From Akkermansia sp. (lineage in GTDB: Bacteria > Verrucomicrobiota > Verrucomicrobiia > Verrucomicrobiales > Akkermansiaceae): a DNA stretch of 36,251 bases. This document shows, piece after piece, positions 1-36,251 of the stretch. Position numbers and translations under genes: made by a program. Below the pieces are notes generated by a model. That model was not told the DNA's origin. It saw nothing but the letters and a program-made list of their open reading frames with translations, and searched no databases. The stretch is from positions 1 to 36,251 of the forward strand of contig JAUNQN010000030.1 in the NCBI GenBank assembly GCA_030536145.1. Direction: 5' to 3'. Every line of letters starts with the position of its first letter. Position 1 is the first letter of the stretch.

Positions 1-5
1 CCGAC

Positions 6-905
6 TTACGCCTTGCCGGGGGCGTATTCCAGGAAACGCGCGGTGATGGCGGCTATGGTTTGGCGGGCGGTGGGCATGGGGATGCCCAGGGAGAGGAGGC
101 GGGAGTTGTCCATGGCGGTGTGGCGGGGACGCGGTTCCCGGAAGAAGGAGGCGGCGGAGAGCTGCTGGCGTGTGATTTCCGGCAGGGCGGGCAGGGCACC
201 TGCGGATACGGCGTGCTGCAGGGCCAGGTGGGCGCAGTCCCACCAGGAGAGCGGGGTGCCTGCCTCCCCGGTGCCGCTGCACAGGTGGATGATGCCGCGG
301 TAGTCCGTGGCAGCCAGGTCCAGCGCGGCGCGGGCAATATCCTGCGCATCCGTGGGCATGGAGTATTTGTCTGCTATGGCCGCCAAGGGTTCCCCGGCCA
401 GGGCTTTCTTGATGATATTCTCTGCAAATCCAGGTTTCACCGGGTTTCCGCCTATCCAAGAGACGCGGGCCACGATGGCGGCGGGCAGGGTTTCCAGCAC
501 CTGCTGCTCGCCCTCCCGCTTGGATTGGGCGTACCAGCCCTCCGGGCGGCAGTGGGCGGATTCGTCCTTCATGCCGGGCTTGCGGCCATCCAGCACGTAA
601 TCCGTGGAAAGGTGGACCAGGCGCGCCCCGGTGTGGCGGCAGGCCAGGGCCATGGCGGCGGGGGCCATGGCATTGGCGCGGTGGGCGGCCAGCGGGTCGT
701 CTGCACAGGACTCCAGCCCGCTGATGGCGGCGCAGTTCACTACCACATCCGCAGGGTGGGCCAGCACGTAGTCCGCCACGGCATCTGCATCTGCCAGGTC
801 ACAGTCTGCGCGGCCCGGGGCCAGCAGCTCCGCCCCGCGGTGCAATACCGCCTGCGCCACGCACATGCCCGTGCGGCCCGTGCCGCCGAATACCAGAACC
901 TTCAT
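6..905 (-). CDS. RmlD-like NAD(P)-dependent sugar-nucleotide reductase (extended SDR)
   Basis: A 299-residue extended short-chain dehydrogenase/reductase, closest by eye to dTDP-4-dehydrorhamnose reductase (RmlD). The N-terminal Rossmann motif GGTGRTG is at residues 7-13, the STDYVLDG stretch at 100-107 supplies the active-site Ser/Thr region, and the catalytic YxxxK is YAQSK at 125-129. Family members reduce the 4-keto group of dTDP-4-keto-6-deoxy sugars in the cytoplasm. No rmlA, rmlB or rmlC is adjacent, so the substrate is uncertain; the RmlD fold is also used by the methionine adenosyltransferase beta-like group. The ATG lies 8 nt after a near-perfect -10 box, so the start is well supported. 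It is monocistronic as far as the window shows. Confidence 0.82.
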   Translation of the reverse strand: MKVLVFGGTGRTGMCVAQAVLHRGAELLAPGRADCDLADADAVADYVLAHPADVVVNCAAISGLESCADDPLAAHRANAMAPAAMALACRHTGARLVHLSTDYVLDGRKPGMKDESAHCRPEGWYAQSKREGEQQVLETLPAAIVARVSWIGGNPVKPGFAENIIKKALAGEPLAAIADKYSMPTDAQDIARAALDLAATDYRGIIHLCSGTGEAGTPLSWWDCAHLALQHAVSAGALPALPEITRQQLSAASFFREPRPRHTAMDNSRLLSLGIPMPTARQTIAAITARFLEYAPGKA

Positions 906-913
906 GCCTGCGG

Positions 914-942
914 ATTGTACAGGAGTGCGGCGGGGGTGTCAA
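914..942 (-). promoter_or_regulatory. Promoter of RmlD-like gene
   Basis: On the minus strand, TTGACA (937-942), a 17-bp spacer and TACAAT (914-919) form a near-consensus sigma-70 type promoter. Only 8 nt separate the -10 box from the ATG at 905, so transcription should begin at or within a base or two of the start codon. Confidence 0.75.
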
Positions 943-1067
943 GCGATGAGCGGATGAATAATCCGTAGTACATGTATGGAAAAATCAGGGGTTGTCCCTT
1001 GTAACAGTTATGGCGGGCAACATGTGTGCAAGTCGACAAATCCCACAGTATCAGGCAAAAAATACGC

Positions 1068-1095
1068 TTGACTACGGATTATGAATCCGTATGCT
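1068..1095 (+). promoter_or_regulatory. Promoter of acyltransferase gene with palindrome in spacer
   Basis: TTGACT (1068-1073), a 16-bp spacer and TATGCT (1090-1095). The spacer is almost filled by the inverted repeat TACGGATT-ATG-AATCCGTA (1073-1091), which would put a dimeric repressor directly on the promoter. The predicted transcription start is close to the in-frame GTG at 1104. Confidence 0.6.
1073..1091. repeat. Operator-like inverted repeat
   Basis: Perfect 8-bp arms TACGGATT (1073-1080) and AATCCGTA (1084-1091) around a 3-bp centre, lying between the -35 and -10 boxes of the acyltransferase promoter. The same half-site AATCCGTA also occurs at 960-967, where it forms a second, imperfect dyad (CGGAT 951-955 with ATCCG 961-965). 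The regulator is unknown. Confidence 0.5.
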
Positions 1096-1103
1096 TGGCA
1101 GCG

Positions 1104-2090
1104 GTGCATGGACAAGGTAACAAGGCGGTCGCTCCGCGAGCCATCTGGCTGGACGTCTCCCGCGTGTTTGCCACACTGTTTATCGTGTATTTTCACATGA
1201 GCATCAGCGGCCTGCCTGCATCTGCCCAGCCGGATGCGGTGGCGGCCGGCAAGCATCTGCTGCGAATTCCCGGGGGAACGCTGTTGTTCTTTTTCATGGT
1301 GTCGGGGTACTTCTGCAAGCCGGGCATGGCATGGGGCAAGTGGTGGCAGCGCGTGGTATCCCTGGTGGCGGTATACGTGAGCTGGAACCTGGCGACGGCT
1401 CCGTTCCTGCCTGATGAGCCGACCCTCGGACGCATCTTCGGCATAGGGCAGGGGTGTCCGTTTTGTGCGGATTATCCGCTTTGGTACGTGCGGGCGCTGG
1501 TCCTGATGATGCTTACGCTTCCGCTGTTCCGCCGCTGCGTGTGGCTGTATGCGCTGCTGGCACTGGGGTTTGTGCTGTGGGGAGACAGCTGGCACTGCAG
1601 TGTGATGGAGGCCATACCCTATCCACATCCGCATGATGTGCTTGCCTTTGCCTTGGGGAGCCTGTTCTCTTACGTTCCGTTGGAGTGGATGCGGCGTTTC
1701 TTCCTGTATACCCTGCCGTTGTGGCTGGCGTATTGCGCCGGGGATTATGCGCTTGGGTGGAACATCCCGCATCTGGGTGATTTCTGCGGGGCGTTCCTGC
1801 TGGCGGGACTGGGTGCGGCCCTGGCAGCGTGGCCTGCGGCGGGCAGGAGAATAGCCGGGTGGGCGGATGCCTCCTTCCTGTGCTATGCAGTGCATGCCGG
1901 GGTGCTGCTGGTTGCAGGCACGGCATTGGCCCGTTTTTGCCCTGCGGCGGCAGCTTGCCCGGTGGTGTATGTGCTGCTGCCGGTTTTGGTGTATGCGGGC
2001 AGCATGGGCGGCATGTGGCTGATGCGGCGGTATGCCCCCGCGCTGCTGCCGTGGCTGGCACACAGCGGCAAGCTGCCTTTCCTGCGCTGA
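1104..2090 (+). CDS. Acyltransferase-3 family integral membrane protein
   Basis: A polytopic membrane protein resembling the acyltransferase 3 family (OafA/WecH/NolL-like), which O-acylates sugars of surface polysaccharides or lipids. The family signature is the first helix, with IWLDVSR followed by FIVYFHM; the Arg and His are the conserved functional residues. About ten hydrophobic segments follow, ending shortly before the C-terminus. The reading frame is open back to GTG 1026 (354 residues). A good promoter lies inside that longer version and predicts transcription starting near 1102, so I prefer the in-frame GTG at 1104 (328 residues). There is no Shine-Dalgarno sequence before either start. 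The gene is convergent with the DUF1573-like gene, 13 nt apart. Substrate unknown. Confidence 0.72.
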   Translation: MHGQGNKAVAPRAIWLDVSRVFATLFIVYFHMSISGLPASAQPDAVAAGKHLLRIPGGTLLFFFMVSGYFCKPGMAWGKWWQRVVSLVAVYVSWNLATAPFLPDEPTLGRIFGIGQGCPFCADYPLWYVRALVLMMLTLPLFRRCVWLYALLALGFVLWGDSWHCSVMEAIPYPHPHDVLAFALGSLFSYVPLEWMRRFFLYTLPLWLAYCAGDYALGWNIPHLGDFCGAFLLAGLGAALAAWPAAGRRIAGWADASFLCYAVHAGVLLVAGTALARFCPAAAACPVVYVLLPVLVYAGSMGGMWLMRRYAPALLPWLAHSGKLPFLR

Positions 2091-2103
2091 GAGGGGGCTG
2101 CGC

Positions 2104-2706
2104 CTATTTCTTGACCTGCAGGTAGATAATCTGCTTGGCAAAGCGGGGGTCCGTGGAATCCGTGGTGAGCACCAGGCGGTTCAGCACGGGCTTTTCCGTG
2201 CTGAGCGGGGTTACGGTCACGGTGTATTCCCGGCCCTCCTTCACCTTGGCGGGGGTGTAGGAAAATGCCTTGCCCTGCAGGCCGGCCTCCTTCAGCCCGC
2301 GCACGGGTGAGCCCTTGGGCAGGGTGATGGTGAGCACCTGCGGGGCAGGGGCGCTGCCGCGCTGCCATATCAGGCTGCGGGCGGAAAGCTGCATGGCCAC
2401 CGGTACATCGAACACCATGGCCAGGCGGGTGGTCTTGCCGTCTGCGGTGGTGGCCTCTATCTCCTTGGTCACGGGCTGGTCAAACTTGGAGGTATCCACC
2501 GTGGCCACCAGCTTGTTGCCCTGTATGGCCACCTTGGTGCAGTCGCACAGGGGCTTGGCCTTGGAAATGGCGGTGCCGTCCGTGGTGAACTCCACCACGG
2601 CGGATTTCTGGCTGTAGTCCAGTTTCACGTCCCGGCTGGTGGTGGTGAAGCCGGCCAGGGCGGGCATGGCGGCCAGCAGGGCGGCCAGGGGCAGGGCAGT
2701 CCTCAT
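2104..2706 (-). CDS. Secreted DUF1573-like protein
   Basis: A 200-residue exported protein. Residues 1-18 are a signal peptide ending in ALA, followed by beta-rich sequence. Around residues 40-70 there is an immunoglobulin-like strand pattern with a CDCT motif (C54, C56) where DUF1573 proteins usually carry CGCT. A second beta-rich half follows (about 100-200). The ATG overlaps the stop codon of lspA by 4 nt (ATGA), which indicates translational coupling in the operon thioredoxin-fold protein > lspA > this gene. Function unknown; the two close cysteines and the upstream thioredoxin-fold gene leave a redox partnership possible, but this is only inference. The DUF1573 assignment is by eye. Confidence 0.62.
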   Translation of the reverse strand: MRTALPLAALLAAMPALAGFTTTSRDVKLDYSQKSAVVEFTTDGTAISKAKPLCDCTKVAIQGNKLVATVDTSKFDQPVTKEIEATTADGKTTRLAMVFDVPVAMQLSARSLIWQRGSAPAPQVLTITLPKGSPVRGLKEAGLQGKAFSYTPAKVKEGREYTVTVTPLSTEKPVLNRLVLTTDSTDPRFAKQIIYLQVKK

Positions 2707-3347
2707 GCCTTGGCCTCCTCTCCGTCCTTGGCGGGCTTTTCATCCTTCTTCTCCTTGCTCTCCTTGGGGGCCAGGAAGCCGGAAACCAGGAACAGCGCGG
2801 CGGCTATGCACACGCAGGAGTCCGCCACGTTGAAGGAGGGCCAGTGGTAGCCGTAGGGGAACATCTCTGTCTGAATCCAGGGGAAGGAGAAATCCAGGAA
2901 ATCCACCACGTAGCCGCGGGTCAGGTTCTCAAAGAACCCCAGCGCCTCTGCCCCGGGGCGGAAGAAGCCCTGCAGCAGGCGGTCTGTCATGTTGCCCAGC
3001 ACGCCGGCCATGATGAAGGCCCAGGCGAACTTGAGCGCACGGGTGGCAAAGAACCCGCTGCGGAACAGGCGGGTAAGCCACACCAGCGCCGCCACCTGGA
3101 TGCCCAGGAACAGGAAGGGCGCCCAGGCGGTGCCGTTTCCTGTGCCGAAGGCCACGCCGGTGTTGTGCACGCGCACTATGTTGAAGTTCATGATGCCGCT
3201 GCCCTGTATCACCGGGTCCACGCGCGTGGAGAATTCATGCTCCCAGTCAAAGGGGAAATTCAGCACAATGTACCACTTGGTCAGCTGGTCCAGCACATAC
3301 AGGACCGCTATCATGACAACCAGGGATATGGTGAAACGGTTTTTCAT
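2703..3347 (-). CDS. lspA: Lipoprotein signal peptidase (signal peptidase II)
   Basis: Inner-membrane aspartyl protease that removes the signal peptide from prolipoproteins after diacylglyceryl transfer to the lipobox cysteine. The diagnostic motifs are all present: DQLTKW (20-25), NTGVAFG (62-68), GNMTDR (118-123), VVDFLDF (147-153, catalytic D149) and FNVAD (172-176, catalytic D176). Four transmembrane helices are evident. At 214 residues it is longer than the usual 160-170, because of an extended second loop and a highly charged Lys/Glu-rich C-terminal tail from about residue 194. It is the middle gene of a minus-strand operon, 12 nt downstream of the thioredoxin-fold gene and overlapping the DUF1573-like gene by 4 nt. 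Confidence 0.95.
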   Translation of the reverse strand: MKNRFTISLVVMIAVLYVLDQLTKWYIVLNFPFDWEHEFSTRVDPVIQGSGIMNFNIVRVHNTGVAFGTGNGTAWAPFLFLGIQVAALVWLTRLFRSGFFATRALKFAWAFIMAGVLGNMTDRLLQGFFRPGAEALGFFENLTRGYVVDFLDFSFPWIQTEMFPYGYHWPSFNVADSCVCIAAALFLVSGFLAPKESKEKKDEKPAKDGEEAKA

Positions 3348-3359
3348 GGTGAAAACGGG

Positions 3360-4610
3360 TTAGAATTTGCGGGCTTTGTCGGCTTGCAGCACGCGGTCGT
3401 AGTCCTCGTACATCTTGTTCACGGCCTCGCGGAAGGTCTCTGCCTGCTCACCCTGGCAGTCGGCCATCCGGAGCATGTAGCCGTGGGCTTCCTTGATGTC
3501 GTCCGTGGTTTGCGCGTAGCGGCGGGTGATGGTGGCCTTCAGGGCGTACAGCCTGGCCTTTACCAGGGGAGGGTAGTCCTTGGCCAGCTCGCGGTCCACC
3601 TCTGCCAGGGATGCCTCCTTGCCCTGAATGGTGGCCAGGCGCTGGCGCACCAGCATTTCCACCTGGGCGGCCTGCGCCTTGTCCTCTGAATCCTGTGCGG
3701 CGCGGCGGTTCTTCTCCAGCACAGCCTCCGGGTCGGAGAACATCTCCCGGTCCATGCTCTCCACGGTGGAGCGGGCATCCGGGTTCACCTCCGCCACCTG
3801 CAGCAGGGCGGCGCGGGCCTTCGCCACGTCCTCCGGGGTCTGTGCCGCGGCGGAAAGCATGCGCATCTTCATGAGCAGCAGCGTGGTCTTGGTATCCGGT
3901 GTCTTGCAGGCGGCCACGGTGCGGTCTATGTACTCCGCCTGTTCCTCCGGGGTGCCGTTGTGGATGGGGGCGGAGTAGAAGGCGGCCAGGAGGTTGCGGT
4001 CCGCCACCTCGTCGCCGATGGGGGTGGTGCCGGTGGTGTCCTCCTGCTCCAGGATGGCGCTGTACTCTGCGGCGGCGCTATCCAGGCCGTTGTCCTTGAA
4101 ATCCTTGTAGAGGGAGAAGAGGGCCTTCAGGCGGGGTTCCCCGGTGAGCTGCGGGAGCCCGGCCACGGCGGCGGCATTCTGCGCGGCCTTGTCCATGGCG
4201 GCGGTCATCTCCTGCACGGAGTATTTGCCGCCCTTGAACCCGCCCACGGTCTGCCCCTGCGCGTTCAGCACCACAATGGTGGGGTATGCGGAAACACCGT
4301 GGCGGCGCACCAGGGCCTGGTTGCGGTTGTAGCCCTCCTGCCCCAGCTTGGCCGCGTTGCGCGGCAGGTCCACCTCCAGCAGCACCAGGTGCGCATCGGC
4401 ATACGCCTGGAACTCAGGCGTATCCAGCACGCGCTGCCGCATCTGGATGCAGGCGCCGCACCAGTCGGACCCCGTGAAATCCATCAGTACCAGCTTGTTC
4501 TCCTCCCCGGCCTTGCGCAGGGCTGCATCGCAATCGGTCATCCACTCCGCGGCGCAGAGCGGCGCGGCCAGGGCAAAGGCGGGAAACAGGCGGTACAGGT
4601 TTTTCAACAT
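3360..4610 (-). CDS. Secreted thioredoxin-fold protein with CGAC active site
   Basis: A 416-residue periplasmic or exported protein. Residues 1-20 are a signal peptide ending in LCA. A thioredoxin fold follows (about 22-140), with the redox motif WCGAC (C51, C54) and a cis-proline YPTIVVL near residue 109. The rest (about 150-416) is alpha-helical, Ala/Glu-rich and probably repeat-like, with no domain I recognise. It likely acts as a disulfide reductase or isomerase on exported proteins. The frame continues upstream, but a promoter whose -10 ends 6 nt before this ATG, together with the signal peptide, fixes the start at 4610. First gene of the operon with lspA. It resembles the thioredoxin-like protein at 10059-11348, which has lost both cysteines. 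Confidence 0.82.
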   Translation of the reverse strand: MLKNLYRLFPAFALAAPLCAAEWMTDCDAALRKAGEENKLVLMDFTGSDWCGACIQMRQRVLDTPEFQAYADAHLVLLEVDLPRNAAKLGQEGYNRNQALVRRHGVSAYPTIVVLNAQGQTVGGFKGGKYSVQEMTAAMDKAAQNAAAVAGLPQLTGEPRLKALFSLYKDFKDNGLDSAAAEYSAILEQEDTTGTTPIGDEVADRNLLAAFYSAPIHNGTPEEQAEYIDRTVAACKTPDTKTTLLLMKMRMLSAAAQTPEDVAKARAALLQVAEVNPDARSTVESMDREMFSDPEAVLEKNRRAAQDSEDKAQAAQVEMLVRQRLATIQGKEASLAEVDRELAKDYPPLVKARLYALKATITRRYAQTTDDIKEAHGYMLRMADCQGEQAETFREAVNKMYEDYDRVLQADKARKF

Positions 4611-4616
4611 GCCCGT

Positions 4617-4645
4617 ACTATACCCCGCGCGGCCTGTCCGCGCAA
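4617..4645 (-). promoter_or_regulatory. Promoter of thioredoxin-fold/lspA operon
   Basis: On the minus strand, TTGCGC (4640-4645), a 17-bp spacer and TATAGT (4617-4622). Six nt separate the -10 box from the ATG at 4610, which predicts a leaderless transcript. The promoter is divergent from that of the GH84 gene. Confidence 0.65.
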
Positions 4646-4680
4646 GCGCAGAGTGTGTCCGCAGCTCCCTGCATGCGCGG

Positions 4681-4706
4681 GCGCGCACCCAAAAATGCGT
4701 GCGCGC
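4681..4706. repeat. Inverted repeat between divergent promoters
   Basis: GCGCGCAC (4681-4688) and GTGCGCGC (4699-4706) are perfect 8-bp arms around a 10-nt A-rich centre. They lie midway between the divergent promoters of the thioredoxin-fold operon and the GH84 gene. The site could be an operator; in a high-GC genome, a chance GC-alternating repeat is also possible. Confidence 0.35.
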
Positions 4707-4720
4707 GGTGAAACTCGGCC

Positions 4721-4749
4721 TTGCAGTGGGGGATTGTTTTTGGTAGGAT
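4721..4749 (+). promoter_or_regulatory. Promoter of GH84 gene
   Basis: TTGCAG (4721-4726), a 17-bp spacer and TAGGAT (4744-4749). Six nt separate the -10 box from the ATG at 4756, so a leaderless transcript is expected if that ATG is used. Confidence 0.65.
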
Positions 4750-4755
4750 ATCGCC

Positions 4756-7677
4756 ATGCGGGTCTGTACTCCCGCCGCCAAGACAATGAAATGCCTACCG
4801 ACCATCCTGACGTTGCTCGGGAGCGTGACCGCCGCATCCGCTGCGGTCAGCCCCGTGTACCCCACCCCGCAGCAGTGCACCCTGAAAGCTGAGAGCACCA
4901 AGGTGACAGAGGTGAAGATACAGCACCGCGCCGCCAAGGCCAAGGGCGATATCTGGGCCAAGCTGCCGGAGAAAGAAGGCGCCTACGCCATCCGCATCAC
5001 CCCCGGCAAGCTGGAGGTGTACGTGAACACCGACAAGGCCACCGGCAAGGCCGAGCAGCTGGGCGTGTACTACGCCAAGCAGACCGTGAGCCAGCTGCTC
5101 AAGGACGTGCCTGGCGCCAAGGACGCCCAGCGCGACCCGTTCCCCGACATGAAAATCAAGGAGGTGGCCCAGCTGGGCGAGCTGCCCTGCGGCACCATCA
5201 TCGACTGGCCGGACCTGGCCTACCGCGGCACCGTGGAGGGCTATTACGGCATCCCGTGGGGCGGAGAGGCCCGCAAGTCCCAGTTTGCCTTCTACGGCCG
5301 CAACAAGATGAACTACTACCTGTATGCGCCGAAGGACGACCCCTACCACCACGGCGGCGGCTGCTATGAGCTGTACCCGGCGGACAAGGCTGCGGAGCTG
5401 AAGGACCAGATTACCTGCGCCCGCAAGAACCACGTGCGCTTTGTGTGGGGCATCCACCCCGCCAACACCGTGAAATGGGGTGAGAACGGCGGCAAGAAGC
5501 AGCTGGACGGCCTGTGCACCAAGCTCCAGCAGCTGTATGACCTGGGCGTGCGGGACTTTGCCGTGCTGGTGGATGATTCCGGCGGCGAGATCTGCAAGCC
5601 GGAGCGCCAGGTGCAGCTCTGCAACTACATCCTGGAAAACTTTATCCGCAAGCACCCGGATGTGAACCAGGACCTGGTGATGTGCCCCACCGGCTACAAC
5701 CGCAGCTGGACCAACCCGGATTTCCTGGGCAAGCTGGGCAACGGGCTGGACAAGTCCATCCACGTGATGTGGACGGGCGATACCGTGGTGCACGATATCA
5801 CGCTCTCCGGCCAGCAGTGGGTGCATGAGAAACTGGGCCGCCCCACCTTCATCTGGTGGAACTGGCCCTGCTCTGATTTCAAGGCAAGCCGTCTCTCCAT
5901 GGGCCGCACGTACGGCAACGGCCAGGAGGAGCAGATGCGCAAGGAGATGACCGGATTTGTGGCCAACCCCATGGAGCGCGCAGAGGCCAGCAAGGTGGGC
6001 CTCTTCGGCGTGGCGGACTACACCTGGAACATCTGCGGGTTCGATTCCGAGAACTCCTGGCACCAGGGCATCGACCGCCTGTACCCCACCTGCGCGGATG
6101 CCATGCAGGTGTTCTGCAAGCACAACTCCTGGCTGCTGCCCAACGGCCACGGCTACTACCGTGAGGAGTCCGTGGGCATTGCAGACGACGCCAAGGCCTA
6201 CACCGAATCCCTGAAGGCCGGCAAGGCGGACCTTTCCAAGGTAGGCAAGCTGCAGGACGAGTACAAGGAGATTGCCAAGGCCGCCAAGGCTATCCGCAAG
6301 GCCCCCGGCATGGAGACCCTGCAGAAGGAGATTGCCAATTGGATTGACGCCTTCGAGTACACCGGCCAGGCCGGTTCCGCCGCCCTCTCCAGCCTGGAGG
6401 AGAAGGACACCGCCAAGGCCCTGCAGCAGATGCTGAAGGCCGCAGACAAGATGTACACCGTGGCCAACATGGAGCGCACCGCATGGCGCAACGGCTCCGT
6501 GCAGAACGTGAAGGGCGTGGAGGTGGCCATGCTGGCCATGACCCCCGCCATCACGGAGACCCTGAACTACGTGAACTCCCGCGTGTACGGAGAGCTCAGC
6601 GGCCGCAAGGGCGGCAGCGGCAAGCCCGTGTTCACCAGCAGCCTGGGGGATCCCCAGAAGGATGCCCGCAACATCTCCGACGGCGATCCCGGCACCCTGT
6701 GGCATTCCGGCTGCGGCCAGGGCAAGGAATGCTGGATTGGCCTGGACTGCGGCGGTGAGACGGATATCCGCACCGTGAACCTGCAGATGGGCGGCCGCTA
6801 TGCCAAGGACTTCATCCCCCGCGGCCAGATGGAATACTCCACGGACGGCAAGGACTGGAAGCCCATGGGCGCTGCCACGGCCGGTGCCTCCGTGGCCATC
6901 AGCAACGAGACCCCCGTGCATGCCCGCTACCTGCGCTACCGCTCCCTGGAGACCGCTCCCAACTGGCTCTCCGTGTGTGAATTCACGGTGAACCGCCGCC
7001 TGCCCGCCACGGTGAAGACCACCATCCCCGGCCTGGCTGCCGCCTCCACCTACCGCGATGACAAGTCCGTGGGCCTGAATCGCATCTTCGAGGTGGCCAA
7101 GGCCGCCCCCGGCAGCACCATTGAGCTGATTCTCTCTGCTCCCCGTACCGCCACCTGGCTGGAGGTGGAGCTGGACAACGCCTCCGTGGCCGACTGGGCC
7201 AAGGTGGAGCTCAACATGGGCAACGGCAAGTACCGTGAAATCAAGCCCGCCAAGGACGGCAAGAAGCTGGTGGTGCGCACCAACGCCATGCCCAAGGAGC
7301 CCGTGGCAGGTTTCCGCCTCACCCACACCGGCTCCGCAGAGCAGGAGGTGAAGCTCAACACCTTCAAGCTGGACATGCCGGCAGACGACCCCGCCACGGA
7401 TCCCTATTCCCTGTCAGACACGGACCTGACCTCCGCGTACGACCTGTCCCGCAACGCGCTGGACACCACACTGGAGGTCCCCGGCGCAGATGCAGGCAAG
7501 CCCGCCAAGACCATGCTGGTCATCGGTGACGGCACCTTCACCGCCGACGGTGCCAAGCTGCTGAAGACGGATGGCCGCGTGCACACCCTGGAGATTGCCC
7601 CCGGCACCTCCACCGTGACCCTGAAGGCTCCCAAGCAGGAAGGCAAGCGCATCAACGAGGTTATCTTCAAGAACTGA
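4756..7677 (+). CDS. Secreted GH84 beta-N-acetylglucosaminidase with CBM32-like domain
   Basis: A large exported glycosidase (973 residues) that would remove terminal beta-linked GlcNAc from host mucin O-glycans or similar glycoconjugates. After an N-terminal signal peptide (cleavage after about residue 29, ASA) comes a GH20b-like N-domain. The GH84 barrel carries EGYYGIPW (161-168), the NYYLYAPKDDPYH stretch (187-199) and the paired catalytic aspartates in LVDDSGG (D273, D274). A helical spacer follows, then a discoidin/CBM32-like domain (about 623-745) and a further C-terminal beta region (about 750-973). An in-frame ATG at 4786 gives a more compact signal peptide. I report 4756 because the promoter places transcription start there. 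A strong terminator follows. No partner gene is co-transcribed. Confidence 0.88.
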   Translation: MRVCTPAAKTMKCLPTILTLLGSVTAASAAVSPVYPTPQQCTLKAESTKVTEVKIQHRAAKAKGDIWAKLPEKEGAYAIRITPGKLEVYVNTDKATGKAEQLGVYYAKQTVSQLLKDVPGAKDAQRDPFPDMKIKEVAQLGELPCGTIIDWPDLAYRGTVEGYYGIPWGGEARKSQFAFYGRNKMNYYLYAPKDDPYHHGGGCYELYPADKAAELKDQITCARKNHVRFVWGIHPANTVKWGENGGKKQLDGLCTKLQQLYDLGVRDFAVLVDDSGGEICKPERQVQLCNYILENFIRKHPDVNQDLVMCPTGYNRSWTNPDFLGKLGNGLDKSIHVMWTGDTVVHDITLSGQQWVHEKLGRPTFIWWNWPCSDFKASRLSMGRTYGNGQEEQMRKEMTGFVANPMERAEASKVGLFGVADYTWNICGFDSENSWHQGIDRLYPTCADAMQVFCKHNSWLLPNGHGYYREESVGIADDAKAYTESLKAGKADLSKVGKLQDEYKEIAKAAKAIRKAPGMETLQKEIANWIDAFEYTGQAGSAALSSLEEKDTAKALQQMLKAADKMYTVANMERTAWRNGSVQNVKGVEVAMLAMTPAITETLNYVNSRVYGELSGRKGGSGKPVFTSSLGDPQKDARNISDGDPGTLWHSGCGQGKECWIGLDCGGETDIRTVNLQMGGRYAKDFIPRGQMEYSTDGKDWKPMGAATAGASVAISNETPVHARYLRYRSLETAPNWLSVCEFTVNRRLPATVKTTIPGLAAASTYRDDKSVGLNRIFEVAKAAPGSTIELILSAPRTATWLEVELDNASVADWAKVELNMGNGKYREIKPAKDGKKLVVRTNAMPKEPVAGFRLTHTGSAEQEVKLNTFKLDMPADDPATDPYSLSDTDLTSAYDLSRNALDTTLEVPGADAGKPAKTMLVIGDGTFTADGAKLLKTDGRVHTLEIAPGTSTVTLKAPKQEGKRINEVIFKN

Positions 7678-7712
7678 CCTCCCCGAGCCCCGTTCCCTGA
7701 CCCAAAAAATCC

Positions 7713-7744
7713 GCGCACCCCATACCGGGGTGCGCGCTTTTTTT
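7713..7744 (+). terminator. Rho-independent terminator after GH84 gene
   Basis: Perfect 9-bp stem GCGCACCCC/GGGGTGCGC (7713-7721 and 7727-7735) with a 5-nt loop, followed by a run of seven T at 7738-7744. Confidence 0.9.
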
Positions 7745-7794
7745 GGGGGGGAGCAGGAAATTTTGAAAAAATGGCGGTGTTTTTTCCAATATCC

Positions 7795-7823
7795 TTGACA
7801 TGCCGCCTGCGGCGGGGTATAGG
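7795..7823 (+). promoter_or_regulatory. Promoter of transglutaminase-like gene
   Basis: Consensus TTGACA (7795-7800), a 17-bp spacer and TATAGG (7818-7823), with 7 nt to the ATG at 7831. A leaderless transcript is predicted. Confidence 0.75.
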
Positions 7824-7830
7824 ATAGGGT

Positions 7831-10044
7831 ATGAACCCGAGAGCAGCAATTGCATTACTGGGCCTGAGTGCCCTGGGGATGGTGCCGGCGCAGGCCGCAC
7901 CCGCCAAATCCGCGCCGGCCGCCACGGCCCCGGCAGCCAAGGGCAGCCTGCCTGCCGCCGTGCAGAACGCCATCGACAAGGGCGACTATGCCGCCGTGCG
8001 CGAGGCGCTGGTGAACGAGCTTAAAAGCATGAAAATAGCGCCGGACAACAAGCAGGCGCTGAACCTGTCCATGGCGCTGGAGGTGGTGGATTGCACATCC
8101 CCGCAGGTGCTTACGGATTTTGCCAAGGTGAAGGACCAGGCCGCGTTCCTGAAGGCATTCATGGCAGACCCGGACTGGCAGGAGATTTACCTGGGCTGCG
8201 GCCTGGTGCCCTACCACACGGACTGGGGCGTGAAGGTGCTCTACGGCGTGTGGAAGGAGGAGGGCGGCGATGTGAAGAACAAGCCGCTGGCCTGCGCGCT
8301 GGCCAGCGTGTGGGGCGGCGGAGAGACCTGGAAGGACCCCGCCATCCAGCGCAAGGACCCCTCCAAGTACAATCCCGTGCGCCGCTACAAGTATTTCCAG
8401 CGCCAGGCGGCCAAGAACGTGCTGTTCCCCGGGTACAAGCGCCTGAAGGCCTGGGAGCTGCGCTTTGTGGTGGGTATTCCCGGCCAGGACTGGGATGACG
8501 AGTCCTACGAGTGGGCGTTCAAGCACATCAACATGCCGTGGGACCAGTACGGCTGGGCCTGCTGGTCCGCCACGTACACGGACCCCTCCAAGTTTGGCGA
8601 CAGCGTGCAGAGCGGCGAGTACAACCTGCCGTACACCAGTGAGAGCTGGGCAGAGGCCACGCAGCGCAACGGCGGCGTGTGCGGCGCGCTCTCCCACTTT
8701 GGCACCGTGGCCGCCATGGCCCACGGCATTCCCGCCTATACGGTAGGCCAGCCCGGCCACTGCGCGTATGCCGTGCGCGTGAAGCGCGGTGAGTGGACCG
8801 GCGGTTTCGGCGGCCCGGACGGCGGCATGCACAACCATATCTTCGGCAACCAGGCCCCCACCTCCTACAGGCTCATGGAGGCCGTGTACGGCAACGACAC
8901 CGCCATTGCCCGCGCGTACCGCCACAGTTTCTGCGCCCGCGCCCTGGCCGCCACCGGGCAGGACAAGGAGGCCGTCGCCATGTGGAAGGAGGCGCTGCGC
9001 ATCTCCCCCATGCACCCGTTTTTCCGCTCCGCCCTGCACAAGCTCTTTATCAAGGGCGGCATGAAGCCGGACGAGTGTTTCAAGTACCTGATGGATGCGC
9101 TGCCCAGCTACAAGGGTCACGGCGTGGCCGCCACCAACATGATGGACGACCTGAAGGACAGCATTTCCGCCATGGACGACGGCTCCAAGCTCCAGCTCTT
9201 CTCCGCCATCCACAAGAGCCTGGCCGGCACCCCGGCCTCCTGGGCCGTGAAGTGTGAGGACGTCATCGCCAAGCAGTCTGAGATGCTGCAGAACGACGGT
9301 GCCAAGCTGGAGCTGCTCACCGAGGCCTTTGCGGCCTACATGAGCAACGGCGACGGCACGCTGTTCGGCCAGATCCTGGAGTGGGCCGTGAAGACCTACG
9401 TGCAGGCCGGCAAGGACGAGGTGTTCAACAAGGCCTTTGCCGCCGCCTCCCGCAAGGCGGCGGGCACCACTGCCGCCGGCGTGGATGCCAAGGAGCGCAC
9501 CAAGAAGATGAGCCAGGCCTACGGCAAGGCTATCATAGCCGCAGAGCAGGCGCGCTCCGCCCCCGCCTTCCAGGCGCTTTCCGAGGCCGCCATGAAGGCC
9601 TGCCCGCCGGATGACGTGAAACCGGTCAAGCTCACCAAGACCCCCGCCGGCAACCTGGCGAAGGCCGTGCTGTTCCGCATATCCACCACCTGCGGGTTTG
9701 ACAGCCCGGTGGCCCACGCCGGAATCCTGACGCCCAACGGCGGCAAGTGCCACACGGAGCGGGAGGCCCGCCCCAACATGATTGTGGAGCTGGCGGACAA
9801 GGCCACCGTGACCGGCTGCGTGGTGCGCAAGGTGCCCGGCAACGACTGGCGCATGAAGAAGGCCACCATTGCCACCAGCACGGACGGCGCCACCTGGTTT
9901 GACCAGGAGACCACGCAGGACATGCCCTCTGAATGGATGGTGCAGTTCAAGCCCGGCACCACTGCCAAGTGGGTGCGCATCGAGTTCGAGAACGCCCAGC
10001 CGGAGTTCGCCCATATCTCCCACTTCCTTATCTACACCAAGTAA
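7831..10044 (+). CDS. Secreted transglutaminase-like protein with C-terminal discoidin-like domain
   Basis: A 737-residue exported protein. A signal peptide (1-22, ending AQA) and a low-complexity Ala/Pro linker precede a helical region. The transglutaminase-like core contains GGVCG (C284), the following GIPAY and GH (H310), the Cys-His arrangement of the transglutaminase/peptide-N-glycanase-like fold. A helical, TPR-like segment with a DKEAVAMWKEALR motif follows (about 370-600), then a beta-sandwich resembling F5/8 type C (discoidin) modules (about 610-737), as found in CBM32. It may be a cysteine protease, amidase or crosslinking enzyme acting on host or surface glycoprotein; the reaction cannot be read from sequence. 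The thioredoxin-like gene follows 14 nt downstream, so the two form an operon. Confidence 0.7.
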   Translation: MNPRAAIALLGLSALGMVPAQAAPAKSAPAATAPAAKGSLPAAVQNAIDKGDYAAVREALVNELKSMKIAPDNKQALNLSMALEVVDCTSPQVLTDFAKVKDQAAFLKAFMADPDWQEIYLGCGLVPYHTDWGVKVLYGVWKEEGGDVKNKPLACALASVWGGGETWKDPAIQRKDPSKYNPVRRYKYFQRQAAKNVLFPGYKRLKAWELRFVVGIPGQDWDDESYEWAFKHINMPWDQYGWACWSATYTDPSKFGDSVQSGEYNLPYTSESWAEATQRNGGVCGALSHFGTVAAMAHGIPAYTVGQPGHCAYAVRVKRGEWTGGFGGPDGGMHNHIFGNQAPTSYRLMEAVYGNDTAIARAYRHSFCARALAATGQDKEAVAMWKEALRISPMHPFFRSALHKLFIKGGMKPDECFKYLMDALPSYKGHGVAATNMMDDLKDSISAMDDGSKLQLFSAIHKSLAGTPASWAVKCEDVIAKQSEMLQNDGAKLELLTEAFAAYMSNGDGTLFGQILEWAVKTYVQAGKDEVFNKAFAAASRKAAGTTAAGVDAKERTKKMSQAYGKAIIAAEQARSAPAFQALSEAAMKACPPDDVKPVKLTKTPAGNLAKAVLFRISTTCGFDSPVAHAGILTPNGGKCHTEREARPNMIVELADKATVTGCVVRKVPGNDWRMKKATIATSTDGATWFDQETTQDMPSEWMVQFKPGTTAKWVRIEFENAQPEFAHISHFLIYTK

Positions 10045-10058
10045 CACCGCATACCGCC

Positions 10059-11348
10059 ATGAAAAAGACACTGTTGACCGTTAGTCTCATGCTGGCCGCG
10101 CTGGCTCCCGCCGTGCAGGCCGCCTCCGTTTCTTTCCCGGATGTGGTGAAAGCCAAGGAAACCGCCAAGTCCCAGGGCAAGCCCGCCCTCATCCTCTGGT
10201 ACGGGTCAGACTGGATGCAGGATTCCGCCGGGCTGGTGAAGGAGTGGAACGCCCTCTGCAAGCAGGATATTCCCGTTGTCTTCGGCCAGTTCGACGACAA
10301 GACCGGGCAGACATCCGACGCGCGCCGCAAGACCATGGGCGAGCTGAAGATGGAGGGCTACAACCTGCCCATGGCCGTGCTCCTGGCTCCGGACGGCACC
10401 TTTGTGGCCTGCTACGAAGGCAAGACCGTGCGCTCTGCGGATGCCATGGCCAAGGCCCTGAAGAAGATGCTGGAGAAGGTGCCGGACTTCATGAAGAAGG
10501 TGGAGGAGGCCCGCAAGCTCACCGGCAAGGATGCCGCCACCGCCGCCGGCAAGGCCCTGGCCATGCTCCCGGAGAAGGATGCACGCCGCCACAAGGAGCT
10601 GAACGATATCCTGCGCAAGCAGGACAAGGACAACGCCGCAGGGTACACCGCGGTGTACGCCATGGACCACATGGCCATGTACAAGGAAATCAACAATGTC
10701 CTGCAGGGCGGCCCGGACGGCAAGCTCAAGGATGGTAACCGCAAGTTTGCCGCCGCCGAGAAGTACGTGCTGGATACCATGAAGGCCTCCGGCCTGGACA
10801 AGGGCGGCAAGAAGAACCAGGAGGCCCAGCAGCAGTGGCTCGCCGGCCTCTCCTACGTCTACCGTGAGCATTTCAAGGCCACCAAGGGGGAGGGAGAGCG
10901 CTCCAGGCTCCTGAAGGCCCTGGACGACTGCATCAAGGTGAACCCCAAGAGCCAGTACGGCATCGGCGCCGCCAAGTACAGGCACTACTGGGACCCCAAG
11001 TCCTTCACCCTCATCGAGAACATGTACTACAACCCCGGCGACCAGACCCACAATTTCGAGAAGGACTGGCACGTGGTGGTCACCAAGTCCATCTCCGGCG
11101 CGGGCACGTACGTGTTTGAGCTGGTGCCCCGTGAGAACGGCCGCCTGATCACGCGCAACTACCGCCTGGCCGTGAACGGCCGCGTGGTGGGTACCGCCAA
11201 TTCCCTGAACCCCAAGGACGACACCAAGAAGGCTGAATTCACCGTGCCGGCCGTGAAACCCGGCGACAAGGTGGAGGTGTGGCTCACCGCCGAATGCCGC
11301 GACGGCTGGTTCGGCTGCTCCGGTGAAATCAAGATGGAGAAGAAGTAA
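10059..11348 (+). CDS. Secreted thioredoxin-fold protein lacking the CxxC cysteines
   Basis: A 429-residue exported protein with a signal peptide (1-21, ending VQA). The N-terminal half aligns by eye with the active thioredoxin-fold protein at 3360-4610. The shared GSDW motif (49-52) is followed by MQDS instead of CGAC, so both redox cysteines are replaced (M53, S56). The cis-Pro strand (LPMAVLL) is retained. A helical middle region and a C-terminal beta-rich domain (about 310-429) follow, with no motif I recognise. Without cysteines it is unlikely to be an oxidoreductase; a binding or scaffolding role is possible. It is 14 nt downstream of the transglutaminase-like gene and presumably co-transcribed. 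The ATG at 10059 is chosen because it begins the signal peptide. Confidence 0.72.
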   Translation: MKKTLLTVSLMLAALAPAVQAASVSFPDVVKAKETAKSQGKPALILWYGSDWMQDSAGLVKEWNALCKQDIPVVFGQFDDKTGQTSDARRKTMGELKMEGYNLPMAVLLAPDGTFVACYEGKTVRSADAMAKALKKMLEKVPDFMKKVEEARKLTGKDAATAAGKALAMLPEKDARRHKELNDILRKQDKDNAAGYTAVYAMDHMAMYKEINNVLQGGPDGKLKDGNRKFAAAEKYVLDTMKASGLDKGGKKNQEAQQQWLAGLSYVYREHFKATKGEGERSRLLKALDDCIKVNPKSQYGIGAAKYRHYWDPKSFTLIENMYYNPGDQTHNFEKDWHVVVTKSISGAGTYVFELVPRENGRLITRNYRLAVNGRVVGTANSLNPKDDTKKAEFTVPAVKPGDKVEVWLTAECRDGWFGCSGEIKMEKK

Positions 11349-11442
11349 CCCCGGCCGGGCGGGCCTCGGTTCCGCCCCCCCCCTGATACCGAATCCCGAA
11401 TAAAAAATCTCAATCCTGAATCCCAATCTCCCGTCTCTGTTC

Positions 11443-11471
11443 TTGCAACAAGGCGGGAGATGTGCTAGGAT
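11443..11471 (+). promoter_or_regulatory. Promoter of guaA
   Basis: TTGCAA (11443-11448), a 17-bp spacer and TAGGAT (11466-11471). The ATG at 11483 is 11 nt downstream, leaving a leader of about 5 nt. Confidence 0.65.
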
Positions 11472-11482
11472 TCCCGCGAGTT

Positions 11483-13006
11483 ATGACCCCCAAACACATA
11501 GTTGCCGTTATAGACTACGGTTCACAGTACACGCAGCTGATTGTGCGCCGCGTGCGTGAACTGGGCTTCCTTGCCAAGCTGTACGCCTTGGAGGACCTGC
11601 ATGAAATCAGCGAGCCGGGCGCCATCATCCTTTCCGGCGGCCCCCGCAGCACATCGGAACCGGATGCCCCGGATATCGACTTTGAGTGGCTGACCTCCTT
11701 CGGCGTGCCCGTGCTGGGCGTGTGCTACGGCATGCAGCTGCTCAACATCAAGACCGGCGGCACCGTACGCAAGAGCAACAAGCGCGAGTACGGCCCCGCC
11801 GCCCTGGTGCCGGACAAGCTGGAGGGCCTGTATGCCGGCATGTCCCCCTCCTCCCAGGTGTGGATGAGCCATTCCGACACGGTGGACCACCTGGCGGACA
11901 ACTGCAAGGTCATCGCCCGCAACAGCGAGGGCGTGCCCGTCTCCCTGCAGTGGGGGGAGCAGATGTTCGGCATCCAGTTCCACCCGGAGGTGACCCACTC
12001 CCACGAGGGGCGCACCATCCTGAAGAATTTCCTTTCCTATGCCAAGGACCTGGCCAAGTTCGACATCGGCGACTTCAAGCGCGAGCTCATCGAGGACATC
12101 CGCGCCAAGGTGGGCGACAAGCAGGTGGTCTGCGGCGTCTCCGGCGGCGTGGACAGCACCGTGCTGGCCGTGCTGCTGCATGAGGCCGGCGTGAACGTGC
12201 GCTGCATCTTTGTGGACAACGGCCTGCTCCGCAAGGACGAGGCCAGGGAGGTGCAGGAGAACTTCCGCCGCATGGGCGTGGAGATTGAGACCGTGGACGC
12301 CTCCGCCCGTTTCCTGGAGACCCTGAAGGGCGAGCCCGCCCCGGAGAAGAAGCGCCGCATCATCGGCAACCTGTTCATCGACGTGTTCTGGGATGCCGTG
12401 GGCGATGCGGAGATGCTGGCCCAGGGCACCCTGTACCCGGATGTGATTGAGAGCGCCTCCAACGCCAAGAGCAAGGCCTCCGTCATCAAGACCCACCACA
12501 ACCGCGTGGAGCGCGTGCTGGAGATGCAGGCCCAGGGCAAGGTGATTGAGCCGCTGGCCTTCCTGTTCAAGGACGAGGTGCGCGAGCTGGGCGCCTCCAT
12601 GGGCATTGAGCATGACATCCTGTGGCGCCACCCCTTCCCGGGCCCCGGCCTGGCCGTGCGCTGCCCCGGAGAGGTGACCAAGGACCGCCTGGACATCATC
12701 CGCGACTGCGACGCCATCTTCATCGGCACCCTGCGCAAGTGGGGCTGGTATGACAAGTGCTGGCAGGCATACGCCGGCCTTATCCCCGTGAAGACCGTGG
12801 GCGTGAAGGGTGACGAGCGCTCCTACGAGTTCGCCACCAACCTGCGCGCCATCGTTTCAGAGGACGCCATGACCGCCGACTGGGTGCAGCTGCCCTACGA
12901 CCTGCTGCGCGAGGCCTCCAACCGCATCCTTAACGAGGTGAAGGGCATCAACCGCGTGCTCTATGATGTGAGCACCAAGCCCCCGGCAAGCATCGAGTGG
13001 GAATAA
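11483..13006 (+). CDS. guaA: GMP synthase (glutamine-hydrolysing)
   Basis: Converts XMP to GMP using glutamine and ATP, the last step of guanine nucleotide synthesis. This 507-residue protein has both halves of the enzyme. The class I glutamine amidotransferase has the nucleophile C81 in GVCYGMQ and the His-Glu pair in QFHPE. The ATP pyrophosphatase domain has the PP-loop GVSGGVDS. The C-terminal dimerisation domain ends in the typical KPPASIEWE. The frame is open upstream to 11462, but that region overlaps the -10 box, so ATG 11483 is the start. A strong terminator separates guaA from the alarmone/partner-switching operon downstream. guaB lies 3.8 kb further on. Confidence 0.97.
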   Translation: MTPKHIVAVIDYGSQYTQLIVRRVRELGFLAKLYALEDLHEISEPGAIILSGGPRSTSEPDAPDIDFEWLTSFGVPVLGVCYGMQLLNIKTGGTVRKSNKREYGPAALVPDKLEGLYAGMSPSSQVWMSHSDTVDHLADNCKVIARNSEGVPVSLQWGEQMFGIQFHPEVTHSHEGRTILKNFLSYAKDLAKFDIGDFKRELIEDIRAKVGDKQVVCGVSGGVDSTVLAVLLHEAGVNVRCIFVDNGLLRKDEAREVQENFRRMGVEIETVDASARFLETLKGEPAPEKKRRIIGNLFIDVFWDAVGDAEMLAQGTLYPDVIESASNAKSKASVIKTHHNRVERVLEMQAQGKVIEPLAFLFKDEVRELGASMGIEHDILWRHPFPGPGLAVRCPGEVTKDRLDIIRDCDAIFIGTLRKWGWYDKCWQAYAGLIPVKTVGVKGDERSYEFATNLRAIVSEDAMTADWVQLPYDLLREASNRILNEVKGINRVLYDVSTKPPASIEWE

Positions 13007-13039
13007 ACCCGCCCGCAGCATGCCACATGCTTTCCCCCA

Positions 13040-13070
13040 GGGGCACCGGCTTACGCCGGTGCCCCGTTTT
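13040..13070 (+). terminator. Rho-independent terminator after guaA
   Basis: Perfect 11-bp stem GGGGCACCGGC/GCCGGTGCCCC (13040-13050 and 13055-13065) with a TTAC loop, then GTTTTA. It separates guaA from the operon that follows. Confidence 0.88.
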
Positions 13071-13105
13071 ATACGCATTTTGTGGGGATACGGCGCAGAG
13101 TGTGC

Positions 13106-13134
13106 TTGACTCTGCGGGGGTGGCGGGGTAGTAT
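13106..13134 (+). promoter_or_regulatory. Promoter of STAS/(p)ppGpp/HD-STAS-kinase/RsbW-like operon
   Basis: TTGACT (13106-13111), a 17-bp spacer and TAGTAT (13129-13134). Unlike most promoters in the window, it leaves a leader of about 34 nt before the ATG at 13175. Confidence 0.7.
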
Positions 13135-13174
13135 GGTGGGCAGGGTATACCTGATACCCGCACCTTTTCCGGAT

Positions 13175-13477
13175 ATGAACGTACAGATAGAGCAGAACGA
13201 GAACCAGTACCGCGTGGCTCCGGCCGGGCGGCTGGATACCAACAGCGCGCCGCAGTTCCAGGAGGCCCTGGAGCCGCTTATGCAGGCCGTGCAGGCGCAC
13301 GTGACCGTGGATTGCAGCGGCCTGGAGTACACCTCCAGCCAGGGGCTGCGCCTGTTCCTGATGCTGCAGAAGAGCCTTTCCAAGAACGGCGGCAGCCTGG
13401 TGCTCACGGATATGCAGCCCGCGGTGAAGGAGGTATTCGACATCACAGGCTTTTCCAACATCATCACCATCCGCTAA
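13175..13477 (+). CDS. STAS-domain anti-anti-sigma factor (RsbV/SpoIIAA type)
   Basis: A 100-residue single-domain STAS protein. The typical pattern is visible: an opening strand, GRLDT at 18-22, VDCSGLEYTSSQGLR (45-59) and a closing helix. The phosphorylatable serine of the family corresponds to S55 (or S54) in TSSQGL. In partner switching, the unphosphorylated STAS protein binds an RsbW-type kinase and releases that kinase's target, and phosphorylation reverses this. The matching kinase is the last gene of the same operon (16320-16715). In-frame ATGs exist upstream at 13082 and 13133, but the promoter's -10 box overlaps 13133 and the domain begins at ATG 13175. First gene of a four-gene operon, 12 nt before the synthetase. 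Confidence 0.85.
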   Translation: MNVQIEQNENQYRVAPAGRLDTNSAPQFQEALEPLMQAVQAHVTVDCSGLEYTSSQGLRLFLMLQKSLSKNGGSLVLTDMQPAVKEVFDITGFSNIITIR

Positions 13478-13489
13478 GGATACGCCGCC

Positions 13490-14593
13490 ATGGAGCCTAG
13501 GGACGAGCGCGGGCTGGACCTGCACTGCCAGTGCATACTGGACGAGTACCGGGAGATGCTCCCTGTGTTCCAAAAGATGCAGGAGATAGTGGTGCAGCAG
13601 CTGCGGGAGTGCCTGGGGCGTTTCAATATCCTGGTCACGGCGGTGGAGGCCCGCGTGAAGTCTGAACCCAGCCTCATCGGCAAGCTGCAGCTCAAAGGCC
13701 GCAAGTACCGCACCCTGGCGGACCTTACGGATATTGTGGGCGCGCGCGTCATCACCTTCTACAGCGACGAGGTGGACAAGATAGCGGCGCTGGCGGAGGA
13801 CGTGTTCGAGGTGGACCGGCAGAACTCCGTGGACAAGCGCAAGATGCATGAGCTGGACAGTTTCGGCTACATGTCGCTGCACTACATCTGCCGCATACCG
13901 GAGAGCCTGTACCATGACCCGGCGCACCCGGAAATCAACGAGTACCGCTTTGAGCTGCAGATGCGCACCGCCCTGCAGCACGTGTGGGCCAATATCAACC
14001 ACGATACCGGCTACAAGACCGGGGTGGAGGTGCCGCACGAGCACCTGCGCTCCCTGATGCGCCTGGCGGGCATACTGGAGCTGGCTGACGAGGAGTTCAG
14101 CCGCCTGCGCCGCCAGATTACGGACTACCGCCGCAAGGTGCAGGGCCTGGTGAGCAGCGGGGATTTCAGTGAGGTGCGGCTCAACGGCGACACTTTCCGC
14201 AGCTACCTGGCCATCCATCCCTTTGAGCGGCTTACCGGGCGCATGGCCGCCATCAACCAGGCGGAGGTGACGCCCGGCCCGGTGTATGCCTACCTGCCGC
14301 TGCTGCAGGATATGGGGTTCCGCACCCTGGCGGATGTGGAGGCTATGAAGGCGGAATACGCCGAGGAGGCCTACCAGCTGGCGCTGCACCAGCTGGGCGG
14401 CACGGACCTGGATATCATCTCAGACACGCTGCCGCTGCAGAACCTGTGCGTGTGCCGCCTGCTGGCGCACGGGGCAGGGGAGCTGGAGCTGGCGCGCTTT
14501 TTCGAGGGCGTGAACGGCCCCGGCCCGTACAACATGGCCCAGGCACGCCGCACCATGGCGCTGTATGCCAGCCTGCATTCCAACAAGAGCTAA
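13490..14593 (+). CDS. RelA/SpoT-type (p)ppGpp synthetase without hydrolase domain
   Basis: A 367-residue protein whose N-terminal half is a RelA/SpoT nucleotidyltransferase (pyrophosphate transfer from ATP to GDP/GTP). Seen in sequence: RVKS (55-58), the metal-binding aspartate in DIVGARV (D81), FGYMSLH (125-131) and FELQMRT (154-160, with the Glu and Gln that contact substrate), so the catalytic set looks intact. It has no N-terminal HD hydrolase and no recognisable TGS or ACT regulatory domains. Residues about 180-367 are a helical extension I do not recognise, unusual for a small alarmone synthetase. It lies 12 nt after the STAS gene and 16 nt before a gene whose product carries the SpoT-type HD domain. 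Synthesis and degradation of the alarmone therefore appear to be split into neighbouring genes. Confidence 0.82.
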   Translation: MEPRDERGLDLHCQCILDEYREMLPVFQKMQEIVVQQLRECLGRFNILVTAVEARVKSEPSLIGKLQLKGRKYRTLADLTDIVGARVITFYSDEVDKIAALAEDVFEVDRQNSVDKRKMHELDSFGYMSLHYICRIPESLYHDPAHPEINEYRFELQMRTALQHVWANINHDTGYKTGVEVPHEHLRSLMRLAGILELADEEFSRLRRQITDYRRKVQGLVSSGDFSEVRLNGDTFRSYLAIHPFERLTGRMAAINQAEVTPGPVYAYLPLLQDMGFRTLADVEAMKAEYAEEAYQLALHQLGGTDLDIISDTLPLQNLCVCRLLAHGAGELELARFFEGVNGPGPYNMAQARRTMALYASLHSNKS

Positions 14594-14609
14594 GCACTTT
14601 CCACCGTGT

Positions 14610-16310
14610 ATGTCGTCGCACCGCATAGATACATCCCTCTTTGACCGCGCCGCCGCCTTTGCCGTGCGGGCGCATGCCGGCACGGAGCGCCGCGGCCAGG
14701 GGTTCCCGTACGTCATCCACTGCATGGAGGCCGCGTCCATTGTCTCCACCATGACTGCGGACCCGGAGCTGCTGGCCGCCGCCGTGCTGCATGATGTGGT
14801 GGAGGATACCCCCTGCACGGTGGAGGACCTGCGCGCAGAGTTTGGAGACCGCGTGGCGGAGCTGGTGGAGGCGGAGAGCGAGCAGCCGGTGCCCGGCATG
14901 TCCCCCGCCGCCAGCTGGAAGGAGCGCAAGACCGCCGCCATGCAGCGCCTGGCCGCCGCCCCGCGTGATGTGCAGGTGGTGGCCATGGGTGACAAGCTTT
15001 CCAACCTGCGCGCCATTGCGCGGGATTATGAGGCGCAGGGCAGCAAGACCTGGCAGAAGTTCCACTGCACGGATCCCGCCGCCCATGCCTGGCGCTGGCG
15101 CAGGCTGGAGGAGGTGTTCCGCTCCAGCCTGGGAGATACTGCCGCATTCCTGGAGTTCACCAAGCTGGTGAACCATGTCTTCCGCCAGACCAGCACGGGA
15201 TTCTCCTTCAGCCGGAAGGAGGACGGCACCCTGGCGGTGCAGGGCGTGGTGGATACGGCCGCAGCGCGGCAGCTGCTGCAGGCCATGGAGCCCGGCACCC
15301 CCTGCACGCTGGATTTTGCCCGCGTGCCGGATATAACATACGGCGCGGTGCGCGTGCTGCTGACCGCGCGCCAGGCGGGCAGCCTGTTCTACATCGTCTC
15401 CGCCCCGCGGGATACGGCCCAGCGGTTTGAGACAACCGGGGCCACCGCCTACATCAGCGTGTGCCGCCTGCCCCGCCATGTGGATATGAGCATGTACGAG
15501 GAAACGGGGGAGGGCGCCACCGCCACCAGCTATTTCCGCAAGGAAGGCGATACCATGCTCAAGCTCTACCGGGATTTCATCCCCCTGGCCGCCGTGCAGC
15601 GTGAGAAGCGTATTGCCAAGGCCGCCCTGCTCATGGGCATTCCCACCCCCATGACCGGGGATATCGTGACGGACGGGCACCGCACGGGCCTGGCGTTCGA
15701 GCGCATCCGCGGCAAGCGCTCCTTTGCCCGTATCATGAGCCAGGAGCCGGAGCGCGTGCCGGAGCTTTCCGTGACCTTTGCCCGCATGCTCAAGAAACTG
15801 CACGCCACCCCGTGCGACAAGGCGGTGTTCCCCTCTGCCGCGCAGTTCTACCGGGATGCCGTGGAGGCCTGCGCCTTCCTCTCCGCTGGGGAAAGGGGGC
15901 AGGTGCTGGATTTCCTGCGCAGCGTGCCGGAAACGGGCACCTGCCTGCACGGGGATGCCCACATCGGCAATGTCATCTCCAACGGGGAGGAGACCCTCTT
16001 CATCGACATGATGGACTTCAGCTGGGGCAACCCCATGTTTGACGTGGCCATGGTCCGTTTCTCCTGCATGAAGGAGAACCGGCGCCTGTATGAGCACCAG
16101 TTCCATGTGCAGTACCCGGTCATGGCGCAGTTCTGGAATGTCTTTGTTCGGGAATACTTCGGCATCTCCACCGATGAGGAGGCCGCCGCTGCCGCCGCCC
16201 GCGTGGACAAGTTTGCCGCCGTGCGCGCCATCTACCTGGATGAGCTGGTGCGCGGCATCCCCTGGGTGGAGGGCTTTGTCCGCCGCACCTTCTTCCCGCC
16301 CCAATCCTGA
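14610..16310 (+). CDS. HD (p)ppGpp hydrolase-like + STAS + APH-type kinase fusion
   Basis: A 566-residue three-domain protein. Residues 1-190 form a SpoT-type HD phosphohydrolase with H22, H37, the HDVVEDT motif (61-67) and GDKLSN (127-132), the residues that bind Mn and hydrolyse the 3'-pyrophosphate of (p)ppGpp. Residues about 196-292 form a STAS-like domain; the usual phospho-serine position is Tyr (ITYGAVR, Y244), so it looks non-phosphorylatable. Residues about 305-560 form an aminoglycoside-phosphotransferase-like kinase with a Lys in MLKLYRD (K318), the catalytic loop LHGDAHIGN (446-454, D449) and FIDMMDF (D466, D469). The start at ATG 14610 avoids overlap with the synthetase; an in-frame ATG at 14565 exists. 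The phosphorylation target is unknown. It ends 9 nt before the RsbW-like gene. Confidence 0.8.
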   Translation: MSSHRIDTSLFDRAAAFAVRAHAGTERRGQGFPYVIHCMEAASIVSTMTADPELLAAAVLHDVVEDTPCTVEDLRAEFGDRVAELVEAESEQPVPGMSPAASWKERKTAAMQRLAAAPRDVQVVAMGDKLSNLRAIARDYEAQGSKTWQKFHCTDPAAHAWRWRRLEEVFRSSLGDTAAFLEFTKLVNHVFRQTSTGFSFSRKEDGTLAVQGVVDTAAARQLLQAMEPGTPCTLDFARVPDITYGAVRVLLTARQAGSLFYIVSAPRDTAQRFETTGATAYISVCRLPRHVDMSMYEETGEGATATSYFRKEGDTMLKLYRDFIPLAAVQREKRIAKAALLMGIPTPMTGDIVTDGHRTGLAFERIRGKRSFARIMSQEPERVPELSVTFARMLKKLHATPCDKAVFPSAAQFYRDAVEACAFLSAGERGQVLDFLRSVPETGTCLHGDAHIGNVISNGEETLFIDMMDFSWGNPMFDVAMVRFSCMKENRRLYEHQFHVQYPVMAQFWNVFVREYFGISTDEEAAAAAARVDKFAAVRAIYLDELVRGIPWVEGFVRRTFFPPQS

Positions 16311-16319
16311 TTTCCCGCC

Positions 16320-16715
16320 ATGTACCAGCGCTTTGAACCCATTGCAGGAATAGCCGGCGTCATCATAGATGCCGTCATGGACTCCCCGGACATGCCGCAG
16401 GACCCGGCCCTGCTGCTGAAGATACGCCTGGCGGTGGAGGAGAGCGTGGAAAACATCGTGAACTACGCCTATGAGAACGGGTCCGGCTACCTGGAGGCTG
16501 CCACGGAGCGCTCCGGCAGCCTGCTCGCCATCACCCTGAAGGACGCCGGCACCCCCTTCAACCCCCTGGACAGGGAAGACCCGGATATCACCCTCTCCGC
16601 AGAGGAACGCCCCATCGGCGGCCTCGGCATCTTCCTCTGCAAGCAGCTCATGGATTCCGTGGAATACGCCTACCGGGACGGCTGCAACGTGCTCACCCTG
16701 CGGAAGGAAGTGTAG
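16320..16715 (+). CDS. RsbW/SpoIIAB-type anti-sigma factor ATPase (HATPase_c)
   Basis: A 131-residue GHKL ATPase of the anti-sigma serine-kinase type. Seen: an N-box in EESVENIVNYAYE (E44, N45, N48), a G1-type KDAGTPFNP (74-82) and a glycine-rich G2 GGLGIFL (100-106). Family members phosphorylate a cognate STAS protein and sequester a sigma factor or other target. The obvious STAS partner is the first gene of this operon, and the STAS domain in the preceding fusion is a second possible partner. No sigma factor and no PP2C phosphatase gene is present in the window, so the output and reset enzyme must lie elsewhere or differ. A terminator follows, closing the operon. Confidence 0.85.
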   Translation: MYQRFEPIAGIAGVIIDAVMDSPDMPQDPALLLKIRLAVEESVENIVNYAYENGSGYLEAATERSGSLLAITLKDAGTPFNPLDREDPDITLSAEERPIGGLGIFLCKQLMDSVEYAYRDGCNVLTLRKEV

Positions 16716-16722
16716 CTCCCCG

Positions 16723-16757
16723 TGCGGCCGGGGTACGGGGGCCGGCCGTATTTTTTT
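16723..16757 (+). terminator. Rho-independent terminator of the signalling operon
   Basis: Perfect stem CGGCCGG/CCGGCCG (16725-16731 and 16742-16748), extendable by two pairs including a G-U, with a 10-nt loop, followed by TATTTTTTT (16749-16757). Confidence 0.8.
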
Positions 16758-16779
16758 GCATGCGCCTGCAACATTAGGC

Positions 16780-16808
16780 TTGCAAAAGGGGGGCGTATGT
16801 AGTAGCCT
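16780..16808 (+). promoter_or_regulatory. Promoter of guaB
   Basis: TTGCAA (16780-16785), a 17-bp spacer and TAGCCT (16803-16808). Only 5 nt lie before the ATG at 16814, so a leaderless transcript is likely. Confidence 0.65.
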
Positions 16809-16813
16809 GAGCC

Positions 16814-18268
16814 ATGGAAGAAATTCAACTTGGACTGACATTTGATGACGTGCTCCTCCTGCCCTGCCTGAGCACGATCCTTCCCGGCGAAGCCGATCCC
16901 TCCTCCCAGCTGTGCCCGGGTATCCCGCTGCGCCTGCCGATTCTTTCCGCCCCCATGGATACGGTCACGGAAGTGGACATGGCCATCGCCATGGCCCGCG
17001 AGGGTGGCCTCGGCGTCATTCACCGCAACAACCGCGTGGAGGACCAGGCCGCCATGGTGGCCAAGGTCAAGCGCTTTGAGAACGCCGTGATCACCAAGCC
17101 CCTGACCGTGGCGCACGACATGAGCCTGAGCCAGGTGAAGCGCATCATGCTGGAGTACGGTTTCTCCGGTTTCCCCGTGGTGAACGCGGAGAACAAGCTG
17201 GAGGGCATCATCACCGGCCGTGATATGCGCGTGTTCGACGGCCATGACCTGGACAAGCTCACCGTGAAGGACGTGATGACGCCCATGGAGCGTCTGGTGA
17301 CTGCCGCCCCCTCCGTCTCCCAGGAGGAGGCCCGCAAGATTCTCTACTCCAACCGCATCGAGAAGCTGCCCCTGGTGGATGCCAACGGCTGCCTGGCCGG
17401 CATGATTACGGAGACGGACATCCGCAAGCGCGAGTCCTTCCAGGGCTCCACCAAGGATGAGCTGGGCCGCCTGCGCTGCGGTGCCGCCGTGGGTCCGGGC
17501 CCGGAGTTCATGGACCGCGCCCAGGCTGTGCTGGAGGCCGGTGCCGATGCCCTGTTCATCGATGCCGCCACCGGCCACACCAGCCGCGTGCTGTACGTTA
17601 TCGAGAAGCTCCGTGAGCTTGGCAAGCCCGTGGTGGCCGGCAATGTGGTCACCCAGGACGGCGCCCGCGACCTCATTTCCGCCGGTGCCAGCGCCATCAA
17701 GGTGGGTGTGGGCCCCGGCTCCATCTGCACCACCCGTATCATCTCCGGCGTGGGCATGCCCCAGTTCACCGCCATCCAGGAGGTGGCGAAGGTCACCCGC
17801 CCTGCCGGTGTCACCCTGATTGCCGACGGCGGTATCCGCTACTCCGGCGATGCCGTGAAGGCCCTGGCTGCCGGTGCAGACCTTATTATGCTGGGCGGCA
17901 TGCTGGCCGGCTGTGAGGAAAGCCCCGGTGCCGTGGTGCACTACCAGGGCCGCAATTTCAAGACCTACCGCGGCATGGGCTCCCTGGGCGCCATGCGTGC
18001 CGGCTCCAGCGACCGCTACGGCCAGAACGCCAGCGGCAAGATGGTGGCGGAGGGTGTGGAGGCCCGCGTGCCTTACAAGGGTATGCTGGCGGATGTCATC
18101 TTCCAGCTGGTGGGCGGCCTGCGCTCCGGCATGGGCTACTTGGGTGCCAAGGACCTGGCCGCCCTGCGGGACCACGCCCGCTTTGTCCGCATCACCAGCG
18201 GCGGCCTGCAGGAGAGCCACCCCCATGATGTCACCATCACGGAGGACCCGGGCAACTACTCCCGCTAA
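16814..18268 (+). CDS. guaB: IMP dehydrogenase
   Basis: Oxidises IMP to XMP with NAD+, the committed step to guanine nucleotides. This 484-residue protein has the full IMPDH layout. The catalytic barrel is interrupted by two CBS domains (about residues 92-205, with GFSGFPVV and KLPLVDA). The catalytic loop is GPGSICTT (300-307, C305). The IMP-binding DGGIRYSGD and the mobile-flap region are present, followed by the [11 protein letters not shown] segment. The CBS pair is where purine nucleotides act allosterically in this family. It has its own promoter and is followed by a strong bidirectional terminator shared with the convergent HAD gene. It lies directly after the (p)ppGpp operon. Confidence 0.97.
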
Positions 18269-18290
18269 GCTTCCGCCTGAAAAGGCATGC

Positions 18291-18329
18291 AAAAAACCTG
18301 CCCGGCTTTCCAAGCCGGGCAGGTTTTTT
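18291..18329. terminator. Bidirectional terminator between guaB and HAD gene
   Basis: Perfect 12-bp stem CCTGCCCGGCTT/AAGCCGGGCAGG (18297-18308 and 18312-18323) with a 3-nt loop, flanked by six A upstream and six T downstream. It can therefore end transcripts from both convergent genes. Confidence 0.92.
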
Positions 18330-18358
18330 ACGTTCTGTCCTTGAGCGTTGATTGTAAA

Positions 18359-19030
18359 TTATCCGGCGTTCCTGCCGGCCAGGCTGCGGATGAGCGGCAG
18401 CAGCTCCGCCATGTCCGTGAGCCGGTAGTCCGGCCCCAGGGCCAGGCAGGCATCCTGCTCCGCGGCGGCGGTGGAGGCCCAGGCGGCGTTGATGATGCGC
18501 ACGCCCACGCTGTGCGCCAGGCGGATATCGCTGGGGGCATCCCCCACGTACACCAGTTCCTCCGGGGTGAGGTTCCAGAGCTGCATGGCCTCCTGCAGGC
18601 GCTCGGCCTTGTTGTTGTGGGTGGGCAGGCCGAATCCCGCCCACTCGAAGAGGCCGCGGAAGCCGAAGAAATCCAGGGTGGGGTTTGCGGTGTAGTGCTC
18701 CTTGCCGCTGATGATGCCCACGTGCAGCCCGCATTCCCGCGTGCCGCGGAGGGTGTCCGCCGCGCCGGGGAAGGGGGCGGGGGCCATGGCGGGGTGCAGC
18801 CGCCCGTACACGGCCACAAAGCGGTCGATGGGCAGGGCGGGGTCGTCCGGGTGCATGCCCAGCAGGGCGCCCAGCACGCCGCGGTCGCTCAGGCCGAAGT
18901 GCGCGGTGACCTCCTGCGGCTCCGGCAGGCGTCCCGTAAGCTCCTGCACGCACCGGCGGTAGGCCTCCACGCAGAGCGGCAGGGTGTCACCCAGCGTTCC
19001 ATCTATATCAAACAATACGGCTTTCAGCAT
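18359..19030 (-). CDS. HAD-superfamily phosphatase (phosphoglycolate phosphatase-like)
   Basis: A 223-residue HAD hydrolase with an alpha-helical cap. Motif I is DIDGT (nucleophile D8 and acid D10). Motif II is the Ser in IISGKEH, motif III is a downstream Lys (about residue 145), and motif IV is GDAPSD. It resembles Gph-type phosphoglycolate phosphatases and pyrophosphatase PpaX, and the small-molecule substrate cannot be told from sequence. It is transcribed divergently from purH and convergently to guaB. A nucleotide-related role is possible from context only. Confidence 0.8.
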   Translation of the reverse strand: MLKAVLFDIDGTLGDTLPLCVEAYRRCVQELTGRLPEPQEVTAHFGLSDRGVLGALLGMHPDDPALPIDRFVAVYGRLHPAMAPAPFPGAADTLRGTRECGLHVGIISGKEHYTANPTLDFFGFRGLFEWAGFGLPTHNNKAERLQEAMQLWNLTPEELVYVGDAPSDIRLAHSVGVRIINAAWASTAAAEQDACLALGPDYRLTDMAELLPLIRSLAGRNAG

Positions 19031-19039
19031 ACGCCGGGA

Positions 19040-19068
19040 ATGATACCATAAGCGGCGCGCTTGGGCAA
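19040..19068 (-). promoter_or_regulatory. Promoter of HAD phosphatase gene
   Basis: On the minus strand, TTGCCC (19063-19068), a 17-bp spacer and TATCAT (19040-19045), with 9 nt to the ATG at 19030. The -35 box lies inside a palindrome shared with the divergent purH promoter region. Confidence 0.6.
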
Positions 19069-19077
19069 GCGGCTTAT
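19048..19077. repeat. Nested palindrome between HAD and purH promoters
   Basis: The core is CGCTTG-GG-CAAGCG (19058-19071), flanked by the inverted pair ATAAGC (19048-19053) and GCTTAT (19072-19077). It covers the -35 box of the HAD promoter and ends 8 bp before the purH -35 box. It is an operator candidate for a regulator of both genes. Confidence 0.5.
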
Positions 19078-19084
19078 TTTAGGC

Positions 19085-19113
19085 TTGATTTTTGGGCGGT
19101 TTCGGTGTACCTT
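19085..19113 (+). promoter_or_regulatory. Promoter of purH
   Basis: TTGATT (19085-19090), a 17-bp spacer and TACCTT (19108-19113). It predicts a leader of about 35 nt, containing a short hairpin CCCGC-ATGA-GCGGG (19121-19134), before the ATG at 19155. Confidence 0.5.
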
Positions 19114-19154
19114 GCCTTGCCCCGCATGAGCGGGAAACACAGAATCCCCAAACC

Positions 19155-20711
19155 ATGGAAACGTCCAAAATCACGCGCGCCCTGCTGTCCGTCTCGGACA
19201 AGACCGGGCTTGATAAGTTTGCCAAGGGCCTGGTGGCCCAGAATGTCCAGCTGATTTCCACGGGCGGCACGTGCCGCTACCTGAAGGAGCTCGGCCTGCC
19301 GGTTACGGAGATTTCCGACTACACGGGAGCGCCGGAGCTGTTTGACGGCCGGGTGAAGACCCTGCACCCCAAGGTGCACGGCGGGCTGCTGCAGCGCCGT
19401 GACCTGGAGGAGCACCAGCAGCAGGCCAAGGATAACGATATCCCCACCATCGACCTGGTTTGCGTGAACCTCTACCCCTTTGAGGAGACCATCGCCAAGG
19501 AGGGCGTCACCCTGGCGGAGGCCATTGAGAAGATTGACATCGGCGGTCCGTCCATGCTGCGCTCCGCCGCCAAGAACTACGCCTCCGTGACCGTGGTGTC
19601 CGACCCCGCGGACTACGACACCGTGCTGGAGGAGATGGAGAGCCACGACGGCAGCACCACGCTCAAGACGCGCGAGACGCTGGCGGTGAAGGTGTTCATG
19701 CGCACCTCTGCGTATGATACGGCCATCTCCAACTACCTGGGCCACCGCGCAGAGGAGAGCACCGGGAACAACTTCTCCCTCTCCCTGCCGTTCTGCCAGA
19801 CCCTGCGCTATGGTGACAACCCCCACCAGCCCAGCGTGCTGTACGGAAACTTTGAGAGCATCTTCACCCAGCTCCAGGGCAAGGAGCTTTCCTACACCAA
19901 CGTACTGGACCTGGATGCCGCCGCCTCCCTTATCATGAACTTCCGCCGCCCCACCGTGGCTATCCTGAAGCACACCAACCCCTGCGGCGTGGGCCAGGAC
20001 GACGAGGACCTGGTGGAGGCCTGGAAGCGCGCCTACCAGACGGATACGCAGGCTCCCTTCGGCGGTGTCATCGTGATGAACCGCCCGATGACGGAGGCCC
20101 TGGCCCGCATCGTGGGTGCCATCTTCACGGATGTGATTATTGCCCCGGACTATGAGCCGGAGGCCCGCGTGATCCTGCAGAAGAAGAAGAACTGCCGCAT
20201 CATGCGCATAGACCTGGAGGCCTGGAAGGAGTTCTGCAAGCTGCCCATGGTGCGCACCGCCCCCGGCGGCCTGATGACCATGAAGCGCGACGACTACGCC
20301 ATGGGCCTGGAGAACCTGGAGGCCAAGGTGGTGACCAAGCGCGTGCCCACCGCAGAGGAGATGGAGGCCATGCGCTTTGCCTGGCGCGTATGCAAGCAGG
20401 TGCACTCCAACGCCATTGTCTTCACGGACAAGAACGGCACCCTTGGTATCGGCGCCGGCCAGATGAGCCGCGTGGATTCCGCCAAGATTGCCGTGTGGAA
20501 GGCTGGACAGGCCGGCCTGAGCCTGGCCGGCAGCGTGATTGCCTCCGATGGCATGTTCCCGTTTGCGGACGGCCTGCAGACCGCCATTGATGCCGGTGCT
20601 ACCGCCTGCATCCAGCCCGGCGGCTCCATCCGCGATGAGGAGGTGATTGCCGCGGCAGATGCCGCCGGCATTGCCATGGTGTTCACGGGCGCCCGCCACT
20701 TCCTGCATTGA
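19155..20711 (+). CDS. purH: Bifunctional AICAR transformylase / IMP cyclohydrolase
   Basis: Catalyses the last two steps of de novo IMP synthesis: formyl transfer from 10-formyl-THF to AICAR, then ring closure. The 518-residue length is normal. The N-terminal IMP cyclohydrolase domain opens with LLSVSDKTGL and includes STGGT and KTLHPKVHGG. The C-terminal transformylase contains the catalytic KHTNPCG motif and ends with the characteristic TGARHFLH. Start is ATG 19155, because upstream in-frame sequence overlaps the promoter. It supplies IMP to GuaB, encoded 0.9 kb upstream. Confidence 0.97.
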   Translation: METSKITRALLSVSDKTGLDKFAKGLVAQNVQLISTGGTCRYLKELGLPVTEISDYTGAPELFDGRVKTLHPKVHGGLLQRRDLEEHQQQAKDNDIPTIDLVCVNLYPFEETIAKEGVTLAEAIEKIDIGGPSMLRSAAKNYASVTVVSDPADYDTVLEEMESHDGSTTLKTRETLAVKVFMRTSAYDTAISNYLGHRAEESTGNNFSLSLPFCQTLRYGDNPHQPSVLYGNFESIFTQLQGKELSYTNVLDLDAAASLIMNFRRPTVAILKHTNPCGVGQDDEDLVEAWKRAYQTDTQAPFGGVIVMNRPMTEALARIVGAIFTDVIIAPDYEPEARVILQKKKNCRIMRIDLEAWKEFCKLPMVRTAPGGLMTMKRDDYAMGLENLEAKVVTKRVPTAEEMEAMRFAWRVCKQVHSNAIVFTDKNGTLGIGAGQMSRVDSAKIAVWKAGQAGLSLAGSVIASDGMFPFADGLQTAIDAGATACIQPGGSIRDEEVIAAADAAGIAMVFTGARHFLH

Positions 20712-20717
20712 TTTGCC

Positions 20718-20757
20718 GGCACCCGGGCTGCCCTGTGCGGTCCGGGTGCCTTGTCTT
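20718..20757 (+). terminator. Probable terminator after purH
   Basis: Perfect 9-bp stem GGCACCCGG/CCGGGTGCC (20718-20726 and 20742-20750) with a 15-nt loop, followed by TTGTCTTT. The T-run is interrupted, so it may be only partly effective and let transcription continue into pdxJ. Confidence 0.6.
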
Positions 20758-20771
20758 TACTGAACTGACCC

Positions 20772-20787
20772 CCGTAGGAGAAAAGCC
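20772..20787 (+). promoter_or_regulatory. Shine-Dalgarno sequence of pdxJ
   Basis: TAGGAGAAAAGCC precedes the ATG at 20788, giving an AGGAG core at good spacing. It is the clearest ribosome binding site in the window and fits a gene translated from a longer transcript rather than a leaderless one. Confidence 0.65.
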
Positions 20788-21528
20788 ATGCACCTTGGAG
20801 TAAACATTGACCACGTGGCCACGCTGCGCCAGGCGCGCTATGCCGCCACGCCGGAGCTGCCGAACGTGGAGCCCAGTGTGTTGGATGCCGCCCGCGCCGC
20901 CATGGAGGGCGGGGCAGATTCCATTACCCTGCACGTGCGCGAGGACCGCCGCCACATGCAGGATGCGGATGCCTTTGCCGTGCGCCGGGAGATTCCCCTG
21001 CCGCTAAACCTGGAGATGGGCGCCACCCCGGCCATGCTGGATTTTGCGCTCTCCCTGAAACCGGATTACGTGTGCCTGGTGCCGGAGCGCCGCCAGGAGA
21101 TTACCACGGAGGGCGGCCTGGATGTGGCCGGCCGCATGGAGGAGCTGCGCCCCCTGGTGGCAGCCCTGCTGCAGAACGGCAGCCGCGTGAGCATGTTCAT
21201 TGACCCGGATTTGGCACAGGTGGAGGCCAGCGCCGCCATCGGTGCCCCCATGGTGGAGCTGCACACCGGCCGCTTTGCCAACACGCAGGGCGCGGAGCGC
21301 GCTGCAGAGACCGCCCGCCTGGCCGCCGCCGCCCGCCGCGCCCATGAGTTGGGGGTGGAGGTGCATGCCGGCCATGGTATCCAGGTGGCCAACATGGCGG
21401 AGCTGAATGCCGTGCCGCACCTCACGGAGCTGAACATCGGCCACACCATTGTGGCGCGTGCCGTCTTTGTGGGCTTGGCCGCCGCCGTGCGGGAAATGCG
21501 CTGCGCTATCGACTCCTACCAGTGGTAA
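20788..21528 (+). CDS. pdxJ: Pyridoxine 5'-phosphate synthase
   Basis: Condenses 1-deoxyxylulose 5-phosphate with 3-amino-2-oxopropyl phosphate to form pyridoxine phosphate, the ring-closing step of DXP-dependent vitamin B6 synthesis. The 246-residue length is typical. Diagnostic stretches are LGVNIDHVATLRQAR at the N-terminus, the HVREDRRHM segment, FIDPD in the middle and HAGHGIQ near the C-terminus. No pdxA is nearby. I see no clear promoter of the common type just upstream, so it may be read through from purH across a weak terminator. Confidence 0.95.
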   Translation: MHLGVNIDHVATLRQARYAATPELPNVEPSVLDAARAAMEGGADSITLHVREDRRHMQDADAFAVRREIPLPLNLEMGATPAMLDFALSLKPDYVCLVPERRQEITTEGGLDVAGRMEELRPLVAALLQNGSRVSMFIDPDLAQVEASAAIGAPMVELHTGRFANTQGAERAAETARLAAAARRAHELGVEVHAGHGIQVANMAELNAVPHLTELNIGHTIVARAVFVGLAAAVREMRCAIDSYQW

Positions 21529-21551
21529 AACTGCCCGTATAGGCTTTCAAG

Positions 21552-21584
21552 GCGCGTTTTTCTGCGGAAAAACGCGCTTTTTTT
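21552..21584 (+). terminator. Rho-independent terminator after pdxJ
   Basis: Perfect 11-bp stem (GCGCGTTTTTC at 21552-21562 with GAAAAACGCGC at 21567-21577), a TGCG loop and a seven-T run at 21578-21584. Confidence 0.92.
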
Positions 21585-21615
21585 CACTTTTTGCGCGGGA
21601 AATACTCTTTTCCTC

Positions 21616-21643
21616 TTGAATTGGCGGGCAGGAATGCTATCAT
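21616..21643 (+). promoter_or_regulatory. Promoter of HU gene
   Basis: TTGAAT (21616-21621), a 16-bp spacer and TATCAT (21638-21643), preceded by TGC as in extended -10 promoters. Eight nt lie before the ATG at 21652. Confidence 0.6.
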
Positions 21644-21651
21644 GAATGCCT

Positions 21652-21969
21652 ATGAACAAGACTCAACTCGTTGACCTCATTCAGGCTAAACTGGGCAAGG
21701 ATGCCACCAAGAAGTGCGCCGAGAGCGCCCTCTCCGCCGTCCTTGGCGCCATCTCCGATGCTGTGCAGAAGGACAAGGTGCAGCTCGTCGGTTTCGGCAC
21801 CTTTGAGATGAAGACCCGTGCCGCCCGCACAGGCCGCAATCCCCAGACCGGTGAGGCCATGAAGATTGCCGCTTCCTCCACGCTTTCCTTCAAGCCTTCC
21901 TCCGTGTTCAAGAAGGAGGTGAAGCCCGCCAAGGGCGGTTGCAAGAAGGGTGGCTGCAAGAAGAAGTAA
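21652..21969 (+). CDS. HU/IHF-family nucleoid protein with Cys/Lys-rich tail
   Basis: A 105-residue DNA-binding protein of the HU family. The core begins MNKTQLVDLI and includes VGFGTFE and GRNPQTGE, the beta-arm region that inserts into the DNA minor groove. After the usual end (about residue 90) it carries a short tail with repeated Lys-Gly-Gly-Cys-Lys units and two cysteines, which typical HU proteins lack. Lys-rich tails add DNA affinity in some bacterial HU proteins; the two cysteines could allow disulfide linkage or metal binding, which is inference. An in-frame ATG at 21646 exists, but MNKTQLV is the typical HU start. It is monocistronic, with its own promoter and terminator. Confidence 0.92.
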   Translation: MNKTQLVDLIQAKLGKDATKKCAESALSAVLGAISDAVQKDKVQLVGFGTFEMKTRAARTGRNPQTGEAMKIAASSTLSFKPSSVFKKEVKPAKGGCKKGGCKKK

Positions 21970-21996
21970 ACCCGCGCCATAAAGGTTTTGATATCA

Positions 21997-22025
21997 GGCC
22001 GCTCCCGGGATGGGAGCGGCCTTTT
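21997..22025 (+). terminator. Rho-independent terminator after HU gene
   Basis: Perfect 10-bp stem GGCCGCTCCC/GGGAGCGGCC (21997-22006 and 22012-22021), 5-nt loop and TTTT. It may also serve the convergent NAD(P)HX repair gene ending at 22055. Confidence 0.85.
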
Positions 22026-22054
22026 AAGTGGAGGAGGGCATTGAGAATTGAAGG

Positions 22055-23497
22055 TTAGCCCAGGCTGCCTAGGACGGATGGAAGCCCTGCGGCTACGGCG
22101 GTGGGGCGTACGGCAGGGGCCGCTGTGGTGCGGCGTGCCTGCTCTGCGGCCAGTCCGCAGGCGTATGCGCCCAGGGCGGCGGCGTGGAGCGGGGCGCAGC
22201 CCCCGGCAGCCAGGGCGGCTATGCAGCCGGCCAGGGTATCCCCCTGGCCGCCGTTTGCCATGAAGGGGCCGCCCGTGCTGTTGTAGCAGGCCTGCGTGCG
22301 GTCCGCCACCAGGGTGCGCGCGCCTTTCAGCAGCAGGGTGCAGGGGTGCAGCGCCAGGAAACGGCTCACCACCTCCCGCCGCGGGGCGGCGGGGCGCGGG
22401 TCCAGCCGGCGCATTTCCCCGGGGTGCGGGGTCAGGATAAAGCGGGAATCAAACGCCCAGCCGTGCGCGGCGGCCAGGTTCAGGCCATCGGCATCCAGCA
22501 CCACCGTGCCGGGGAACGCCATGGACAGGGTATGCAGCGCCTCCGCCTCCGCGGGTTCCACGCTGCCCAGGCCGGGGCCTATCAGCAGGCACTGCGCCTG
22601 GGGCTCCGCTATCTCCGCGTAGGAATCCACCGCGCGCACCATTACCTCCGGCGCCACGCGCGCGGCCAGCAGGGGGTAGGTCTCACGCTTGCAGTACAGC
22701 ACCACCAGGCCTGCCCCGGTATGCAGGGCGGATTCCGCGCACATTTGCGCCGCACCAAGGTAGCCGGGGGAGCCGGCCACGATGGCCACGCGCCCAGCGC
22801 GGTTCTTGAACAGGGAATACGGGCGGCGCGGCAGGTGCACCAGCGGGTGGCCGGGTTCCAGCACCGTGTCCGCGCAGTCCACGGGTATCTCCACCTCCGG
22901 CAGGGGTATGCAGCACAGGCGCCCCACGGCGTCCTCCGCGCCGTCTGCCTGCATCTCCGGCTTCACGCAGCCTATGGCCACCGTGGCATCCGCCAGCACG
23001 GGTGCGGTGCTGCCCAGCCCGGTGGGTATGTCTATGGCCAGGGTGAAACTGCGGGGACAGGTATCACGCAGGGCGTTGAGCTCCTGCACGCAGGCGGCGT
23101 ATTCCGCAGAGAGCTCCCCGCGGGCGCCGGAACCCAGCAGGCCGTCGATGACGAGGGTATCCGCCAGCGGGGCAGGGGGCTGCGTGGAGAGCTCCCGCCC
23201 CTCCAGCAGGCGCATCTGCCGCGCGGTTTCAGGTGAAACACGGGCATCCGCCGCCGCATGGCGCAGCACCACGGGGCAGCGGAAGCGCGCGGCCAGCCCC
23301 ACGGCGTCCCCGGCATTGTTCCCCGTGCCCGCGTACACCACCACGCGGCGCGGCGTGAAGGGCAGGGGCATTTCCCCCTGCAGCGCCTGCCAGATACGCT
23401 CCACCACCGCATCCATGAGCGCGGAGGAGGTGGTGGCGCCGGAGTCGAATGCGGCTTTCTCTGCCGTGCGTACGGAATGGGTGGTGGATATCTGCAT
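22055..23497 (-). CDS. nnr: Bifunctional NAD(P)HX epimerase / ADP- or ATP-dependent dehydratase
   Basis: Repairs hydrated NADH/NADPH: the N-terminal YjeF_N domain epimerises R- and S-NAD(P)HX and the C-terminal carbohydrate-kinase-like domain dehydrates the S form. This 480-residue protein shows both. The epimerase part (about 1-200) has AGTGNNAGD. The dehydratase part (about 225-480) has GRVAIVAGSPGY, DADGLN, LTPHPGEM and the nucleotide-binding GGQGDTLAG. The frame continues to 23647, but the promoter and the domain start place the initiator ATG at 23497. The gene is divergent from ribH. Confidence 0.93.
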   Translation of the reverse strand: MQISTTHSVRTAEKAAFDSGATTSSALMDAVVERIWQALQGEMPLPFTPRRVVVYAGTGNNAGDAVGLAARFRCPVVLRHAAADARVSPETARQMRLLEGRELSTQPPAPLADTLVIDGLLGSGARGELSAEYAACVQELNALRDTCPRSFTLAIDIPTGLGSTAPVLADATVAIGCVKPEMQADGAEDAVGRLCCIPLPEVEIPVDCADTVLEPGHPLVHLPRRPYSLFKNRAGRVAIVAGSPGYLGAAQMCAESALHTGAGLVVLYCKRETYPLLAARVAPEVMVRAVDSYAEIAEPQAQCLLIGPGLGSVEPAEAEALHTLSMAFPGTVVLDADGLNLAAAHGWAFDSRFILTPHPGEMRRLDPRPAAPRREVVSRFLALHPCTLLLKGARTLVADRTQACYNSTGGPFMANGGQGDTLAGCIAALAAGGCAPLHAAALGAYACGLAAEQARRTTAAPAVRPTAVAAGLPSVLGSLG

Positions 23498-23503
23498 GCC
23501 CCC

Positions 23504-23532
23504 ATCATAATACCCCGCCGTCCCAATGTAAA
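23504..23532 (-). promoter_or_regulatory. Promoter of NAD(P)HX repair gene
   Basis: On the minus strand, TTTACA (23527-23532), a 17-bp spacer and TATGAT (23504-23509), with 6 nt to the ATG at 23497. A leaderless transcript is predicted. Confidence 0.6.
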
Positions 23533-23586
23533 GCCCCGCCGGGAACACGGCGCCCAAAATTCTAAGGCCTTGCGCCCACTCTGTCC

Positions 23587-23615
23587 TTGACTCCCGCCCG
23601 CGCGCGTGATAGTCT
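23587..23615 (+). promoter_or_regulatory. Promoter of ribH-nusB-ftsY-rlmN operon
   Basis: TTGACT (23587-23592), a 17-bp spacer and TAGTCT (23610-23615). Thirteen nt lie before the ATG at 23629, leaving a leader of about 6 nt. Confidence 0.7.
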
Positions 23616-23628
23616 GTCTGCACCCGCC

Positions 23629-24195
23629 ATGTCCGTAGAATTACCACAAAAGATACAGGCCCGCAGAAGGAGTGCGCGCATAGCCATTGTGGCCGCCCGC
23701 TACAATGAGAAGTACATGACCGCGCTGCTGGAGAACTGCCTGGCCGAGCTGAAGGAAGCCTACCCGCTGGAGGAGTTCCCGGTGTACCGCGTGCCCGGCT
23801 CCTATGAGGTGCCGGTGATGGTGAAGCGCTGTATCGAGAAGCCGGAGGGCGGCGAGGCCCCGGAGACCGTGATAGCCCTGGGGGTCATCCTGCGCGGCAG
23901 CACGGCCCATGCAGACCTGGTGGGCCATTCCGTGGCCAACAAGCTGCTGGATATTGCCTGCGACACGCTGGTGCCGGTGGTGAACGAGGTGCTGCTGCTG
24001 GACGATGAGCAGCAGGCCTTTGCCCGCTGCGTGGCCAGCACCCTGAACCGCGGGCGGGAAGCTGCCCGCGTGGCCCTGCAGATGCTGGAGGATATAGACA
24101 TGCAGCAGGGGGCCGTGCGCCGCCTGAGCGCCTCCGCCGCGGGAGTCCTGAAGAATGTAGAGTTTAACCACGCTGAAACGGAGACACAAGCATGA
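23629..24195 (+). CDS. ribH: 6,7-dimethyl-8-ribityllumazine synthase
   Basis: Catalyses the penultimate step of riboflavin synthesis, condensing 5-amino-6-ribitylaminouracil with 3,4-dihydroxybutanone 4-phosphate. This 188-residue protein has the standard features: AARYNEKY near residue 22, VPGSYEVP in the middle, the GVILRGSTAHAD segment with the catalytic His, and VLLLDDEQQA. It is about 30 residues longer than typical because of extensions at both ends. First gene of an operon; its stop codon overlaps the start of nusB by 4 nt. The ribH-nusB pairing is widespread in bacteria. Confidence 0.95.
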   Translation: MSVELPQKIQARRRSARIAIVAARYNEKYMTALLENCLAELKEAYPLEEFPVYRVPGSYEVPVMVKRCIEKPEGGEAPETVIALGVILRGSTAHADLVGHSVANKLLDIACDTLVPVVNEVLLLDDEQQAFARCVASTLNRGREAARVALQMLEDIDMQQGAVRRLSASAAGVLKNVEFNHAETETQA

Positions 24196-25073
24196 GCATC
24201 AACCCCAGCCGAGTGCGCCGCTGTGCGCTGACCCTGATCTACGCCGCCATGGAGAACGGCGGTTCCTACGATGACGTGAACGAGGACCTGTTCTGGAGCG
24301 TGGCCCTGGAGCGTGATACGGACCAGTACCGCCAGGCCCTGGCCAAGGCCGTGCTGCACACCTGCCGCGCCACCGCGGACAGCGCCCGCCTGCTGGAGCA
24401 GCGCATCTCCGCCGCCTTGGAGGCATCCCACGGCGATATGACTGCCCTGACCCTGCGCGAATCCCTGCAGCGCTATGCCAACCGCACCGACGAGTGGGAG
24501 GAGAGCCTGGCCGCCCTGCGTGCGGAGGTGAACAACAAGCGCGCCGTGGGTACGGATGACCTGTACGCCCGCTCCCGCTCCTGCCTGCGCCTGGCCCAGG
24601 CCCTGCTGGGGCTGGGGCAGGAGCTGCTGCCCGGCTTTGCAGATTTCCCCGCCTACCGCGCTGTGCTGGAGCCCCTGGCCGCCGTGGTGAAGCGCCGCGC
24701 CCGCCTGCTGGAGGCCTGCTCCGGCCTGGGCGACCGCGATTACCTGGCCGGCAAGGCCGAGTTTGCGGGCATGCTGCGCCTGATGGATGATATGGCCGCC
24801 CTGCGCCCCGCCGCAGAGAAGCTGGCCCGCAACGTGCTGGCCAAGCGCGAGCGCCTGGAGGACGAGCTGGCCGGCCTGCTGGAGCATTACGACATGGGAC
24901 GCCTGGACATGGTGGACCGCAGCATCCTGCTGCTGGCCCTGTATGAGCTGCGCGTGGCCGGGCTCACCCCCGCCATCGTGGTTTCCGAGGCCACCGACCT
25001 GGCAGACACCTTCTCCGGCACCAAGAGCGCCACCTTCATCCACGGCGTCATCGGTTCCGCCGCCAAGAAATAA
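24192..25073 (+). CDS. nusB: NusB-like transcription antitermination factor, unusually long
   Basis: A 293-residue protein whose C-terminal part (about 212-290) matches NusB: MVDRSILLLALYEL, then TPAIVVSEATDLADTFSGTKS and FIHGVIG. The N-terminal part (RVRRCALTLIYAAME) matches the first NusB helix. NusB is normally 130-160 residues; here about 130 extra residues of helical, Ala/Leu/Arg-rich sequence sit between the N- and C-terminal parts. NusB binds boxA RNA with NusE (S10) in rRNA antitermination. The 4-nt overlap with ribH and the typical ribH-nusB order support the call. It could be a lineage-specific NusB with an insertion or an internally duplicated all-helical protein. Confidence 0.85.
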   Translation: MSINPSRVRRCALTLIYAAMENGGSYDDVNEDLFWSVALERDTDQYRQALAKAVLHTCRATADSARLLEQRISAALEASHGDMTALTLRESLQRYANRTDEWEESLAALRAEVNNKRAVGTDDLYARSRSCLRLAQALLGLGQELLPGFADFPAYRAVLEPLAAVVKRRARLLEACSGLGDRDYLAGKAEFAGMLRLMDDMAALRPAAEKLARNVLAKRERLEDELAGLLEHYDMGRLDMVDRSILLLALYELRVAGLTPAIVVSEATDLADTFSGTKSATFIHGVIGSAAKK

Positions 25074-25097
25074 CCCCAATCCCCCGCACGCCGCGCC

Positions 25098-25946
25098 ATG
25101 GCCCATTTCTTCACACGCCTGGTAGACAAGTTCCTCGGTGAGCCCGTCATCGACTGGGATGAGCTGGAGGCCGACCTTATCTCCGCAGACATCGGCGCCA
25201 AGCGCGTTATCCCGCTCATTGAGCAGCTGCAGGAGCAGGACGACCAGGACGCGTGCGATATAGCGGACTATATCAAGGCCCAGCTGCGCGCCGCCTTCCC
25301 CGCAGTGCTGCCGCAGCTGCCGCAGCCGCAGGCGGGCCGCCCCGCCGTGATTATGATGGTGGGCGTGAACGGCGCCGGCAAGACCACCACCGCCGCCAAG
25401 CTGGCCTACCGCTTGCAGAAACAGGGCAAGCGCGTGCTTCTGGCCGCTGCGGATACCTTCCGCGCTGCCGCCGTGGAGCAGCTGGAAAGCTGGGCTACCC
25501 GGCTGGGCCTGCCCCTGTACAAGGGCAGGGAGAACCAGGACCCCGCCTCCGTGTGCTACGAGGCCCACACCCGCGCCATTGCAGAGGGCGTGGACTACCT
25601 GATTTGCGATACCGCAGGCCGCCTGCACACCCGCCACAACCTGATGGAGGAGCTGGCCAAGATCCGCCGCTCCATTGCCAAGCAGGATGAGACCGCACCC
25701 CACGCCAGCTACCTGGTGGTGGATGCCACCACCGGCGGCAACGCCCTGGTGCAGGCATGCGAATTCCACAAGGCCACCCCGCTGGATGCCGTGGTGGTGA
25801 CCAAGATGGACGGTTCCGGCAAGGGCGGCGTGGCCGTGGCCATTCAGGACGAGCTGCAGGTTTCCCCCATCTTCATCGGTGTGGGAGAGGGCAAGGACGA
25901 CCTTCGCCCCTTCAACGTGGACGAATACGTGGACACCTTCATGTAA
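25098..25946 (+). CDS. ftsY: Signal recognition particle receptor FtsY (compact)
   Basis: SRP GTPase receptor that docks ribosome-nascent-chain complexes at the membrane. At 282 residues it holds only the NG domain: a short helical N domain (about 1-75) and a G domain with GVNGAGKTT (89-97), ADTFRAAAVEQ, DTAGRLHT and TKMDGSGKGG. The long acidic A domain of Proteobacteria is absent, as in many bacteria. The N-terminal MAHFFTRLVDKF is amphipathic and probably provides membrane binding. Third gene of the operon; its TAA stop shares one base with the rlmN ATG (TAATG), suggesting coupled translation. Confidence 0.95.
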   Translation: MAHFFTRLVDKFLGEPVIDWDELEADLISADIGAKRVIPLIEQLQEQDDQDACDIADYIKAQLRAAFPAVLPQLPQPQAGRPAVIMMVGVNGAGKTTTAAKLAYRLQKQGKRVLLAAADTFRAAAVEQLESWATRLGLPLYKGRENQDPASVCYEAHTRAIAEGVDYLICDTAGRLHTRHNLMEELAKIRRSIAKQDETAPHASYLVVDATTGGNALVQACEFHKATPLDAVVVTKMDGSGKGGVAVAIQDELQVSPIFIGVGEGKDDLRPFNVDEYVDTFM

Positions 25947-27043
25947 TGGACAGCCTGCTGGAATACACGCATGCGGAGCTGGCCGCCCTGCTGGCCACCC
26001 TGGGGGAGCCCAAGGCTTTCCGCGCCACCCAGCTCATGGAGTGGGTCTGGAAGCACCGCGTGCATGATTTTTCACAGATGACAAACCTTTCACCGCAGCT
26101 GCGGGAAAAGCTGGCCGCACAGTGCTGCATCCGCCCGCTGGAGGTGGTGGAGGTGAGCGAGAGCTCCGCCGGCAGCGCCACGCGCAAGTTCCTCTCCCGC
26201 ATGCAGGACGGCCACTTGGTGGAATCCGTCATCATTCCCGCCGCGGTAGGCAAGGGCGGCGCCCACAGCGGGCGCATGACGCTGTGCGTCTCCTCCCAGG
26301 TGGGCTGCGCCTTCGGCTGCAAGTTCTGCGCCAGCGGCCTGCTGGGCTTTACCCGCAACCTGACCGCCGCAGAAATCCTGGGGCAGATCCTGGCTGCGGA
26401 GGAGGTGGCCGGGGAGAGCATAGACAACCTGGTGTTCATGGGCATGGGGGAACCCCTGGCCAACATAGACAACGTGCTGAAGGCGCTCACCCTCATCATG
26501 GACCCCAAGGCCCTGAACATCGGCGCGCGCCACATCACCATCTCCACCTCCGGCAACGTGCCCGGCCTGCGCCGCCTGGCGGAATTCGGCAAGCCCCTGC
26601 GCCTGGCCGTCTCCCTGCACGGCGCGTGTGACGAGGTGCGCAACCAGATTATGCCGGTGAACAGGAAATGGCCCCTGGCGGAGCTGCTGCCCGCCCTGCG
26701 GGAATGGAACCGCACCGGCAAGCACATGATTACCCTGGAGTACATCCTCATCAAGGATGTGAACGATGCCATGGACCAGGCACGCCTGCTCTCCAGGGTG
26801 GCCGCAGACCTGAACGCCAAGGTGAACCTTATCCCCTACAACACCGTGGAGGGCCTGCCCTGGGTACGCCCCGCAGAGGACCATTGCCGTGCCTTCTGTA
26901 AGGCCCTCATCGCCGCCAAAATCCCCGTCACCCTCCGCTATGAGAAGGGCCATGACATCAACGCCGCCTGCGGCCAGCTCCGCCTCCGCAGGGTGAAAGA
27001 CGCCCCCGCTCCCGGACATTTTCGCAGGGCTGACGCACGTTAA
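25946..27043 (+). CDS. rlmN: 23S rRNA (adenine-2503-C2) methyltransferase, radical SAM
   Basis: Methylates C2 of A2503 in 23S rRNA (and of A37 in some tRNAs) by a two-cysteine radical-SAM mechanism. This 365-residue protein has the radical-SAM cluster motif CAFGCKFC (C121, C125, C128), the upstream cysteine in RMTLCVSSQVG (C114), MGMGEPL in the SAM-binding region and the C-terminal cysteine in NAACGQLR that carries the methyl intermediate. The start at ATG 25946 overlaps the ftsY stop by one base. Last gene of the ribH operon; I see no clear terminator after it. Confidence 0.94.
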   Translation: MDSLLEYTHAELAALLATLGEPKAFRATQLMEWVWKHRVHDFSQMTNLSPQLREKLAAQCCIRPLEVVEVSESSAGSATRKFLSRMQDGHLVESVIIPAAVGKGGAHSGRMTLCVSSQVGCAFGCKFCASGLLGFTRNLTAAEILGQILAAEEVAGESIDNLVFMGMGEPLANIDNVLKALTLIMDPKALNIGARHITISTSGNVPGLRRLAEFGKPLRLAVSLHGACDEVRNQIMPVNRKWPLAELLPALREWNRTGKHMITLEYILIKDVNDAMDQARLLSRVAADLNAKVNLIPYNTVEGLPWVRPAEDHCRAFCKALIAAKIPVTLRYEKGHDINAACGQLRLRRVKDAPAPGHFRRADAR

Positions 27044-27073
27044 AGATTGATAAGTAATTGCTCAATCAATGAA

Positions 27074-27880
27074 ATGGTGAACAAGTCGGTATATCGTCTG
27101 CTGCTGCCTGCCTTTGCTGCGCTTGCTTCTCTGCTGTTAAGCTCTTGTGTGTTTCATACGCATCAGCGCGCACTGGATATGGCTCTGGAGTATGAGGCCG
27201 TGTTGGAGCTGGACAGGGCGGTGTATCAGGTGGGCAATCGCTTTTTTGTGCAGGGCGTGCGAACGAAGGTTCGCCGCAGTGAGTACGATGTGTACGACAT
27301 CCCGTTGTTGCGGGATATCGGTGGTTCGGCCGAGAGGTCCGGCTACTACACGGTGGTGGCGGGCACGCCGCAACAGACGGTCTATCGTGAATTCCGCATG
27401 CGATACCCTTGGAAAAAGCCGTTCGGGGTGGACTCCTATGTTCTTCACGGCGGCATGTGCAGCAGCAGCTCGCCGCCCGATGATGATGCCCCGGCATGGA
27501 AAGGCGGCTCCTCATGGGAAAAAGGGGGCTGGCACCCTTACCGCAACAGCAAAGGGGAAATCATCTCGTGGTACCAGTACAATATCGAGAATATTCACGA
27601 GCGGGAATACAGAGGCGCGTGGGTGGATAAACTGCCGCAGGGGGGCCGGCCCGTGCTGCTGACGGCGGAGCAGATAGCTGCCCATCCTCTGTTGCAGGGG
27701 AAAAGCGGGCAAGGACGGGCTTGCGTCCATCAATGCGGCGAGGCTCAGGTCAATCCTGTGCGTGCCCTGTATGCCTATCCCTTGGCGGGGATTCTGTGGT
27801 TAGTGCCCGATGCCTCTATCACGGTGGGCTCCCATCTCCTCATCTCGCCTCTCCTCCTGTGGATGTATATCGTGGGATAG
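27074..27880 (+). CDS. Predicted lipoprotein of unknown function
   Basis: A 268-residue protein beginning with a lipoprotein signal peptide. MVNKSVYR is followed by a hydrophobic stretch and the lipobox LLSSC (Cys at about residue 25), so it should be processed by signal peptidase II and anchored in a membrane. The mature part is rich in Tyr, Arg and Gly with several charged loops, and the last 30 residues are hydrophobic, possibly a second membrane anchor. I recognise no domain. Base and codon use are visibly less GC-biased than the neighbours, which could reflect recent acquisition or relaxed selection. The frame extends to a TTG at 27047, but ATG 27074 starts the signal peptide. No clear promoter was found. 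Confidence 0.65.
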   Translation: MVNKSVYRLLLPAFAALASLLLSSCVFHTHQRALDMALEYEAVLELDRAVYQVGNRFFVQGVRTKVRRSEYDVYDIPLLRDIGGSAERSGYYTVVAGTPQQTVYREFRMRYPWKKPFGVDSYVLHGGMCSSSSPPDDDAPAWKGGSSWEKGGWHPYRNSKGEIISWYQYNIENIHEREYRGAWVDKLPQGGRPVLLTAEQIAAHPLLQGKSGQGRACVHQCGEAQVNPVRALYAYPLAGILWLVPDASITVGSHLLISPLLLWMYIVG

Positions 27881-27927
27881 TGCTTGACTTTGCCATGAAC
27901 AGGCGTCGGCCCCGTGCATTTTCTTCC

Positions 27928-27962
27928 TTGACTTGACAGGGCGGCTGTGGTAGTGGTAGGCA
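27928..27962 (+). promoter_or_regulatory. Promoter(s) of GH110 gene
   Basis: Two overlapping arrangements exist: TTGACT (27928-27933), 17 bp, TAGTGG (27951-27956), and TTGACA (27933-27938), 18 bp, TAGGCA (27957-27962). The first leaves 5 nt to ATG 27962 and the second leaves 8 nt to ATG 27971. Confidence 0.5.
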
Positions 27963-29734
27963 TGCACCATATGTTCCACAGAATGATCCTGGCTGGGGGG
28001 CTGGCCGCTGCTGCCGGCAGTGCAGCCCACGCGCTGACCCTGTACATAGATCCCGTGAACGGCAATGATGCCGCCGACGGCAGCCGCAATACTCCCTGGA
28101 AGAGCTTTGAGCCGCTGAATAAGCGCACCATGCAGGCGGGGGACGAGGTGGTGGTGTTCCCGGGGGTGCTCACGGCCTCCCTGGCCCCGCAGGGCAACGG
28201 CACTGCGGAGAACCCGGTGAAAATCAATTTCCGCCCCGGGCGGTATGATTGGGTGCCCGCCGACCTGGTGCACCGCAAGCTGCATATCTCCAACACGAAC
28301 GACCGCCCGGACGAGCCCAAGGCCATTGCCATGGAGCTGGCCGGCGTGCAGCACTACCGCGTGTGCGGGCAGGATGCCGCCTTCTTCTGCCGCGGCAAGA
28401 TGATTGAAATCCACCTGGAGGAGTGTGACGACGTGAGCTTCAGCGGTTTCTCCTTCGACTACGTGCGCCCCACGGTGAACGAGTACACTGCGGTGGAGGT
28501 GACACCGGAGTACGTGGAGCTGGAGCTGCACCCGGACAGCCTGTACCGCATTGAGGACGGTCAGCTGGTTTGGGTGGGCGAGGGCTGGGAGTTCCCCGCC
28601 GGGGAAGGCTGGGCCCAGACTCTCTCTGCGGACAAGAAGTCCGTGCGCCGCGGCGGTCCCAAGATTGCCGGCGGCAAGGTGGAGGAGGTGGCCCCCCGCC
28701 GCCTGCGGCTCACCAATGCAGGGAACCACGGTTTCGAGAAGGGCCGTTCCTACCAGCACCGCCGCCATGTGCGCGACTGCTGCGGCGTGTTCTGCGACAG
28801 GTCCTCCAACATCAGCTACAAGGACGTCACCTTCCACTTCATGCACGGCATGGGCGTGGTCTCCCAGTTCTCCCGTGACCTGCACTACGAAAACTTGCGC
28901 GTGTACCCCAGGCCGGAGTCCGGCCGCACCTCCTCCGCTTGGGCGGATGTCACCCACTTCTCCGGCTGCTACGGCCAGATTACCCTGGAGAACTGCTACC
29001 TCACCGGCGCGAACGATGACGCCATCAACATCCACGGCACGCACCTGCGCCTGGTGGCCAGGCAGGACGACCGCCATATCACCGTGCGCTTTATGAATGG
29101 CCAGACATTCGGTTTCAACGCCTTCCGCCCCGGGGACGCGGTGCAGTACACCGCCACCCCCACCCTGCAGGGTCTGGGCACCGGCAAGGTGGCAGAGGCC
29201 AGGCTGAGCGATGACGGACGGGAGATGCACCTGGTGATGGAGGAACCCGTGCCCGCCGCCGCAGAGGTGGACAAGACGGTGCTGGAGAACTTGACGGCAA
29301 CCGCCGCCGTGACGGTGCGCAATACGCACGTGACCATGATTGACACGCGCGGTTTCCTGCTCACCACCCGCAAGCCCATCCTTATTGAGAACTGCTATTT
29401 CCACAGCACCGGCATGCCCGCCCTGCTCATGGAGGATGACGCCAACTACTGGTACGAGTCCGGCCCCGTGCACAACATGACCGTGCGCGGCTGCACCTTC
29501 GACCACTGCGCGGAGCCCGTCATCTCCTTCAACCCCCAAGTGCAGGAGGGCGCGGAACCCGTGCACCGCAACATCCGCATCGAGGGCAACCGCTTCATCC
29601 TGGACAAGGACTACTACCTGGACATGAAGTGGGTGGACGGCCTTATCTCCGCCGGCAATGTGTTCGAGCTGCCGGAGGGCAACACCCCCCGCAGCACGCA
29701 GAAGAACTGCCGTGGCGTGGATATCACGGACTAA
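27962..29734 (+). CDS. Secreted GH110 alpha-1,3-galactosidase
   Basis: An exported exo-glycosidase (590 residues) with a parallel beta-helix fold that would remove terminal alpha-1,3-linked galactose, as in blood group B and linear alpha-Gal epitopes on mucins. After the signal peptide (to about residue 24, AHA) come the opening LYIDPVNGNDAADGS and repeated right-handed coil signatures. The GH110-type TGANDDAINIHGTH (about 348-361) and MEDDANYWYE (near 490) segments supply the acidic catalytic residues. Released galactose could feed the galactokinase and symporter encoded 3 kb downstream. Start at ATG 27962 or 27971; the open frame to GTG 27947 overlaps the promoter. The GH110 assignment is by motif and overall pattern. 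Confidence 0.83.
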   Translation: MHHMFHRMILAGGLAAAAGSAAHALTLYIDPVNGNDAADGSRNTPWKSFEPLNKRTMQAGDEVVVFPGVLTASLAPQGNGTAENPVKINFRPGRYDWVPADLVHRKLHISNTNDRPDEPKAIAMELAGVQHYRVCGQDAAFFCRGKMIEIHLEECDDVSFSGFSFDYVRPTVNEYTAVEVTPEYVELELHPDSLYRIEDGQLVWVGEGWEFPAGEGWAQTLSADKKSVRRGGPKIAGGKVEEVAPRRLRLTNAGNHGFEKGRSYQHRRHVRDCCGVFCDRSSNISYKDVTFHFMHGMGVVSQFSRDLHYENLRVYPRPESGRTSSAWADVTHFSGCYGQITLENCYLTGANDDAINIHGTHLRLVARQDDRHITVRFMNGQTFGFNAFRPGDAVQYTATPTLQGLGTGKVAEARLSDDGREMHLVMEEPVPAAAEVDKTVLENLTATAAVTVRNTHVTMIDTRGFLLTTRKPILIENCYFHSTGMPALLMEDDANYWYESGPVHNMTVRGCTFDHCAEPVISFNPQVQEGAEPVHRNIRIEGNRFILDKDYYLDMKWVDGLISAGNVFELPEGNTPRSTQKNCRGVDITD

Positions 29735-29759
29735 GCGCCCCGCCAAGGGGTGAACATGC

Positions 29760-29800
29760 GGGTCGGGGGCTGCTCCGGGCAGCTCCCGACCCCTGCTTTT
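29760..29800 (+). terminator. Terminator after GH110 gene
   Basis: Long stem: GGGTCGGG with CCCGACCC (29760-29767 and 29785-29792), extended inward through GCTGC/GCAGC with one G-U, followed by CTGCTTTT. It sits between two convergent genes. Confidence 0.8.
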
Positions 29801-30446
29801 ATGAATCCGTATCCTTGCGGACAATCATCTCCCGCTCTGCATCATACCGGCAGCCGTGCAGGCGGCCGGTGGTGATGAGGTCCTGCACGGTGGTGCGGAG
29901 GCGGGGCAGGGGTACGCGGAGCTTGGCGGCCAGGGGGGGCAGGGGCAGCTCCGGGTAGCGGGCGGTGAACTGGGGCAGGCGGTCGATGATGCGCAGCTGG
30001 CTGCGCGCGTACAGGAACGCGGGCAGGCACAGGCCGAACAGGACGGCGCAGCCGGCGGCGATGCCGCGGGCCCATACCGCGTCCTCCGGGTCCATGCGGT
30101 ATTGCGGCCCGGTCATGTACAGGCAGATAGCCATAAGGACCCCCACGGCGCCGGAAACCCACAGCAGTACGCGGCACAGGGCACGCAGTATCTCCAGCCG
30201 GGGCTCATCCACATTCAGGGAGCGCAGGGCACCAATGCCGTAGAACCGCACGGCCAGGCCCAGGCAGAAGACACCCGCGAGCCATGCCACGGCCCGGCGC
30301 ATGGCGGAATCCCACTCCGGGTGGCTGTTCCACACCAGGCACAGCACTGCGGTGGCTGCCAAGCTGCCCAGGGCGGCCACCGCCCCAGCCGCGGCGGCAA
30401 AACTGCGCAGGCGTTCCGCGCGTTCCGTGTCCCTGTGTTCTCCCAT
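29799..30446 (-). CDS. Four-helix membrane protein with C-terminal helical domain, unknown
   Basis: A 215-residue protein with about four transmembrane segments (near residues 15-35, 47-65, 85-105 and 125-145), followed by a cytoplasmic region of about 65 residues. Its LPPLAAKLRVP and LRTTVQDLITTGRL pattern looks like a winged-helix or PCI-like fold. This resembles membrane-anchored proteins that expose a small nucleic-acid- or protein-binding domain, but I cannot name a family. It is divergent from the TMEM43 homologue and convergent with GH110. The frame continues upstream, but a near-consensus promoter ends 7 nt before ATG 30446, which sets the start. Confidence 0.65.
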   Translation of the reverse strand: MGEHRDTERAERLRSFAAAAGAVAALGSLAATAVLCLVWNSHPEWDSAMRRAVAWLAGVFCLGLAVRFYGIGALRSLNVDEPRLEILRALCRVLLWVSGAVGVLMAICLYMTGPQYRMDPEDAVWARGIAAGCAVLFGLCLPAFLYARSQLRIIDRLPQFTARYPELPLPPLAAKLRVPLPRLRTTVQDLITTGRLHGCRYDAEREMIVRKDTDS

Positions 30447-30453
30447 GCCCCAC

Positions 30454-30482
30454 AGCTTACGCCCCGCACCCTGCGCTGTCAA
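30454..30482 (-). promoter_or_regulatory. Promoter of four-helix membrane protein gene
   Basis: On the minus strand, TTGACA (30477-30482), a 17-bp spacer and TAAGCT (30454-30459), with 7 nt to the ATG at 30446. Confidence 0.7.
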
Positions 30483-30516
30483 TGTTTTATGCGGGGGGCG
30501 CGCACGGAATCCGCAG

Positions 30517-30545
30517 TTGACGCGCGGGCCTGCCTGGTATATGCT
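30517..30545 (+). promoter_or_regulatory. Promoter of TMEM43-like gene
   Basis: TTGACG (30517-30522), a 17-bp spacer and TATGCT (30540-30545), with 13 nt to the ATG at 30559. Its -35 lies 34 bp from that of the divergent membrane-protein gene. Confidence 0.65.
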
Positions 30546-30558
30546 GTGGGGCAGAGCC

Positions 30559-31728
30559 ATGGACAACCTAATCAGCAAGATATCCTCCCTCCTGTTTGCC
30601 CCGTTCATCATTGTGGTTATGCTGCAGGTGTGGATAGAGAACCAGGAGGACGAATCCGCCAATGCCGGGGCGCTGGAGGAGGCCCTGCAGTACGTGCTGA
30701 CCGTGGATGACCCGTCCACTCATAATCCGGCGGTGGAGGGCAAGCCTGTCTTTGTACACGGCCCCGCGCACAGCCGCATGCTGCTGGGGGACAATATCTT
30801 CAATATAGCCAACAAGAACCGGGTCCGGATGCACCGCAAGGTGGAATACTACCAGTGGGTGGAGTTCCGCCGGGAGCTGGAGCCGGACCCGGAGGGCAAG
30901 CACGGCCCGCGCCGCCGCTACCGTGAGGTGGAGTACACCTACCAGAAGGAGTGGGTGAAGGACCCCGTGGACAGCAGCGGGTTCAAGTACGCGCATGAGA
31001 ACGGCCCCGTGGCGCTGAAGGTGAAGGATTCCGAGCTGGTTTCCGAACATGTGGCGGTGGGAGCCTATGCCCTGAACAGCGACCAGGTGGGCCGGCTGGG
31101 CCCCGTGCAGCACTACAAGCTGGAGAATTACACCCTGCCGGAAGCCCTGGCGACACGCGCCTCCCACGACGAGCGCTACGTGTACATCAGCACCCCCGGG
31201 AAGATACCCGCCCCCGGCTCCCCGGAGATTGGGGATGTGCGCGTGAGCTGGGACTATGTGGGGGACAACCTGCCCGTGGGAATCATGGCGCTCTGCAAGG
31301 ATGGCACCCTGGTGCCGTACCAGGGGAAGGAAGGGCAGGTGGACATTCTGCAGCAGGGCACGTTCAACACCCTGGAGGAGCTGCTGGCGCAGAAGACCAA
31401 GACCGGGCGGCTGGATAACATCATGCGCCTCATCATCATGGTGGGCGTGCTGGCCTGCTGCTTCCGCTGGCTGATGGTGTGGGTGCAGGACCGGGAGACA
31501 GAGTTCTGGGAAAAGATGCGGATTTCAGGCTTGTGGGTACTTTCACTGTATCTGGCACTGGAGACCACCCTGCTGCTGCAGGCAGCGGCCTGGATCAAGA
31601 CGGACGGCATCTACGCCGGAATCCTGCTGGGCGTGTGCGTGGCCGTGCACATAGGGTACACGCGCTACCGCAGCCACCGCCTGCAGCGTGAGGAGGAAGA
31701 GGACGACACTACTCTGGACCTGGGTTGA
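30559..31728 (+). CDS. TMEM43 (LUMA) family membrane protein
   Basis: A 389-residue membrane protein resembling the TMEM43 family, best known from the human inner-nuclear-membrane protein LUMA. An N-terminal transmembrane helix (about 12-26) is followed by a large extracytoplasmic domain. This has the family hallmarks VEYYQWVE (95-102) and VEYTYQKEW followed by DSSGF (about 124-142). Three or four C-terminal helices (about 288-365) and an acidic tail follow. Bacterial members exist, but their function is not established as far as I know. The frame is open further upstream, but the promoter places the start at ATG 30559. It ends 4 nt before the convergent phosphatase gene, with no terminator seen. 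Confidence 0.75.
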   Translation: MDNLISKISSLLFAPFIIVVMLQVWIENQEDESANAGALEEALQYVLTVDDPSTHNPAVEGKPVFVHGPAHSRMLLGDNIFNIANKNRVRMHRKVEYYQWVEFRRELEPDPEGKHGPRRRYREVEYTYQKEWVKDPVDSSGFKYAHENGPVALKVKDSELVSEHVAVGAYALNSDQVGRLGPVQHYKLENYTLPEALATRASHDERYVYISTPGKIPAPGSPEIGDVRVSWDYVGDNLPVGIMALCKDGTLVPYQGKEGQVDILQQGTFNTLEELLAQKTKTGRLDNIMRLIIMVGVLACCFRWLMVWVQDRETEFWEKMRISGLWVLSLYLALETTLLLQAAAWIKTDGIYAGILLGVCVAVHIGYTRYRSHRLQREEEEDDTTLDLG

Positions 31729-31732
31729 GCAG

Positions 31733-32611
31733 CTACTCCAGGAACATGTCCTGCAGGCGGGCCATGTCATCCTCCCCCAGGCAGACCTGCTGCACCAGGT
31801 AGTTGTGCAGGGAGCCGAACTCCCGGTCCACCAGCTCCAGCGCCTTGGCAAAGCGGGCGGTGTTCACGCCGATGAAGGAGTGGAGCGCATCCAGCGCGGC
31901 GGGCTCGCAGCCCTGCTGCCGCATGTGGGCGGAGAGCGTGTCCAGCAGCTCCCGGTAGAAGAGGTTCGACATGTCGAAATCCGCCAGGATCAGCTCCCGG
32001 TCTGCCCCCAGGGCGGCCAGCAGCAGGGCGGAGCCTATGCCCGTGCGGTCTTTCCCCTGGGCGCAGTGCCACAGGATGGCGCCATCCTCCGTGGCGGCCA
32101 CGCGGTTCAGGAAGGTGGCGTACTGCAGCTGCGTGAACTCGCTGAACAGCAGGCGGGGATACATGGCGCGCGCCAGCGCCTGGCCGTCGCGGCTGCGGGC
32201 CAGCTCCATGAACATGGCATTGCCGGTGATGGCGGCGTCTCCCTTCGCCCCGCGCATCTCACCGCTGCGGGCGGCGGCCCTGGCCAGTGCCTGCCCCACT
32301 GCGCCCGTCCATTCGTCCTTGGCGGGCTCTATGGTGGGCAGCAGCATGTATCCCGCCCCCGGCACGGGGCGGTCCGGGGATTTCTCCGCCTCCCCCTCCG
32401 TGCGGAAATCTATGATTTGGCGCACGCGGTACACCTTCTCCAGGCGCTCCAGGTCGGCATCCGTGGCGGTGAACAGGTTGCCGCTGCGCAGCAGGCGCCC
32501 GGGGCGTATGCGGCGGCCGTCCGCCATCACGTAGCCGCCCAGGTCGCGGGCGTTTGCCACGCCCTGCAGGTGGATGGATTGCTGCTCAAATGTGATGCGC
32601 TGTGATTCCAT
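31733..32611 (-). CDS. Tyrosine-protein phosphatase family (Y_phosphatase3 type)
   Basis: A 292-residue phosphatase of the bacterial tyrosine/lipid phosphatase type related to M. tuberculosis PtpB. The P-loop HCAQGKDRTG (182-191) carries the catalytic C183 and R189, and the N-terminal NARDLGGY motif (20-27) and the LRSGNL stretch are typical. The Lys and Asp in the P-loop are the feature linked to phosphoinositide activity in this group. The protein is probably cytoplasmic, since no signal peptide is seen. In-frame ATGs at 32638 and 32695 are upstream of or inside the promoter -10, so ATG 32611 is used. Substrate unknown. Confidence 0.86.
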   Translation of the reverse strand: MESQRITFEQQSIHLQGVANARDLGGYVMADGRRIRPGRLLRSGNLFTATDADLERLEKVYRVRQIIDFRTEGEAEKSPDRPVPGAGYMLLPTIEPAKDEWTGAVGQALARAAARSGEMRGAKGDAAITGNAMFMELARSRDGQALARAMYPRLLFSEFTQLQYATFLNRVAATEDGAILWHCAQGKDRTGIGSALLLAALGADRELILADFDMSNLFYRELLDTLSAHMRQQGCEPAALDALHSFIGVNTARFAKALELVDREFGSLHNYLVQQVCLGEDDMARLQDMFLE

Positions 32612-32633
32612 GGGAAATGGGGGGACGGGCGGG

Positions 32634-32662
32634 AGCATACGCGCGGCGGGGGGCAAAGTCAA
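32634..32662 (-). promoter_or_regulatory. Promoter of tyrosine phosphatase gene
   Basis: On the minus strand, TTGACT (32657-32662), a 17-bp spacer and TATGCT (32634-32639). A leader of about 16 C-rich nt precedes the ATG at 32611. Confidence 0.65.
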
Positions 32663-32761
32663 GCCTGCGCATGCCTGCGGCGGGAAAAACGGCATAAAAA
32701 AGCATCCCGACCCGTTTTTTTGCTTTCCGCGCGGGCGCCTATTTGTTAAGATTCACCTGCT

Positions 32762-33940
32762 ATGGATTTAGACGAGCGCGAAATCAGTGCGGAGACTGTC
32801 ACTCCGTACTTTGAACAATACTTTGGACACAAGCCGCAAGTGATTGCTGCTTCCCCCGGCCGTGTGAACCTGATTGGAGAGCACACCGACTACAACGAGG
32901 GCTTTGTGCTGCCTATGGCCCTGAACAAGATCAACGTGGTGGCCGTGGCCCCCTCTCCCACCGGCAAGCACCGCTGGATCGGCTCCATCGGTGAGGAGAT
33001 GATTGAAATCGACCCCGCGGATGCCGACAAGGTGGGCGAGCCTTTCTGGAGCAACTACGTGCGCGGCGTCATCTGCATGCTGGGCCGCCGCGGTATCCAG
33101 GTGCCCCCCGTGGACATGCTGATCGACTCCAACGTGCCCCGCGGCGGCGGCCTTTCCAGCAGCGCCGCGTTCGAGGTGGCCACCTGCACCGCCCTGGCCG
33201 CCCTCTGCGGCGCGGAGGTCAGCCCCACGGACCGCGCCCTCATCGGCCAGGCCACGGAGCATGAGTTCGTGAATGTGCCCTGCGGCATCATGGACCAGTT
33301 CATCTCCGCCAACGGCCAGAAGGACCACGCCCTCATGCTGGACTGCAAGGACCTCTCCTACAAGCTCATCCACATGAGCGACCCCGCCGTGAGCGTGCTG
33401 GTCATCGATTCCGCCGTGAAGCACTCCCTGGCAGACGGCGGCTATGCCGCCCGCCGCAAGAACTGCGAGGACGCCTGCGCCATACTGGGCGTGCACTCCC
33501 TGCGGGAGGCCACCCTGGCCCAGCTGGACGAGAACAAGGACAAGCTGGGTGACCTGTGCTACCGCCGTGCCCGCCATGTGGTGGGCGAGAACCTGCGCGT
33601 GGCAGAGTTTGCCGCCGCCGTGGAAGCCGGCGACTGGGATGCCGCCGGCCGTGCCATGCGCGGTTCCCACGCCTCCCTGCGCGACGACTTCGAGGTCTCC
33701 TGCGCGGAGGTGGACACCCTGGTGAGCCTGGCAGACACCATCCCCTCTGCCGCTGCCGTGTACGGCGCCCGCATGACGGGCGGCGGTTTCGGCGGCTGCA
33801 TCGTGGCCCTGGTCAAGAGCGACGCCGTGGAACAGGTGGCCAAGGAAATGCTGGACGCCTACCGCGATGCCCTCGGCATTGAGACCGCCTACATCGTCAC
33901 CCGCCCCGGCGAGGGTGCCCGCGTTCTCTACAAGGCTTGA
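32762..33940 (+). CDS. galK: Galactokinase
   Basis: Phosphorylates alpha-D-galactose at C1, the entry step of the Leloir pathway. This 392-residue GHMP kinase has the galactokinase signature GRVNLIGEHTDYN (33-45), the ATP-binding GGGLSSSAA and the C-terminal GGGFGGC. A -10-like TAAGAT (32747-32752) lies 9 nt before the ATG, but I see no convincing -35. It is followed after 30 nt by an SSS-family symporter, making a galactose uptake and phosphorylation unit; galT and galE are not in the window. It could use galactose freed by the upstream GH110 enzyme. Confidence 0.96.
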   Translation: MDLDEREISAETVTPYFEQYFGHKPQVIAASPGRVNLIGEHTDYNEGFVLPMALNKINVVAVAPSPTGKHRWIGSIGEEMIEIDPADADKVGEPFWSNYVRGVICMLGRRGIQVPPVDMLIDSNVPRGGGLSSSAAFEVATCTALAALCGAEVSPTDRALIGQATEHEFVNVPCGIMDQFISANGQKDHALMLDCKDLSYKLIHMSDPAVSVLVIDSAVKHSLADGGYAARRKNCEDACAILGVHSLREATLAQLDENKDKLGDLCYRRARHVVGENLRVAEFAAAVEAGDWDAAGRAMRGSHASLRDDFEVSCAEVDTLVSLADTIPSAAAVYGARMTGGGFGGCIVALVKSDAVEQVAKEMLDAYRDALGIETAYIVTRPGEGARVLYKA

Positions 33941-33970
33941 TTTCACTCAAACAACACCAAACCAAACAAC

Positions 33971-36130
33971 ATGAAAAAACTGACAACAATGCTGGGAGCC
34001 CTGGCACTCCTGCCGTTTGCCGCCTGTGCCCAGGAGGCAGCCGCCCCTGCGGCGGCCAATCCGGGCCTGGAGCTGTGGGAGATGATCGTGTTCTGCGTTG
34101 TCGTGGTCGGCGTCATCGGCCTCGGCATCTGGAAATCCGGCGCTCCCAACGAGACGGCTGAAGAGAAGAAGGAGAAGGGCGCGGCGGACTACTTCCTGGC
34201 CGGCCGCGGCCTGAGCTGGTGGCTGGTGGGCTTCTCCCTGCTGGCGGCCAATATCTCCACGGAGCAGTTCGTGGGCATGAGCGGCCAGGCGGCAGACTGG
34301 CTGGGCCTGGCCATCGCCGGTTACGAGTGGCTTGCCGCCATCGTGCTGGTCATTGTGGCCTTCACCTTCCTTCCCATGCTGCTCAAGCGCGGCGTGTTCA
34401 CCATCCCGCAGTTCCTGGAGGAGCGCTACAACGGCATCTCCCGCGTGACTATGGCCCTGGTGAACCTGCTCATCCTGGTGGGCGTGCCCACCGCCACGGT
34501 GATTTACGCCGGCGCCAATGTGGTGTCCGTGTACTTTGACCTTTCCGTGCCCACCGGCTGCATCATCATTGCCGCCTGCGCCACGGTGTACGTGTATGTG
34601 GGCGGCCTGAAAGCCTGCGCCTGGACAGACCTCATCTGGGGTGCCGCCCTCATCGTGGGCGGCGGCGTGGTGGCCTACTTTGCCCTGACCGCCCTGGGTG
34701 CCATGGATATGGCCAGCGATGCCGGCAAGAACCTGATGGACACCGCCACGGTGGCATCCCAGGCCACTGCAGAGCAGATGCAGACCAGCGGCAACCACCT
34801 GATGGACGGCCTCTCCCGCCTGTGGACGCTCAATGACGGCGACGGCGGTGCCGCCGTGAACGGCATCGGCGGCAAGCTGCACATGATGCGCCCGGCCAAC
34901 GACCCCGTGATGCCCTGGACCGTGTACCTGCTGGGCCTGTGGATTCCCAACTTCTTCTACTGGGGTCTCAACCAGTACATCATGCAGCGCACCCTGGCCT
35001 CCAAGAGCCTGGAGGAAGGCCAGCTGGGTGTGGTCTTCGCCGCATTCCTCAAGCTGCTCATCCCCTTCGTGGTGATTATCCCCGGCATCCTGGCCTACAA
35101 CCTGTTCCGTGACGACCTGTCCTCCCTGGCAGACAAGAACACCGCCGAGGTGGTGCAGAAGGCCGATGCCGAGGCCGCTGCTGCCGGCAAGCAGGTTATC
35201 TACAACCTGAACGCCAGCCGCCTGATCCGCGTGGATTCCGCTGAGGAGGCCAACAAGTGGCTTGACCACAACCTGGAAGTCTGCGGTGCAGACGAGGCCA
35301 CCGTGGCCAAGCAGGACGAGCTGCAGGCCAAGCTGGCCGGCATCCCCGCCGCCAACGTGCCCGACCGCGCCGCCGTGGCCGAGGAACTGCTCGCGATTGA
35401 CGGCGAGGCTACCAAGGCCGCCCGTGCCGATGAGGCGAAATACATCACCACCTCCTCCCTGGCCGCCTACCATTACGACTCCGCCTTCGCCACGCTGCTC
35501 AAGCGCCTGCTGCCCGGCACCGGCTGGGCCTGGTTTGTGCTGGCAGCCCTGTTCGGCGCCGTGGTCAGCTCCCTGGCCTCCATGCTGAACTCCGCCTCCA
35601 CCCTGTTCACCATGGATATCTACGGCAAGGCCAAGGAAGTGGCCGGCAAGCCTGCCAGCCCCACCCAGCTGGTGGCCATGGGCAAGGTGGGCGTGCTGGT
35701 GTGCGCGCTTATCGCCACCGTGATTGCCCCCTTCCTGGACAATCCTGCCTTCGGCGGAATCTTCACCTTCATCCAGGAGTTCCAGGGCTTCCTTAGCCCG
35801 GGCGTGCTGGCCGTGTTCCTGTTCGGCTTCTTCGTGCCCAAGTGCCCGCGCATCTTCGGCTGGCTGGGCATCCTGCTCGGCGCCGTGGCATACGCCTCCT
35901 TCAAGTGGCTTATCCTGCCGGATTGGGCCTTCCTGGACCGCATGGCCATCTCCTTCATCACCGTCTGCGTGGTGGGTCTTATCCTCACCATCGTGAACGC
36001 CGCCAAGGGCGGCGAGGCCGTGGTGCTGGAGGACAAGGGCATCATCAAGATGGAAACCTCCGCCCGCGCCAAGATTTTCGGTGTGGTCGTGGTGGTCCTC
36101 ACCCTGGCCCTGTACGCCATCTTCTGGTAA
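33971..36130 (+). CDS. Sodium/solute symporter (SSS/SGLT type), probable galactose transporter
   Basis: A 719-residue SSS-family transporter resembling bacterial Na+/sugar symporters (YidK/vSGLT group). ADYFLAGRGLSWW (71-83), NISTEQFVGMSG (94-105) and the many hydrophobic helices are typical. Two features are unusual. The N-terminus begins with an apparent exported-protein signal whose hydrophobic run ends PFAAC (C19) before the first typical helix. A hydrophilic, Ala/Glu-rich insertion of about 115 residues (about 380-495) also lies between helices. It follows galK by a 30-nt spacer of almost pure A and C (AAACAACACC-type), with no Shine-Dalgarno sequence. Galactose as substrate is inferred from galK. 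Confidence 0.85.
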   Translation: MKKLTTMLGALALLPFAACAQEAAAPAAANPGLELWEMIVFCVVVVGVIGLGIWKSGAPNETAEEKKEKGAADYFLAGRGLSWWLVGFSLLAANISTEQFVGMSGQAADWLGLAIAGYEWLAAIVLVIVAFTFLPMLLKRGVFTIPQFLEERYNGISRVTMALVNLLILVGVPTATVIYAGANVVSVYFDLSVPTGCIIIAACATVYVYVGGLKACAWTDLIWGAALIVGGGVVAYFALTALGAMDMASDAGKNLMDTATVASQATAEQMQTSGNHLMDGLSRLWTLNDGDGGAAVNGIGGKLHMMRPANDPVMPWTVYLLGLWIPNFFYWGLNQYIMQRTLASKSLEEGQLGVVFAAFLKLLIPFVVIIPGILAYNLFRDDLSSLADKNTAEVVQKADAEAAAAGKQVIYNLNASRLIRVDSAEEANKWLDHNLEVCGADEATVAKQDELQAKLAGIPAANVPDRAAVAEELLAIDGEATKAARADEAKYITTSSLAAYHYDSAFATLLKRLLPGTGWAWFVLAALFGAVVSSLASMLNSASTLFTMDIYGKAKEVAGKPASPTQLVAMGKVGVLVCALIATVIAPFLDNPAFGGIFTFIQEFQGFLSPGVLAVFLFGFFVPKCPRIFGWLGILLGAVAYASFKWLILPDWAFLDRMAISFITVCVVGLILTIVNAAKGGEAVVLEDKGIIKMETSARAKIFGVVVVVLTLALYAIFW

Positions 36131-36157
36131 GAAAACGCAGCTCCCAGCTGCAAGACA

Positions 36158-36187
36158 GGCGGGCATGCTCAGGCATGCCCGCCTTTT
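36158..36187 (+). terminator. Rho-independent terminator after galK-symporter unit
   Basis: Perfect 11-bp stem GGCGGGCATGC/GCATGCCCGCC (36158-36168 and 36173-36183), TCAG loop and TTTT. The remaining 64 bases of the window are more AT-rich and hold no gene I can identify. Confidence 0.88.
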
Positions 36188-36251
36188 CCGTACCATTAAG
36201 GAAACGCTGATTTATTCCAGGACTCCTGATTTTAGTGTAGTCAAACTCCTC

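Follow-up and report, generated by a model that had tools for sequence, protein, structure and literature searches.

An operon of predicted alarmone enzymes and partner-switch proteins

Within the window, by which we mean the whole 36,251-nucleotide stretch of Akkermansia sp. DNA analysed here, an operon of four genes unites a predicted split alarmone synthetase/hydrolase pair with two components of a partner switch, its STAS protein and its RsbW-type ATPase; by analogy with switches acting on other second-messenger synthetases, this switch probably turns the alarmone synthetase on and off, the synthetase being the target of the dephosphorylated STAS protein. We also lean, if only slightly, towards a wider reading, in which an envelope sensor phosphatase, a STAS/RsbW switch and a split synthetase/hydrolase would form a transferable cassette moving between gut phyla and giving alarmone-free Akkermansia a (p)ppGpp-type signal, whose level would follow a cue from outside the cell instead of ribosome stalling.

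All four genes lie on the forward strand. STAS (13175-13477, 100 aa) encodes a protein of the RsbV/SpoIIAA-like anti-anti-sigma type with S55 as phospho-acceptor (Pfam, TIGR00377); SYN (13490-14593, 367 aa) a predicted short alarmone synthetase, recognised by Pfam RelA_SpoT, motifs and structure matches; HDF (14610-16310, 566 aa) a fusion of an HD hydrolase with STAS-like and APH-type domains; and RSBW (16320-16715, 131 aa) an RsbW/SpoIIAB-type GHKL ATPase, the putative kinase of the STAS protein. Intergenic gaps of 12, 16 and 9 nt, in that order, and Pfam E-values of 8e-19 (STAS), 2e-15 (RelA_SpoT in SYN), 5e-21 and 3e-16 (HD_4 and APH within HDF) and 5e-21 (HATPase_c_2 in RSBW) confirmed the four closely spaced genes of an earlier note on this DNA. 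That note had also placed the operon between one promoter and one terminator, and both sites are present: a sigma-70-like promoter upstream of the operon, from the promoter scan (TTGACT-17-TAGTAT, 9/12; 13106-13134, forward strand), and a terminator-like stem-loop with a T-run behind RSBW (16722-16758, forward strand; RNAfold -18.8 kcal/mol), which the terminator scan did not list, its loop of 10 nt lying outside the scan range of 3-8. The promoter is no rarer than in shuffled sequence (two promoter-like sites against a shuffle mean of 1.0, sd 1.1, that is, about equally frequent by chance), and in neither scan were signals more abundant than in shuffles.

Conserved residues and domain architecture

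Motif alignments, all including the window and leaving out sequences truncated at contig ends, were made for 57 SYN, 43 HD and 45 RSBW proteins. Invariant residues were R55, K57, K65, D81, R86, Y127, H131, E155 and Q157 of SYN (57/57), H22, H37, H61, D62, E65, D66, D128 and N132 of the HD domain (43/43), and E41, N45, D75, G77, G101, L102 and G103 of RSBW (45/45), in which the N, G1 and G2 boxes of GHKL kinases were always present and HATPase_c_2 scored above its cut-off. The stand-alone STAS protein scored above the TIGR00377 (ant_ant_sig) cut-off, as befits the phosphorylatable STAS protein of a partner switch; its S55 aligned with the Ser of the RsbV DST motif, and the motif SS-x-GLR around the acceptor was found in 45/45 stand-alone STAS proteins of the loci described below. 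The phospho-serine, the synthetase motifs of a SYN devoid of an HD domain, the HD motifs and the kinase boxes, all previously read from the window, are conserved among its relatives. By sequence, the closest solved relatives of RSBW and STAS were Bacillus RsbW/RsbV (6m36), a pair that controls a sigma factor.

With a stand-alone RelA_SpoT domain, intact catalytic residues and the SAS fold, SYN is a predicted small alarmone synthetase whose nearest relatives are RelQ and RelP, and it is no equivalog of YjbM (RelQ) by model NF053588 (46.5 bits, cut-off 320). A RelQ/RelP-like catalytic domain (residues ~15-215) is followed by a helical C-terminal half (216-367), likely the regulatory part, which the solved RelQ/YjbM and RelP chains of ~180-240 residues lack; the Pfam scan of the whole protein gave no TPR match. 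The SYN match rows (VIA) are confined to residues 1-218 and are uninformative for this half. Mean identity to the window at residues 216-290 and 291-367 was 50% and 41% in 43 core rows, and 17% and 19% in 12 distant rows, while the catalytic half showed 65% in core vs 42% in distant rows.

The HD_4 domain of HDF (14610-15179, forward strand, residues 1-190; Pfam, motifs, fold) has the HD motif residues and SAH fold of a RelH/Mesh1-like small alarmone hydrolase, and resembles Corynebacterium glutamicum RelH (7qoc, 7qod) both in sequence and in fold (target-normalised TM 0.86-0.90); RelH, however, is a single domain, to which HDF adds two others. The HD + STAS + kinase fusion described earlier stood in its HD part and was modified in the rest. 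The middle segment (15180-15509, forward strand, residues ~191-300) fell below the Pfam cut-off (STAS_2 E 0.0025, 18.4 bits vs 29.2) and is STAS-like in its predicted secondary structure, the order of strands and helices fitting that of the STAS fold. The "kinase" (15507-16157, forward strand) is an APH/choline-kinase-type domain with conserved HGD...N and ID..D motifs and no protein kinase; it scored 216 bits against TIGR02172 (cut-off 228). The Foldseek rows for HDF comprised HD chains and APH chains, covering these two parts. Neither TGS nor ACT domains appeared in the Pfam scan of the four proteins, and the HD and synthetase domains lie on separate ORFs.

Partner-switch genes recur near SYN

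A collection of 80 loci, all retrieved through SYN and hence sharing it, was divided into 60 core loci with close SYN relatives (L009-L067 and L085) and 20 loci with distant ones; the operon map covered 79 of them (59 core and 20 distant, L010 missing), and the tree 66 SYN rows, L067 not being among them. At least one partner-switch gene (STAS, RsbW or SpoIIE) was found near SYN in 49/60 core loci vs 0/20 distant loci, a difference that excludes local chance as the source of the linkage; for loci with full flanks the counts were 35/39 and 0/11. STAS and RSBW each recurred in 45 core loci (together in 41) and a SpoIIE phosphatase gene in 33, followed by APH (27), Y_phosphatase3 (12), DAGK (9) and LuxR (7). 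Conservation of the four-gene order, proposed earlier as a check, was borne out for gene content; the order itself varied between loci. No HD gene was seen in the stretch examined of 17/60 core loci, nor in that of 15 of the 41 carrying both STAS and RSBW. In 11/60 core loci SYN had no switch gene in the stretch examined; four of these had full flanks (L037, L054, L059 and L066), and the others lay in stretches shorter than 12.7 kb (L016, L019, L038, L047, L050, L053 and L056).

A neighbouring sigma factor was rejected as the target of the switch: among the matches listed, out of 246 counted in 31 genomes, no sigma-70 lay within 15 kb of SYN, a difference from Bacillus RsbW/RsbV, the nearest being ~16 kb away (G115) and the remaining ones on SYN contigs 26-64 kb away (G114, G115, G126 and G127). 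The window's own genome had four sigma-70 matches, two of them among the matches listed.

A matching SpoIIE phosphatase and its genome profile

The PP2C/SpoIIE-type phosphatase that a partner switch calls for, present in the core loci as counted above, was also looked for in the window's own genome, where a full-length counterpart was found on contig C69, unlinked to the operon and beside the same NMT1-type protein. It shared 42-47% identity over its full length with 17 SpoIIEs of the loci, whereas the other two SpoIIEs of this genome matched locus SpoIIEs over part of their length only (~23-31%). Its best NCBIfam match was SiaA (NF038263), at 66.3 bits far below the cut-off of 700, so that it is no SiaA equivalog. 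The sensor part of the locus SpoIIEs varied, being 5TMR-LYT in L058 and L067; no sensor domain was found in the L064 SpoIIE.

In 15 Akkermansia genomes searched, the full-length SpoIIE was present in 5/5 with SYN and 0/10 without it, and RsbW had the same distribution (5/5 and 0/10), counts that are raw with respect to kinship, the five carriers forming one clade in the tree. Over 27 genomes RsbW was found in 17/17 with SYN vs 0/10 without; 11 of these 17 had no switch gene in the SYN stretch, and in such genomes RsbW encoded elsewhere could serve another target. For 35 of the 80 loci the corresponding genomes were searched as well.

Candidate targets of the switch

In the mechanism that we favour, an outside cue would be read by the Cache domain of the membrane SpoIIE, aided by the NMT1-type binding protein (both genes on C69), and would activate the phosphatase. 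SpoIIE would then strip from S55 of STAS the phosphate that, going by the chemistry of the family, RsbW places there; dephosphorylated STAS may bind the helical C-terminal half of SYN and thereby start the synthesis of a (p)ppGpp-type alarmone, in the way that SiaC activates SiaD; and the HD domain of HDF, its active site being intact, would remove the product. Counted against this mechanism were the varying gene order and sensor part, the low SiaA score, the 11 core loci lacking a switch gene and the kinship of the five Akkermansia carriers, all given above, as well as further observations on SYN: its direct neighbour in 59 mapped core loci was HD in 35 and STAS in 15; Fibrobacter rows keep the C-terminal half (48% and 30-31%) though their loci have no switch gene; and in Prevotella-type loci a LuxR-type gene behind SYN is a possible alternative target.

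In the usual logic of RsbW/SpoIIAB the kinase itself binds and silences the target, and dephosphorylated STAS pulls it off. That RSBW would so silence SYN fits its complete set of GHKL boxes and its matches to RsbW structures, and we nevertheless hold it to be unlikely. Eight mapped loci have RSBW fused to SpoIIE and six have it fused to a DAGK domain, awkward for a free inhibitor, which makes STAS the better free shuttle; moreover, STAS lies beside SYN more often than RSBW does, directly upstream of it in 15/59 mapped core loci as well as in the window, compared with three mapped core loci for RSBW, each time as a SpoIIE fusion.

The earlier note suggested that the RsbW-like protein could dock on the hydrolase through its STAS domain, making the hydrolase and not a sigma factor the target; hydrolysis rather than synthesis would then be switched. 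Its broader idea, a partner switch governing alarmones, gained from the co-occurrence of partner-switch genes and alarmone enzymes across phyla, from the matching SpoIIE and from the lack of a long RSH (see below); the hydrolase as target was not supported and now seems quite improbable. The STAS-like domain of HDF recurs in L009-L012 and L064, SYN and HD are often direct neighbours (35/59), and in L067 a STAS-APH fusion with intact acceptor adjoins the HD gene, all in keeping with such docking. Against it, the insert occurs in just 5/43 HD-bearing core loci besides the window, and none of the six HDF copies seen retains the phospho-acceptor, its place being taken by Tyr in those from Akkermansia and by Ala in L064, too rare and too altered for a general docking site. 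Because of this rarity, the lost phosphosite and the 15 loci with STAS and RsbW that have no hydrolase gene in the stretch examined, SYN is favoured over the hydrolase.

It is very unlikely that SYN is a toxic SAS of tRNA or (p)ppApp type in a toxin-antitoxin or phage-defence pair, with HDF as antitoxin and the switch genes as passengers. Toxic synthetases with self-resistance hydrolases have been described (PMC9765508), and SYN matched the PADLOC model PDC-S33 in part (60.7 bits, residues 17-167); yet the full match belongs to the other SAS of this genome (L002; 369 bits, residues 6-347), and a toxic or defence identity for SYN was rejected on its RelQ/RelP kinship and partial match, while the switch genes in 49/60 loci and the 17/60 loci with no HD in the stretch also speak against the pair. 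Just as improbably, the genes would be co-located and unlinked in function, the switch driving another output (APH or Y_phosphatase3 enzymes, the LuxR regulator, a distant sigma factor) with SYN merely co-expressed, since APH, Y_phosphatase3, DAGK and LuxR do recur but none is as widespread as STAS or RSBW, and the matches listed held no sigma-70 within 15 kb.

Relation to known systems

Most known inputs to (p)ppGpp come from ribosomes, from TGS/ACT domains or from a single binding protein, and in the literature searched no alarmone synthetase was found as the output of a partner switch. The nearest parallel is SiaABCD of Pseudomonas aeruginosa, described as a PP2C-type phosphatase, a kinase and an anti-sigma-antagonist-like protein with a second-messenger synthetase as output, SiaC activating the diguanylate cyclase SiaD (PMC8457831, PMC7647112). 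The operon resembles it, as there described, in having a partner switch with a nucleotide second-messenger synthetase as candidate output, a likeness extending to the SiaA match of the C69 SpoIIE; it differs in that Sia has a c-di-GMP output and a DUF1987 SiaC, and here a canonical STAS protein accompanies an alarmone synthetase and hydrolase. No GGDEF domain was found in the Pfam scan of the four operon proteins, RelA_SpoT being the candidate output in place of the cyclase. HsbA-HsbD and BgrV-BgrR, reported as STAS proteins controlling diguanylate cyclases (PMC8457831; HsbD PMC5085249), share with our model that a second-messenger enzyme is active or not depending on whether a STAS protein is phosphorylated, c-di-GMP there taking the place of alarmones.

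Treponema denticola, according to PMC10434055, has no long RSH, a short synthetase, Tde-SAS (DsRel), whose C-terminal half acts as a brake, and a separate hydrolase, Tde-SAH. The operon and its genome share with it a short synthetase whose C-terminal half is helical and, in SYN, likely regulatory, a separate hydrolase and the lack of a long RSH; by their tags (TDE1711, TDE1690), however, the Treponema genes lie at separate loci, the C-terminal half there is TPR, which the Pfam scan did not recover in SYN, and the passages describing Tde-SAS and Tde-SAH mention no partner switch. If the favoured mechanism is true, a phosphatase-kinase-STAS circuit would link outside cues to growth control via an alarmone synthetase, and the kind of partner switch known from Sia, Hsb and Bgr for c-di-GMP would reach alarmones as well.

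Alarmone genes and genomic setting in Akkermansia

A search of this genome for a long RSH found none, nor any further HD_4 match, and a hidden long RSH was rejected; the sole other RelA_SpoT gene, L002, is by its full PDC-S33 match a phage-defence candidate. RelA_SpoT matches occurred in 5/97 sampled genomes of the family and 15/288 of the phylum. In Akkermansia the operon probably represents a stringent response gained by acquisition, most of the lineage having none; the host bacterium is probably gut-dwelling. Such a lineage, having gained an RSH plus its control circuit, would offer a natural experiment for asking what targets ppGpp finds in a cell that evolved in its absence.

The next gene behind the operon (16814-18268, forward strand), which we take to be guaB (IMP dehydrogenase), holds this place in G097, G099 and G100 as well, that is, in four of the five Akkermansia carriers (distances 98, 85, 383 and 981 bp), the locus of the fifth, G098, being split over contigs. 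A guaA-operon-guaB setting, meaningful at first sight, was rejected, guaA lying upstream in the window only and being absent from the G097, G099 and G100 stretches. When an empty insertion site was sought in G002, G071 and G084, guaB alone aligned within the stretch compared. A Y_phosphatase3 gene farther along the window (31733-32695, reverse strand), with relatives inside or adjoining the operon in other carriers, is possibly a detached accessory of the operon.

Gene content and order of the loci

Among the 60 core loci of SYN, the short alarmone synthetase of the window's operon, STAS and RSBW genes were each present in 45, an HD hydrolase gene in 43 and SpoIIE in 33, followed by APH (27), NMT1 (13), Y_phosphatase3 (12), DAGK (9) and LuxR (7). 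At least one of STAS, RSBW and SpoIIE was detected in 49/60, STAS and RSBW together in 41/60, and all three in 29/60; none of the three was found in the 20 loci of distant SYN relatives, one of which held HD. In the 59 mapped core loci, HD adjoined SYN in 35 and RSBW in 3, STAS lay immediately upstream of SYN in 15, NMT1 preceded SpoIIE in 11, and SpoIIE-RSBW and DAGK-RSBW fusions were observed in 8 and 6, respectively. An earlier note had proposed a check of relatives for the four-gene order; the content was kept, whereas the order was variable among the mapped loci. Reshuffled order with retained content argues for a module that would be a functional unit, rather than a single inherited cluster.

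In six loci (L022, L025, L028, L032, L033 and L065), RsbW is joined to a YegS/diacylglycerol-kinase-like domain (domains scanned in L028); given these fusions and the APH, PRK-like and PAP2 genes found here and there among the loci, the system may be linked to lipids or sugar phosphates. The Prevotella type (L039, L040, L042, L048, L051, L052 and L085) comprises an ABC transporter, a 267-aa protein with no Pfam match, RSBW, STAS and SYN, with a LuxR-type regulator farther on (domain scan of L039 only). The Fibrobacter loci (L050, L053, L054 and L056) carry HD immediately upstream of SYN and no switch genes within the stretch examined; an EF-G-like GTPase (domain scan of L050 only) follows SYN immediately in the first three, the L056 stretch stopping short of it.

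SpoIIE phosphatases and RsbW in carrier genomes

The window's operon contains no SpoIIE gene. A search for SpoIIE-type phosphatases, proposed in the earlier note, yielded three in the window's own genome, of which the copy on contig C69 (PDC/Cache, HAMP and SpoIIE domains) matched those of the loci, with 42-47% identity along its length to 17 of them. The same domains were detected by scan in the SpoIIE of locus L014, while two of three scanned RSBW-fused SpoIIEs had a 5TMR-LYT membrane sensor and one had no detected sensor. The C69 gene is adjoined by one for an NMT1-type binding protein, which shares 37-47% identity with its counterparts in 11 loci. In counts uncorrected for kinship, full-length relatives of the C69 SpoIIE (62-63%) were present in 4/4 other Akkermansia carriers and in 0/10 Akkermansia without SYN, which gave partial matches only (28-32%); likewise, RsbW was present in 17/17 SYN-bearing genomes tested (best matches to other genomes, 39-69% identity), including 11 in which the SYN stretch itself had no switch gene, and in 0/10 SYN-less Akkermansia, one of which (G047) carries a different RelA_SpoT gene.

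Proposed target of the switch

The earlier note had suggested the hydrolase fusion (HDF) as a possible target, through its STAS domain. HD is a commoner neighbour of SYN than STAS, but the STAS domain of HDF was seen only in Akkermansia and in locus L064, its phospho-acceptor was replaced in 6/6 copies (Tyr or Ala), and 15 loci had STAS and RSBW without HD within the stretch, so that, judging from sequence, the hydrolase is not a likely target. A STAS-APH fusion with an intact phospho-acceptor (YISSAGLR) was observed in L067 (11328-12503), possibly an intermediate form of the Akkermansia HD-STAS-APH fusion.

In the favoured scheme, which is inferred at each stage between the cue and the alarmone, dephosphorylated STAS would switch SYN on. 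The free STAS protein would be a better shuttle candidate than RSBW, because the latter is often fused to SpoIIE or DAGK. Mean identity of the C-terminal half of SYN to the window was 50% (residues 216-290) and 41% (291-367) in 43 core rows, and 17% and 19% in 12 distant rows, with which L066 was grouped, compared with 42% for their catalytic half. Fibrobacter rows also retain the C-terminal half, though without local switch genes. The scheme would follow the same logic as SiaC/SiaD, where, according to PMC8457831 and PMC7647112, SiaC binds the SiaD stalk and activates SiaD, and phosphorylation of SiaC by SiaB blocks this. According to PMC10434055, the C-terminal half of the T. denticola synthetase acts as a brake, whose release by protein binding is its authors' speculation. 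The partner switch is of a known kind; its proposed alarmone output would not be. No partner switch acting on an alarmone synthetase was found among the papers listed in the literature searches, which covered few subscription papers.

RSH genes in the genome, family and phylum

Profile searches of the own genome (2.63 Mb, 99.78% complete) returned two RelA_SpoT matches, SYN and L002, and one HD_4 match, HDF; no long RSH, for which the earlier note had proposed to look, was found. L002 (351 aa; contig C16, 988-2040 of the L002 stretch) is likewise a short synthetase. It lies next to a presumably ribBA-like gene and gave a near full-length match of 369 bits to PDC-S33, a PADLOC model of a defence candidate. 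RelA_SpoT matches occurred in 5/97 sampled genomes of the family, own genome counted, and in 15/288 of the phylum (14 over the cut-off); Verrucomicrobia scored zero (3 taxa) in Atkinson et al. 2011 (PMC3153485). SYN was the sole match in each of the 4 other Akkermansia carriers, whereas 30/31 non-Akkermansia carriers examined (exception, G103) additionally had a RelA_SpoT ORF of at least 600 residues. Thus, a long RSH is usually present besides the module, which in Akkermansia occurs by itself or together with L002. The part consulted of PMC11804010, on Akkermansia, names ppGpp as a PurF inhibitor in E. coli and reports no RSH of Akkermansia.

In the tree, SYN from five Akkermansia-type genomes formed one clade (support 100/99). 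The clade is one of several branches whose order is unresolved at the root of a group made up mainly of Bacteroidota, with Fibrobacter and two Bacillota also included. Since RSH genes are rare in the phylum, this placement points to a probable horizontal gain of the module in Akkermansia, the tree leaving donor and direction undecided. The nearest named loci suggest that the organism is Akkermansia-like and probably gut-dwelling.

Other genes in the window

The operon is flanked by two GMP-synthesis genes, which we take to be guaA (11462-13006) and guaB (16814-18268). Known targets of ppGpp in other organisms include GTP enzymes. guaB also lies downstream of the operon in three further genomes (G097, G099 and G100), and guaB and guaA adjoin each other in 7/10 Akkermansia without SYN. 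A Y_phosphatase3 protein (31733-32695, minus strand) shares 70-72% identity with the copy just ahead of STAS in L012, a locus with two such genes, and about 36-42% with those inside the other operons. A GH84 beta-N-acetylglucosaminidase with an F5/8 type C domain (4756-7677; domain scan) precedes two proteins that were judged by eye to be probably secreted, an arrangement that would fit mucin breakdown.
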